From Cyanidiococcus yangmingshanensis (taxonomy: Eukaryota; Rhodophyta; Bangiophyceae; Cyanidiales; Cyanidiaceae): a DNA stretch of 64,000 nucleotides. Below the pieces are notes generated by a model. The model saw only the letters and a program-made list of their open reading frames with translations, had not been told where the DNA came from and made no database searches. A program made the position numbers and the translations under genes. Shown piece by piece: positions 1 through 64,000 of the stretch (the first letter of the stretch is position 1; every line of letters starts with the position of its first letter). The stretch is taken from NCBI GenBank assembly GCA_013995675.1, contig VWRR01000009.1, forward strand, positions 496,001 to 560,000. Direction: 5' to 3'.

Positions 1-112
1 GGTCAGAATCGAATTCTCGTTCACTGCCAGCGTCATTGGGCTTCTCTCTGGACGTGGAACGAGCGAAGTGGCGGATGAGTGCTCACGGAGTGCTTCAGTG
101 GGCACGTGTGGT

Positions 113-2554
113 TTATTCGCCTTTCGCGGCAACTGAGGCCGACGCCTCCGGTGCCGAGGCTGGTCGACTGGAGAGTCCGAGTCGTTCGGCCGCGACCTGA
201 TTGGCTAGTCGACGCACATCTTCTGGTTGGATGACACCGTCAGCATCGAGGTCGAGTCGACGGAGGACCTCGGCAACGACCGAATCAGGGTCTATACTGG
301 TTCCGAGGCTGGGCGGTCGTATCCCTGCCGCAGCGCGTCCAGCGCTGAGCGGTTGGCCGAATCGCAGCTCCGCGATAGCGTCGACAATCTCCTTGACTGA
401 AATGAAACCGTCGTTATCACGGTCGAGAAGTTTGAGCGCATCACCAACCTTTTGTTCAACGAGTGCGCATTCGTTCTCCAGTCGGGCGATGAAACGCTTC
501 AAGCGCTCGACTTCAGGCGTGGTGGTCTCTGACCCAGCGCCACTTGCCATGGCTTGCGCCAACTCTAGTTTCAGTTGCTCAATTTCTTGACGCTCCTTGG
601 AGACAATAGGGTTCAGCATCTCTTCTAGAGCCGCACTGATCATGGCCACGGCTTCCTTTCGGTTGGCGACATTCATTTCCTGGAGATGTTGGCGGAGGAG
701 ATTTTCGGAAGGGGGCTTTGTAGTGGCCTCTGTTGCAGCTGCCTGTACAGCTGCTGCGGCAGCGACCTGGCTCTCTCGCGGTGCCTCGGGTACCGTCTCC
801 GAACGGAACGCGGTATCTGCAGTGAGGCGTTCGGGAGCACCGCGTTCTTCTACCGGCTCTGACCCGGCTTTCGACGCCTCGTGAAGATCCGAGTCGGCAG
901 CGAACGCTGGTGCCGATGAAGCAGCTGCCTCGCGCTCTGCTGCATTCTGTTCCTCGAGCTCCATGAGGCGCTCTTGGCGTCGCACCTCGGCAAGACGCCG
1001 TTCGGATTCGCTTCGACGTTCTGCCGCCGAGGCTGCCGCACTCGCCGCATCCGTTGCGCGACCGCCGACTTCCGCTGAAGTCTGCATTTCCTGCACAACC
1101 TCATGCGGCAGCGAGCTCAGCGTCGCTTGGAGTGCCTTGTCTGAATCCATGGTGTAGAAGAAGGCACGGGAGAGGATCATGAGCGACCCAGGGATTTCGC
1201 GGTTCTGAGACAACTCTATCCATTCAGCGAGCATCATGCGTTGGTGCTCCACAGGCAACCCCTCGGTGCGAATACCCCGATCCCGACACGCTTGGGCCAC
1301 TTCTTCATCCGTAAGGTTCTTGACACCGCCCTCCCACGCAATAAGCATATCATCGTTCTTGATGGAGGCCAGTTTGGCTCGTAAACGATATCGCAGAAAA
1401 CTGTCGCTACCATGCGGCGCAATGCCCATATACCGGCACATGGCAATCAGTTGTTCACGGGTGGCGTTCTCCAGGGTGATCTCGTCCTTGAACAGACGAG
1501 CAAAGCGCAATACATCCCATTGATCCACAGATTGATGCTCACGGAGTTTCTGCAAAAACTCCGTCAGCTCGTTGGCCAGTTCTCGCACGTCCTGATCCGC
1601 AGAGGACTCGCTCCGAATCATCCGAGCCTTCTCCTCGACGACATCCTGCAGGTACTTGGCGAGCTCAATCCTCGCTTTGAGTTGTCGCTTCAAATCCTCT
1701 TCTTTCTTCTTCTTATCTTGAAAGTGAGACGGTATCATATTCGGAAACAACTTCAAAGCGAGAGGCAAAGCGAATTCCATGAATGGAACAATAATGAAGA
1801 AAGAGAAAGGAACCAGCCGGGCCAGATCGCTTCCGGTACCAATGAGAATGTTGCGCTCTCGGCGAGTAAGTTGTTTCCCCTGGGCCATTCGTTTCAGAAT
1901 GCGCCAGGACAACCGGGCATCTGCTGCTAAAAGTTTGGTACCGGTCCAAAAATGATGAATAAAATCACGAATCGTCTGCCGAAAGTTCCGATAATGCATC
2001 CCCAAACGGGACGGTTGTCGAATACAGGCAACCATTTCTTTCCAAACTCGTTTCATAAGTGTTTTGATTCCTGCACGAGTTCGTGCTGGAAGATGCGCAA
2101 GCCAAGCGCGCAGCGTTTGATATTGTAGACGTCCACGGTCGAGCCAGCGTAATCGTCGCTCGTCCAGTCGGCGAAGAAATTGACGCCATGTTCCGTTTTC
2201 CGTAGAAGAGGCCGAAGAGGAAGAAGAGGGCGATGAAGACGACGACGATGACGACGATGACGACGACGACGAAAAGTGGCGCGTCTGTTGTCTTCCGCTG
2301 GAGCGAGCGGGGCCCCAATGAGTCCTGCATCCTATCGGTTTTCTCCATCGGCTCGTGAAGGGTAGCTTAACGCCTTGAAGCGCATCCGTCACGGCTCTTG
2401 ATAAGTCCGTTTTCGTCTCCAGGAGACTACCAAACCCAGAGGAACTTCGGCTCCTTGAGGCGTGCGCAGATATATTCCGCGTTGATGCGATGAGCGTGGA
2501 GTTCACCTGCGAGCAGGACGCCAGCTTCGATGACTGCAGTTCTCTGTACGACAC
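113..2554 (-). CDS. LETM1: LETM1-like mitochondrial inner-membrane protein with EF-hands
   Basis: LETM1 proteins sit in the mitochondrial inner membrane and act in K+/H+ or Ca2+/H+ exchange. The open frame of about 813 codons shows the family order: a basic, Ser/Arg-rich N-terminus like a mitochondrial presequence, a run of about 20 serines (2192-2272), the LETM1 core with one membrane segment (LVPFSFFIIVPFMEFALPLA), a charged coiled coil, the ribosome-binding-like domain, a second coiled coil, and two C-terminal EF-hands with loops DRDNDGFISVKE and DLDADGVIQPED. All calcium-ligand positions look occupied. The oddity is the start: the frame runs back to a stop just upstream, but has no ATG before the LETM1 core, only GTG codons. 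The true start may lie in another frame or in an upstream exon. The family call is secure; the 5' end is not. Confidence 0.88.
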   Translation of the reverse strand: MSYRELQSSKLASCSQVNSTLIASTRNISAHASRSRSSSGFGSLLETKTDLSRAVTDALQGVKLPFTSRWRKPIGCRTHWGPARSSGRQQTRHFSSSSSSSSSSSSSSPSSSSSASSTENGTWRQFLRRLDERRLRWLDRGRLQYQTLRAWLAHLPARTRAGIKTLMKRVWKEMVACIRQPSRLGMHYRNFRQTIRDFIHHFWTGTKLLAADARLSWRILKRMAQGKQLTRRERNILIGTGSDLARLVPFSFFIIVPFMEFALPLALKLFPNMIPSHFQDKKKKEEDLKRQLKARIELAKYLQDVVEEKARMIRSESSADQDVRELANELTEFLQKLREHQSVDQWDVLRFARLFKDEITLENATREQLIAMCRYMGIAPHGSDSFLRYRLRAKLASIKNDDMLIAWEGGVKNLTDEEVAQACRDRGIRTEGLPVEHQRMMLAEWIELSQNREIPGSLMILSRAFFYTMDSDKALQATLSSLPHEVVQEMQTSAEVGGRATDAASAAASAAERRSESERRLAEVRRQERLMELEEQNAAEREAAASSAPAFAADSDLHEASKAGSEPVEERGAPERLTADTAFRSETVPEAPRESQVAAAAAVQAAATEATTKPPSENLLRQHLQEMNVANRKEAVAMISAALEEMLNPIVSKERQEIEQLKLELAQAMASGAGSETTTPEVERLKRFIARLENECALVEQKVGDALKLLDRDNDGFISVKEIVDAIAELRFGQPLSAGRAAAGIRPPSLGTSIDPDSVVAEVLRRLDLDADGVIQPEDVRRLANQVAAERLGLSSRPASAPEASASVAAKGE

Positions 2555-4274
2555 TTCGAGCGGTATGCGTCTGTCAAACCACGACCCCTATCCAAGTTCA
2601 GACGAATAACAGCGGAGTGCTCCAGCAGTCCCTGGTTGCACGCACCAGCACCAGGCGGATTGTGTCTCGAACCAAACACCCCATCGGTTCTAGTTCTCAA
2701 ACGGTAGCAAGGTCGGCAGTGCGTTTTCCCCGTCTTCAGTCCTGAAATTGTCAGCCTGTGTCGCCAGAGGCATCCCAACGAGCTTGTGCCGCACCCTGCG
2801 CCCGACATGTTCCAAAACTCACGCAGCACTGCCTGTCTACAGTCCTATCGGCACACGGTAACGACCAAGTGCGCAGCGTCAGCACCAGTGTTGCGGTTGC
2901 TAGTTCCTCTCGAAAAGTCCTAGACACCAACGCGATGACCACTACCGCTAATCCTGCAACCGTCAAGGACACGCAAGTCCAAACTCGACGACGAACGCAG
3001 CTCCTCGAGAGCGCGTCTCTAGAGCACTGCGAACCCGTTGTGCCTCTCTCAATTGGATTCGTGTCCTCAGTACCAAGATCAACGTACACGAACAGATCAG
3101 GTTTACCAGTCGGCACCCAAACCCCACGCTCCTACCCCTGGATAGAGCGCACTCAGAACCTCGTGAGACAGGCAGACGAACGAACGATGGGCGTCGAAAC
3201 GCTGCGATGGATGGACCCGCTCGCCTTGGCGTCGATGCTTCAGGCCGTCGGAGTACTTCAAACCCGCTGGAGAGCGATGCGCTCTTTCATCTCGATCCAT
3301 CTCGGAGAGACACATCGTACGCATAGCATGTGAAATAGGCCTTGAACAGAATGCTTGCGTATTCCCGAGCGTCCTCGTTTGATGTCTCGATACAGCTCCG
3401 CATCGAGCACGAGTTTCGTGCATTCAACTGCACGACAAGGAGGAGGCCCAGGCACAGCCGCGACGAGCATGCAAGAGACAGGTCCAGTGACAGCGTTCTT
3501 GCCCCGATTCTCGGCGGATCTGGGATGGAAACGCTTGGTCCGCGTGGAACACAAAGCGAATGATAATGTGAGCCATAGCCAGGGGCTTGGAGAGCCAAGT
3601 CCTCATGCTGCACCAGAGGCCACGCGATCGCACCGGTGGGTCAAGATCACCCCTGAAGTGCCCACTCATGCTGGCGGATATCGATGAAATGAGCGGGTCC
3701 TCATGCGCTGCTCTAGGCAGGAGTGCATCCTCATCGGCTGGGAAAAATGGAGTGAGCTTGTTGACGCTTGGAATTGTTGACGACACCCAAGCAGCTCGCA
3801 CGCGACGCCCGTCGCTTCTCTTTGCTTGTACTGCCCGAACAAGACTCGTGACTCAGAAGCAGGTTATGGTCGGGCCCATGATCAAGGCGCGTACAGCAAC
3901 TCGAGCCTGCTGGTGTGGGCGTATGGCTCCTCATTCCTCACCTATCTTTCATCAAACCATTCACTCGAGACTGATGATGGGAAATTCAAGGTATGTTTAC
4001 ATTGTGTGGCTGGCCGCGGAGGCAAAACAGACTTGTTGCAGCGGTCTCCGTATGCTTGCCGCGAGACACGAACGTTACTGCTCGAGCCTAGGGTGCAGCC
4101 CCCGAATTCATTCGTAAAACTGCAATTGCTGTTGTTGTTGTTGTCCTCGTCGAGCGTTCGAAACGACGTGCTTATCGGTCGCCAACGTTCCAGGCTACCC
4201 TTCAGGCTGGCCCAAGTGCCAAAGCAGAGGCATTGATCTGTTTCCAAGACGTCTGAAAAGGTAGATGGCTCGTG
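2555..4274. other. Intergenic region between divergent LETM1 and TRM10, no gene recognised
   Basis: The 1.7 kb between two divergently transcribed genes must hold both promoters. Open frames of 100-190 codons exist on both strands but none resembles a known family. The minus frame at 2751-3116 has a hydrophobic stretch (CVSLTVAGLAVVVIALVSR) that could be a membrane anchor, but it has no ATG. A short TTG-repeat tract lies near 4127-4142. A small frame-disrupted gene cannot be excluded. Confidence 0.5.
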
Positions 4275-5258
4275 ATGGAGTCGCTACTGCCCGAGACACG
4301 GCGTCGTGTCGAATCAGTGGCGTCCGGACCAGACTGTCCTGTCGAGTCGAAAAAGGCACGGAAACGACGTCTTCGCCACGAGCGGTACCTCGCTGAACGA
4401 GCCACTCGACGAGCAGCGGCCAAAGAGCGACGACGACAGGCACGTCTCGACCGAGAGCGTCACTGCACTTCCTCATCGGTCGCGGATAGCAGCGCTGGCC
4501 CGAAAGCGTCAGCATCGTTGGTTTCTTCTCGCGAACTCGACCGCGCTGTGCGAGACCTACTTTGTGAATCCGTGAAACCGACAGACGCTCAGAGCTTTCA
4601 CTGCCTGGTTGACTTGAGCAGCAGCTACCTGCTCACAGAGAAGGAGCTACGAAAGAGCGTCATCCAGTTGCGGCAACTCTATGTTGTGAATAAGCGCCTG
4701 GTGAAGGATGCTCTCCGAAGAGAGCAGGAGACAGTCCCACGCTTCCATATCCATATCTGTGGAATAGACGCTCGTACACAACGGATACGTTCACTCGTTT
4801 TCGGTGACGAAACGCTACGTTGGCCGAGCATCTCCTGGTCCAGCGCTGACTTGGCCACGAGTCTGGCGAATGCACCGCCCTGGCCCGTCGTTGTGTTGAC
4901 TGCCGATGCGACTGAGACATTAACGCGGGTCGAACCAGCAGTTATCTATGTCATTGGTGGCATGGTGGATCGGAATCGCCTCAAAGGAGTGATGTGGGAA
5001 CAGGCACGAGCACTTGGTTTGGCGACTCGTCGATTGCCGCTCGAGCTGTTGCCAACATGGCGTGGATCACGAGTTCTGACCACTTGTCATGTTTTCGAAC
5101 TCCTGGCGCGTGTTGCCTCTGGTGAATCCTGGCCGCGAGCCCTCGACCAAGTCCTTCCGCAACGCAAACGGATGCCGTCTGTTTTTGCGAAGAACGGCGA
5201 GGATTCCGCCATATGCAGGGTTGCTGCAGATCATGACAGCGCAACCACACCCGAGTGA
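4275..5258 (+). CDS. TRM10: tRNA (guanine-N1 position 9) methyltransferase, TRM10 family
   Basis: TRM10 enzymes methylate N1 of guanosine (some also adenosine) at position 9 of tRNA using S-adenosylmethionine. The 327-residue protein starts at an ATG that follows a GTG by three bases. It opens with a very basic helical region rich in Arg/Lys (about residues 15-60), typical of the N-terminal RNA-binding part. The C-terminal half carries the SPOUT knot signatures: an ADATETL segment, YVIGGMVDRNRLKG (the family's IGGIVDRN motif), LPLE and VLTTCHVFELLA, then a terminal PQRKR. Length matches the family. It is most likely nuclear or cytosolic; the sequence does not separate the cytosolic from the mitochondrial subfamily, and no strong presequence is visible. 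Family assignment is secure. Confidence 0.9.
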   Translation: MESLLPETRRRVESVASGPDCPVESKKARKRRLRHERYLAERATRRAAAKERRRQARLDRERHCTSSSVADSSAGPKASASLVSSRELDRAVRDLLCESVKPTDAQSFHCLVDLSSSYLLTEKELRKSVIQLRQLYVVNKRLVKDALRREQETVPRFHIHICGIDARTQRIRSLVFGDETLRWPSISWSSADLATSLANAPPWPVVVLTADATETLTRVEPAVIYVIGGMVDRNRLKGVMWEQARALGLATRRLPLELLPTWRGSRVLTTCHVFELLARVASGESWPRALDQVLPQRKRMPSVFAKNGEDSAICRVAADHDSATTPE

Positions 5259-6105
5259 GATAGAAGCAAAGAGCTTGAATCGATCTTGTGCTCGTCTACT
5301 GGCCTCCAAAGGCAGCAACCACACCACAGGTGCCGCTCGTCACCGGTGAACAACGTCCGGATCTAGACGAGTGCCCACAAGTCTGAGGTAGGTACTGCGC
5401 GCTTGGGGAACACCGCATCCATGCGAATCGTACGTCCCCGAGACAGGATGCTCCGTTCAATGGATAGTGGCGCGCAAAACTTTTCACATACACACACAAG
5501 CGTCTCATCCGGATACCTTTCTACGGATAACGTCAAGCGTTCTATTGTGAAGCGAGACGAGCCGCATGGTCGTCATTGCGTCACACGAGTCTGGTTCATG
5601 ATGAGCACGCTTGTCTTTTATGTGCGCTTGCAGGTTCAACACGATCCAATCGAGATGTCGAAGAAGAGCGAATACGCATGGACGTGATGAATGCTCCAGC
5701 TTCTAGAGCGGTGTCGCATGTCCAGCATCCCGTTCGTTCTCACTCGGGCAACGACGCTTTGGGTATTGCTCGATCGTGCCCGCTCGCAACCGAAGGCAGC
5801 ATGATCGGTTATTATCATTATCATGATAGCGACTCAACCGAGTACCGAGCGAATGCTGACCTGTCTGCAAGGCTCAAGGCTCGCCCGCAGCGTATCGATC
5901 AGCAAACACGGTACACGAATGAGGTGCTGCTCATTTGGGGTAGCGACCTGCTGGGGCCATGGAATCGACCACCAGACCTCTGCGTTTCATTCCCTCTAGG
6001 GCTTGTCCTCAGGGTTGTGGACGTTGAAGTGTACGCGCGAACCATTGACAGCTTGCCTGTTGCCAGAACTCGAATAAAAGAATCGATTCGTTCAACAAGG
6101 CATCC
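5259..6105. other. Intergenic region between convergent TRM10 and UTP20, nothing recognised
   Basis: TRM10 and UTP20 both end here, so the 0.85 kb holds their 3' untranslated regions. A plus-strand frame (5576-6193) is open for about 200 codons, but it overlaps the UTP20 3' end and shows no family resemblance. I see no RNA gene. Confidence 0.5.
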
Positions 6106-9100
6106 TTACGTTCGTTTGTGCTCATGTCGACGTCGTTTGTACTGGGCCGCCTTGACTACATCAGTGACCGCGAGACGTTTGCGAGCAGCTTGACGTGCTG
6201 CTCGCTCAGAGCGCTCTCGAGCAGTAACTTTCTGATACATATCCCAGAAGCGCACCGCACCGAGTCGCTGCGGTTGTTCCAGCTCGGCTCGGAGACGTTC
6301 CGCGATGGCCTCAAGTTCCGGATCGACGACTGAGACGTCATGCGCACCAGCTCGTTCCAAACGATAAAGAGGAAAGATCCAAGCAGCAAGATAGGGCTCA
6401 ATGGCCTTGGACCCGTCCAAGCAATCGCTACCTTGTGTCGCAGGCGCGTCCGAAGCGTTGCTCTCCAGCCGGGTATCTGTCGATACAAAGGCACTGCTGT
6501 GCCGAAGGAGCTGCTCGAGGACCGAGAGCGCCACTCGTCTCGCTAGGATCGTCTCGCGAGCACGCGTCGCCATACCCGAGAGTCGTCGTACAAGCCAACG
6601 CCAACCGGGACCAGCTTGAACACCAAGTTGGCACGCCAGTTGGGTCACGAGTCGCTCAACGACCATTGCCTGTTCTGGGGTGATTTGAATAGAACCGAGC
6701 TGTCGACAGAGCGCTGCTGCAATCGCACTGGAGTGTTCATCGTTCCAGGATGAACGAGCGAGTTGGCTTGTCTGGAACCAATGCCAGAGTCGCTCAGTGA
6801 CGCGCCCGAGTGCTGCTCGCACCCACGGGTGAGGATGCAGCAGCACGCTCACCCGACCTGTCTCGGGTAGACCAAACGCCAGGATATGCAAAAGTTTTTC
6901 GGCATCCTCGCGCGTCCATTGGGTCCAGGCATAGTTGGTCGGTTGGAGGGCGTTCTCGAGCCCGCGACAAGCTGCGTACGCCAAGTACCAAGCGCTGGCT
7001 CCTGTCTGTTCATGCTCGTCGTCTCTGAGGGTTCTGTTGTGGCGATCAGTGTCGTCATTCCGTTTTGGGATGCTGCCTTGTGCACCATTGAACTGGACAC
7101 AAGTCGATACCCATGGTTGCTCGAGAGCGCTGGATGCACGTTCGGGCGCGATGGACGGTGCCCAGTCCGAGACCGTCTCTAAAGACAATGCTTGCCGATT
7201 CATAGACATTCCAATGGTCTCCAGGAGCAACGCCAGGAGACCCGATGGACTCGCGATTGGGGCGAACGCAAATACCAACGCTGCTGCAAGACGAACGGCT
7301 GGACGCTGTCGTTGCGCAAGCCAGCGCTCCAACAGGGACTGCAGTCGTTCAAGCCGAGGGGGCATTCGTTTGGCAACCCTCGACGCCACGTGATCACTGC
7401 TTGGTAGCGGTTCAAAGAGGGCCAGGAGACATGCACGAAGCGCTTGATAAGCTTCTGGGCCCTGTTCATTCACAAGGCGAGCGCTGAGCGGCACCAGAAG
7501 GTACTCAGCCAGGGCCGAGTCATGGTGTTCGACGGGCGCCCCAGCAGACGAGCCGCCATGGTCACGACTCGTACCCGCTTGCCGCATGCTCATGACGAGT
7601 CTGTGCAGAAAGCGTGTACTAGCGATCCGTCCACTCTCATACTCGTACTCGAGGTTGCGCACAAACAGGTCTAACAGTCGTTGACGTTCCGCTTCGGTCG
7701 TTCTCGAGTTCCAACAGTAACGGGCCAACAATGCGATGATCTGATCCCGCAGAGCCGGGTCATGTGCTTGGATGACTACTTGTGCCAACCGTTCCGCCAG
7801 TGGCCATAGACTGGACCAGGGTGTCGTCGAAGACTTGCCTGGCGTTGTGAATCCAGAGCGCAACGCAAGCCGAAAGACAGCCATCCCGGCCGAGAGGTGC
7901 GTTCGTGAACGCTCACTCGACACAGACGCTTCTGCTGCTCGCCACAGAATTCTCCAGATCGTCTTCCGCATTCCTGCTGATTGCAACAAGTTTGGTATCG
8001 ATAGAAACACTGCTGCGACCCGCAACGTCGTCGCAAACAAGCCACTGTTCCAAGTTGCAGATTGCATGGACAGACTCGACTCGAGTTGGTGCTGCAATGG
8101 CAGCTGGCCCTGGGTCGATGACCAAGTCAACGACATCTGTCGCTCTAAAAGGCGTTGCAGCAACGGTCCCAGTCGCTTAAGGTATCCACGTATGACTGCG
8201 TCTGCAATCAGGTCTGGTGAGCGTAACAATCGCTGCACCAGTGATAGCGCCAAGACCACCAGACTATCATGACGAGACTCGAGTGCTTCCAAAAGCGGCT
8301 CGATGAGCAGACGCCAGACCCTTTGACGAGTGCTGCTCCATGGGGCATGCTGTGCAGTCGACTCCGTTTTCGCCAACGCTTCCTCGGTCGGTCGCGAGCT
8401 CCGGAGAAGCGGCCAGTGCCAAGCCCAGCGTAGCGCAGCTTCACGAAGCAGGAATGCCTCTGCTCGTCGCTCTCGGCGAAACGACTCCAGTTCAGGGCAT
8501 GTCTGGGCCAAAACATTCAGCTGCTGCAACGGGTCGTCTCGTCGCTTGGTCGCGGATACCAGCGCCTGCGTTCCATCGTCAGCGTAATAAGTAGCAGTGG
8601 TGTCCAACGATGCCTCCACTCATCGATAAGCGTGCCGAGTCCATGCTTGACCTTCGATTCAGCTCGTCAGTGGACAGTCTGGTACGCTCCTTTGGAACCG
8701 ATGTTGCCGCTTGGACACGGCCTAGTCGGGTCGATACGCTCCTTGTTGGTGCAGCGCAGCCAACGGATGGCTTCTCCAACAAGTAGCGAATACAGACCGT
8801 GATTGCTTGGATCTCCGCTTCCTGGTCTGGCTCCAGAGCTTGTCGAGTGATTCCCAACACGAAATGGTGCAGCAACCGACGCCACTGCTCCAGCTCTGGC
8901 AGCGATGCAGCACGATATTCGCCAGACTCGCTTTCTGTTCGATGTGCTTGTTTCGTGTCCGAGCGCAGTCGATGACGCAAGGCCCGCACAAGGAGCACAA
9001 AAGCACTGCCCAGATCCGCGACTTGTCGTGGCCACAACTGACCCAGCAGGGAAACGCTGGCCCAGAGACTGCTGACATGGGCCTCTCGCACGTCAGCGTA

Positions 9101-12100
9101 GAGCTTGGTAACTTTTTTCTCGGCTTCGATTTGTGGATCTCGGAATTCCGTGAGAGCAATCCATAGGGCGCTCTCGAGCGTTGGTGTACCCAGCAGAGGC
9201 GTTCCGTTCGTGTCCATGGACGCGACGGTCTGCAGGAGCACCTGGACAGTATACGGCCAGACATGGGCACGAAAACTTCCATCAGTGTGCTTGCCAGCAC
9301 CTGTTGCTGCAGGCAGGTTGCTGCTATCGGCTAGCTGCTGAAACACAACCGATAGCCATGATGGTCCGAGCTCGCGAACAAGGGTTTGGAGCGCCTCTCG
9401 AGCGTCATCCCGTCGTCGTTGGTCGGCACGAAGACCAACGTCTCGAAGCAGTCGAGTGACGAGCCTGGGTACTCGAGCGGCCATGACGCTCATCGGTTGA
9501 CGAGCCAGCGCCAGCACAAGCGTTTCAAAAAGCGGACGATTCAACCATGCCGGGGTGCCAGGTACCTGTCCCGAAGTTGCAGCTGTCTGCGGACTATACA
9601 GATGCGACTCGAGCCGTTCCAGTATCTCCAGGACCAAGCCATACTCCTGGTCGTCTTTGGGTACCTGTTCATGATCGGTATTTGCTGTCTCTTGGGCGTC
9701 ATGTTGCTGTCGACGCCCTGGTGACAGTGCATTCACATAGGCCAGCAGCAGATGCGGATCGACTTGCTTGCGGATCACCAATGTCTCATCATGTGGTTGC
9801 TGGCTAGGTATCTCGTCTCGTTCGACGACTCGATGCGTTCTCACCTGTCGATCGTATCGTCGAACAAGCCATGCTAGACGTTTCCAAACATCCGCTGGAG
9901 CAAAGCGTGCTGCCAGACGCGTTACCAGACGACGAGCGCTGGCCAGCCAAATGGCCCGCTGACGCCCTCTCTCGTCTACCTGTCGCTGAGAGGTTCTGGA
10001 GCCACTCGCCAGTTGCAAAACACGTTCAGCGAGTGGCAGCAGCAATCCTCGCTGAACAGTCAACGAGACGGGTGCTTCTTCGAGGCGCTCCAGTGCTCGA
10101 ATACGAAGTGCGAGCTGAACATGGGCAATCGTCTCGAAAACATCCTGGGTTTCGTCGCTATTCGTTAGTGGAGCGATTGCATCGACCCAGCTTGGATCGA
10201 GACCCTGCGGTAGTGCTCGGACAAGTCGACCCAACACACTCATGGCGGTACGTAGGAGTGTCAACGAGGACGCTAGAATGGCTTTCTTCCGCAAAAGCAT
10301 AATCACACGATGGAGCAGCGCTAGGAACGACGAGTCCGTCCCAGACAGTGCAATGGTGATCGTTGCCTCCTCTGCCGATCTTGGTCGGGGTTCTCGATGC
10401 CCCTCTACTTGCGTCGAGAGCGTGCCACTCGAAACGTTATTGGAATTTGGATGCTCTGCAGGCAGCGAAGCCAGCACCAGCCGGACAAGCGCGTCACCAG
10501 CTGCACTGCGGATCGCTCCATCACGGTGTTGCAGTGCTGCACTCAGATGAGGGACGAGAATGCTCCAATTGGTTGCAGGTTCATCGGTGAAACGATAGGC
10601 GTAGGCAGCAAGCACGGTATCCCAGTCTATCTGGCCAATGCTGGTACTAGAAAAACGATTCATCCGCTCCAAAAGCGCTGCAGCCAAGCGCACGCGACTC
10701 GACTTGGGCATGCAGTCTGCGAGTTGTTGAATCGAGCGGGCCAGTTCCCAGCGTAGACGACTCGCGACCGGGAAGCAGTCGACACGTTCCATCAACTGGG
10801 CCAGACGCTCTAGCAAGTCTGTGCCTTTCGAGGCTGGCAACCGAGCAGCCGTGCGTCCTGCAACGCTGGTGAATGCCTCCATAACCTCCAGTCGGAGTGA
10901 TTCCTCCATCGATTTGCGAGCGATCAGCATCACGAGGGTATCCAAGAGCAGCGGCAGCGAGCCCAAGAGCGGCGCACAACTCGTCACCTGAGCCAATGCT
11001 GCCTCTCGTTCTGGTTCGTTGCTCGCTGGTGCTGGATTTGTTTCCATCAATCGTCGGTTCCGGGTGCACCGGAGCTCGTTGGCGTTCGGGACCAGCTCGT
11101 CACCGCTCGTCTGGCCAAATGCGGTTTCAGTAACCGACAGCGTCTCGGTGCTGTCCAGGACTGGGTCAGGTATCGTTGCGGTGGACAAGGATGCAGCCAC
11201 CTGGAGCAGTAAACGGAGCGCCAGTGATTGAACTTGTTGTTCCGGAGTTTTCGGCACCAAAGATATCTGACCTTTTCGGTGCTTGCCATGCATCGACGAG
11301 TCTCCCAGACAGCGAACAAGTCCCTGAACGAGCGATGAGGGCCACGAACATCGGTTAGCATGGCCTGCAAAACGCTCTATAAGACTCAACAGAAACCATT
11401 GCAGGTTTGGATGGCTTGTACGGGTCAGACAATCTGCCAACCGACGCCAGAGTAGTGCAGCCTCTTCGACATGCCTCTCCAAAAGCGCGTCCAAGTAGAA
11501 ATCTGTCTGAATGAGCACCTGGAGTGGATAGAAGAGCGAAGGCGCTGAGGACGATGTCTCTCCGAAACTCAAACAGGCCAAAGCGCCGTCTATCAGCGGG
11601 AGCAGACGCTTCAACCACTCGTCTGGGGATAGCAGTGCATCGGAATCCTCGACGCTCGACTCGGTGAAGATTCCTGCTGTCGTCGATAGGCAGTCGTCTC
11701 TCGACCATGTTGATGCTGGTGTCGCTGAAGAGCCTTGCGACAGGCGACCCAGTGCATGCCACCAATCGTTTTGCATCATGTTTGTTGGCGTCGCTGCTGC
11801 TGCCTCGTCGTCGGTGCAGTCACGAGGACAGGTCAGGACACCGCCATGGAGTCGCGCTGTTGTCCAGTGGATGGTGCACTGCGCGACTTCGATGACTGAC
11901 TCGCAACCATGAGCAAGACTCGCTGCAACAGTCGCGCAGCCAGACGACGCACGCTCTTGTTGGCGACGACATCTTGGGCGTACCAAGCACTGAATGCAGT
12001 GAGCGCAAGGTGAGCAAGACTCCACTGCACATAGGCGGGAACCTGCAGGCCACCGAGGATAACGTCCGTCATGGCTGTCGCCAAACGCAGACGCGTCTCA

Positions 12101-15100
12101 ACGTTCGTTTCCCGTAGTATCCATCGCACGAGCGATACCAGTATCGAGGGAAAACAACCCATTTGGCCATAACATTGCATGATCGCTCGAAGGAGATGCT
12201 GATAACGCTTCTTTCGGGTGCTCTGAGTGCCGATCCCTAACTGGTGCGCCAGTGCTCGAGCACGACCATAGAGCAGGGCAGCCACAAGCGGCACAACCAG
12301 GTCAGCGTCCTCCGGTAGAATGACCATCGCTTCAACGCTGCTGTTGCTAGCCTCATCTTGGCGATGAATTCGATGCTGATGTTCATGCTTCTGACGCTTC
12401 GACGATATCTGCGGATGCTCCGTCGACTCGAGGTGGCCCTTCTCGGTCGGGATGCCGCCACGCTGTAACGAGCGTGTCGTCAAACGCTCTCGCTCTCGCG
12501 ACTGAACGATTTGTCGATAGCGAGTATGTAGTTGGACGAGTAGCGCAGCACGATCCGTCGAGTCAGCGGCGCTCAATGATGCTGTATGACGATTCCTAGC
12601 GAGAGGCAGGACCGCTTCGAGATCCACGAGTGCACCATTCAGCATTGCGACTTGTTCTCGCAGCGTTGCCAAGGATGAGCCGAGTGCACGCGTCTTGGTG
12701 CGCTTGCCTGCTGGCGCCATTGTACTCGACTGGACCAGGACGCGTAACGGAGGCAAGTAGGCTCTTCGGTACTCTTCATGCCAGTTTGGCACCTGGAAGA
12801 GCGCTTCTAGGGCCGCGTGCTGTAAGGCGGTCTGCTCTGCTTGTAGGGCACTCCACAAGCGCTGTGTAGCGTCGGCTCGGCAGGCTGCATCGGTCCCGTG
12901 GAGAGCTTGTTCAGCCAGCAGGACACCAAGACTGTCCCAGTGGAGGATCTCGATTCTCGTTGGCACCGATCGTTCCAGGAGAAGCAACCTGACCAGGGCC
13001 ATCCGTTGAGTTTGATCAAGCGAATGCAGCGACATGGCAATGAACTGAACCAGATTACGATACAAGGTCTCGGGTGGAATCACCCCACGAACGGCCGTGG
13101 TAGACGGGTCTGGACGAGTCGGCTCGATCAAGTTCAGCGGCGATTGTTGCGGAACTTGGTTGGTCTCTAGCTTGATAGAATCGCCCGGGAGAGCACTTGT
13201 ACCGTCAATGGCCACGAATTCAAGAGGAATCAACGAGCTCCATATCTGTCCCAGAGCGCGTTGCGTGTCGTCCATCCATGGCCACAACGCAGCACTAGAG
13301 AGTGCCGCCTTCCTTGCTCGACTCGAGTTCAGACCAAGTCGCCAACGCAAGCCAGGCGGCTTTCTTCCGAACGCTGGTTCTGTCCCGGTGATCAACGATT
13401 GTCGGCCATGAGCAGGGACTGCTTTCGGCAGCGTCTGCGGTGATTTCAAAGACATTTGCCATTCACTCGATGGGGTCGCAACAGTTTCTGATCTCGTCTC
13501 GTCCTGGAGCAATGGAGTCATCTTCTGGGCGTTCATTGCTTCCGAGCAGTCTGTTTGGGCATTCGTCCATGCACCAGTCTCGATAGCGTTCTTCGGCGGC
13601 TTCACGGTTGCATTGGGATGCGGCAGAGACTCGGCTGCGGGTGTCGTTAAGCGAGCGTCCATCGAAGCGGCGCAGGTGCTCGGCTGGGTCGACCACTGCT
13701 GCCCGAGTGTCTGGTTCATGCCATGCTTTTCTGAAGCGCATGTGGTGGCCTCAACACCTTCAGCGATCGTCTTGTGGTCGCTAAAACGGGTCCTGATGGA
13801 GGCGTTCAGCAACGGCTGCGTCTCGTGGACGTTTTCATTCGTCACAGATGGAGTGGTCTGGAGACTGCCAGCGTCGTCGACGAGTCGGCGAATGTCTTTG
13901 GTTGCATTCGCGTTCCCGACACCCACCTTGTCGAATACTGCATCCGTGCTTGCTCTTCGACGACGAGGTAGGGAAAGTGTCGGTGGCCTTATCTTCTGAG
14001 GAGCGTTCCGCAACATATCTGGGTGGTCGGCTGAATCTCCTAGAGCACCGTTGACGGCCCAGTCGCAACGTCTTTGAGTGGCACCCAACAAAGGCATGAG
14101 TACTTGCTCGAAAGCAACAGATCTACCGAGAAGAGAGATCCCAGCTTCCCATACTGCTGGAACCTCTTTCCAGAACAACGTCAATGGCAACTGAAGGCAA
14201 CCAACAATGGTGAATAACACCAGCCGTAGAAGGGATCTGGGTACAACAGAGGCATGCTGCTTTCGAAGCGTTACAACAGCACGTCGGAAATGAATCCGGG
14301 CAGTATCAATCTGCTGGATGTCGTTGATGAATGCGCAGCCAAGTTGATAGATTTCAGCCATGGATCTGAAGAAGTCGGCAAGTTGTGATGCAGGACTCGC
14401 CTCAGTTAATTTGGCACAGAGCACTAGCTCTGCTGCCGAACAGATTCGTTTCCGCTGGGGACGATGCAGCTCGCTCTGTGCTGCCCAGTGTTCTGCATCG
14501 GTTGGTTCCGGTCGCAGCTGCACGAGTTCCTGGCAGAGTCCATCGAGAACTTGCTCTGCATCCGCTCGATCTGTCAGTCGACTGGTCCTCTCAAGACAGG
14601 TTCGGAGCGACTCCATATCGTCGCGAAACTGGAAGCACATCACTGCGAGCGCCAATGGTGATGGATCTGAAAGAAGCACTGAACGTAGCCGCTGCTTCTC
14701 ATCGACAGCGTCGCGTGGTAGACCCAGTGAGCGCGCCAGGTAGAATGCAATCGTTCGAACCGTAACGTCTGGGCTCTCTAGGTCTGCAACTTGCCAGAGC
14801 GCCGGGCTTTGTTGGAATATGTTTTGCAGTGCTGACCCCGCACTCGGATCTGCGGTGAGCATGGCGCGAAGCACTCGCCATATCCAGGCCAGCTGGGAAG
14901 CTCGCGACACACCCGCTAACGGGAGACGATGGTACACGTCCCCGAGTATATCGCCCAGCATCTGCGCGGTGGACACCGAATGCCAGCGACTATAATGCGT
15001 AACCAGCCACTCTATCACGGTTGCAGTGACCCGAATATCGGAGACACGACTCATGAGGTGTTCCAGAAACTGGCGCATGGTCATTGTCGTTCCTGCGGTA

Positions 15101-16270
15101 GCCACTGCTCGTCCGTAGATTGCTAGGAACCATGCAAGGCTTTCGCCACAACCATGCTCCAATGCCAGTGATAAAAGCTTGGTCATCATTTTGTTGGCAA
15201 GCAAGGGAGCGTCCCCGGCACCAGACCGATGAGATCGACAGAAACGTTCTAACCATACGCCCAATCCATACAATACAGTAGGCATGCGCTTGGGCGGTGC
15301 TCGCGCTATCCACGGCAACAAAGGTCATTTCGAGCAGACGCGTTGTCGCTTCTGGCCTCAGTTCACCTCCGAGTCGCCACCATAACGCGATCAAAAGTGT
15401 CTGTTGGTAGGCATCCAGCCGGTCCGTCTCTGGATCCTGGCTAAAGACGCATCGATGTAGATGATCCAACAGCACGAGTGCCCCCGAATGCAATTGTCCA
15501 CGTACGCTGGTGCATCCATAGAAGAAGGTGGCTGCAACCGCATCCGCCTCTCTTCGAATAGAATCAAGTTCGCCTGCGACATCGGGATTCGCCGTCACCA
15601 TAGCCTGTACACAAAGCAGAAGCTCCCCATTCGCCAGTCTTCGAAGCAAGACACCCGCACTCTGTGCCGCAAAGAGACGCACATGCTCGCTTCGGTGGCT
15701 CAGCAGCAACGCACGCCATGTCTGGAGGATACGATACGTCTCGCCAGCAACGGCCTGTTGCTTACTCCAAAAACGAAAGAGCCGCATCACCGTCGAGAAG
15801 AAAACTTCAATCTCAGTCGCATCTCCAAAGTCAACGGAACCGGCCAAAACTTGGATCGACGGCACCAAGAAAGGATAAAAATCAGTGGCCAGGTCCCAGG
15901 CGAACGCCTCCCAGCAGGCAGTGAGCGCAGCGAGCGACGACGCCTGCTCCCGTACGGCCCGCACCCACTGCCGAAACACTCGTTTCCGATTCCGCAACAA
16001 CAGCGGTAGAGAAATCACCCATGGATGAACAGCACTCGCAAAATCACGAAATGATCGGGTACGATCTCGATCGCTCCACTGAATAATTGTTGTTCGCAGG
16101 TACGTATCCAACGATGCGCCGTGCCTCGCCAGAACATCATTATCACCAGCAGCCAGCACTTGTTTCCGTCGTCGCAGAACCGAGCTCAGATCAGTCTGAC
16201 GCAGTCGATCCCTCAATGACAGGAACTTGAAATGCTGCTTTCCTCGGTGGATTTTATTCAACACTTTCAT
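6106..16270 (-). CDS. UTP20: UTP20/DRIM HEAT-repeat protein of the small-subunit processome, split over four frames
   Basis: UTP20 is a giant HEAT-repeat scaffold of the nucleolar U3 snoRNP processome, needed for 18S rRNA maturation. The gene begins at ATG 16270 and is read in four successive minus frames: 16270 to about 15300, about 15300 to 11870, about 11870 to 8610, and 8619 to 6106. The N-terminal part has the DRIM signature (TTIIQWSDRDRTRSFRDFAS, then FYPFLVPSIQVLAGSVDFGD). The last part has the very conserved LFVRNLEYEYESGR and EYLLVPLSARLVNEQG. The C-terminus is the usual basic tail with a coiled coil. The shifts are +1, -1 and +1; the third must lie between 8579 and 8622. No intron with convincing splice sites bridges them. 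Summed length is near 3,390 residues, larger than yeast (about 2,500) or human (about 2,800). It is either an intact gene with assembly indels or a decaying copy. Protein-level conservation across all four parts favours a working gene. Confidence 0.85.
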
Positions 16271-16418
16271 GGCTCACCGAACGAGACGCCTCCGGCTGCA
16301 GCCCAGCGCCACCGGCAAGCCAACGCGACGGCGTCCGCGGGCGAGACGCAACGGCATCGCCCATTCGCCATAAACCCTTTATATACCAATTTGACGCACG
16401 CGTGCTTATCAAGATCAG

Positions 16419-16492
16419 GCGGGCGTGGTCTAGATGGTTATGACGTGTGCCTAACACGCACAAGATCGCGCGTTCGAGTCGCGCCGCCCGTA
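16419..16492 (+). tRNA. tRNA-Val, anticodon AAC
   Basis: A 74-nt cloverleaf folds without gaps and without an intron. The 7-bp acceptor is GCGGGCG with CGCCCGT (first pair G-U), followed by discriminator A 16492. U8 and G9 precede a D-arm starting GTCT. The 5-bp anticodon stem TGTGC/GCACA closes a loop with anticodon AAC at 16453-16455. A 5-nt variable loop and T-arm GCGCG-TTCGAGT-CGCGC complete it. The internal A box (TGGTCTAGATGG) and B box (GCGTTCGAGTC) are recognisable. It lies upstream of, and divergent from, UTP20. CCA is not encoded, as usual in eukaryotes. Confidence 0.95.
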
Positions 16493-16497
16493 TACGC

Positions 16498-16501
16498 TTT
16501 T
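16498..16501 (+). terminator. RNA polymerase III T-run terminator of tRNA-Val
   Basis: A run of four T residues begins six bases after the tRNA 3' end, matching the short T-tract at which Pol III stops. Confidence 0.7.
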
Positions 16502-16795
16502 GTCGGACGAAGTTGCATCCCCGTGTGGAATCTCATGGTCGATCAATCATATATGGTGATATCTATCGATCGTGATGTTGCGTTTGATCGTGGACGAACG
16601 TTGATGGATATACATCACGGGATTGAATTGATCGATCGATCGATCGTTTGGTCCGTAAGTAGACTGCGTGCACGCCGATCCGTGCATGCAGAGACAGCAT
16701 TGGTCGGATGGTGCCGGTGATGCCTCGCCGAGGGCGTTGGGGTTGCACACGCTTCATAGCATACGCTCGGTGGCAGGTTTACTTTGGGTGGTCGG
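16502..16795. other. Spacer between tRNA-Val and RhoGAP gene
   Basis: About 290 bp with no gene. It contains a tandem GATC run (GATCGATCGATCGATCG) near 16631-16648. Confidence 0.5.
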
Positions 16796-18145
16796 TTACG
16801 CACAACAAGGTGGCTCCGACGATGGTACGGTTGGTGGCTCGGCACCTGCGTGACACGATCGTGGTCCTCGTGACGACAGGGTTGCTCGGCCCAGAGGTGA
16901 TGAGCGGTGACCTTCCATGTCGGCGATCAGCGTTGCTCGCTCGATCAGGTATTGTACCATGTCGGTCATGACATGAAGCTGTTCCAGCGCATTCGGTCGC
17001 AGGGGGTCCCATTCGCAGAGGCAGGGAGCCATGACTAGGGCCAGGTTGCGGCTCGTCATTTTGTTGATCGTCGTCAGTTGACTGATCTCGTGGAGCAGCA
17101 AGAGTAACTCAACGAGGAGATCGTTGCATTGCGCGTACAGTTGATCGCTGCGAATGCGTTGCCAGAGGCGGAATATGTTGATCGCCTCGTCCCAGGAGGC
17201 ACCTGGGCCACTTGTTCTCGCCATTTCCAGAAAGCTGCCGTAAGCTTTGGTGGAAAGCAGCGCCGGCCGAGTTGTCCGCAACGTCTCTTTCAAGAGGCCA
17301 GCCACCGCATGCGGGTCAGCATCCGAGGGCAGGCGATCATCGTGCGTGACCTGCCTTCGGAGGCGCTCGACAGCCTCGACAGAGCCAGATGCCCCCAGAA
17401 TGCCTAGCGTTTCACGGCCCCGATGTGCTCGCAAATGGCCGATGCAGAGCCAAACCCGTGTCTCGAGCGGTTCGTTCCAAGGGCGTGATGCCTCTGATGC
17501 GATCGACTCGTGAGCGGCGCTGCTCACGGAGTTGCTGGCGTCACGGCCAGGTGCATGTAGGGTCGTTGTCGATTTCGCAGCATGATGCACCACGCTGTTG
17601 CGCCTACAGAGGCATCCTTGTCGCTCATCCGATATCGGCTTGGCGCGAGCACTGGCTTGATTCCGGTCAGCGGGCCCTGTCGAGCCCTGCAGGTGCTTGA
17701 ATAGCAGCATTTTGACACGGTTCGCAACCTCGGTACGCACTGGCGGACCACCTTGGCCTGGACCATTGCCTTCTGGCCGCAAACTCTCCCGGTTGACCAG
17801 CGTTACTCGAATCGCTGCCTGCGCTTCCGTCTTGGGCCCTGTCGCGGCCAAAGGCGCACAACGAGAAGGCTGTTGCTCAACAGCCGGACCCGCCACGGTT
17901 CCGCCAGACGCCAACGCTGCAGTATCATCCGGCATAGCCAAACACGTCTCGGTCACACGTTCAGCTGGAGAGGCAGGCTTGCTGCTATCCACCAGGGAGT
18001 TATCGAGCGCGCCACGAACCTTGTCCAGTGACGCCATCGCTGTCACGTTCACAGGGGTATCTGTTTGACTACAAGAAACCAAAACACGCTCTTCCAGATC
18101 AGTCCCTCTACCTCTCCCAAGATCATGCCCCTGATCCGTATTCAT
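16796..18145 (-). CDS. RhoGAP-domain protein with altered arginine finger
   Basis: RhoGAP domains stimulate GTP hydrolysis by Rho-family GTPases. The first ATG of the frame is at 18145, giving 449 residues; the frame extends upstream without ATG. The N-terminal half is low-complexity and probably disordered. The C-terminal half is a RhoGAP domain: GILGASGSVEAVERLRR aligns with the canonical G-I-F-R-x-S-G block, VAGLLKETLR keeps the conserved Lys, and INKMTSRNLALVMAPCL keeps the conserved Asn. Where the family has the catalytic arginine finger (GIFR-x-SG), this protein has Gly (codon at 17393-17395). It may bind a GTPase without accelerating hydrolysis. No PH, BAR or membrane domain is visible. 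Family assignment is secure; GAP activity is doubtful. Confidence 0.88.
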   Translation of the reverse strand: MNTDQGHDLGRGRGTDLEERVLVSCSQTDTPVNVTAMASLDKVRGALDNSLVDSSKPASPAERVTETCLAMPDDTAALASGGTVAGPAVEQQPSRCAPLAATGPKTEAQAAIRVTLVNRESLRPEGNGPGQGGPPVRTEVANRVKMLLFKHLQGSTGPADRNQASARAKPISDERQGCLCRRNSVVHHAAKSTTTLHAPGRDASNSVSSAAHESIASEASRPWNEPLETRVWLCIGHLRAHRGRETLGILGASGSVEAVERLRRQVTHDDRLPSDADPHAVAGLLKETLRTTRPALLSTKAYGSFLEMARTSGPGASWDEAINIFRLWQRIRSDQLYAQCNDLLVELLLLLHEISQLTTINKMTSRNLALVMAPCLCEWDPLRPNALEQLHVMTDMVQYLIERATLIADMEGHRSSPLGRATLSSRGPRSCHAGAEPPTVPSSEPPCCA

Positions 18146-19820
18146 AATCAAGTAGCAATCCTTCACGAGCGAGGTAGCGCTGCTCCCAAGGCGTGGCGGG
18201 ATGTGGACCGCGCGCGAGAACGCCCCAGCAGCGCGCGCACTCCGACACTTTCGAATCGCCGGTATCCTAAATAGCGACAAGTTAGTACATCATGGTCATG
18301 CATGCCGCACGGTCAGTATTCGAGACCACAGACCGCTCCAACAGCGTTTCTCTGAATCGGCGCAGGGGTTTGGTTCACTATCCGAAAGTTGCTCATAACG
18401 AGCAATTTATATGAGTCTCGGTATGGTTGTGGGGTCAGGCATCTCGTATACGGGCGACGAAGAACCATCGGGTGAGTCGGACTGGTTGCGCGAGTATCCT
18501 GCATTCGAGACGGATGCTCCTCGCCGATGCAGAGAAACGCTGTTGGAGCGGTCTGTGTTCCTGGTGCTATCTGCATCAAGACCATGGACGTGAACGCGGT
18601 ATGCAGCAACCAAGAAGGTGTGATCCTATTCCCTTGTAAAGAGCCTTGTTGGTGCCCTCTCGATGGAGATTTATCGGGGCGCTGGCATCGTCGCGTTGGA
18701 TGAACGGACGTCTTCATGCTCGGCACGTCACGTGACAAGTCATTGGGGCTTGGTGTTTTCAACGTTCCCTGGCGATTCTTGTCGTTGGCGAGATGGCTCG
18801 CAGTGAATGGTCACCGCTGGTCATGTCGACGGATACGGATTCTCTATCCGAGCGTCTCCTCGGACATGTTATGTTGCTGTCACCAGCAGTCGAGGCGGTC
18901 GCGCGACTGGACGTGCGCTGCCATGCTGTCTGAACCAGAATAGGGTTCGTGCAGCTACAAGGAACGCGCGTTCTGAATGCGGTTGTAATATGCCGGTACC
19001 ACGAAGTAAACATGTGGTAGATCTGAAATATCAAACGATGCTGATGGACCGCTTGGCCTCGAGAGCGCGCCAGCAGCCTTTGATCGGTATCGAAAACAGT
19101 GCTTCGTGTCCATCATGCGTCCCGTTGCTGCACAGCGCACCGAGTGTATCCGGGTACGAACACAGCAACGAGTTGCACACGATGGTGGTGACAGACGTTC
19201 GCTGCAACGTCCAGACGAGACCTGGCCTCGCGCGCTTCCCATCAGTAGTGGACGTCGCCGTGTGAAGCGTTTCCCTGAAGAATGCAACACCCGCAACTCG
19301 CAAAAGCAATCGACATAACCCGGCAGATCACCTCTAGGCTACCCGCCATGATACAACAAGTACGGTTCGGAGACTCGTTTTTATCGTCTTCAAGGTGACT
19401 CCACCATAGAGTGCAGAGAAAAGAACCTGTTCCGGAGTTTGCAGTTGATGCTTGTCTACAACCGCTTCAAGGACTTCGTCTCTCGGCCAGCGGTACCGGT
19501 CGTGTTCCGTCGTCCCGCTCCGACTGCAACGATGAAAGGCTTCCGGTGACAAAACAAGCCGTACACCAGGTCTCCTCCAAAGCAACTTTCCAACTGAAAA
19601 TCCGAGACAAAACACTCAAGATCAACGATTCGCGATGATTGTCGGTGTCTCCCACCTGAAACCAATTGTAAGGATGCGAAACGTTGATGTCCTGTTTCGA
19701 AGCCCTGGACCAGGTTGAAAACGGCGTACCGACGCGTATGGTACGGGTTGGTACCTCTCGACCGTATCGCTGTTCGCTGGTCACAAAGCGAGACAGTGCT
19801 TGTGGGACGTGCGTGCACCC
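18146..19820. other. Divergent intergenic region between RhoGAP and lipin genes
   Basis: 1.7 kb between two divergent starts. Short overlapping open frames (up to about 150 codons) occur on both strands, none resembling a known protein. The region probably carries two promoters and 5' untranslated sequence. I see no RNA gene. Confidence 0.5.
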
Positions 19821-22151
19821 ATGAGCACGTACCTTGATCGGTTGCTTGCATCGTTATCTTCAGCCCTGGAGATTAATGCTGCGACGCTTAGCGGAGCAGC
19901 AGACATTATTGTTGTGCAGCAACCGGACGGAAGCTTGCGCTCAACACCGTTTCACGTTCGGTTCGGAAAGCTGCAGCTTCTGAAGAGCCGGGAAAAACTG
20001 GTAGAGATCGACGTCAACCCGTTGGATGAGTCGGATGTCTTGAAAGCGATTCAACAGTTGGAGCGAGCACCCTCTCGAACCCGATTGAAGGTGAGTCGCT
20101 CCGGGGCGCTCACTGACCGCGACCTCCAAAACGACCAGAACCTGGAGTCAGCTCGCGGCAGCCATAAAACACCACTGACCATGCTACTTGGTGCTGCAGG
20201 CGAGGCTTTTTTTGTCGAAGAGACCTCAACGGAGACTGCAGGAGAGCTGGAGAGACGAGCACCTAGCGAGGTCGTCTGGGTAGAGCGTGCTCCTAGCGAG
20301 CCACCGTCCCCTTGCAGTGAAACCTTTCGCGAATGGAGACCTGATCGTGAGCCCAGTGCACGCTCAACGGATCGTGAAAACTTGCAGGATGCGTTTAGTG
20401 ATAGCGAACAGCCAAGTCGGGCGGAGAGGCTACAACTGCCACCTGTTGTACAGTCAACCGATCTGGTTGCATCCTCGCCACAGGATGGGAGCTGGAGCGC
20501 TCGATTGAGCGGCATTCTCCGTCGACATACGAGTAGAGAAGAGCCAATCCGCTCAGGATCTAGTTCGTCTCCAGAGCCAGCTCTTGCAGCCATGGAGACA
20601 GACCTATCGGATGAGGCTGCTCCGCTCTCAATGAGCTGCCAAGCGAGGCAGCACTCGGAGCGGTCTCGAACTCCCGCCGAATATCATTCCCCAGCAGCCG
20701 GTGCTGCGGAGCTTCTCCTGTTTGATATGGACGATGGTGCCCAGGCAGGAGCAGGCCATACGACCTCGGCTTCCGAAAAGGTTCCATTGGTCGACGATCT
20801 TGTCGAGAAGGAGCAAGGAAATGTCTCGGAGACGTCACCAGATACCATTCTGAAGATGGATGCACCGGTTGCACTCTCTCTATGTGGTCATCTGATCACT
20901 TCACAAATGACCGCTGAACAAGTACATGACCTGTTTGAGGCCAATCGAATTTCGCTGGACTACTTTCAGAATCACGTCAATATCTTGCATCATCCGGATC
21001 TTCTGGTCCGCATCCACGACCAGTTGTACCCCTATCGAGTGGCAGCACCGCTGCTGGTCGGCCTCCTGGCCTTTGGTACCATGCTTGAAGCCAAAGCAGT
21101 TGATCGTCAAACGTTGGCCCCCAAGGCACGACCACCTCGAGCACGTTTCACCTGGTTCGGCCTTCGTAGCAGCCAGCTAGAGGATGCGAGCAACGAGCCG
21201 CTGCAGCTCGGAGAACCACTCACTGAGCCAGCTGCGAACCTGCAGACGACAAAGGAGTCTAGGGTATCGACCATGAACGAAGCGAATCCTCATCTGTTGT
21301 CGCTCCATCGACCACGGTACATGCGCAAGTCGCTGTATCCGAGTTCGGCGCAGCTGGCACAGCTCGGCCTACGCCCTGGAGCGAACCTTATTACCTTTAC
21401 TGTCCACAGTCGCCTCCAGGGCATGCAACGACTGAGCAGTCGGATTTATCTCTGGCCACACGATGTCAAGTTGTGTGTCAGTGATGTTGATGGCACCATT
21501 ACGCGAAGCGATGTACTCGGACAAATACTGCCTCGTGTTGGAAAGGACTGGAGTCATCAAGGCGTGGCCAGCCTCTATCGAGCCATTGCTCGAAACGGCT
21601 ACAAGTTCCTGTATTTGACCTCTCGAGCGATTGGCCAGGCCTCTGCCACGCGGAGCTACCTGACGACACTGCAACAGGAAGGAAGCCTGGGCCTGCCAGA
21701 TGGTCCACTGCTGCTCTCCCCAGACCGAGTCATTGAGTCGTTTGCGAGAGAGGTGCTTCGACGTCGGCCCCAGGATTTTAAGATTGCTGCCCTTGAACAG
21801 GTGCGTCGTCTGTTTCCACCGGGGAACTATAATCCGTTCTTCGCGGGTTTTGGAAACCGAGACTCGGACCGTATCGCTTATGCGGCCATGGGTGTACCAC
21901 CAGAGCGCGTGTTCTTGGTGAATTCCCGCGGTGAACTGCAAGTCGGTAACCACGTTTTTGATGCGCTATCATCCTTTGGAGCTCTGAAAAGACTCGTGGA
22001 CTCCATATTTCCAGATATCTCTAGGGTATCTGGTCAGGAACAAGTCTCTGAGATACACGAGGCGCTTGGATTTAACGATTACCAGTATTGGAAACGGCCG
22101 TTCTCGCCAGCCCATAGCAGCAATGATTCCGATGCACGCTCGTCGTTCTGA
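19821..22151 (+). CDS. PAH1: Lipin / PAH1 phosphatidate phosphatase
   Basis: Lipins are Mg2+-dependent phosphatidate phosphatases that make diacylglycerol for membrane and storage lipids; they move between cytosol and ER/nuclear membrane. Translation from ATG 19821 gives 776 residues. The N-lip domain is at the very start (ALEINAATLSGAADIIVVQQ, then PFHVRFGKLQLLKSREKLVE). A long acidic, Ser-rich linker with many likely phosphorylation sites follows. The C-lip catalytic domain has the HAD motif DVDGTITRSDVLGQILPRVG, then LYLTSRAIGQA and FGNRDSDRIAY. The catalytic DxDGT is intact, so the enzyme should be active. Length fits the plant and yeast proteins. Start and frame are clean across the whole gene. 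Confidence 0.95.
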   Translation: MSTYLDRLLASLSSALEINAATLSGAADIIVVQQPDGSLRSTPFHVRFGKLQLLKSREKLVEIDVNPLDESDVLKAIQQLERAPSRTRLKVSRSGALTDRDLQNDQNLESARGSHKTPLTMLLGAAGEAFFVEETSTETAGELERRAPSEVVWVERAPSEPPSPCSETFREWRPDREPSARSTDRENLQDAFSDSEQPSRAERLQLPPVVQSTDLVASSPQDGSWSARLSGILRRHTSREEPIRSGSSSSPEPALAAMETDLSDEAAPLSMSCQARQHSERSRTPAEYHSPAAGAAELLLFDMDDGAQAGAGHTTSASEKVPLVDDLVEKEQGNVSETSPDTILKMDAPVALSLCGHLITSQMTAEQVHDLFEANRISLDYFQNHVNILHHPDLLVRIHDQLYPYRVAAPLLVGLLAFGTMLEAKAVDRQTLAPKARPPRARFTWFGLRSSQLEDASNEPLQLGEPLTEPAANLQTTKESRVSTMNEANPHLLSLHRPRYMRKSLYPSSAQLAQLGLRPGANLITFTVHSRLQGMQRLSSRIYLWPHDVKLCVSDVDGTITRSDVLGQILPRVGKDWSHQGVASLYRAIARNGYKFLYLTSRAIGQASATRSYLTTLQQEGSLGLPDGPLLLSPDRVIESFAREVLRRRPQDFKIAALEQVRRLFPPGNYNPFFAGFGNRDSDRIAYAAMGVPPERVFLVNSRGELQVGNHVFDALSSFGALKRLVDSIFPDISRVSGQEQVSEIHEALGFNDYQYWKRPFSPAHSSNDSDARSSF

Positions 22152-22442
22152 GACTCGTCTCCGTCATTCGGTTTCAGCGACCAAATCTCTGAAAGGTATG
22201 CGTTGTTGAATGGGTCAAGTTCGCTCGAGCTGCACAAACCATTGTCTGATGCATTGTTTGCAGGGCGACTCGCGCTCCACACGAGCCAATGAATGTACAG
22301 AATGGCTTTGGAATGGAGGAGAACGCACATCGTGTCTTTCGAAACGCAAGCAGCACCGTTTCCTGCCTAACATAAACCAGAGACTTGGTGTTTCCTGAAA
22401 CAATGCTTCGGGTCGTGTTGGATACAAAATCTGGTGGAGACG

Positions 22443-23735
22443 TTAACCACCTTGTGCTGCGACAAGCGCTGGCAATGTAGTGAGTGCCTCTTGCTCGTCA
22501 TGTTTGACTTGCTCGTCGACCCAGAACGATGCCGGTCTTTGCACAAAGTACCGCGGAGCGCGTCGGTAGGCACGCTGTCGCCGGTTCTTCTGCAACAACA
22601 TAAAGTACGGCAAGCAGCATAACAGGACGGAGGCGGTGTTCGAGAGGAGCAACATTACCAAGTCGGTCCACCAGAGTACGGCGCTGCAACAGGGTAGGTT
22701 GGCCTGGACGGCCGCGGGGCTGCAAGGACAGCCAGAGCCGCAACGTCGAAAAGGAGTCTTCCCCGTCGCTGCATTCATAATGAAAATGACCTCTGTGGCA
22801 ATGAGCGAGAGAAAATACGAAAGGAGGACTGCGGCACCAATGATGCCTGCCAGGCCGGTCGCCTCCACCGGTCGTTTCGAGATTCTGGTAAAGGCGACCA
22901 GGACGAGGCCATAGCCACCGACGGATAACCACAGCACCGCTGTCGTGTAGAGACTCACCTCAATGGACACGGAACACGGGGTAGCTCGACGGTAGCGGTC
23001 CGCTGAAATGACGATAATCACTACGAGTGGCCAGATGAAAAGCGCCATGGCCAGCATCGAGACACCGAACACGAAGAGCAACAGACGTTGCAATCGCTCA
23101 CGACTGGACAAGTGGAGATCATGAAAGCGTCCCAGCAGGTCACCCATGTGTCTTCCCAGGCGACCAGGTTTCAAATTGAACGCTAGTTGACGCCAGGAAG
23201 AGCCTCGTAAAATGAGGTTTCTGCCCTGCCAACGCGCTGGTTTCGCAGCAACACGACTACAGGATGATGTCGTCTGCTGCATCTCCTCAACCTGTTGTGC
23301 ATACCAATCAGAGGAAAACAGTTGACGCGAGTTTTGTTCAGGGTCTTTCTTTGACTCAGGTGCTTCATTCGTTGCGTCGATGTCGACGTGCTCGTCATGA
23401 CGCTGGAGTGGCCGTAGTTGCAGACGAGTGTTCTCATGGTTTGCGCTCGCAGCGTACAAGCGCTCTGCGTATTGGTCCAGTGCCAGCTCTTCCGGCTCTG
23501 TTTCCTGCTGTAGCCAGCTATTGTACAAGCGTTTTCGTTGGGCGCGACTTGGGACAATAGACTGCGACAGAGGATGACGATCGATCGCGTCACTCGTGCT
23601 CCCCGTGTCGCCAGCACCAACAAGCGAGACAGACGGAGTGGTCTCCTCGTTAAACGTGTCTACGCCCGTTGAGTCCAGCACTGCATGAAGGTCGATGCGA
23701 GAGCGACTTTGTGGTATGGGTTCTTTTTGCGACAT
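22443..23735 (-). CDS. Unidentified protein with about four transmembrane helices and a Cys-rich loop
   Basis: I do not recognise this family. From the first ATG (23735) the protein has 430 residues. The N-terminal half is polar, charged and probably cytosolic. The second half holds about four hydrophobic helices, beginning LLLFVFGVSMLAMALFIWPL and LYTTAVLWLSVGGYGLVLVA. Between the third and fourth helices is a short Cys-rich loop (RRCGSGCPCSPAAV, then LPCC), which could form disulfides or bind metal. A charged tail rich in Arg follows the last helix. It is convergent with lipin, and its start faces the next gene across a 725-bp spacer. The organised pattern and one open frame support a real gene. 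A multi-pass endomembrane or plasma-membrane location is inferred. Confidence 0.7.
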   Translation of the reverse strand: MSQKEPIPQSRSRIDLHAVLDSTGVDTFNEETTPSVSLVGAGDTGSTSDAIDRHPLSQSIVPSRAQRKRLYNSWLQQETEPEELALDQYAERLYAASANHENTRLQLRPLQRHDEHVDIDATNEAPESKKDPEQNSRQLFSSDWYAQQVEEMQQTTSSCSRVAAKPARWQGRNLILRGSSWRQLAFNLKPGRLGRHMGDLLGRFHDLHLSSRERLQRLLLFVFGVSMLAMALFIWPLVVIIVISADRYRRATPCSVSIEVSLYTTAVLWLSVGGYGLVLVAFTRISKRPVEATGLAGIIGAAVLLSYFLSLIATEVIFIMNAATGKTPFRRCGSGCPCSPAAVQANLPCCSAVLWWTDLVMLLLSNTASVLLCCLPYFMLLQKNRRQRAYRRAPRYFVQRPASFWVDEQVKHDEQEALTTLPALVAAQGG

Positions 23736-24460
23736 TGCCTTGATTTCAGGGCTCTGGTGACGCCACAAACCTGAGTCAGAACGCTCGCGTCTCTCGAGGT
23801 CCGTCAAAGAACGCTGCCGCTCGAGTTGGGTATGGGGTTGGTCTGCGCTGACCAGTTACGTGCGCTCAACGATGCGTCGGTGAAGAAACTGCTCCGCCAT
23901 AAAAGTCGGCAATGTCGAGCCAAGGCCAGCAGGTCGCGCTGACACTTGGCAGGCTTGACGGACCTGAGGAGTGCCCTCGAGGGTCTCTGGGTCCAGTGCA
24001 CCCAACTGTAGACTCTGAACGCTTTCTCGCTCCAGATGCGTTCAAGGTTCGCACCTTGAAAGCGTCAATGGATCGTCTCCAAGTTTTATGCTCGTTTGAA
24101 ACGACCTGGTCACTGACGAGAACCAGCCGAACGCAGTCCCGGTTGCGGACGTTCAGCAGACCATGCCGTTGCCAGTCTCGTTCAACGTACGTTTCGTACT
24201 CTCTTGAACGCGTTGATGCACGCTTTCTGACGCTCGACCAAGCTTCTACAAACGGTTTCGTGCTTGGTTTGGACTCGGAAACCATCACAAGTCTTTTTGA
24301 GGGCAGTTGATTGAGCCGGGCTCGTAAGGCGGACTGTGTTCGTCTCTTGCCGGTTCGCTGAGGTCGCCTGGTCGCTCCTCGAGTCACGACGGCTCCTGAA
24401 CTGGACACAGATCGTTTCAACCAAAAGTTCCCTGGTTCAGTTGGTCTGGAAATAAAGTCA
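23736..24460. other. Divergent promoter region with a hairpin
   Basis: 725 bp between two divergent starts. It contains an inverted repeat at 24041-24060 (TTCAAGG, six-base loop, CCTTGAA), extended by further pairs beyond one mismatch. No gene is recognised. Confidence 0.5.
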
Positions 24461-25831
24461 ATGAGTGAGCCGGATCGGGCTTGCTCGACAATGATGGACG
24501 TACTCGGTTGTGGGAGTCTTGACTTGAAGCTGGGACGTCTCCAACGAACGCCGTCGAAACAGCGCCCCCGAGCCCATGACCGCTTTCGTCAACATGCAGC
24601 CGCACTGGGAGCACTTACGAAACTGAGAGAGGATCTAGAAGCGGATGTGCCAGCGCCCGCGGATCGAAAGCAAGCACCCTTCGAAGGGCAGTGGGACATA
24701 CGCCACTCGGCCTTTGACGCGCACAGCTACCTCTTCGACGTCCACGCAGACTCTAGCCATTATGAACTGGCGCAAGGACTCCAATCTCTACAAGAGCGCA
24801 TCAAGGCGCTGGAACAGGTGTGGACACAGAGTCTTGTCCATTCTTTTCCAACATACTTGACTGCGATGTTCGCACTGCTGCCGGAGCTCGGACTGGCCGC
24901 ACCCTCTACCGATCGAGCGAATACTCTGGAACAACTGCAGCAGAGCATGGAGGAGCTTCATCACGATATCAGCGGCTTAGATCGATCGTACAGGGAACTG
25001 CTCCACAGGATCGGTGACTGGCAGCGCGACACGACCGAACGTCTTGGTGACACTCGGATAGGACTGAGCTGTGGTCAGCTGCTTGTGGCAGTATTGAATG
25101 GGGATGCGAGCGCTGCAGCGCTGGGTTATATTGCTTTGATAGAATCACACGGAAATGCACTGGGAGAAGAATCAGACGCTGGTGTGACGCCTACAGTCGG
25201 GAGATGGGCCAGGACTGCGCAGCGCTGGGCGGAGACGCGCTTGCAATGTCTCCGCTTTGGCGGCCAGATAAGTGGGCGAACCCATCGAGATCCCGGGTCG
25301 CACTTTTGGGAGCAGTTTGATGCTGAAGTACAGCGGCTCTGGACGGAGCGGACATATCCCGCCGACGTGACAAGAGCATGGCACACGTTACGTCTCGAAG
25401 TGGCTGCGGATGTGTTCAGCGATTTTTGCGAAGAGCTTCTCTCCCGAGCAACAGAGGAGATGCTGCAATTCGGCACAGCAGCAAGCGAATTTTTCGCCCA
25501 AGTTCATCCTTTGTGCAGTGATGCTGAGCTGGAACCGTCGCGCGAGGACACCGCTTTGGCCACCAGCGAACTTTGCATGGCCTTGGCGCAGAGTAGTGTT
25601 GCCAAGCTAGGAACGACTCTAGCCGCGTTTTGGCGATACGCCAACTCGATACGCACTCAGACAGATGCAGCGCAAAAGGAGAGCCATGATCTGTTGCCAT
25701 CCGAACGAATGGTCCAGTGCCTAGGTCAGTTCCGAAAACGTCTTGTCGATGCAGTCCTTCGATCAGTACGAGCCTCGAGTCAGGGCGACAAGCAGGTTCG
25801 TGAACCACTGGCTCCGAAATCCGGTCGTTGA
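24461..25831 (+). CDS. Unidentified helical protein, possibly a vesicle-tethering subunit
   Basis: The frame starts at ATG 24461 and encodes 456 residues, nearly all predicted alpha-helical. After a basic leader comes a segment (HSAFDAHSYLFDVHADSSHY), then long amphipathic helices with Leu/Glu/Gln heptads, such as LQSLQERIKALEQVWTQ and LEQLQQSMEELHHDISGLDR. No membrane segment, signal peptide or catalytic motif is visible. The arrangement of a short conserved start followed by coiled coils loosely recalls the N-termini of COG, GARP or exocyst subunits, but I cannot place it in any one family. The long ATG-started frame in a region of short random frames argues that it is real. Confidence 0.65.
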   Translation: MSEPDRACSTMMDVLGCGSLDLKLGRLQRTPSKQRPRAHDRFRQHAAALGALTKLREDLEADVPAPADRKQAPFEGQWDIRHSAFDAHSYLFDVHADSSHYELAQGLQSLQERIKALEQVWTQSLVHSFPTYLTAMFALLPELGLAAPSTDRANTLEQLQQSMEELHHDISGLDRSYRELLHRIGDWQRDTTERLGDTRIGLSCGQLLVAVLNGDASAAALGYIALIESHGNALGEESDAGVTPTVGRWARTAQRWAETRLQCLRFGGQISGRTHRDPGSHFWEQFDAEVQRLWTERTYPADVTRAWHTLRLEVAADVFSDFCEELLSRATEEMLQFGTAASEFFAQVHPLCSDAELEPSREDTALATSELCMALAQSSVAKLGTTLAAFWRYANSIRTQTDAAQKESHDLLPSERMVQCLGQFRKRLVDAVLRSVRASSQGDKQVREPLAPKSGR

Positions 25832-27093
25832 CTCCTTGGATGAAGCATTGAAGCACCTGCTGGTCTCTACGTTGCGTGCGAAAGGCGTGTTCGCACCCTG
25901 GATAGACATGATCGAATGAGGTTGGCTTCGAGCGACGCGACTCTGCACAGAGAACGGGATTGAACCGTTTTCCGAATGGCGGATCGTCATCTCCGAACTG
26001 GTACGTATGCAACTGGGTCGCTCAGTAGCCGAGAGTCGAACGTGAACATGTTCTTCACAGTGTTTTGTAAAGCGAGATTTTGCGAGCTTGCCAGGGTGGC
26101 GACGCCGGTCGGGCGAACGCATAGGCCGTGTCTGCTTCTTCTGATTTGGTGACAACCAATCGGTCCATGCCTGTGATGACCACTCGACATCAATGTTGTA
26201 TCATCGCTGGTTCACAAGATCGTTCAGGGGGATGTTTGCTTTGGAATGAACAGATCTAGAGACAAAGAAACCCTGCGTGTCGCGTCCTACAACACCCTCT
26301 GCCGGTACCGGTCCAACGATGCCGTGCTCGCAGTGCGGTGGAGAATACGCTGCGTTTGGCATGATTCTCGTCGAAATCAACGACCAGTCTCGAGGGAGAC
26401 CGCAAAACAGAGCATATCCCTATTTTTCTGGCGTCGAAAGTGCCAATGATGACGCGGACCTTCTCGAGGGATAAGCGGCGATACAGGATCCTTCAAAAGT
26501 CAGACTTTTTTTCATGAATGAATCGTGGATCGACTTGGCAGAGTCTCCGTTCCAAGAGTCATCAAGCAATGCTTTTTCAGACACAGAGACAAGATGTAAT
26601 GTTTGCTGGTCATCCATTTGAAGTGAAACCAGTGAACAGGACACAACGATTTCTCCACGATCACCGGAATCGAGGAAAGAAAAGTTCGTTATGAAAATCT
26701 CTAGTGCTGCAATCAGGGAAAGGTGAACATCAATGTTCATCGAGTTTGGGCACCTAGCACTGCACTTGGTCTATTCGCGAAACGCTTCCGACACACGTTG
26801 GGCCTGGACTGGACACCTTCATGCAACAGTGATATCTATGGAGAGCAGTCACATCAAGTCTGTTGCGCGTTAGGGCGCGGTGTTGAAACGTTCATCCGCA
26901 GACGCTTGCACATGGATACGATGATACCGTTATGGTCAGGCACATCACTGACGAAGACTCGAGCTTCATGAAAAGGCATCGAGACACTTCTAGGTTGTTG
27001 GTCATTCCGGGAGGCGCCAGGACCAGAACAGGTGAACCAAATGAAACCTTTAGACAAAACGTTATAGCTGAGCCAATGCTTCCCCTGTTTTGG
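25832..27093. other. Convergent intergenic region, nothing recognised
   Basis: 1.26 kb between two convergent genes. Only short frames under about 130 codons fall wholly inside it, with no family resemblance. No repeats or RNA gene seen. Confidence 0.5.
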
Positions 27094-29133
27094 TCATGTC
27101 CAAGACGGAATGGTTGCAAAGCGTTGGATCGAGTGCTTGACGCAGCTCGGTGCGCACGAAACACGACACTGCAGGGCATCGGTGGGTAGTTTTGGGCTTT
27201 TTGCATCCGAGCGCTGCTCCCAGCGCTTCCCATCCGCATCTGTGCCGTACGCTACTTGCCAGGTCTCGCCAGCGGCGTTCCAACCCCAACGACAGCCATG
27301 CGAGCGACGAGGATATTCGGCGTGTTCGCTTGTCTGCACAACTTCGAAATACCACTCGTACCAGGTCTGAGGCTCATCACATAGTGGCAGGAGACGAGCA
27401 TCTACCCCGAACTTGTCCCCGAAACGATACAACGTTGCTGGTTGCTGCGGGAGGCGGTATTCTCCGTGACGCTCGAGCCACCAGTTACCATCCGAGTTGC
27501 GTCGAATATGGGCGTCCTGCCACATCAGCGCCGATATGAATGGAGTGGACTGCATTCGATGAAGTATCGATAGATCAACTGTATGGGGGTTGTGCTCAGG
27601 ATTCGAACTTGCAGACACACTCACTTGATCAAACTCGGGTCTCATGGGCAGGTCAGCTGACGCACCCGAGCACTCTCGGACAACGGATACTCCAGAGGCA
27701 GCTTCGATCCGAGTCGAGTCTCGCAGACACGCTTGAGTGTCAGTGCTTGGGCAAAGTGTATTGAACTCGGCTTGGGGCTGCTGCACCCATGCGGGTGTAG
27801 ATTCCAGCGGAGTCGATACGTCTTGAACGATTGACCACTGAGCGTTCTCTTTCTCGTCATTGGCGTCTAGAATACAGTCGTGAAAATCAATGCCAGCGGT
27901 ATTCCATTTGTGAACCGTTGCCGCCTCGTTCAGATGTCGGCCTGGAATGGACGCTGGAAGCGACGCTCTATGTCGACGCTCCACTCCTTTGGCTACTCCC
28001 CAAGGATACGGTTCCGTTGCATTTTGGCTGCGTTCGCGCAGCACCAACGATGATGAATGAAGATATTTCGGATGATGCGAGCGAAAATCATCTTGTGCAC
28101 TGGGTCGTGCCCAGCCTTTGGCAACTTGCCTCGTACGCTGCCCATTCGCAGAAGACTCGTCAAGCGCTGAGATAAGGCGCTGACTTGAATTTTGAAAGGT
28201 CGTTTCCGTGCGCTCAACGAGGCCGAGTGTCTCGCTCGGGACCTGCTCATTCAGGTCAACGGTACCCGACTCAGACATGGCCAAAAAGGTGGCACCGAGC
28301 GATAGATCATGTAGGTTGGCATAATGGCGACTGTGACGCTGATACCAACGCCTTTCGAAGCAAGCGTCAGTGCTGGCCCATGTCCCTGGCTCGGGAATCT
28401 GTTCAGCCAAAATAGTCGAGGAGCACAACGAGGCACGGATCCCGCTGGGCAGCGACGAAATCAAACATGCACTCGTAGATGCTCTCCAGCTGAGGCGAGC
28501 TGGCTGAACACTCCATGCGAGTCGAGTTTTGGAGCGCCTATAACGATGCCACCAGGACGTTCTCGTGAATGACATGCGTGTGCGACGGACTCGACACGCA
28601 ACCAAGACACCAATCCAGACCAGAAACAGGGCGATGGAGTGAATCACGGGGCGTGAATCCTGCAACCGCTGAGAGGAGCCATCGGAAGCACATTGCCTGA
28701 GAGGCCTGTCACAGCACGTAGACGTCAGGGAAGGCGCACTGTCCTCACTCGAGCAGGGCGATCGTTTCGGGGAACTGCCCAAGTCGTGCGTCCGTCTCAA
28801 TGGCAAATCGTATACGCTGCGCTCCAGGGCGTCAGTCTGGTCACGCACTGCTCCAGCTGCTGTAGCGTAGATGCTGCTCGTTGGCACAGCCAACCAGTGC
28901 TGCTGCTGCTGCTGCTGTCGGTGTCGTGAAGCCTCCCAACGAGATCGCCTCCGCGGTGAACGCGAGCGGGTCTTGTGCAAGCTCTCTCCAGTGCCGCTAG
29001 CGTCAGCGTTATCCAAGGGCCAGTATGTCGCTGCGTTTCGACCATTTCTAGTGGCCAGCCCTCGCACGCCGTACGGATGCCGATGATCAGCCACCACTGT
29101 CTGTTCTTTCATGGCACCGATCGCTGCAACCAT
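27094..29133 (-). CDS. Unidentified protein with C-terminal Trp-rich domain, faintly ESV1/LESV-like
   Basis: The 679-residue frame starts at ATG 29133, with a second ATG at 29113. Most of it is low-complexity and polar, with a hydrophobic stretch (SIALFLVWIGVLVACRVRR) that could be one membrane anchor. The last 150 residues are ordered and unusually rich in Trp, Gly and Tyr: DGNWWLERHGEY, FGDKFG, TWYEWYFEV, then GCRWGWNAAGETWQVAYG and DADGKRWEQ. This spacing of Trp/Gly motifs recalls the glucan-binding domain of the plant starch-granule proteins ESV1 and LESV. That is a resemblance in pattern only, not a proven homology. A poly-Gln tract occurs near the N-terminus (around 28900). It is convergent with the preceding gene and divergent from CSN5. 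Confidence 0.6.
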   Translation of the reverse strand: MVAAIGAMKEQTVVADHRHPYGVRGLATRNGRNAATYWPLDNADASGTGESLHKTRSRSPRRRSRWEASRHRQQQQQQHWLAVPTSSIYATAAGAVRDQTDALERSVYDLPLRRTHDLGSSPKRSPCSSEDSAPSLTSTCCDRPLRQCASDGSSQRLQDSRPVIHSIALFLVWIGVLVACRVRRTRMSFTRTSWWHRYRRSKTRLAWSVQPARLSWRASTSACLISSLPSGIRASLCSSTILAEQIPEPGTWASTDACFERRWYQRHSRHYANLHDLSLGATFLAMSESGTVDLNEQVPSETLGLVERTETTFQNSSQRLISALDESSANGQRTRQVAKGWARPSAQDDFRSHHPKYLHSSSLVLRERSQNATEPYPWGVAKGVERRHRASLPASIPGRHLNEAATVHKWNTAGIDFHDCILDANDEKENAQWSIVQDVSTPLESTPAWVQQPQAEFNTLCPSTDTQACLRDSTRIEAASGVSVVRECSGASADLPMRPEFDQVSVSASSNPEHNPHTVDLSILHRMQSTPFISALMWQDAHIRRNSDGNWWLERHGEYRLPQQPATLYRFGDKFGVDARLLPLCDEPQTWYEWYFEVVQTSEHAEYPRRSHGCRWGWNAAGETWQVAYGTDADGKRWEQRSDAKSPKLPTDALQCRVSCAPSCVKHSIQRFATIPSWT

Positions 29134-30228
29134 CCTCCTCTATAGCGCAGACCAAATCAGATACAGCGTTTCTCGGTGCAGTGGCCCAATACCAAACCAA
29201 GCAACGTGTCCACGCAACGGTCGTACGATACCAATGCAGCTCAACGAAGCCTGCAACGCATCATCCGGAACGACTCCGGGCTCGAGGCGGCCGCGAAAAC
29301 GTTCTGCGATGCGCGCGTTCTCGTCACGGCCTCTGAATCAGTAACGGTCCCCGGGGGGATCGGCAGCGACGGTTCCGTGTTCTCGTCATGATGCACGATC
29401 GATCAGCGATCTAGCCAGCGAGCCAACTACCTCGATCACGACTCGGATTGCTCATCAGAAAATATCGATTTGCGATCGACCTGGATCCAACGTCTTTCCT
29501 GTTGACAATGCGTTGGCGTGATTGATGGCCATTCGGCAACGATCGCGAAGGATTCCAGACTCATTTGGATGCGTTCTATGACGCATTGGTATATATTGGG
29601 ATCGTATGGATTGGATCGACTCGTTCTTGTTTGATCCGTACCGTGCATCATCATTGCATTCAGTGCACCTGTCAGTGTGTACAGAACGCAACCCCCTTTT
29701 GATCGCTGGAAGCATCGCGGATGCAACGCTTGTCGGTATCGAGTCGAGTCGATACACGCTTCTGATGGGACGCTCATAGTCGCCAAGGGTCTCGGCGATA
29801 CAGCAACGAGCGACTTGATGGTTGCTGGTCGAAGAACCCGCGTATTCCCCATCAAGCATTGTATCTGGTACCAGATTTGGAATACGCCTCTCATGCGAGT
29901 TGCTTGCCTTGTGCGTCGATCAAGTGACACCATGAAATTTCGGCGTACTGGGCCATGCTGCATCGCTCGCACACTTGTCCGAGTCATAGCCACATGTCGA
30001 TTGCCACAGTCCATGGAATAGGTGACCCAATAACATCGATCGTGAACGAGTGCCCACAAACGTTACGTATCGATTGTGGTTGTGCTGCTCTCAAATAAAA
30101 TTGTGATCCTCTCACTTGATCGATCATAGCATCCATGCTTGCATATCGGGCGGTTTCGAAGTGTACGTCCGTGCGAACGCCTCTATCTCCAAACAGTGTT
30201 GGTTGTTTTCGGATGACGCACCCTGGAT
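29134..30228. other. Divergent intergenic region upstream of CSN5
   Basis: 1.1 kb with the promoters of two divergent genes. An inverted repeat GTATCGA/TCGATAC occurs near 29738-29757. One minus frame (29436-30059) is open for about 207 codons but has no ATG-led family resemblance. Nothing else recognised. Confidence 0.5.
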
Positions 30229-31497
30229 ATGCTCAGTGAAGGGGACTACGCGGGAGGCTGGGTTTGTCTACCGAGAGCAAGTTCTCGAACGACGAGTGCA
30301 CAGTCGTGGCCTGGGGAGAAGCACGCTGAGACGTTAGCACCAACGCAAGCCGAGTCGTTCCGAAACGTCTTTGTTTCGCTGCTGGCGCTCACCCAGGTCG
30401 CTGCGCACTGCTTTGCTGAAGGCGTTGAGACTGAAGTGTGCGGACTTTTATGGGGGTTTGTGCCTCCCGGAGCTGCCACTCACGTGGTCGTCGTCTGTGA
30501 CGCCACTGCAATACCGGGTTCGGCTCCAGAGGCGACCACGATACCCTTGCCGAACGTGACAACGCAGGCCAACTGGCCGACCCATGGCTTACAGTTAGAT
30601 ATCGGGGAACGCGACCGCCTGCGTGTGGTTGGCTGGTATCGTACCCATCCTGGCTATGGCTGTTGGCTCACTCGAGTGGAGCAAGCCAGCCAGGCAGCCG
30701 GCCAAGAGGTGCAAGAGCCCTGGATAGCCATTATTGTGGATCCGTTACAGAGTCGTCGTATTGGCCGAGTGGCGTTACGCGCTTTCCGGGTCTATCCGCA
30801 GGGGTTCCAGCCCCCAATGCAGGAGTCTGGGCACAACCTATTCACAAGCGAATCGATTCCACTTAATTTTCTGGATGAATATGCTCGTGAAGTCTCGTCT
30901 TGCTATGAGTTGAGGGTACGCTACTACGGCACCGAGGCCGATGCATCGATCTCCGCGTGGATCGAGCAGCACGATTGGCCCTGCGTTCTGTCAGCCTCAA
31001 ATATGGCCACGAGTCGCGCTTTCATGGTCAAATCCCTGGAAGATCTCGTTGGCAAGACTGAAGCCGCCGAGGTGGCCATTCGGCAACTGATAAGTGCACG
31101 ACTACACGCAGACAAGGCGACGGAGAGCCCCAGCGAGACAACTGCGGGACAGGAAAGCCTCCTGGATATTGCGCAAGGACCAGCTTCCTTTGCAGACGAT
31201 GAACGGCAAATGGACGACGCATTGGGCAGTCGCTCTACATCAGGTCCGATGCCATCATCATCCGCACTTGGTGCAAAGCGTCATGCATCGTCGCTGCCGC
31301 CCTTGTCACCAGGCATCGGCCGTCGAATGTCTCAACCGCGCTCAAGCGAGATGCATTCCCAGAAGAATACGATGATCAGTGCAGCGGCGACCAATGTCTC
31401 GGAGCGGATGGAGCGTTTGGCCGCGGACGCGCGCGCTATTTATGCGGATTACGCCCGCATGCTGCTACGGGAGGCCCTCAAGGAGGCTCTGTTTTAA
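30229..31497 (+). CDS. CSN5: COP9 signalosome subunit 5 (CSN5/JAB1) with degenerate JAMM site
   Basis: CSN5 is normally the zinc isopeptidase of the COP9 signalosome, removing NEDD8 from cullins. The frame starts at ATG 30229 and encodes 422 residues. The MPN+ domain is clear: TEVCGLLWGF, VGWYRTHPGYGCWLTRVE, then QEPWIAIIVDPLQS and ALRAFRVYPQGFQPP. The YPxGFxPP stretch and the Q-E-P block are CSN5 traits, not RPN11. The JAMM core should read H-S-H-P-x6-S-x2-D. Here it reads R-T-H-P-x6-T-x2-E: the first zinc His is Arg (residue 138), the Ser is Thr and the Asp is Glu. The distal Glu is kept. Deneddylase activity is therefore unlikely, and a structural role is inferred. The C-terminal half is low-complexity and ends in a helix. 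Confidence 0.85.
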   Translation: MLSEGDYAGGWVCLPRASSRTTSAQSWPGEKHAETLAPTQAESFRNVFVSLLALTQVAAHCFAEGVETEVCGLLWGFVPPGAATHVVVVCDATAIPGSAPEATTIPLPNVTTQANWPTHGLQLDIGERDRLRVVGWYRTHPGYGCWLTRVEQASQAAGQEVQEPWIAIIVDPLQSRRIGRVALRAFRVYPQGFQPPMQESGHNLFTSESIPLNFLDEYAREVSSCYELRVRYYGTEADASISAWIEQHDWPCVLSASNMATSRAFMVKSLEDLVGKTEAAEVAIRQLISARLHADKATESPSETTAGQESLLDIAQGPASFADDERQMDDALGSRSTSGPMPSSSALGAKRHASSLPPLSPGIGRRMSQPRSSEMHSQKNTMISAAATNVSERMERLAADARAIYADYARMLLREALKEALF

Positions 31498-31917
31498 ATC
31501 GACTCCAAAAGCACCAAGACTCTATGAACGATAACCGGAGTATTTGCGCCAGGACCGAGATCTTGAGCAGCGAATGACTCGTGGTTGGCGCTCGAAGGCC
31601 AAGGTCTGGAATTCGAAGCGTCTCGACTATGCCCCCCATTCATGATGCATGGGTCGATATCGATCATCTGAAAGCACCTATTCGTTGCGAAACATCAATG
31701 AGGTGTTCTGCATAAACCTAGTTCGAGGCATGGGTGATCAAGTGGGTTCCGAGCATGCTCTGGAACAGCGAGCAACACTTGCTCTTGCTCGAATCATGAG
31801 CGCATGGCTGATTGAGCCATCGAGGCTGAGAGCCGGAATCCATGCCCTACAAAGTGTGTTCTACGGATCGATTCATCACAATCGAACGAGATTCATCGTG
31901 GAGCAGTCCGTGCTTCT
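31498..31917. other. Convergent spacer between CSN5 and metaxin
   Basis: 420 bp holding two 3' ends. One 90-codon plus-strand frame (31649-31921) has no resemblance to any family and is probably chance. Confidence 0.5.
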
Positions 31918-33318
31918 CTAGTCCTCGCCAATGCGAAAATCTAGTGCCGCCCCAAATAACGCGTAAAAGATGAAACTCCCAGCAGCGAGCCAGATAAATG
32001 TGCGATTCGCTAACCTTCGTTCATATGCTGCTTCCTCTTCTGGAGTCATTGACTTGCTAGAAGGGCCAGTTGTCTCTGCCACGCCAGCTGTCTCGAAAGC
32101 ACCACTCGCTACATGGTGCGGTCCCGTCCGCGCATACACAGATCTATTGGCTCCAGCATCCGTTGGCGACGGCACTGCGGCCGCCTCCTCGCCCATATGG
32201 GTAGACTGGATACGCTGTACGTAACGTACCAGCGCTGGTCGTTGCTCGATGAGTGCTCGCATTCGACTCCCGGCCGGTAGCGCTGTTTGCAAGTACACGA
32301 CAAGGTGTCCATACACGACCGCATCAACATATCCTGGAGCAGACGTCGGACCATTGCTTCGCTCAATCGTGTCTGTTGGTTCTGAACTTGCTTTGTTCGT
32401 CTGAAAGTAGAGCTGCTGGCCCAAAGTAGCTTCTAGAGCTTCGAGCATGGGCTCGATTTCAAGCATCCAAAACTCTGCCTCAGCTGATGCCTCCGCATCC
32501 GTTGCAGGAACCGATGCCGTGGCAGATGATGGGCTCGACCAGACGGAAGCGAGCCGCTCACGCTGTCGGTCGTGCTCAAACAAGCTCGAAAATTCAGCAC
32601 TGGTGTTCGTGCCGGCTCTAGACCTGCGGAGCAGTTGCCGAAAGGCGGCACTCTGCATGAGCAGCCGCGTCCGAACAGCCTCGCGTTCCTGTCGCGGCAC
32701 TGACCACCGAGCTAGAAACGGTAGCTGGTGCAAATCTGCCCAGTAGCGCTTCGTCATACCCAGATAGTTCGCTTCAATGTGCCACCATTCGTATAATCGA
32801 CCGAGATCGAGTCGGTCGCGTACCATAGAGACAAGCGATTCCGCTTGAGCAGCGCACTGGCCGACCGACAGCACCCCGAGACTCACAAGCGCACTCCGAA
32901 TTGCGTACCAACCGCTGACAACGATATTGACCGCATCCTGGTTATCATCGGCTGCCGGGAGACGATGTATGTGAAGTACAGGAAGCACCAGTCGATCGGT
33001 CATGTACGGTGTGCCCTGAGGCAGCCTCCGCACGGCGGTCGACGGCACGCCACAGAACCGAAGCAGCGCCTCCAAAGCAACGACATCCGGTTCACGAACT
33101 CGTTGTGTATGTGCACTCGACGCTCCTTCGTAGATGGTGAATGAAAGCGTGCCCATGACAACGTCGAGGCCGCTGCTAGTAGAGCGCTCGTCTTGGTCGC
33201 GTCGCCGAAGATATCTGGCTCTACTGGGGTGCAGGGGCGCACTGGCTGCGTCCGGTTTCGGGCACATGGTCTGCATTTGCTTGTCGATCAACCAGGTGGT
33301 GGTCTTTACCGCTGACAT
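31918..33318 (-). CDS. Metaxin-like mitochondrial outer-membrane import protein
   Basis: Metaxins (SAM35/SAM37 relatives) are subunits of the sorting and assembly machinery that inserts beta-barrel proteins into the mitochondrial outer membrane. From ATG 33318 the protein has 466 residues. A thioredoxin/GST-like N-terminal domain is seen in DVVALEALLRFCGVPSTAVR and the following LPVLHIHRLPAADD. The C-terminal GST-like helical domain carries the family hallmark DAVVYGHLVVYLQTALP and then LIEQRPALVRYVQRI. A single hydrophobic helix close to the end (TFIWLAAGSFIFYALFGAAL) fits a tail anchor, as in animal metaxin-1 and plant metaxin. The middle is expanded with Ser/Ala-rich inserts, making it longer than typical (about 320). 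Family call is good; which metaxin class is unclear. Confidence 0.82.
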   Translation of the reverse strand: MSAVKTTTWLIDKQMQTMCPKPDAASAPLHPSRARYLRRRDQDERSTSSGLDVVMGTLSFTIYEGASSAHTQRVREPDVVALEALLRFCGVPSTAVRRLPQGTPYMTDRLVLPVLHIHRLPAADDNQDAVNIVVSGWYAIRSALVSLGVLSVGQCAAQAESLVSMVRDRLDLGRLYEWWHIEANYLGMTKRYWADLHQLPFLARWSVPRQEREAVRTRLLMQSAAFRQLLRRSRAGTNTSAEFSSLFEHDRQRERLASVWSSPSSATASVPATDAEASAEAEFWMLEIEPMLEALEATLGQQLYFQTNKASSEPTDTIERSNGPTSAPGYVDAVVYGHLVVYLQTALPAGSRMRALIEQRPALVRYVQRIQSTHMGEEAAAVPSPTDAGANRSVYARTGPHHVASGAFETAGVAETTGPSSKSMTPEEEAAYERRLANRTFIWLAAGSFIFYALFGAALDFRIGED

Positions 33319-34455
33319 TCAAAGCATGCTCTATTTCGAATGGGTTGCTCATGGAATCAAGACGAGCTTGGAAACGTTCTCGCTGTTTTTGGTGTTCGAA
33401 CCGACTATGGCTTGGTGATGCTGTTCATATGGGGGACGCGCGAACCTCGTGTAGCGCGCCTGAACGCCACGGGTTGCAGACGCAACATTTGGATCACGCT
33501 GGTGGATGTTAGGGAAGCGGGTATTCGCAAGATCAACTTGTATCGTTTCCAATGGCAGCGAACCATATCATTCAATTTCGTATGATCTTGAATGACGTGA
33601 CGAGCGTATACATCCTCCAATCGATGGTCCGCCAATATGGAGAATGGAAACCATCGTCAAGCGAGTATGTTTCGGATCGTTCAGTACTTGAAAGGTTGCT
33701 CTCGAATGTTTGCACCTTTCAACCTTGCTTGCTCATTGAGTGCGCATCCACAGAAACCTCTTCATTCGCCTATAACCATCGCCTTGTGTAAGTTCGTCTT
33801 CGACAGCATCCATGCTCGAGAGGAGGATTCAAGTGAAGCGAGTTTGGACTCGTTTGCTTACGTCGCCCTGCAGAGAAGTGACAAATCGCCGAAACGCCCG
33901 TTCAGGTACCTGAGATTCGTCAGTGACGAGGTCTCTCCATAAGAGTTGCTCGATGAACCAATCGCTGCAGGTTGGCCCTTCATGGGCCGAGACGAAGAAC
34001 GGAGCAGCAAAAGCATCCCGAGCTTCCGTGTGATCGCGACTCGCCAGCGGGGAACCCACTAAGTAAGCTCACCATGATCGAGCACATTCGTTTCCGATAA
34101 GCGTTCCCAGCCCACACTGAAGAATAGAGCATCAGGATATTCGATTTGGTGCTTTACACGACCGTTGTTCGTAGAATGTTCGTTCGTCCACGGAGAGAAA
34201 GTGTCATCGTTCAGGCAACTTCATGTCGTCGGCTAGCGAGCTGCCACCGTCCAAAACGCCTACCTGCGCAATGCGGCGAGATTCATCGATTCAAAATGCT
34301 TGTGTTTATTCACGTTCGTCTAGAGGGGGAAAGTTAACCTTTAAGAAAAACGGAAAGTAGAAAGGATCTAAATACTCTGCGAGTACGGGCGTACGTGGCA
34401 CCATTTATGTTCGCGAGCGCGCTCGTTGAACACTTCGGAGCGAGCCGGGTAACAC
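33319..34455. other. Divergent intergenic region between metaxin and DUF1517 genes
   Basis: 1.1 kb with somewhat AT-richer stretches, notably around 34330-34375 just before the DUF1517 gene. Only short frames occur. A T-arm-like GGTGTTCGAACCG near 33386 does not extend to a tRNA fold. Confidence 0.5.
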
Positions 34456-35553
34456 ATGGCGCTCGCTACGAGGAGTTTCTTCAGCAGGGTCCGTCCAGGA
34501 GGCTGTGTTTCGCCCAACAAGCTGTTCGTGCTCGGTTTCGCGAACGCTTGCCACTAGAGGCAACGTTCTCATTGCCGGTGGCTACCACCAGCGGAGGTAC
34601 GCTATGTTGTTCCGGTGTGGCAGCAGTCCCTGCGCACAGCGCTGGCGTCCCGAACGGGTGGCAGTGTCGGCGGCTGGAGCAGTGTCGGTTCACAGGACAT
34701 CAACGATAACTCCGAAGCGCGTCGCTCGGGAACGCCTCTACGCCCGCAGCGACGAATATTGCCGACTTATGGAGCAGACGATGCACTTGGCTTCGGAGAT
34801 CAGTCTACAATCAGCATCGAGGTGCCAAACACCCGAGTTCCGACCTCGTCGCCTTCCGTGCCGTGGGAGCTGGCTGTCTTTGGGAGTGTGGTAGCCGCCT
34901 CTGCGTTGCGTGATCGCAAGCATCAGCCTCTGCGGGGGTCACTCGTCAAAGAGGAGCAGATATCGGTCGCTCGAGTGCATATTGCGCTTCGCGATGATGT
35001 GAAAGACTTTGTTCGGCGTGCACTGCGTGAGCTAGCAGCCAGCGTGGATACCACCCAGCCACAAGAGCTGCTGCGGTTGCTGCGAACGTCGTCGCTCATT
35101 ATGGAGCGAGCTTGCGAAGTTGGCGAAGGATGGTACGCGACTGCCTATGATGTCCTCGCTTTCGATGCCTCCAACACGGCGGAGGTGGAGCGCTCATTTC
35201 GCCAAATGAGTCTGCAGATTAAAGGAAACTGGCAAGAGGACACATTCCTGAATTTGGATGGCATCCGTCGTGTGCATTCGTACGAGCACGAGAGGTCGAA
35301 GGATTCGCCACTGCAGGCAGCAACACAGTCGAATCTAATGGTTGTCACCTTCATCGTCGCTGCGCAAGGTCTGCAGGGACCTGTTTCCTCCGCTCGTGAT
35401 GCTCTTCGCTCACTCCACACCGTTGCCGAAGGCAAACTGCTCGCTGTCGAGATTCTCTGGACACCGGATCGAGAAGATGACACGCTCTCTGAGGAAGAAA
35501 TGATCACCCAGTTTCCTGAGCTTGTCCGTACAACGATATCGTCATCGATGTAG
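34456..35553 (+). CDS. DUF1517-family protein, probably plastid targeted
   Basis: DUF1517 proteins occur in cyanobacteria, algae and plants; their function is not established. The conserved body lies at 34840-35550: SVARVHIALRDDVKDFVRRA, then a helical stretch, QEDTFLNLDGIRR, NLMVVTFIVAAQG, and the terminal LLAVEILWTPDRED with LSEEEMITQFPEL. That end block is the clearest family signature. The 5' end is unclear. The conserved frame has no ATG between a TAG at 34555 and residue MERAC at 35101. Upstream of that TAG, in the same frame, an ATG at 34456 begins MALATRSFFSRVRPGG, a good plastid-transit-like leader. An alternative is ATG 34407 in another frame, joined by a possible phase-0 intron from 34449 (GTAACA) to 34557 (CACTAG). 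Neither is proven. Confidence 0.78.
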
Positions 35554-35956
35554 GGAAAACGCCCTCAAAGAGTGGCACGAGACTCTAGTCTGTTATATTG
35601 CGAGTTTTCGAGAGAAAAAACAAGCGACTCTTTCTACAAAAGAGAAGCTAGGCCATCCTTTGGCAGCGTGTCGAGTTTCGCAAGTTCAGGTTGGGTCGGG
35701 CACGCGTCTTCGGAGACACGCTACACGCTTCAGCAGGACAGGCCAAGGGTTTCAGAAGTTGCCATTCATTCGAGCGGAACACAACGAACTCGCTCTCATT
35801 GTCATAAATACGGCAAGTTCCTCGACGACAGCGTACTCCATGGAGCCTCAGGCTGAGTTTTCGGGGCAACTTGGAAGATGCTCGTTTTCCTGACACAACC
35901 AGAAACGAAACGCGTCCGTGGTCGGTGAGCGAGCGCGCGAACTTGGGACGACTTGG
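35554..35956. other. Spacer between DUF1517 gene and RAD1
   Basis: About 400 bp between genes in the same orientation. It must hold a terminator region and the RAD1 promoter. No gene recognised. Confidence 0.5.
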
Positions 35957-37036
35957 ATGAGCGGGCACTCTGGTCGAGACATGTCGCGAGCCCTTCAAGT
36001 TGACGATAGCGAAGCACCGTTGCTTCTGTGTAGATTGCAGAGCGGTCGGGCGCTCGTTGAAGCGCTGACGAGTCTGCAAGCGGCGGCTTCTCCCTGCAGT
36101 GACTTGGTTCTAGTAGTGGTTCCCCGGAATCGCAACGGACTACGGTTCGTTATCCAAGAGTTTGGTTATTTTCAGGCATGTGTGACGTTACCGCGGGAAC
36201 TTTTTACGGCTTTTGAGTGCAGAACAAGCGGCGAATCAGCTGAGGAGACTGCGTTCCAGGTGCCAAGGACTGAGCTGCTGACTAGCCTGCGACTTTTGAT
36301 CAGCTCAGTCGGCCAGGCGGAGAAGTCTGCTCTGTTCGCACCGCTGCGGTTACTCTATCGGAGTCGGGCAAGCCCGCTGCAGCTGCTGCTGCAGAGCGAT
36401 AGCACGAGCTATCTTGAATGCGAGGTACAGACGCTGGCCGATGTTCCGATTTATGACTTTGGTTTTCTGCAGGTCCCCGTTTACAATGATGCTGTAATAT
36501 CGGGTCGTCTGTTGGCGACTTGTTTTGCAGAACTCGAGTATGCTGGTGCTCGCTCGGCACTGATCACCATGATGCCTTATCCTCGACAGGGCCTACGCTT
36601 AGAGGCTGTCGGTGACGCGACTGGGGCCCATTTGACGATCGAGGTACCCCATTCGACCGCAGAGGATGACTCTGCGATAGAGCCGTCCACGTTTCTGGAG
36701 TTCGAGTCCATCCAGGAGCAGTGTGTGTCCTATAGCGTGCATTTGTTGAAACGATGTCTTAAGGCACTCCAGAGCGCGGATATCGTGCGTATACGGATGA
36801 ATGCGAATGATGTGCTCCATTTGACGGCACGAATGCCGCTGTCACCTGGCCTCGGATCCAAGCACTCATCCAGTCGCGGTGCTCATGCAGTGCTTGAGGC
36901 TGCCCTGGCGGTTGTCGAGGGTGCATCGTATTCTTCGGAAAGTTGCTTTTTCGAGTTTTTGGTCGCACCTGCTGTCGTCAACAATGCACAGTCTGATTCA
37001 TCGGTTGCAGCCCATGGGGGTCTTCCGGCGTACTGA
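35957..37036 (+). CDS. RAD1: RAD1 subunit of the 9-1-1 DNA-damage checkpoint clamp
   Basis: RAD1 forms the PCNA-like 9-1-1 ring with RAD9 and HUS1, loaded at damaged DNA to activate checkpoint kinases. ATG 35957 gives 359 residues; a second ATG at 35981 (MSRALQ) is equally possible. Recognisable family blocks are FVIQEFGYFQACVTLPRELF (early beta strands), LLTSLRLLISSVG, PLRLLYRSRASPLQLLLQS, a FGFLQVPVYNDAVISGRLLA segment matching the region before the interdomain loop, and SVHLLKRCLKALQSADIVRI near the end. No catalytic residues are expected in a clamp. Length is slightly above the human protein (282), mainly from N- and C-terminal additions. It is followed on the same strand by XRCC3, another DNA-repair gene, though each should have its own promoter. 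Confidence 0.82.
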   Translation: MSGHSGRDMSRALQVDDSEAPLLLCRLQSGRALVEALTSLQAAASPCSDLVLVVVPRNRNGLRFVIQEFGYFQACVTLPRELFTAFECRTSGESAEETAFQVPRTELLTSLRLLISSVGQAEKSALFAPLRLLYRSRASPLQLLLQSDSTSYLECEVQTLADVPIYDFGFLQVPVYNDAVISGRLLATCFAELEYAGARSALITMMPYPRQGLRLEAVGDATGAHLTIEVPHSTAEDDSAIEPSTFLEFESIQEQCVSYSVHLLKRCLKALQSADIVRIRMNANDVLHLTARMPLSPGLGSKHSSSRGAHAVLEAALAVVEGASYSSESCFFEFLVAPAVVNNAQSDSSVAAHGGLPAY

Positions 37037-38067
37037 TTTGCGTTCTGGAACTAGGTAAGTATGTACTGCATCAGCGTCGCCAGAGTGCGCTTTTCGTGGA
37101 ATGCTGTTGCGGACAGCGTCGATGCTCTGTAACTTTTCGGGAACGGAGAACAAAGTTGCCATGTGAACACAGACAGGAAGCCGTCGTCCTTGAACCCAGA
37201 CGTCTGGCTTATCTATATACGCTTTGGATCCTGAGTAGCAACTTGACTGCATCTGCCGAGATACAAGGCCCGCAATTCTGTTCCGCTCGCTCGAGGTCAC
37301 ACGATGGCTCGAAACCGGGATCACAGCAACAACGGCAAACATGCTCTGTAGTCAGTAGGTTGCGAATCGATTCTACCAGGTTCGACGACCTGCGAAGACA
37401 CTCCAAGGTGTCCGCAGCGAACGGAACATCAGAAGAAGCCGTTGACGAGACACATTGCTGCTGCCATACTGTTTTGGCGAATGTCGCGGTAGTGGGTGTG
37501 AGCAGCTGCCGATCAACACCAATGACGACTGCAAATTCGCTGAGATGTTCGTTTGGCGGGCGACGACTCCTGAACAGCTTTGTGTTGCGAAATATGGTGC
37601 AGACGTCGACTTGTATGGCCCGAGCCCGCGTCTCGTTTAGGGCCCTATCCGTGACTTCTTCCCGAGGCGTCTGCTCCGTTCAACCCTGAGGCGAAGCGAT
37701 GAGGTACCGGCCTCTAGGACATATCGAAGCGATGAGCGACATAGAAGCAAGGTGGTAGCCACACAATCGATTCCTTCGCCAGCCTTATGCTTTTTTATGA
37801 GAAAGGCGCCTCTTTCGCTGTGGACGCCGGGGAGGTAGTCAATCCGTCAGGGGGGTATGAGCTCGATCTGCATCGTTAGGCGTTCGTTTCACTGAGAACA
37901 GCTTTTTGGTCCGCAGGCAACAACGTCTGTTGGGCTGCATGGATTGTGAATGAGGGTTGATGCCGTCAAAAATAGCAAGTCGTAGACGAATGCGCTCCTC
38001 ACGACTTGTTCCGTCGAGGAACCGGCGATACGGCCAATCGGTCTGGGTGACCCAAACACACTGACGG
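37037..38067. other. Intergenic region between RAD1 and XRCC3
   Basis: 1.0 kb between same-strand genes. Frames up to about 197 codons (37096-37689) are open but resemble nothing and show no ordered motifs. No RNA gene or repeat seen. Confidence 0.5.
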
Positions 38068-39405
38068 ATGCGCATTTTATTGTTCTGTGTTTGGGCGAGT
38101 GAGGGTCCTACACCTTTGTCGGTTGCGTGCAACCGGTGCCGGGCTCTAGCGTGGCGACGGCTCTGGGAGGCAAACGTCCATCGCCTATTTGAGGGAATGG
38201 CCACCGAGGACTCGAATACGTTGAGCACCTGGACTGGGGGGACATGTTCCGACACCGAACCGTCCTTGTTGTCAAAGGAGCTCGTAGAGTCGTTCCCCCT
38301 CGCCTTGGCGAACAGGCTGGTCTGCTCAGCACCGCCGAGTACAGAGCGCAGTCTACAACGACTTGTGACGCGAGCGCGAGAACGAGCCGTCCCCAGAGCT
38401 GCCCCTGGCGAGAACGAAGCCAAGTTGGATGAGGTATACGCGTTTGACTGGCAGGCTCTTTTGGACTTGGAAGCCTGGCGCTCCACACACGCCGAGCTGG
38501 GACTGCGGGAGTCTTTCTTATGCGCTTGTGCAAGGCTTGCTCAGGAAACGTTCAACTCGACTGGGGACCCTTTGAACGAATCGAAGGAGTACTTGGCGGG
38601 GACTCGCCTATGCTGGCCGCTGGTATCGGGACCCTGTTTCCTCTCTTTTGGCTGTTCGCTATTAGACGAAATCATACGCGTTCGTTTTGGAGCAATCACG
38701 GAAATTTACGGTGAAGCAGGAAGTGGTAAGACGCAGCTTCTGCTTCAGCTCGCCGCGAGGAACCCCGTCAAGACGCTCTACCTCTACAGCGAGAGCGGGC
38801 GGTTCCCATCGGAGCGTTTGGCTGAAATAGCAACCGCAAAGGAGCGACTGTCGTCTCCCGATGATACCTTGGATCGAATCCTCGTTGAGAGGCGCAGAAG
38901 CGCTCTGGGTTCGCCAGCCGCATTGCTACGTTTCGCGCGCGGGCCTCTCCGAAAACTGCTAGAGCAACAGCCTGAGCCTCAACTCCTGATTATTGACAGT
39001 ATCGCTGCAGTGGTTCGCCACGCCTATGACCATCAGCAGCGAAGCGCATTGACCAAACGAGCTCGTTGGATGTTTCGCTTTGTGAGTACGCTTCGGCAGC
39101 TGATGCGAGATCATCGGCTTGCGGTCTTGGTGTCAAATCAAGTCTCTCAGCGCATGGACGGTGAGCTTATCCCAGCATTGGGTTTAGCCTGGTCCCAGTG
39201 CATCAACACTCGCATCCGTCTGGAGCGTGGAGCCAGTGTTGCGGCTCTGATGCATCCAGTTGCGGAAAGCAGCTCTTGCCATGTTGTGCGCTGTGCGAAA
39301 GTGTGCTTTGGTGACTGGGGACCCGAACCAGGAAGCATCGTCTCGTTCCAGATCGATCAGACAGGAGCACGAGGCATTCAAGTGAGTTATTCCAATCCGA
39401 GTTAG
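38068..39405 (+). CDS. XRCC3: XRCC3-like RAD51 paralogue
   Basis: XRCC3 is a RecA-fold ATPase that partners RAD51C in homologous recombination. The frame from ATG 38068 encodes 445 residues; ATG 38197 (MATEDSNTLSTW) would give 402 and fits the family better, since nothing before it looks conserved. The ATPase core starts near FLSFGCSLLDEIIRVRFGAI, the RAD51-family opening. Walker A is ITEIYGEAGSGKTQLLLQLA with the Lys and Thr intact. Walker B is QLLIIDSIAAVVRHAYD, and VLVSNQVSQ is the L2-adjacent block. The SIAAxxR and VSNQV patterns match XRCC3 better than RAD51 or DMC1. The long N-terminal region is variable and carries no clear helix-hairpin-helix domain. Paralogue assignment is likely but not certain. 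Confidence 0.82.
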   Translation: MRILLFCVWASEGPTPLSVACNRCRALAWRRLWEANVHRLFEGMATEDSNTLSTWTGGTCSDTEPSLLSKELVESFPLALANRLVCSAPPSTERSLQRLVTRARERAVPRAAPGENEAKLDEVYAFDWQALLDLEAWRSTHAELGLRESFLCACARLAQETFNSTGDPLNESKEYLAGTRLCWPLVSGPCFLSFGCSLLDEIIRVRFGAITEIYGEAGSGKTQLLLQLAARNPVKTLYLYSESGRFPSERLAEIATAKERLSSPDDTLDRILVERRRSALGSPAALLRFARGPLRKLLEQQPEPQLLIIDSIAAVVRHAYDHQQRSALTKRARWMFRFVSTLRQLMRDHRLAVLVSNQVSQRMDGELIPALGLAWSQCINTRIRLERGASVAALMHPVAESSSCHVVRCAKVCFGDWGPEPGSIVSFQIDQTGARGIQVSYSNPS

Positions 39406-40099
39406 CGTTGATGAACCTTCTTCAATGCTTACCAGGGGCGATTCAACTGCAGAGAGACAGTTTTTAGGCACCGCGCTCGAGCGAGCATCGTCGGTCTCAG
39501 GTACTCTGAGAACGACGCTCACGTTGCTGGGTTCTCTGGACCAACCAGCTTGGTCGGAACAAGCAGCGGTTCATCGACGCCAGATCGAACCTATCCGGTT
39601 CAATGACAGCGTTCGTCGACAAACGCGGTGCGAGAATAGTCCTGCGCCTGAGGACGGGCAGCGAGAGTCTTCCTCGTGCGCAACAACGTCGTTGTTACGC
39701 TTTCGTCGTTGCGTCTCCAGCGAGCCCGACAAGGCATCATCTCTTAGGCGCCAAGTGCGATTCGTTGTCATCAAGTTCGCCAACGCATCTCGCACCAGCT
39801 GCTCCTGCTACACTAGGCGGCAAAGTCGTCGCTGCGAATCGTTCTCCGCAACCAAGGCATCGTCTCCACTTGCGCCAAATTTAAAGCACCATGAACAGTA
39901 TTGATAACTATCATTGTCCCAGATGACTTGGTTCCCGCTCCAATTCTACGAGAACTAGTTCATCGAAGGTGTTTCAGGCAACGACCCGCTCACAACGGGT
40001 TCTTGTCCGTTCTGGGAGTCGCCGAACCGAAACGGCAGCGCGCGGGCGCCCAAAACGTGAAACGGACTTGTCGTGTTCTATCTGGGACCCCAGATAGCG
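39406..40099. other. Spacer between XRCC3 and PTPS gene
   Basis: About 700 bp. An ATG-started frame (39425-39904, 159 codons) is rich in Arg and Ser and resembles no family; it is probably chance. A small inverted repeat GAACC-TATCC-GGTTC lies near 39588-39602. Confidence 0.5.
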
Positions 40100-40624
40100 A
40101 TGGTCTGCTACAAGAAACCTGTTGTGGAACTATCCCGGGTGGAGACCTTCTCCGCTTGTCACTGTCTTCGTGTGGGTGAACTCACTTTGGAGGAGAATAC
40201 GAAGTTGTTTGGAAAGTGCGCGAGACGACACGGGCATAACTACGTTCTAGAGGTGACGGTTCGGGGTCCGCTAGACGCCCAAACGGGTATGGTTCTCGAC
40301 ATGCGCCTGCTTAAGGATACGATTGAAGAGCATGTGCTTCAGAGGCTGGACCATTCTTCTATTGACGAGGAATTGGAAGAGTTTTCGGGTAGCGCAGCGT
40401 CAGAGACAACGGGACGAGCGCCAGCGACCACGGAGAACCTCGCAGTGGCGATTTGGGAACGTTTGCGGCCGCACCTCGGAGTCTACCTGTACAGAGTTCG
40501 TTTATGGGAAACGGATAAGAATGCGGTGACATTTTACGGAGACTATGAATCTGACGCGCATTCGGGTTGTGTTGGTCAAGAGCATGGTTTGAACAGCCCG
40601 GTTGTGAATCGGGCGACGCACTGA
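40100..40624 (+). CDS. PTS: 6-pyruvoyl-tetrahydropterin synthase family
   Basis: PTPS converts dihydroneopterin triphosphate to 6-pyruvoyl-tetrahydropterin in tetrahydrobiopterin synthesis; relatives act in folate or queuosine pathways. ATG 40100 gives 174 residues, a usual size. Zinc ligands are present: the His in VETFSACHCLR and both His of RRHGHNYVLEVTV. The catalytic Cys is in KLFGKCARRHG, and the Asp-His pair is in QRLDHSSID. TTENLAVAIWERL and VRLWETDKNAVTFYG complete the fold. All catalytic residues appear intact and Cys is kept, as in true PTPS rather than the Cys-less PTPS-III variants. It is a cytosolic or mitochondrial enzyme with no clear presequence. The product in this organism is inferred. 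Confidence 0.9.
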   Translation: MVCYKKPVVELSRVETFSACHCLRVGELTLEENTKLFGKCARRHGHNYVLEVTVRGPLDAQTGMVLDMRLLKDTIEEHVLQRLDHSSIDEELEEFSGSAASETTGRAPATTENLAVAIWERLRPHLGVYLYRVRLWETDKNAVTFYGDYESDAHSGCVGQEHGLNSPVVNRATH

Positions 40625-41941
40625 CCCCCGGGTCCCGCTGATTGCTTACGACTTTGGCCAGTATCCTTTGGTACACTTTTTGGATTACTTGTCCTTGAAA
40701 GAGAAATTTTGGATAGTTTCGAATGAAGAGATAGTGTTTTGATCCGGCACGTCATGAAATTTATTCAGAGTTCGTCACAAGGGCTCAAATGTTGCGTTCG
40801 AGAACGCAGAAATCGACGATTTCTTCTTCGGTGGAGTTGGCGCTCGTCAAGAGCATTCCAAACCCATTGGCACGGCTTCTGTATAGGTTCTTGATGAAAG
40901 GATCCTTATGGGCGTCGTTTTGGATAGATATGAGCGCTTTGTTTTCCCAATACTTGGACAGCGTCGATTCCTGGCACTCGGGGTCACGGGAGCCAAGGTG
41001 CATGTGAGTCCCGCGATCGCTTTTATGATTCGCTTACGGCATCGTTGTCGATCGCAACGTTCGATGATTTTCATGACTCGAGCTTTTCATGTTGAATGCA
41101 GAAAGAAACGCCGAGCGATGGCCAACCTCGAGGCCGCACAAGTGCTGGCTCGCTTTACACACGCGCTCTTATTCAGCCATGTCGTCCGCCAGTGCTATGC
41201 GCTTTTGAATGCGAGCTTGGACAGAGAGCATCAGAGATTCCCTGGGTCCCGCATCTGGACAAGAAACGTCTCTTTTAATAGCTTTTCATGAATCATTTGC
41301 ACAGAACCGTAAAAGAGAGATCTACATCGTACGCGTTTACGTGGCGAACGAGGGACAACAGCAACCTCGATTCCTTGGGTGTCGTGTCGGGCGTCTCGAT
41401 CACGTTGACTGGAGGCTCGAGTCACAAAGAGTCTTTGTGCTCAAATCTATCGAGATATCGTTGTGGCGTCAGTTTGCGATTGCGGCAGGTGTCCGTACAC
41501 CCCACCGACGGGCTATGTTTCCGTCCCGTCATCAGGGACGGCATCGTGCGTCAACTCGGTGCAAAAGTGCTCCATCGAATCTAAAGGCACAGCAGCGCTA
41601 ATATTGTTGTATCGGCATGCTTGTTCCGAACCCGGAAATTCGGCATGGCGTTTGTGGGTCACAAGCTCGCAACCCATAAGGTGCATCGCGGGTACTTGAT
41701 CCGGCTCAAGCAAGGAGCTCGTTCTGGGTAACATGCTAGGCCCGCCGCAAGGACCGCCACAGAAGCAACGAACACCAGATTCCCTCTGTAGCGCAAGTAA
41801 TTCACACTCAACACGATAGCCCATGTGTTCATGACTTCGAGTATTTCTCGGTTTGAGGGCTGGCTCAGTCACCGGGTGCAGCGCTCTCTAACGAGCACCC
41901 CAGCGAGGTGCGCAGCTTTCTGCAAAACCAACCACACTGCG
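40625..41941. other. Convergent intergenic region between PTPS and eIF4E genes
   Basis: 1.3 kb holding two 3' ends. Only short overlapping frames (up to about 130 codons) are seen, none recognisable. A perfect small inverted repeat TGCGTTC/GAACGCA occurs near 40793-40808. Confidence 0.5.
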
Positions 41942-42559
41942 TTACAAACGGTCCAGAGCCTTTCCCACGTAGGAGCGATCGTACGCCATAGCGTCCTTGT
42001 GGACCATATATTCCAGCTCCAGGTCCCGTGGCAAACCCCGCTCGCAGAGGACTTCACGCCATCGCTTCCCAATAGAACGCCGCAAATCCTCCCGCAAGGC
42101 GCTCTTATTCCACAACGCCAAACGACCTTTGTCGCGCCGAACACTGACCACAAAACCACAGATATCGTCACTCGCTTTGGCCTCAAAGTGCTCGCCCAGA
42201 ATAGCGATGAGCGAGTTCAGCCAAAACTCATCGATGCGCGCTAGCTCCTTCTTGGGCAGCGTAACGACCCACTTGCCGCCGGCCTCGTTCATGGCGTCCT
42301 CCCACTCAGGCCGTATTCCTTGTTTGAATACGTGCAAGTTCGACCCAGGAGGGAGACGCGACGGCTCGACAATATTATTTATGACGGCCCAGAACTTTTC
42401 GACAGAGTCGATCTCGGCAAACGCCTTGACGTTGTTGCTCCAGTTCTCTTGAGAAGGTTTGATGCCCCTCGGCATATCATACCAGAACGTCCACGAGAAC
42501 TGTAGTGGATGAACCGACTTTTCTTGCTCAGTCTCGTTGGAGCCTTGATCTCCAGTCAT
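41942..42559 (-). CDS. EIF4E: Translation initiation factor eIF4E
   Basis: eIF4E binds the mRNA 5' cap and recruits eIF4G. ATG 42559 starts a 205-residue protein. The opening HPLQFSWTFWYDMP matches the eIF4G-binding edge. Cap-binding tryptophans are visible in PSQENWSNNV and GIRPEWEDAMNEAGGKW, the latter with the adjacent Glu that contacts the cap guanine. RIDEFWLNSLIAILGE and ICGFVVSVRRDKGRLALW supply the rest of the fold, with basic residues for the cap phosphates. Length is normal. The start lies beside a 63-bp minisatellite that occupies the upstream flank, so the promoter must be very short, overlap the repeat, or lie beyond it. Confidence 0.93.
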   Translation of the reverse strand: MTGDQGSNETEQEKSVHPLQFSWTFWYDMPRGIKPSQENWSNNVKAFAEIDSVEKFWAVINNIVEPSRLPPGSNLHVFKQGIRPEWEDAMNEAGGKWVVTLPKKELARIDEFWLNSLIAILGEHFEAKASDDICGFVVSVRRDKGRLALWNKSALREDLRRSIGKRWREVLCERGLPRDLELEYMVHKDAMAYDRSYVGKALDRL

Positions 42560-42680
42560 TTTCGAGTTGAAAAATACGCTCTATTTGAGAACGCAACGCG
42601 GAACTGCGTCGGTCGACGGACGACTAGGGGGTCGGCGGTTGCGCCACCCGAAGCGCTCGAGCCCAGTTGAACACAAAGTG

Positions 42681-43130
42681 TTGTTTATCGATGATACTGC
42701 TGTTTGTTCTGTTGGTGTACGATATCTACTTGGAGATATAGCGTTGTTTACCAATGATACTCCTGTTTGTTATGTTGGTGCACGATATCTACTTGGAGAT
42801 ATAGCGCGATATCTACTTGGAGATATAGCGTTGTTTACCAATGATACTCCTGTTTGTTATGTTGGTGTACGATATCTACTTGGAGATATAGCGTTGTTTA
42901 TCAATGATACTCCTGTTTGTTCTGCTGGTGTACGATATCTACTTGGAGATATAGCGTTGTTTACCAATGATACTCCTGTTTGTTATGTTGGTGTACGATA
43001 TCTACTTGGAGATATAACGTTGTTTATCGATGATACTCCTGTTTGTTATGATGGTGTACGATATCGACTTGGAGATATAACGTTATTTACCAATGGTACT
43101 CCTGTTTGTTATGATGGTGTAAGATACCTC
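42681..43130. repeat. 63-bp minisatellite, six full periods plus a 24-bp partial
   Basis: The landmark GATAT recurs at 42721, 42784, 42808, 42871, 42934, 42997, 43060 and 43123. Spacing is exactly 63 bp except one 24-bp step (42784-42808), a partial duplication. The unit is AT-rich relative to its surroundings and contains GATATC and GGAGATATA. Both step sizes are multiples of three, so one plus-strand frame stays open with a 21-residue repeat (VGVRYLLGDIALFTNDTPVC). Differences between units mostly change amino acids, the frame has no ATG, and no gene is claimed. Confidence 0.9.
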
Positions 43131-43895
43131 GTTTAATCGCGCCGTTGATAACGGCTGCTTGCAAAAGACACGCTCAGGACGTTGTTCGGCAGCCGTGTCT
43201 GCGACAGCGTACGCAACCATGTTCCGTTCGTTCGGCAGCATCTGGGACTAGGTCACGAACGTCCATAGGATCTGACTATAAAACGATCCATGGTGGAACA
43301 AATGAAAACAAAAGACCACGTCCCTATGCCTACATCGCTCTATGGATTCCGAGTAGACAAGCTGAGCGAAGATATCGAAATGCCTAGACGAACACTGTGA
43401 CTGAGTCCATGTACGACCGAAGCATGATGGATCTAGAAGAGCGAACCCGTGAATCAAGACCGGTCCTCTGTCTACAGACCAGAACGGTACAGAAGAACAG
43501 ACGTCTCCAACAGACTTGAGGCTTGCGTTTGAAGCACGCAGCGAAATCGTCTCTACGCAACCTTGATCACGTCTGGTTTTCGTCCGTGAATCACCAAAAA
43601 GCTACGAGATACGGTTTCAACCCCACAGATAATTAACTATAAACTTGGTCATCTATCTCCAGATAGGAGAGGATATCGCGATGTCGTGTTCAAGCCAACT
43701 TCAGAAACGTTTCGAATCTTCAACGTTTCTCCTGCGAGCAGAGACCCTAAGACGGTAGCGACGCTTCCGCGCGACAACCAATGGACCCGCTTCCGCTGGA
43801 CAATATTCAAATTCCTTTGTATGTTTCTTCTATCGTTTTGATGCGTTCTCTGAGACTTATGAACCTGTTTTTCGTTGCTTCTTTTGCTGAAATAT
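43131..43895. other. Intergenic region between minisatellite and formin
   Basis: 760 bp, AT-richer near its end (around 43800-43895), just before the formin start. No gene recognised. Confidence 0.5.
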
Positions 43896-46800
43896 ATGAT
43901 TACGAATAGAATGGAGTCATCGACGACAGCGTTGCTGATTCGGCGACGTCTCTGTATTGCGGAGGCCGTGGCTCGCGCTGCGCTCCAGCCCGAAACGGCG
44001 GTCTTTTTAAGCCACGAGTTTCGTGATAACTCGGTTGGACGAGCTGTTACGTCCGTTCTCAGTGTTGGTGCGACGCTGGATCGGCTACACGTTCAAGATG
44101 ATGACCTCTGTCTGCGGGTATCCAAACTGCATATCAAGCGGTTATCGTCGAGCTCGCTGCGTTTGCTGTTGATCAGCGGCGTGGCAACCGATGTAGACTT
44201 GCCGATAGCCTATAGAGTCGACTTTGCTCGAGCAGCAGAGGCCGATGCCTGGTTGCGACTTCTTCACAGGATGCAGCGAGTCGCGGTCCTTCGGGAGGAG
44301 CTGGTGCTGGCGCTCATGGACGCCAGCAGCTCGATGCCGAGTCCTCAAGCGTTGCGACCAACCGACGAACGCAAGACGTTTGAGCAGCCCGTCTCGGGAA
44401 TGACGGTCCATGTGCCAGCCAGTTCGATGGCTGTGCTCAGCGGCCGTCCCGAGACGGCATCATGCCTCTGCTGGGACGGAGCCGTACAATGCTGGAAACG
44501 AACGCTCCCCTACAGCGATGTCGAGCTGGTTGTTGATCGCGTTGGCTTGGTGTACGGGCCTCCCAAGGCCTGTTATCCGCTCACCGCTGACGACGTCGGG
44601 TGTATGATTGCAGCGACGCTTGACTCTGGAGCAACTGTTCGTGCATCCTCTATCGTGACCATTGATGATGCGCTGCGTTCGGATGTCGAGGCGGTACTGG
44701 CACGAGGATCCTGGCGTCTTCCTCGTGAATGGGTTCAGCTGGGCTCCGACTACCGACGCCGATCCAAGAGTTCCTCGCTGACACTCTCCATGCAAGGCGT
44801 TCAACCGGCAGGGCACGAGTGCCGATGCTGGCATGAGCACCTCCAGATAGAAATGGATTCTCGCGACCCTCTGCGACTCACTATTCGTGAACGGCATCCG
44901 ACGTCGGCCGAGGACATGCAGACATACACAGCTGCGGAGCTCGCGGCAATCCAGACTCCAGATCCACATCAGCGGGATCAGATTTTACTTGTATTTCGGG
45001 CCATGAGGGCGCTGGCGCTCATGGGATATGCGCAGTATCAACCAGAATCAGCGGAGACGGGGAACGTCTCCGGATGGATTTGCGGATTGCGGCTTTGTTT
45101 CGGGAAGCGAATTGGCCCTCGTCATGCTCGACCGGAGGCGAGTGCCTCCAAAGCCAATGGGATCCTGAATGCAGTCTCGGGTTCGGATCCTCCTGTCGTG
45201 CTGGCACCGTCAACGGATGCGGTCGCTGATACATCCGTGGTCGAACGAGGACAAACGAGCATGATTGTGCTCGCTCCGAACGGAGACGTCTCCGTGATTG
45301 AACATGGCGGACATGTTTCGACCTCGAGAGCGGCATGCACCAGTGTCGTGATCGAACCATGCGTTCTGGATACATCAATCGTCGCGTTCGGGCAACCCAT
45401 ACCCACCGGACATGCTCAATGCTCGGGAGCAGCGTTCTTCGAATATGACGACCATGACATAGAAGCGGAAGCGTCGAATCATGCGCTGGATGTGGAGCGA
45501 TGGACGCTTGTTTCCGCTGGCCAGCGAACGCCTCCGAAACTGCTGAGTGGACCCAAGCCAGTGATTGCTCGTCCAGACCCAAACGGTCTACCATTACGCG
45601 CATGGACCGGGCACCGGCCCGTTTTGCATGCTACCAACGTTCACGAGGCCCTGGCTTCGGAGGCCGGACTCGAGGTCACTCCACACGACGCCGACCAGGT
45701 GCGGCGACAACAGGTCTGGAAACGTCTCCATTGGAACTGCGTTCCTCGACACCAGATACCGGGCTCGGTTTGGGCGGAAATACATTCGCAGCGATGGGTA
45801 CCTGACCTTGTGGAGATGATTTCGCTGTTCTCCAACGATGCTGCAACTTTTGTGGCAGGGGCTCGTGCCGCTCAGGGCCTGTCTGCTTCAGATCGTCGAA
45901 CGTTCGCCATCCTAGACGCCAAACACGCTCGTAACCTGGATATCCTACTGGGCAAGTTCAAGCACTTGACAAGCGATCTGCTGGTAGACGCATTCCATCG
46001 AGGTGACCTGGAGGCTCTCGACCAAGACTTTCTGTGTATCTTGCTACCCATGCTGCCGCGAGCAGCAGAGCAAGTTCGTATTCAAGAGGCATGCAAGGCC
46101 AACGAGATTGCATCGAAGGAGAAACTTATTCGCCCAGAGCGCTTTATGCTTTCTTTGATACTTGGAGTCCCTAGAGTGGCCGCCAAGGTGAATGCTGTCG
46201 GCACCATGCGCCAGTTCTCCGACTCGCTATCGAGTTTGCTCACTGCCGCGACCACGATCACAAGTTCATGTCGCGAGCTTCGTTGCTCGCAGCGCTTCCG
46301 CACCATTCTGGAGCTGCTTCTCACCATTGGCAATACGCTCAACGAGGGTACGGTAAGAGCGCATGCTGCCGGCTTTACCTTTGACTCAATTCCGCTCTTG
46401 GTACAGTCTCGCTCGGTGCTCAGTTATGCAAGCGCGGTTCTGCAACAAAGCGGCGGTCTCGCCACGGCCGATCTCGAGCTCGGAATAGAACTCCCCAGCA
46501 TTCAGGGCGCATCTCGAATTGAGCTCGATGGAATATCAACCGGGTTCAGCGAACTCGAGCATGACCTGCAGGATCTCGAAGCCGAAAGCGAGCAATGTGC
46601 AAATGAGGAGACCGGGAGAGCGCTCGCGGAGCGTTTCCGAGCTTGGCTAGAGCCGGCCCGCGCGCAGCTCGACGAGTTCCGTCAAACCATCCGCTTGATG
46701 AATGAGGCCGTGGAAGATACGCTCCTATTTTTGCCCATGGATGATCGAACCAGTCGCAATGATTCATGCCACAACAGACCAGAGAGCGAGCCTACACGAC

Positions 46801-47114
46801 GATCTGTTTCGGTATGCTTGGTCATTTGTGGACGCTTGGGACCGGTGTCTCCGCGAGGAAAACCCCAAGAGAAAAGTCTGGGGAAGCCGTTGGCGTCAGC
46901 TCACGAGCTCTGAACTGGACGAAATCGAGAAGGAGAATGTTTTTCCTCTGGATGGCAGCCGCCATTCGCTGCGTCGCCAACAGCTACGTTGCAAACGATG
47001 CCTTTGGAGGGCATGCAAGGACACGGTTCGACGTCAAAGGTGCCGCCACCGCCACCGCCACCGCCTCCGCCTCCGCCTCCACCCTCTGCCCTATTTCTGC
47101 CACCGACTTGCTGA
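43896..47114 (+). CDS. Formin (FH2) with N-terminal PH-like domain; frame interrupted near the end
   Basis: Formins nucleate and elongate actin filaments through a dimeric FH2 domain. ATG 43896 or 43911 (MESSTTALL) starts the protein. Residues about 20-130 look like a PH domain, ending FARAAEADAWLRLLHRMQRV. After a long variable region, FH2 begins at VWKRLHWNCVPRHQIPGSVW and continues through LDAKHARNLDILLGKFKHL and TILELLLTIGNTLNEGTVRA. No proline-rich FH1 precedes it. Near 46725-46790 the FH2 reading moves to the +1 frame, where HDDLFRYAWSFVDAWDRC and REENPKRKVW complete the domain. The first frame then offers a run of 14 prolines (47043-47084) before a stop at 47112-47114; the +1 frame instead runs to 47148. 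The C-terminus is therefore uncertain. Two indels would join FH2 to the polyproline tail. Confidence 0.85.
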
Positions 47115-47243
47115 GTGCTGCTCGTCTGTTTGCTCCAGCTCGGCTTGAATGCCTCGTATAACTCGATCTCTGATCGAGACGAAGTATCCCTAGCCTTCTT
47201 TCTCGGAAGCTTTCCACAACCAAACTTGGGCTCAGTAGGAGCG

Positions 47244-47468
47244 TCAAGTCGAACAAATGGAAGGCTGCAGGAGGCTTAGCAACCCCCGATCGAGCGCTAC
47301 CACGGTCTCGTCGGGGTCAAAGTAAACGACCAATTTTTTCCGCAACAGCATCTGAAACCCGAGTTGCACAACCATAGGCCATGGAAACTTGACCTGCCGC
47401 ATGAATCGAGTGAAACTTGTCCGCTCAGGTGATTCATGAAAGGGCGACTTGGGCAGCGCGGTATCCAT
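47244..47468 (-). CDS. Possible small protein of 74 residues
   Basis: ATG 47468 opens a 74-codon frame with ordered-looking sequence: FTRFMRQVKFPWPMVVQLGF, then LLRKKLVVYFDPDETVVALD. It is neither low-complexity nor biased like neighbouring chance frames, and it lies alone between formin and ArgC. I do not recognise the family. It may instead be the end of a longer frame-disrupted gene. Low confidence. Confidence 0.3.
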   Translation of the reverse strand: MDTALPKSPFHESPERTSFTRFMRQVKFPWPMVVQLGFQMLLRKKLVVYFDPDETVVALDRGLLSLLQPSICST

Positions 47469-47833
47469 GATGGCTACTGGCTTGAACTCTAGATTAGATC
47501 TCGAGTCACGAAGCACTCATAGACTTTCAGGAATCAAATTCGGGGCGAGACGAGCAGCAGAGCAATCGCTGACAGCTGCATCGACGATGCGCCATAAACA
47601 CACAAGCATAAACAGCAACCGCCACCCAGCGCTGCTTGAACAAGCCTGGCTGCGCTCGTTTGACCACGAACGGAAGCGCAACCGTTGCGTATAAACTTGT
47701 GTCCGGTGACGTGGCTTCGACACCAAGTCGCTGACCCATGCGATGACCACAACACCCATGCCCTTTTCGATGCGGATAACTGACAAATGGCATGCAGGTC
47801 CTTGACTAGGCGGCTGCATCCGCACACGCTATC

Positions 47834-49001
47834 TCAGGGGAAAAGAGGCCCCTGTTCCAAGCCGGTTTGTTCAGGAATGCCCATCATCACGTTCATGTTC
47901 TGGATGGCTTGTCCGCTGGCCCCTTTCACAATGTTATCAAAGGACAACCACGAGAATAGCACGTTCAGAGAGACGATCCGCAAACACGTTCATGACCACA
48001 TGATTACTGCCACGCACGTGCCGTGTCTGAGGGATCTGTTTCGGGTCCTTGAGCACATGCACGAAAGCTTCCTCTCGATACGCCTCTTCCAAACAAGACC
48101 GCAGATCTTCAACCTTCACATTTGGTCGACAGCGTATGTAGATTGTCTCCAGAATACCTCGAGACATGGGGATCAGGTGTGGTGTAAAGTTCACGATCAC
48201 ACCTTGGTTCCCCATTCCGGCTGCTCGACTGAGACCCTGCTCGATTTCGGGTGCATGACGATGGCTGGCCACTGCATAGGCGTGAAGGCCTTCAGTCACC
48301 TCACAAAAGAGGTTCCCTTCCTTTGCTGCTCGTCCAGCCCCGGTGACACCAGACTTGGCATCGATGATGATATCGTCGAGCGCTATGAGTTGTGCTCGAA
48401 CGAGCGGCGCCAGAGCCAACTGTGCCCCGGTCGGATAACACCCTGGATTGGCGACCAGACGGGCGGAACGAACCGCTTTCCGTTCGAATTCAGTGAGGCC
48501 GTAGACCGCCTCTGTTTGTAGCTCGGGTGCCAGATGAGATGTACCGTACCAGTGTTTGTAGGTTTCAACGTCAGCAAGCCGAAAATCAGCGGATAGATCA
48601 ATGACGCGTGGTGTATGCTGCGTTCCTCTATGCAGAATCCGAGAAACAATAGTCTGCGTTGTCGCATGCGGTAGACAGCAGAACACAGTATCTACCTGGC
48701 TAAAATCGATGTCATCGGTCATACAGAGAGGTGGCAGTGCATCGACAGGCGTTGCAGCACGTTCGCCGTCCAGCGTAATCACGCTGCCGAAGGAGAACTG
48801 TGGATAGACTTGACCGTAACTCCAACCTGCGGTACGCTCCGTGCCGCTCAGGTGCTTAATCTCTACAAAAGGATGTCGAAGCAATAAACGAACCAGCTCC
48901 GATCCTGTATAACCAGCAGCGCCCAGAATCGCCACTTTCTGTTTCATCACTTTCGAAGAGGCAGCCATCGTGACGAGCGCTGTCGACGTTTTTGTGTCCA
49001 T
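47834..49001 (-). CDS. ARGC: N-acetyl-gamma-glutamyl-phosphate reductase (ArgC), +1 frame change near 3' end
   Basis: ArgC makes N-acetylglutamate semialdehyde with NADPH in arginine synthesis, in the plastid of plants and algae. The first ATG (49001) leaves only about 24 residues before [20 protein letters not shown], the NADP-binding loop, so a longer transit peptide may be missing; the frame is open farther up without ATG. Catalytic Cys is in [12 protein letters not shown] and the active-site His in [11 protein letters not shown]. The frame stops at TGA 47937-47939, reading ...RAILVVVL. The family should continue with [10 protein letters not shown], and that sequence follows exactly one base later (+1), running 34 more residues to a proper stop at 47834-47836. 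Read so, the protein has about 388 residues with no gain or loss against the family. The shift site is CTT-TGA-T. It is either a one-base insertion in a T run or a programmed frameshift. Confidence 0.92.
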
Positions 49002-49792
49002 CGAACGTCGCCTACATCCGCGCCCTAAAAGCAGGATCGATCGACCAGAATCGAGTACAAAAGGCTCGCTGCCCTTTTTATGAATTGAAGAAACCAGTGA
49101 GAAACATGAGCGAAGGAGCTCGAGGCTAGGGAGCAGGCCAGAGGATATGTCGGCAGAGGCCCATTGGCTGCGCTGACCGTTGAACGACTGAAGGCCTGCC
49201 GACGCTGAAGAACCTGAGCGCCTGTATATGCTCTTTTTCCGAAAGCGAGAGAACACAGGTTGATTCTTCCGCGATTTTTTTCTCGATTGATCATTAGGTC
49301 ATGGTTGCAGTTTTCCTGAAGGTGTGTTCGTTTGTGTGTGCCTGAAGCGCACGTACAGTCGGGCAATCCTTCGCTAGCCGAGCGCACCCTCCCAGTGAGC
49401 GAAGCATCAGTTGCGAACACGAGCAGGTGCTTTCAGTTTATCTTCAAAAGGAATGATCGGCCCAGTGATTCAGCAGCATGCTGACTATATAGCAACTACC
49501 TGCTACCGCCACGGACTTGGAAGAGGAGAAAAGCGAACGAGGATCGGACCTTGTTATGGGGGTCGGAGCAGGCCCCAAAATCCCTGAACTGGACAGAGCG
49601 GGGAGACTCTTTCCGCTTAGGTTCACTTTCCATGGGCGAAGCTTTCGGGAACTTGCTCCATATCTGACTGCATTTCCGCTTACGCCTGACCTGTGAACGC
49701 CATATCCGCCTGTTCTTGCCGCTTGATAGGAACACTCCCTATTTGCTGCGTTTACCACGGCGAAGGATCCCCGGACGAGGTCCTCTCGGTGT
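49002..49792. other. Spacer between ArgC and SAPS genes
   Basis: 790 bp between two minus-strand genes; it must contain the ArgC promoter and perhaps a transit-peptide exon. An open stretch continues the ArgC frame to 49256 without ATG. Nothing else recognised. Confidence 0.5.
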
Positions 49793-52700
49793 TCATGTCG
49801 ACCACTCTCCCGACTCGTCTTGGTCACCTTCAAAGGCAATCCAGTCGGTGCCGGCAGAGTCTGTATGCATCGGTGTCTTATCGGGTGTCAGCGCCGTATT
49901 CTCCAAAGTTGGTCTTCCCTGACACGAGGGATGATCTTGGGCAACCGTGAATGTCTCCGAATGCTGCTCTGGTGGCCCCCGTGGCGCTGCGTCCTGGTGT
50001 CGTTGCGATTGGTTTCCTTGACGAGCACTCGCTTCGTCTCGGCTGGCACTGGTGACGACGCGTCTGGCCGGTTGCGCCAAATAGTCGGTAAAGCGCATCA
50101 ACGAGACTTGATCACCTTGACTGAGCCCTGTCATGATGTCGTCTACGCTAAGCTCGTGGCCTGTAGGAATTTCCGTTGCCCGCCCAGTAGAATTGGATGT
50201 CTCATCGCTCGGCTCATCGGGGTGTAACGCTCGAGCCGATAGGAACTCCTCCCGATCCTCGTCCATGTCTTCGTAGAGCGTATCCATTGGCTCTCGTAGA
50301 GTGGCCGAGGCAGGATCGCCTGTTTGAAATACGGCACCATCCGAGGCGCCACTCTTTCGTCTTGAGAGAGTACTATCAAACGGGTCATCGTCGTCATCAA
50401 CATCATCGCCATCGTCTTCGGTCGGTAACTGCACCAGTTCATCGCTGAGACTGTGCGAAGAGAGACCCGTCGGTCGTCGACCACCGATTTGTCGTCGTTG
50501 CTTGCTCTTTTCTTCATAGATTGGGCCTCGCACAACTTGTTCAAAAGCTGCCCAGTTGGCCAAGACAACGCCATCCTCATGAGCGAACGACAAGATATCC
50601 CGGAAGAAAGACAGAAGCGGGTCGTTGGAGCGTCCGTCTCGCTGCAGTATCTCGACAGATATGGCCCCGTTAGATGCTGCGTCGCCCTCTTGAAGGGGTC
50701 CCCCATCAGCCGAAACAGGATTGATGGCCTTTTGCTTCGAAGATGTCGCATCGTGCATCATCGCTACTTTCATGAGAGGCACAAAGATGTGGTCGTAAAT
50801 CTCCAACATGATTTCCGCGAGATGCGCAGCAAAGGCCGGTCTTATTCGTGGAGGTGGAGGCTTGGCCACCGGTGCGGTGCACTCCAGCTGCGGGACTGCC
50901 TGAACAAGCTTACCCATTTCTGCGGCCGACAGTCGGCCACATTCTGCATCCAGAGCGACTTGTTCAAGCTGTACAAAGGCCTCCACCAGATTGGCGTCTA
51001 TAAACCAGGCCCGTAGCCGTTCAGCGATGAGCATCGAGTTGGCGGAAGCAACCAAAACGGCCTCGTCGCGAATTCCACCGACACGTTCAAAAAACATCCG
51101 TAACGGCATGATCAGGGACTCATGGACAGCCCTGTAATAGAGCTGGTGGAAGACCGAGACCCATGGATACATCTGCAGCAGGCGCGTCAGCATAGACGGC
51201 ACCCCCATCTCGAGCAACGTTCGTGTCAGGCGGGGCGAAACACCCAGCATCATTTGAATCAAGAACTCGGCTAATTTCAGGCGAATCATGCCGAAACAAG
51301 TTCGCTCATGATCGCCTTCTAGTCGCGAAAGCAGATATGGCAAGTGCGACTGCATTGCGGTCTCAAAATCGCCCATCTTGGCCTGAATCGAATGAGCACC
51401 AGCAGCGTATTTGTTTTGGTCGTCTGGTGCAGTAGCTGACTCGCTGGCCAGCGCCTTCGGTGCGAAAGCGTCCATGTCCTGCTCGGAACGAAACTGCGTT
51501 GGGGGCGTGTCGCGGCTGCGTAAAACTGCATTCGGCTCAGAGTCCTTCTCAGCACTTTGCTGCCACTGAAGCTGCACGGATTCGTACTCATGAAAGAGCT
51601 CTCGATAGATGGACATGAGCTCATTCACCATGCTCAAGCCATAGAGGAGATGGGAGTCGCTTCGACGACAAGCGTCGAGCAAGTGAGAGACGAGTTCGGG
51701 CTGTCGCAGCAGGTCGAGTGAGTTGAGATCATTTCGCTCCTGAGCTGGGACCTCCGTCGATGCATCCCCCTCGTCCATTGCGGCCTCTGGTGCGGTTAAA
51801 GTCGCTACATTCCCGAACTGGTTCTGGGCATTCGCTCGTGCAGCTGTTTCCAGAATCGATCCACCTTCTGTATTGTCTGGAATACCGCCCAAAGACTGGA
51901 AAATATCCGGTGCTTCGGCCAGTGGAACAGCGCGTCCACTGAGGGCGATGATAATGCTCGCAATATTGCTCAATTTCTCATCATCCGGTGGTGCGCTTTC
52001 GTCTACAAACGCATCAACCAGGAGATGCAGCAGCTCCACTTGAGCATAGATGCGAACTACTCTCCGGCATATGATGATCTCGTTTTGGATCAGCAGTTCG
52101 ATGATGAGATTCGTCAGGGTGGAATGTTCCAGATGCTGCAACAGACCTTTTGGAAAGAACCATGTTCTGCGTTGCTCAATGGCTGAAAGCATCTCCTCTG
52201 GCTTGGCCCGCAGCATGCATAGGAATATCTTGGCAAAATTGCCCGTCAATACTGGAGAGAGTGGCGGCTTGCGGAGTACGAAACTCAAGAAGAGCGTTAG
52301 CACATCATCTGTCGAGACAAAGGCGTCGTTCAGGCGCTCAACGTCCGAGCAAAGTACTTCTGTGGCCATCCCAGCGTATTTGTGCTCTTCATCATCTTCG
52401 CAACCAATAGCGAACAGAACAAGTGAGCGCAAGGCGGCAGGATGCGAGAAGTATTCAAAAAGACGCAGGTTCATCGCTTTGCACTCCGGAATCAGGTCAT
52501 CGTCAGCGAGGATCGTGCGCACAGTGCGCTGGATCCGGGATCGAGTACGATCCCCGCCCGAGTTTCCCGCAAACGAGGCACCGCCCTTGTCCTCAACGGC
52601 ACCAGATGGAGTCGTTGCAGAGTTGTCCTCCGGGGTGGCTCGGCTCGACTCCTCGCTGCCCTTCGTTTCGACTGCTTCGGCGTCAAGGCCCTCGGTTAGT

Positions 52701-52822
52701 CGCTCTTGGTTTTGCACTTCCCCCCGCCTCTGATGCTGTTCTTCGTCACGCTCCTCCCGCTCTGCCTCATCTAGTATTTCGTCTATGCGAGACGAACCAA
52801 GGTAAGGTGGACGAAAAAACAT
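49793..52822 (-). CDS. SAPS-domain regulatory subunit of PP6/SIT4-type phosphatase
   Basis: SAPS proteins are regulatory subunits of the PP6 (yeast Sit4) phosphatase. ATG 52822 opens a single clean frame of 1,009 residues. The SAPS domain, a helical repeat, spans roughly residues 120-720. Diagnostic segments are NLRLFEYFSHPAALRSLVLF, YAGMATEVLCSDVERLNDAF, LTGNFAKIFLCMLRAKPEEM and LEHSTLTNLIIELLIQNEII. The N-terminus is acidic and charged. The last 300 residues are acidic, Ser/Asp-rich and disordered, ending near TDWIAFEGDQDES, as in other SAPS proteins. Unlike several neighbours this long gene shows no frame change. The catalytic partner is not in the window. Confidence 0.9.
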   Translation of the reverse strand: MFFRPPYLGSSRIDEILDEAEREERDEEQHQRRGEVQNQERLTEGLDAEAVETKGSEESSRATPEDNSATTPSGAVEDKGGASFAGNSGGDRTRSRIQRTVRTILADDDLIPECKAMNLRLFEYFSHPAALRSLVLFAIGCEDDEEHKYAGMATEVLCSDVERLNDAFVSTDDVLTLFLSFVLRKPPLSPVLTGNFAKIFLCMLRAKPEEMLSAIEQRRTWFFPKGLLQHLEHSTLTNLIIELLIQNEIIICRRVVRIYAQVELLHLLVDAFVDESAPPDDEKLSNIASIIIALSGRAVPLAEAPDIFQSLGGIPDNTEGGSILETAARANAQNQFGNVATLTAPEAAMDEGDASTEVPAQERNDLNSLDLLRQPELVSHLLDACRRSDSHLLYGLSMVNELMSIYRELFHEYESVQLQWQQSAEKDSEPNAVLRSRDTPPTQFRSEQDMDAFAPKALASESATAPDDQNKYAAGAHSIQAKMGDFETAMQSHLPYLLSRLEGDHERTCFGMIRLKLAEFLIQMMLGVSPRLTRTLLEMGVPSMLTRLLQMYPWVSVFHQLYYRAVHESLIMPLRMFFERVGGIRDEAVLVASANSMLIAERLRAWFIDANLVEAFVQLEQVALDAECGRLSAAEMGKLVQAVPQLECTAPVAKPPPPRIRPAFAAHLAEIMLEIYDHIFVPLMKVAMMHDATSSKQKAINPVSADGGPLQEGDAASNGAISVEILQRDGRSNDPLLSFFRDILSFAHEDGVVLANWAAFEQVVRGPIYEEKSKQRRQIGGRRPTGLSSHSLSDELVQLPTEDDGDDVDDDDDPFDSTLSRRKSGASDGAVFQTGDPASATLREPMDTLYEDMDEDREEFLSARALHPDEPSDETSNSTGRATEIPTGHELSVDDIMTGLSQGDQVSLMRFTDYLAQPARRVVTSASRDEASARQGNQSQRHQDAAPRGPPEQHSETFTVAQDHPSCQGRPTLENTALTPDKTPMHTDSAGTDWIAFEGDQDESGEWST

Positions 52823-54971
52823 GGGTCGCTAGCTCGTGGCTGGAGACGAAGCGTCGCCAAGCTGACGCCACGTCCCCGTTCCACGAAAATCGCGTTTCTT
52901 TCCCCGAGGTTTTACCCAAAAACAGAACAGAGGCTTCTCCCGATAGCAGCACCAGTCTCTCAGGGATCAACCCGGACGACGACAACCGCGTGTCCAAAGC
53001 GTAACGGAACGAAAAGCCAACGATCCAAGCTCGGCTGGCTTTGGTGACGGAAGCAGCTGGCTTGGCGCATACTCGCTCGACAGGCCAAGGATCGTTCTAG
53101 GGCAGTTGTCCGGGGACGCAACCGGAGACTCGAGCGAGGAAAGTGACTCAATGTGACAGTGTTTTATTGAAGAGTGCAAGAAAGCGGGAGTTTGATGAAA
53201 CATAGATCGATCTGGTGAATAGCCTCAGGGCTCGCTTTTGGGATGGCGTTCTATCAAGAGCGACGCCTCGAGCGATAAAACGCTGAAGCAGCGTTTATTT
53301 CGAGGCGGACAGGTATCCGCCGCCAGCCCCATCGGGTCACTGTCGTTGCAAGAAACATCACTGTAGAGAATCGCATTCGTAGAGGTTTGTATACTTGGAA
53401 AATCAAGATGATCAACTCAGGAACGGATACGTTGCTTTCTACTGGTTCCAATAGAGCGATGTGGACGTCCCGGAGTACTCAGATGCGGTTACGACTCGGA
53501 GCGACCGCTGAACATACAACGTTCTCACCCGAAAATAAACTGAATGTGGCATCGACGAATCGTTTAAATGAAGGATGGGAAGCAAGCTCGGCAGCCTTAC
53601 GCAAATGAATAGAACGCTCTGCAGTAAATCCTTTAGAAGCAGCCGATAGCCTCGAATCGTGCGCTGTAAAGCCTTGGATGACAGAACATAGCATCGGTGG
53701 TCCTACGGCACGCTCGGTGATCACGGCAGCATCTTTACGGATCCAGCGACTGTCCGCGGAGAACTGGTCACGACATGCAGTTGGTCGACGATTGGATTGT
53801 CTCGAGCGTCCTGCTCAGGTACTTGGGCCCGATCTGGTGATTGATGCTAACAGCGCCATCATAAGCATCGATAAGACAGCTGCCGCGTAGCATCAGTTCT
53901 GGTTGGGGGAGTGGAATTCGCGCCGCGCTCCACCGTTGTCCTGTTTTGAAATACAGCAGAATCGTTGTATATCGTGAGCGGCTCTTTTTGCGAGATACAA
54001 AACAAAAAGTGATGCAGCGAAAAATATCGAGTGCCGGAAGCGCTCTTTTCATTCGAGAACCAAACCTCTGGACTGCTGCAAAGCCCCACGCATTTGGTCA
54101 GGGTGCATTCGTTCTGGAACGACGCTTGCCGACATTGCGTTTCGCGCACTCGTCGAATGCCGCGGCGAGAACGAGAGCATAACCTCTCTGCTCGCCTTGT
54201 TCCTGGATAACCAGCGCCTTGGTTGTAGTACGCCGACCCTGAACCCTTACGCTTTGGCTTGAGTCGCGCGCTCCAGTGGCGTCTCTTGTTGCAAACGCTC
54301 ACCAGAGTTTCGCTCAGTTTCGTTGCAGTAAAATTGTTCAACCAGAAAAACCGCAATCTTCGAAAGCATCCACTACTGTGTGCAGCAAGTGAAAGGGTTC
54401 GCCAGTGCGCTTCAAGCGACCCGCATCAAACATGGTGCAAGAAACATGCGCGACTTCAAGGCTCCTTTCGCTGAGGTTTGCGAAAACGCTCCGTTCCAAG
54501 GTTCACTAAAGATCTTCAACAGCGCTTCGACGAGTTCCCGACACGCCCAGTAGCGCTCTATGCCCGCTCGGTACGCAGCACTGGCGTAGCTCCTCCTGCA
54601 GCGCTTTCACTTCAAGTTCTCTTCGAAGCAACTGTTGAGCTCGTTTCCCGTCCTGCTGAATCCGCTGAAACGCTGCACGGCCGATGATTTCATCGGTCAC
54701 ACGATCCGTCATAGCGAGAAAACCGTCACCTGACCGAGCAGTCCGATAAGTGAGCCTTCCTGACGAGTGCTGAACGCTTCACGCACGAGACGTGCAGTTC
54801 GCAGACAGCGCAACCCCGAGCGCAGGCAGTCGTCCTAGAAGAGGCGTCAAGGCGGCCGCGAACGCAAGCACGATAGTTGTTCCCGAGATTGTGCAGCAAG
54901 ACGTGTGTCATCTTTTTGGAAGTGTATCCCTTGCGAGACTGGCAAACTATCGGGCTTTTTATTAAAGCTCT
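52823..54971. other. Divergent intergenic region between SAPS and PEX14 genes
   Basis: 2.1 kb without a recognisable gene. The best candidate is a 68-codon minus frame with ATG at 54712 (54506-54712) that reads as a coiled coil (AQQLLRRELEVKALQEELRQ), but it matches no family I know. Other frames on both strands look like chance. Promoters of both flanking genes must lie here. Confidence 0.45.
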
Positions 54972-55544
54972 ATGCGCGAGGACTGGGTCCAGCGAGCGGT
55001 AGAGTTCCTGCGTCACCAGTCGGTGACGGATGCTACTGAGGCAGCTCAGTTTCTCCGGTCGAAAGGCTTCTCAGAGGAGGAGCTCGATGAGGCCTGGAAA
55101 CGGGCGGGAGGTAAGTTTGGCACGGGTTCGAGACCGCCACGCCCGCCAGACTCGCCTGCAGCCGAGATGGCTGAAGGTTTTGGTGCGTTGGCGGCACGAC
55201 AGCCATCAGAGCGCTCTGGCTCCCGGGCTTGGACCTGGGCTTGGCGAGTAGCACTGGCTGTCAGCGCGATCTCCCTACTTCGTGAGTTCCTCCGAAAGTA
55301 TGTGGTGCCGCTTTACTATCCCGACCAACGCCGAATGGTGAGAAAACCAGCCAGCGAGGGGAGTGTCTTACGGAAGGAGATTCGACAGCTGCGACAATCC
55401 ATCGAGAGCTTGGGCACTGTCATTCGCTCCATGAACGACCAGATACAGCAGCATTGGCGCGATACACAGGAGCAACTGCGTGAACTACGCACAGAGCTTC
55501 GTTCTGCGCGTCCGGTGAAGACCGGTGCAGTAGGCTCTTCCTGA
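54972..55544 (+). CDS. PEX14: Peroxin 14 (PEX14), peroxisomal docking protein
   Basis: PEX14 docks the cargo receptors PEX5/PEX7 at the peroxisomal membrane. ATG 54972 gives 190 residues. The N-terminal receptor-binding domain is clear: VQRAVEFLRHQSVTDA, then AAQFLRSKGFSEEELDEAWK, matching the family helices that bind WxxxF motifs. A hydrophobic segment (WRVALAVSAISLLREFLRKY) is the membrane span. A coiled coil follows (RKEIRQLRQSIESLGTVIRS) to near the C-terminus. Domain order is standard, but the protein is about half the usual length and lacks the long C-terminal tail. The clean frame and stop suggest a naturally short version. Confidence 0.85.
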   Translation: MREDWVQRAVEFLRHQSVTDATEAAQFLRSKGFSEEELDEAWKRAGGKFGTGSRPPRPPDSPAAEMAEGFGALAARQPSERSGSRAWTWAWRVALAVSAISLLREFLRKYVVPLYYPDQRRMVRKPASEGSVLRKEIRQLRQSIESLGTVIRSMNDQIQQHWRDTQEQLRELRTELRSARPVKTGAVGSS

Positions 55545-57733
55545 AGGAGCCGTCTGGTGCCACCAGCACCCAGGAGGTGTCGACATTGCAACCTTCGTCT
55601 GTGAACGGTTTAGAAACCGATGCTGCTTCATGGACGCTGCCTGACTTTGACAGTATCGAGCCTGCTGATGCGACACGTTAGGATCACGGCTCGTGACGGA
55701 GTGCAATGCTGGCCAGCGGAAGCGTACGCTTCGCAAGTGGTGACTGCAACGTGCTGTCTCCTGAAGCCGCTCTTGATCATGACCTCGACTCGACTCTCCG
55801 CGCATGATCATCTATCTTGCTTTGCCCATTCCAAGAGTTGATCTGCACTCATTCGCATCAAGGACGGGGCTGTGTTGCAAACCCCAAGACAATTGTTGAA
55901 TCATGTTTGAAAAAGAGAGATAAACCAACCCGAATGCAACGCAGCAGGTGGATACTCGGCGTCGACTGTGACCTTGCCGAAACAATCCATGAATATGGTT
56001 GCATTCGAGGAGCGACCACATCTCCGGGCGTGCATGGAACGCCCCGCTGGCCACAAACGCTGTACGACGCAAGAATCGATCTGCTCACAGTTGCTCAGCG
56101 CGTACCCAATGACGAATAAACGTCCCCGAAAGATCCTCTGCGGACTGATCGAACGCAAAACGGCTTTCAAATTCCTCCAAAAGGAGCGCTGTACATCAGT
56201 GTCGCTCGAGACGATATCATGGACCTGCCGAACGTGCGTTGCAAGTGTTGGCGATGCAACCTGAGCGCGATGGCCGCGTCGAACCATTCGCAGTGAGGAA
56301 GAGCGATAGCCGTTGCGGCGACGGTCATCCGAGCCGAACGAGTGCACCATCGTTCAAGATATGACCACGGCGACGATGCACATGTCGCTCGTTCACCAGT
56401 AAGACCAGTCATCGCATCGAGCCGAGCTACGCCAGCAGACCTGCATTCAGCCGGTGCGGCGCACGCCATGCTGGGTCCAGTGCAGATCCGCGACGCCCAT
56501 CGACCGAGCTGGTGAGACATCGAAACAGAGTTCTGTCATTCCTTGGCAGTAGCGCCGGCGGAGGGACCGCCAAGCCGATATCATCAGTGGCGAGCATAGG
56601 CGTAACCAGCACACCAAGTCATCCGTATCTCTTCTGCTTCTTTTCGCGAGTGCAGCTCCCGATTGAGTCGTCATCAGATCCCAATCCGCACGAGACCTGA
56701 AGTACATCCTGCATATCGCCGAATCCGTGCCGGTGGACGCGTTCGACGGATCGAATGCATTCGGGTATGCCTCTGGACACACGGATCCACAACTTTCTGA
56801 TTGCGTGTCTGTGCGTGCGTGTGATCCCCGCCACCGATCGTCGATACGTGTAGATGTCACGTCACGCCAGCATCGTGACAGACGCGTCCACCCGTGTGTG
56901 ACCGCTCGCCGCTGCTGGGCCTCGACCAGGGGAGGCGGTTTGGGATCACCTCGATGTGGGCGCGCGCACGCTCCAGCGATCGATAGAAACGGTGACGTTG
57001 GCGAATCGAACGCAATTCGCGGGGCCGTTCCGAACGCGATGGTCATCGCAGAACGCTAGACGTTTCTCAGCGCGCTCGTCGAACGTGATGGTGTCGTTTC
57101 GGTGCCGGGGGAGACTCGGCGACGACCGCCTCCTGTTGGGCGACGAGTGCATTGTTTCGCCTCTGGGAAGCCACCTTTCCGTGAACGTTTGGTTATTTCT
57201 TCGGATTGTGTTGGTTTGTGGGAGGAGTCTCGGGATACGGTGTTTTCAGGAGGTGTTCGAGCGTGTCGACCGGCTTTGAACTCGTTGCTCGAAACAGGGT
57301 TTCTGTCCGTTCGTCTACGACTTGTTTTGCATCGGAGCGTGCAACATTCCTGACTGCGCTTGTTTCAGTGAAGTGCGTGCGTTAGGTGTGCGAGCAGCTC
57401 GAGGAAAGGCGCTAGCGTTGAGGTATTCGCTCACTCGGTTGCGCCGGGTTCGAGGCCCCTCAAAGTCTAGCCTGGTCTGTGTTTGCGCCAGCGGCGTCCA
57501 GGGACGTTTCAAACTGCGGGACGACGTGTCGCCATTGGCTCTCGCGTGCGCGCCGCAGACCGGTTCGCGATCAATAAAAGCATTGAGCAGCGGCGAGTTG
57601 GGATATTTTGCAGCTCACTGCGTTTTCAAAGTGCATCCGTAATTGGGTGGGGTTTCAGAGACCCGCCCTCGCATTTCGGAACGATCTTGCATCCGTGAGC
57701 GCTTGTCGCTCGCTCAGTGGCCGATGATGGACC
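55545..57733. other. Long intergenic region between PEX14 and the ACT-domain gene
   Basis: 2.2 kb with only short or ATG-less frames on both strands and no recognisable gene. A T-arm-like CCGGGTTCGAGGCCC near 57448 does not extend to a tRNA. It may contain an unrecognised small gene. Confidence 0.45.
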
Positions 57734-60186
57734 ATGGCTCGACAACCGCAATCCCGCTCAGAGAGGCGATGCTGGTCACATCGACAAGAACGAACCTCGA
57801 ATGCTTGGCCTGGTCGCTCGATCCAGTCCCCAGTGTACCACGATGAGCTCGACGCTATAGGGCTATGCACCAGCCCGGCGCTGCAGCCTTCGCTGGATAC
57901 ATATATTCAGAACGATCGCACGGTATGGAATGTGCGAGTCGATCCCGTGTTGAATCGTTGGCATGCTTACTGTCGGCATCGGTCTGGAGATGATCTTTTA
58001 CTGAAGAGTGTGCATGTTTTGGAGGATTGTTGCCTTGAGATCGAGGAGATGGCTTGGGATTCATCGTTGTCTGAGTGCTTGCTTGAGAGCAGCGCGTCAG
58101 ACTGGCGCACGTTGCATCTTCGCGGGTGCTGTCCGTACGGGTCCGAGGCTGCCGATATTGGACGACGGTTGCAGATGGCGATCCGGCACTTGGACCAATG
58201 GGATGATTTCGTTTGTGCCAGCAACCGATCGGAGTCGATTGAGCTCCCCAGCAACGATGAGTTGGCGCTTCTCGTTGACCAATGGCAGCAACGGGGCGAA
58301 TGCGTGGTTTTCATTCGCAATGCCCAGTGCACTCCGGAGGCAGCCGAACAAATTCTAGATTACATCCATCGACAAGGGCTGGCGATTCGGAGCGCAGAAG
58401 TCGTCACAGGCGGTTCCAATGATTTCGCGGTGACGCCGGAGTCCGCCTCATGCCCGTGTCCCGAATGCTTCGCCCAGGTTCAGCAGCTCTGGGCCGCCGC
58501 GCAAGCTCGATCGTTGCACGCCAGTGTCCCCACAACCTTGATACTTGGCGTCGCTGGTTCAGGCGGTGCGACCGTTGACTCACCCAACCAGTTGGGTACA
58601 CTGCGAGAGCTCTGTTTGCAACTGGGCGGGCCGGAATGTTCCGTTGAGGTATATCTTCCCAAGTCGGTGCCAGCGGAAACCGCAGCGACTGCACGTTCAG
58701 AGATGTCGCACATGTAGCGGATCCAGCACATGCATCTCGAGCGACACGGAGGAAGACCCCTCCTCAGAGAACGAGGAAGTGGACTCCTTGGTGTCAGGCG
58801 GAGCCTCATATGACGGCCCGGACCATTTCGCATCCTGTTCGAGCGATACCGCCGTGCGCACCACAGCCACAGGAGCCCTGCCTAGCCATCGCCATTCAGA
58901 TGAGGCTACGCCAACGACAGACGAAATCTCCGGACAGGGAGCCAGCGCAATACAGGACGATGCGGCGGAACGCTCACACGGCGTTGTGATCATCTCTTCG
59001 GTGTCGTCTCTTGGGGCACGATCCGGCCCCGACTGCGATTCGGCGCCCAGCATGCAACGGCCCCATGAAAGAGTGCCAGACGACCGGGCCGTCGTCAAGC
59101 TCGTCTCGGGGGATGCTCAGAAAACGAGGCGTTGCGGCAGTCGTCTGCGAGACCGCTCCAAGGCAGGGCGCGAGCTGAGCACAAAAAGCGAGGCAGCTGA
59201 ACGAAACATTTCCCTTGTGTCGGAGGAACCGCTCAGACAAGTCGACGACACGCTCGCTAGGTCACAGGCACCGAGCCATTCCCGCTGGCCAAGCACATCC
59301 AAGGCCCGAAATCGACCAGTGCGCTCGGCATGGCCCTCCTCGAATCGCCCGCTGCGTGGCGAGCGATCCTCGGGTTCAGCAATAACAACAACAACAACAG
59401 CTGCAGCAACAGCAGCACATACCCTGACTGCTGCTGACAACGAGATCGACACTCGTGAGCCTCTCTCATCGCTCACGCATCCTATCGAATCTCTTCGTTT
59501 CGGATATCCCGCACATCAAGGTCGAATATGATGAAGAACTGGATCGCTTCCAAGTGCACATCGATACGCATTCACGACCGGGGATCACGTTCGATCTCGT
59601 GCGAGCGTTCCGGGCCCTGAACCTCGTCATCGAGCGCGCCTCGATGGCAAGGACGGATCGCGTGCCGCGTGTCGATGCCCGTGCATCTACGCATTCTGAA
59701 GCAGCCGTTGAGACGAGGACTCGCGCACAGATTTTACTCCAAATACCCAAACATACATACCCAGGCATCCGTTCGTTCCGCTGGCAGACTGCAACGAGAC
59801 CAGAAGTTGCATCCCTGGAAGCCCAGCTACGCAGCACCATCCTGGATGTGCTCTGCAATCCGATCTGGATGCGCAATCGACCCGATGGGGCGGTGACCTG
59901 CGTCGACATTCGCAGTCCGGCGCGCGACGGTCGACTCGGGGACCTGTTGCGATTCGTGCACGCATCGCGACTGCGTGTCCGTCGAGCGCGCATGCGCACG
60001 CATGGCACTCGTGTCCATGACTGCTTGTATCTCACGGATATGGTGATGCAAAAGGCGGTTCCATCGCTACTTTGGGCAGATTTACGTGCGCAGATGTTGG
60101 CTGCTGTTGTTGGTGTGGACTGTTTGGCCCTGATTCATCCGACGTTGGCGAGCCTTGCGACGATCGGGATGACACATGACGTCTGA
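57734..60186 (+). CDS. ACT-repeat protein, split over three frames
   Basis: ACT domains bind amino acids and regulate metabolic enzymes; plant ACR proteins carry several. Reading starts at ATG 57734. The first frame has an ACT-like unit (RVDPVLNRWHAYCRHRSGDD, then LKSVHVLEDCCLEIEEMAWD) and a second weaker one (CVVFIRNAQCTPEAAEQILD). It ends in TAG at 58715-58717. The +1 frame continues as a 260-residue acidic, Ser/Thr-rich linker with an ACA/GCA microsatellite near 59384-59420. A second +1 step before 59505 leads to IKVEYDEELDRFQVHID with SRPGITFDLVRAFRALNLVI, a clear ACT domain, and a final unit ending RVHDCLYLTDMVMQKAV. The similarity between units supports one gene. No enzymatic domain is attached. 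A nitrogen- or amino-acid-sensing role is inferred. Confidence 0.62.
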
Positions 60187-62407
60187 CCGACTGGTCTGCT
60201 GTGTGCTTGCTTGACTCGGCTCGTGAGCGATCATTGCGAGAAGCACTGCTCGACTGAGACGAAGGCTGGCGGTATGGTCTTCGGCAAGTTGGCGTAGGGG
60301 CCTCGACGGGCTGGCGTCTAACGCGCGCCGCCATCGAGGCCAGACCAGCCGATTCCATTGACGCACGAGGCGGTGCATGGCCGCGGTCAGGGTTGATAGA
60401 TCGTCATGGTTGCTTGTCGGGTCGCTGTAACCGAGTGTGCGTACTCTTCCCTGCAGACGTAAACAGACTCCTTGACACAAGGCGATGAACTGACGAATGG
60501 AGAGGAGCATGGCCGAGAACGCAGGTGCGAGGTCAGCGGTCTGCGCAACAGGTCTGGTCATCCGCCGGCGACTCGGAGAGGTGCTGGTGCTGACGCCTCG
60601 CGACCACGAGGGGCGCGTTCGCGAAAATGACGCGTTGTGAACCTTCTCTTTCGGAGTGGATGGATCAGCAAAGTCGTTGGCGTCAGCGCTAGTTCGGTCC
60701 TGCCAGAATAAACCGACAGAGGCCATGCGAAAGTATTCATCAAGCGCGGCTTTGAATGCACTCAGGGGCGGATCGTTGCGATTGTTTTCGAGCTGCGCGA
60801 CCAGGATGCGCCACGCGGGTGCAAGGATCTCAGCATAGAGGCACCGAATGATGGCGTGAACGCACTGACTGAGGTATGAGCGGAAGAGCGCACATGTCGC
60901 CAGTATCGTTTGGGGATGATCCGCGCAGCACTGCGGGTCGCGTGCTGGCACTGTGGCCATGCGTGTTGGTGCCCAGCGGCGGAGGTCCTGATAGAGCCGG
61001 GCGAGTTCGCCGGCCACTCGATCGAGCTGGTGCTCAGCAAGTCGTAACCTCCAAGCGACGTTGTACAGACGCTGGTACTCGCTGAAGCGAGGGCATTGGC
61101 GCAAGAGATAGTGAATTGGCTCGGGGAATGCGTAGGTTAGCATGAATGCATCGGCGATACAGTCCTTGATCGCGAGCGTGTGGATCTACCAGGTAAACGT
61201 CGAGACAGTCTTGCGTGCTGTCCACAGAAGACCGAACAGAGCGACCAAGTCCGCTGAGAGCAAGCGCCTCGACCAGAGCTTGAACGAGGTGGCTTCGCTC
61301 TACGGTCGTGGTTTTGCAGCGGAGCAGCGGCTCGAGCTTTTCTATCAAATGGCCGGCGAAATCGCTGTTCTCAAGCAGCACGAACATGCGGTGGAATTCA
61401 AGTTGTTGCAGCAATCGAAAACGCTCGAGAAAGAGATCTCGAATGGGTACATCATGCCGCAGATGCTCTATCAGGTCGAGCCTCTGCATCCATTTGGTGG
61501 TGGAACCGACCACTGCAGCATCCACGAGGACAGCGCGCGACGCCGAAAAACGCGTCTCGTTCTCGAATACCGATTGCTTGGCCCATTTGCGGTAAAGAAA
61601 GCGCGAGAGACCGGCGTGGAAGATACGATCTGCCACGAGTTGCGGTATCAACGTGGGCAAAGCCTCGGGAACCAGAGCAGGGAATCTGTGCTCATCGAGC
61701 CGAATGAAGTACTCATTCTCAGCGCCCATGAGGTCGCCGTGGGTCACCCAGGATATGATCACTAGATTCATGGGTGCACTGGCGGCGGAAAAAAGCCGGT
61801 CTACGAGCTGGCGCACGGCCGGATCGCCATGGCTTCGGTACTGCCAAAGTAGATCGAGAATACGGGCAGCATCCTTCTCCCGATCGACTTGATCGCGTAA
61901 AGCATCGGAGATCATTGCTAGCCATCGCAAGAGCACACTGCGATGAGGCTCCATGAGAAGGGACAACTGAGGCAACGTTAGCCAGCCTTGGAGTTGCAGA
62001 CGCTCAGCTTGATCCAGTGCCGCATGATAGGCCTGCAGTTCTGCGGCAACGGCACTCCGCAGTGCGCTCCGGGTGCGGCTCTCCTGGGTGATTGCGTCAG
62101 GGCTCGAGGCGCGCATCGGCTCCGTCAACGCGCTGTACGTTGTACACGATTGCATGAACGGCCGTATGTGGCGCGCATAGAGCCATCCCGCTTCCGCGAT
62201 CGACCGCACCAGATGCACGACCGCATCCTCCAGATCGAGCTTCTCTACGGCAACCTGGAAAAGGTCGTTGCGCTCGTCGTATCGGATGATTTCGCTCGGT
62301 GCTCCTTTCAGCACCGCAAGCAGCTCTGGAAGCAGTTGCTGTTCGTTTTTGGAAGCATATGGCACGCCAGCCACGGACTCGACCATGATGCTTGCACCAA
62401 CTGTCAT
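60082..62407 (-). CDS. TUBGCP2: Gamma-tubulin complex component 2 (GCP2/Spc97), one frame change
   Basis: GCP2 pairs with GCP3 in the gamma-tubulin small complex that nucleates microtubules. ATG 62407 starts close to the first grip motif (LLPELLAVLKGAPSEIIRYD); GCP2 usually has a longer N-terminus. Grip1 continues with ERLQLQGWLTLPQLSLLMEP, GDPAVRQLVDRLFSAASAPM and SWVTHGDLMGAENEYFIRLD. These resemble GCP2 more than GCP3. Near 61175 the reading moves +1, to FMLTYAFPEPIHYLLRQCPR and YQRLYNVAWRLRLAEHQLDR, the start of grip2 that binds gamma-tubulin. The C-terminal part is interrupted by a Ser/Arg-rich insert. The two frames overlap at 61034-61143 with no splice signals. Combined length is about 775 residues. 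Its last 105 bp overlap the ACT-domain gene on the other strand. Confidence 0.83.
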
Positions 62408-63636
62408 TGCAATGCGTCTACCAAGACAACAAGAACAACAATCGCAGAATCGGAGGTGTTATGAGCCCTGTACGCGCGAAACCAACTTCAGAAAACCGCA
62501 CACCAAAAACGCAGCAGAGCTCGCCGAGAACCAACGTCTCAACCAAGTCCACCAAGTTCGAGCGGAACGCGCGTGCTGTAGCGGACACCTGCTCCCCAAC
62601 AGCACGCTCGCTTCCCCTTTGTCTTGCGGGAACTTTGCGATACCAAGAGTAACCGCCACGTGACGCCGCAAAGACAGGTCCTCGTTTAAATTCTATGGGT
62701 GTCTCGCACCCGTCAATATGTGTGTATGTGCAAGCAACAGTGTCTAGACTCTCTAGGCTCCCGGCAACGGAACGCCGAGATAACTCCAGGTCGAGGCGGC
62801 TCGTCAGAGAACGGTTGTTAGGGTCGTACGCGCCACGAACGTGTTCAAAAACCCGAGCGGAACGCGCCCGATCATCCATCGATACGGCGCGCGCCGAGAT
62901 GGCAGCCATGCGGCCGATCCTGGAACGATGCGTTTCCATGCTGTCCAGAGATATCCATGATTATAGAGAGAGATACAAGATGATGATGAACAGGCGGCAT
63001 GGTGCCTGCGCAGATGCGCTGCCGCGAGGCGCGTCCACCAGTCGCAGGTCTCGGCGACATTCGGCATCCCTCGAGATGGAGCAAATATCTGTTCGGGAAT
63101 GGGTGCTGTTTTGTGCACGACATATCATCCAGCGATATGAAGGCGTCATGGGAAGTCTGGTGCGACCGAATTCATTGGCGATGCTCTTGGCCAATGCATG
63201 GTGCATATTTGACAGCAGTAGATGCCCTATGCTCGCATGGATGTGCGTGTGTTCCGGAATCCTGACGCAGTTCCGTTCGGCGCAAGAGCGAGGCCGTTGC
63301 CAACCTGACCTGCCCATCATGGCCCGAAGAACCCTAGTTTGGGTATTCGCCAGACGATCGGGTACATATTCAATCCCGAGGTTCGTCTAGCGGTGCAGGT
63401 ACGCTGTCGGGGACGTTCAGCGGGACGCCTCGCCGCCGCCGTCGTCGATGGGACGGGGCGCCTGCTTGTCCGCCAGTTCATTCGCAGCCAGCGGACTCGA
63501 TGGATGGCGCAGCGGCCGGTGGTAACTGTCTCGCGCAGGAGGTCTGACTAGGAAACACCTCACAAGCGCTTCATTCATCAACATCGAAGACAGTTGATCT
63601 TACGTTCTGATCATATTATTTAGACAGGAACGAGTG
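62408..63636. other. Intergenic region upstream of GCP2, two doubtful frames
   Basis: 1.2 kb. A 231-codon plus frame (ATG 62695 to 63390) and a 173-codon minus frame (62939 to 62418) overlap each other; both begin with ATG but resemble no family, and at most one can be real. The minus frame lies just upstream of GCP2 and could in principle belong to its missing N-terminus. Confidence 0.4.
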
Positions 63637-64000
63637 ATGGATCGGGTGCAGAAAGACGCATCGTTGGACAGCAAGCGCCGAGCTGTCCGCTATCGCTTCT
63701 GTCCATCAGCGTTCGTCGGGCTCCCTGCAGGTACTTTTTTGCAACCGACCAAGCATGGTCAAGTGGCTCGTCAACGTCTCGATGGTCAATGGAGACGGAA
63801 ACTGGAGTTTGCTCGCCCGCATAGGAAATGCGCACTACCTGGCACGATCGTATCTGTCGGCCAAGGTGCTGCGGAGTCCAGCGGAGCGCCGCAAAATAGC
63901 ACTGCAACTGGCGCAGAGTCCGAAGCGAGCTCTACATTCCCAGAACCGGCCGCGATTCACCAAGTTCGCGTACCGGGTGCAACGGAAGCACACCGTCTGG
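63637..64000 (+). CDS. 5' part of an unidentified gene, cut by window end
   Basis: ATG 63637 opens a frame that stays open for all 121 codons to the window edge. It starts MDRVQKDASLDSKRRAVRYR, is basic at first, and becomes Ser/Ala/Glu-rich and probably disordered. No domain is recognisable in this piece. The AT-rich stretch just before the ATG (ATCATATTATTTAGAC) suits a 5' flank. Function cannot be inferred. Confidence 0.45.
   Translation, partial: MDRVQKDASLDSKRRAVRYRFCPSAFVGLPAGTFLQPTKHGQVARQRLDGQWRRKLEFARPHRKCALPGTIVSVGQGAAESSGAPQNSTATGAESEASSTFPEPAAIHQVRVPGATEAHRL

Follow-up and report, generated by a model that had tools for sequence, protein, structure and literature searches.

Can the COP9 signalosome (CSN) of an organism still remove NEDD8 when its subunit 5 (CSN5) carries an arginine where a zinc ligand belongs? 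This is the question raised by window positions 30229-31497 on the forward strand, the window being the whole 64-kb stretch of DNA that we analyzed. Our best explanation, held with reasonable confidence, is that the locus belongs to a compact nuclear genome and encodes its CSN5 orthologue, that the JAMM metal site of this orthologue has decayed, and that the product is most likely a pseudo-deneddylase.

The gene and its identity

The window has a GC content of 55.4% and is occupied by long frames over most of its length, with each gene mostly contained in a single frame. Besides CSN5, 17 of 28 frames gave Pfam matches at thresholds of 0.001 or 0.01, depending on the scan, and 11 gave none; the matched genes include LETM1, lipin, RhoGAP, formin, eIF4E, and Rad1. 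These features fit a red alga, probably of the Cyanidioschyzon kind, with a compact nuclear genome poor in introns. The Rad1 (9-1-1 clamp) gene lies close to a Rad51-like gene on the same strand (35957-39405, forward). On the reverse strand, two long overlapping frames without a Pfam match (11833-15285 and 14990-16270, together 11833-16270) adjoin a UTP20-like gene at 8579-11779, and these two frames may be fragments of a single large gene.

The locus at 30229-31497 is a single open frame of 422 codons without a stop, and it is coding. Its codon score is 0.122 bits per codon, against 0.108 to 0.265 for 13 other named genes of the window scored by leave-one-out, and the five other frames at the locus score between -0.22 and -0.30. 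A chance frame is ruled out by the coding score together with the PDB matches of the product. The features recognized along the gene are as follows.

30355..30717, forward: JAB/MPN domain, residues 43-163 (Pfam PF01398, 1.1e-11, 45 bits against a cut-off of 22.5)
30508..30624, forward: diverged counterpart of the human insertion-1 loop, human residues 97-131 (alignment, 7 of 35 positions identical)
30790..31119, forward: segment past the MPN core whose PDB matches are exclusively CSN5 (11 of 11 distinct sequences, E up to 10)
30991..31092, forward: putative beginning of the C-terminal domain of CSN5, covering positions 1-34 of the 81 in the profile (PF18323, 20.7 bits, under the curated cut-off of 27)

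The identity of the product as CSN5 is firm as judged by sequence comparison, given that CSN5 takes the first 11 places among 35 PDB matches to the full protein (E up to 0.01; 104 to 112 bits for these 11) and that every match to the segment past the core, which contains none of the JAMM motif, is CSN5 as well. The preliminary description of this DNA had named the gene CSN5, and the PDB ranking, the segment past the core, and the JAB domain all bear it out. RPN11/PSMD14, an MPN+ paralogue with the same core, was rejected because it reached at most 63.6 bits, compared to 112 for CSN5, and did not match the segment past the core. When the MPN half was searched alone, CSN5 still came first (59 to 65 bits), followed by RPN11 (54 to 58 bits). 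CSN6 was rejected as it is absent among the 35 matches, and eIF3h as its PDB match is only about 19 bits.

Toward the C terminus the protein becomes harder to place. A second search with PF18323 (CSN5_C) gave 25 bits against the cut-off of 27, with the match in two stretches and the best of them again at positions 1-34 of 81. The last 39 residues, searched alone, matched neither CSN5_C nor any PDB chain. Some 100 Ser/Ala-rich residues precede this final stretch (31099-31400, forward), and the comparison with the human protein ends at human residue 281. The human chain 4d10_E, for example, has 334 residues, compared to 422 in the window protein, of which the last approximately 130 are unaligned.

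Residues 38-297 were modeled with AlphaFold from 46 sequences. The model had a mean pLDDT of 65 and was confident in the MPN core only, with block means of 74 to 94 across most of the core and 44 to 62 in the insertion-1 loop; a single-sequence fold of the protein reached a pLDDT of 34.5. CSN5 chains filled ranks 1 to 16 of the 50 listed when the model was searched with Foldseek, at TM-scores of about 0.4, kept low by the poorly modeled C-terminal part. We take this ranking as no more than supporting evidence for the CSN5 identity.

Residues of the JAMM site

Across human CSN5 positions 52-281, 70 of 230 residues are identical in the window protein. The identical residues are spread as 14 of 45 ahead of insertion 1 (Ins-1), 7 of 35 in Ins-1, 11 of 20 in the JAMM block (132-151), 19 of 45 in 152-196, 4 of 23 in insertion 2 (Ins-2), 10 of 38 in 220-257, and 5 of 24 in 258-281. 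Like human and plant CSN5/JAB1, the window protein has an MPN domain with the HPGYGCWL core, the QEP and DP motifs, and the CSN5-type stretch after the core; it differs from them in H138R, S148T, D151E, and a diverged Ins-1. Within this loop, Glu stands opposite the autoinhibitory E104 and Thr opposite R106, in a part of the alignment that is weak and uncertain, and a human R106T mutant has been described in which Ins-1 is relaxed and activity is gained (excerpted text of PMC4140821). The divergence of Ins-1 proves little, because Ins-2, 220-257, and 258-281 have also diverged, and general divergence probably accounts for much of the change in the loop.

The site itself lies at 30631-30681 on the forward strand, which translates to GWYRTHPGYGCWLTRVE. 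The core reads R138-T139-H140-P-GYGCWL-T148-RV-E151, where human CSN5 has H138-S139-H140, S148, and D151; the numbering of this core coincides with the human numbering by chance. The relevant codons, all on the forward strand, are as follows.

30433..30435, forward: E69 (GAA), the retained catalytic general-base Glu, equivalent to human E76 (codon reading and human alignment)
30640..30642, forward: R138 (CGT), replacing the zinc ligand H138 (codon reading and human alignment)
starting at 30643, forward: T139 (ACC), human S139 (codon reading and human alignment)
30646..30648, forward: H140 (CAT), a zinc ligand retained (codon reading)
30670..30672, forward: T148 (ACT), replacing the catalytic Ser148 (codon reading and human alignment)
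30679..30681, forward: E151 (GAG), replacing the zinc ligand Asp151 (codon reading and human alignment)

The preliminary description had reported that the His/His/Ser/Asp set is changed at three of its four positions, with the loss of a zinc ligand among them. The codons confirm H138R, S148T, and D151E, with H140 intact, and the CGT codon together with the human alignment upholds the loss of one of the three zinc ligands at 30640-30642. Measured against the MPN+/JAMM motif (E-xn-H-S/T-H-x7-S-x2-D), the protein has the Glu and the second His, while the first His is Arg, the Ser is Thr, and the Asp is Glu. We considered S139T as a further source of damage and rejected it, given that the motif as written in the excerpted text of PMC300881 (EXnHS/THX7SXXD) permits either Ser or Thr between the histidines. 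By residue type, S148T and D151E appear mild and conservative and H138R radical. With two of the three changes conservative, H138R bears most of the argument, and we consider it very probable that a protein with R138 cannot hold the catalytic zinc in the normal way.

We scanned contig collections for relatives that would show how constant these positions are. Led by the window protein, the scan of genome_contigs matched the pattern in 25 stretches and the scan of viral_contigs in 8, with no relative in either, and an alignment query against viral_contigs gave 20 stretches and again no relative. When the genome_contigs scan was led by a piece of human CSN5, it matched at least 584 stretches, of which at least 424 encoded relatives. 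The best 80 of these 424, ranked by likeness to human CSN5 with its normal site, were kept; judged by their titles, they comprise 77 archaeal and 3 bacterial sequences (L036, L065, and L072) with no eukaryotic relative among them, and the sample therefore represents prokaryotic relatives rather than eukaryotic CSN5. Both His residues, the Ser, and the Asp are kept in all 80. The search pattern, GWY-H/R-S/T-HPG, is present in 77 of them; in these 77 the search forced the second His and narrowed the choice at the first position but left the Ser and Asp unforced. Even though Arg was allowed at the first position, His was found there in 77 of 77 and Arg in none, and the residue between the histidines is Ser in 72 and Thr in 5. 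The later Ser and Asp occur in all 77 pattern carriers, two of which have one inserted residue before them. In the other three of the best 80, the pattern is absent from the forward frames of the locus, and they read H-S-H-P with the S and D. No relative with an H138R-type change was found in the genome_contigs scans (best 80 of 424) or the viral_contigs scans.

Published mutants and readings of the altered site

We judged the effects of H138R, S148T, and D151E by analogy with other published substitutions, as given in excerpts of the papers cited. In human CSN5, H138A removes the zinc ligand while the complex assembles normally; in cells the mutant does not restore normal Cul1 neddylation, and it retrieves Cul1-N8, that is, neddylated Cul1 (PMC4878873). 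Deneddylation by H138A is described elsewhere as severely diminished (PMC6707232). In fission yeast, deneddylation was abolished by E56A and by S128A, the zinc ligands were also described as essential, and mutants of E56 and of the zinc ligands were modestly dominant negative (PMC300881). For this copy, the suggestion in the preliminary description that the COP9 signalosome may lack deneddylase activity is a sound one given what published substitutions at these residues do, and the window CSN5 would most likely be a catalytically dead scaffold or cullin binder rather than an enzyme. The other suggestion made there, a CSN5 moved to a new role, is speculative. Among the matches listed from the open-licence literature, no description of a naturally dead CSN5 was recognized by title or the start of the abstract.

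The retained residues sit less easily with a dead enzyme. The general-base Glu and H140 are kept, position 151 is still acidic, and all three count against a dead site; the retention of the catalytic Glu and H140 in particular may mean that the change is recent, that these residues serve the structure, or that some metal chemistry persists. One could propose on these grounds that the altered site still works, either by holding metal through H140, E151, and another group or by acting at a low rate, given that D151E retains the acid, S148T retains the hydroxyl, and a dead enzyme would put no pressure on the kept Glu. We regard this as quite improbable. Arginine is a poor zinc ligand, and none of the best 80 of the 424 relatives, all prokaryotic, uses this set of residues. 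Loss of the first His alone also severely diminishes the activity of human CSN in the excerpted accounts (PMC4878873 and PMC6707232).

A second reading leaves the dead site in place but moves the activity to another gene: a canonical, active CSN5 could lie elsewhere in the genome, with the copy in the window a diverged paralogue that acts as a partner or decoy. Two CSN5 genes can occur in plants (CSN5A and CSN5B, as named in the title of a cited reference). However, the window looks compact and gene dense, a setting in which duplicates would be rarer, and we consider this reading unlikely, although it is the strongest of the rivals. Alternatively, the gene may be active and its Arg codon may come from an error in sequencing or assembly, given that a single base change turns His into Arg and that S148T and D151E are mild. 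Misassembly is a minor yet genuine concern in this window, where a gamma-tubulin complex component gene (60082-62407, reverse) runs across two overlapping frames and changes frame around 61140-61180, whether through a real frameshift, a tiny intron, or an indel of the assembly. Were codon 138 in error, this would nevertheless leave T148 and E151, both of which are absent at those positions in all of the best 80 of 424 relatives, and we regard this explanation as very improbable.

A proposed signalosome with a metal-free subunit 5

Returning to a pseudo-deneddylase as the preferred reading, we propose that the replacement of H138 by Arg would cost the protein its normal zinc site. As a guess, the side chain of Arg138 may occupy the place vacated by the metal and form a pair with either E151 or E69. 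The fold would stay stable without metal, as it does in the MPN-minus subunits. These subunits (CSN6, RPN8, eIF3h, and eIF3f) likewise have the MPN fold but lack a complete zinc site. Unlike them, the window sequence groups with CSN5 and RPN11, CSN6 and RPN8 being absent among the 35 PDB matches (E up to 0.01), and by closest sequence in the PDB search it does not belong with CSN6, RPN8, or eIF3.

The closer likeness is to the laboratory H138A mutant, which has lost the same zinc ligand and, in the excerpted account, still assembles and holds neddylated cullin. The window protein differs from the mutant in that its change is natural, is to Arg, and is accompanied by two further changes at the site. 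By analogy with H138A, on which the idea of binding and capping neddylated cullins rests, the window CSN5 is predicted to enter the CSN and to hold neddylated cullins while leaving their NEDD8 in place, and the CSN would then cap cullin ligases without acting as an enzyme. A more far-reaching possibility, which we hold tentatively and rate below the pseudo-deneddylase reading of this copy, is that the organism is a eukaryote without CSN deneddylation: its sole CSN5 would be a pseudoenzyme with Arg in place of zinc, its CSN would govern cullin ligases purely by binding, and the removal of NEDD8 would be rare or would fall to another enzyme. Any vital role that the CSN may have apart from the cutting of NEDD8 is hard to separate from its catalysis. 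If our reading is correct, a natural CSN with a dead but maintained catalytic subunit would separate the two and offer a tractable test, and it would mean that deneddylation can disappear while CSN5 stays.
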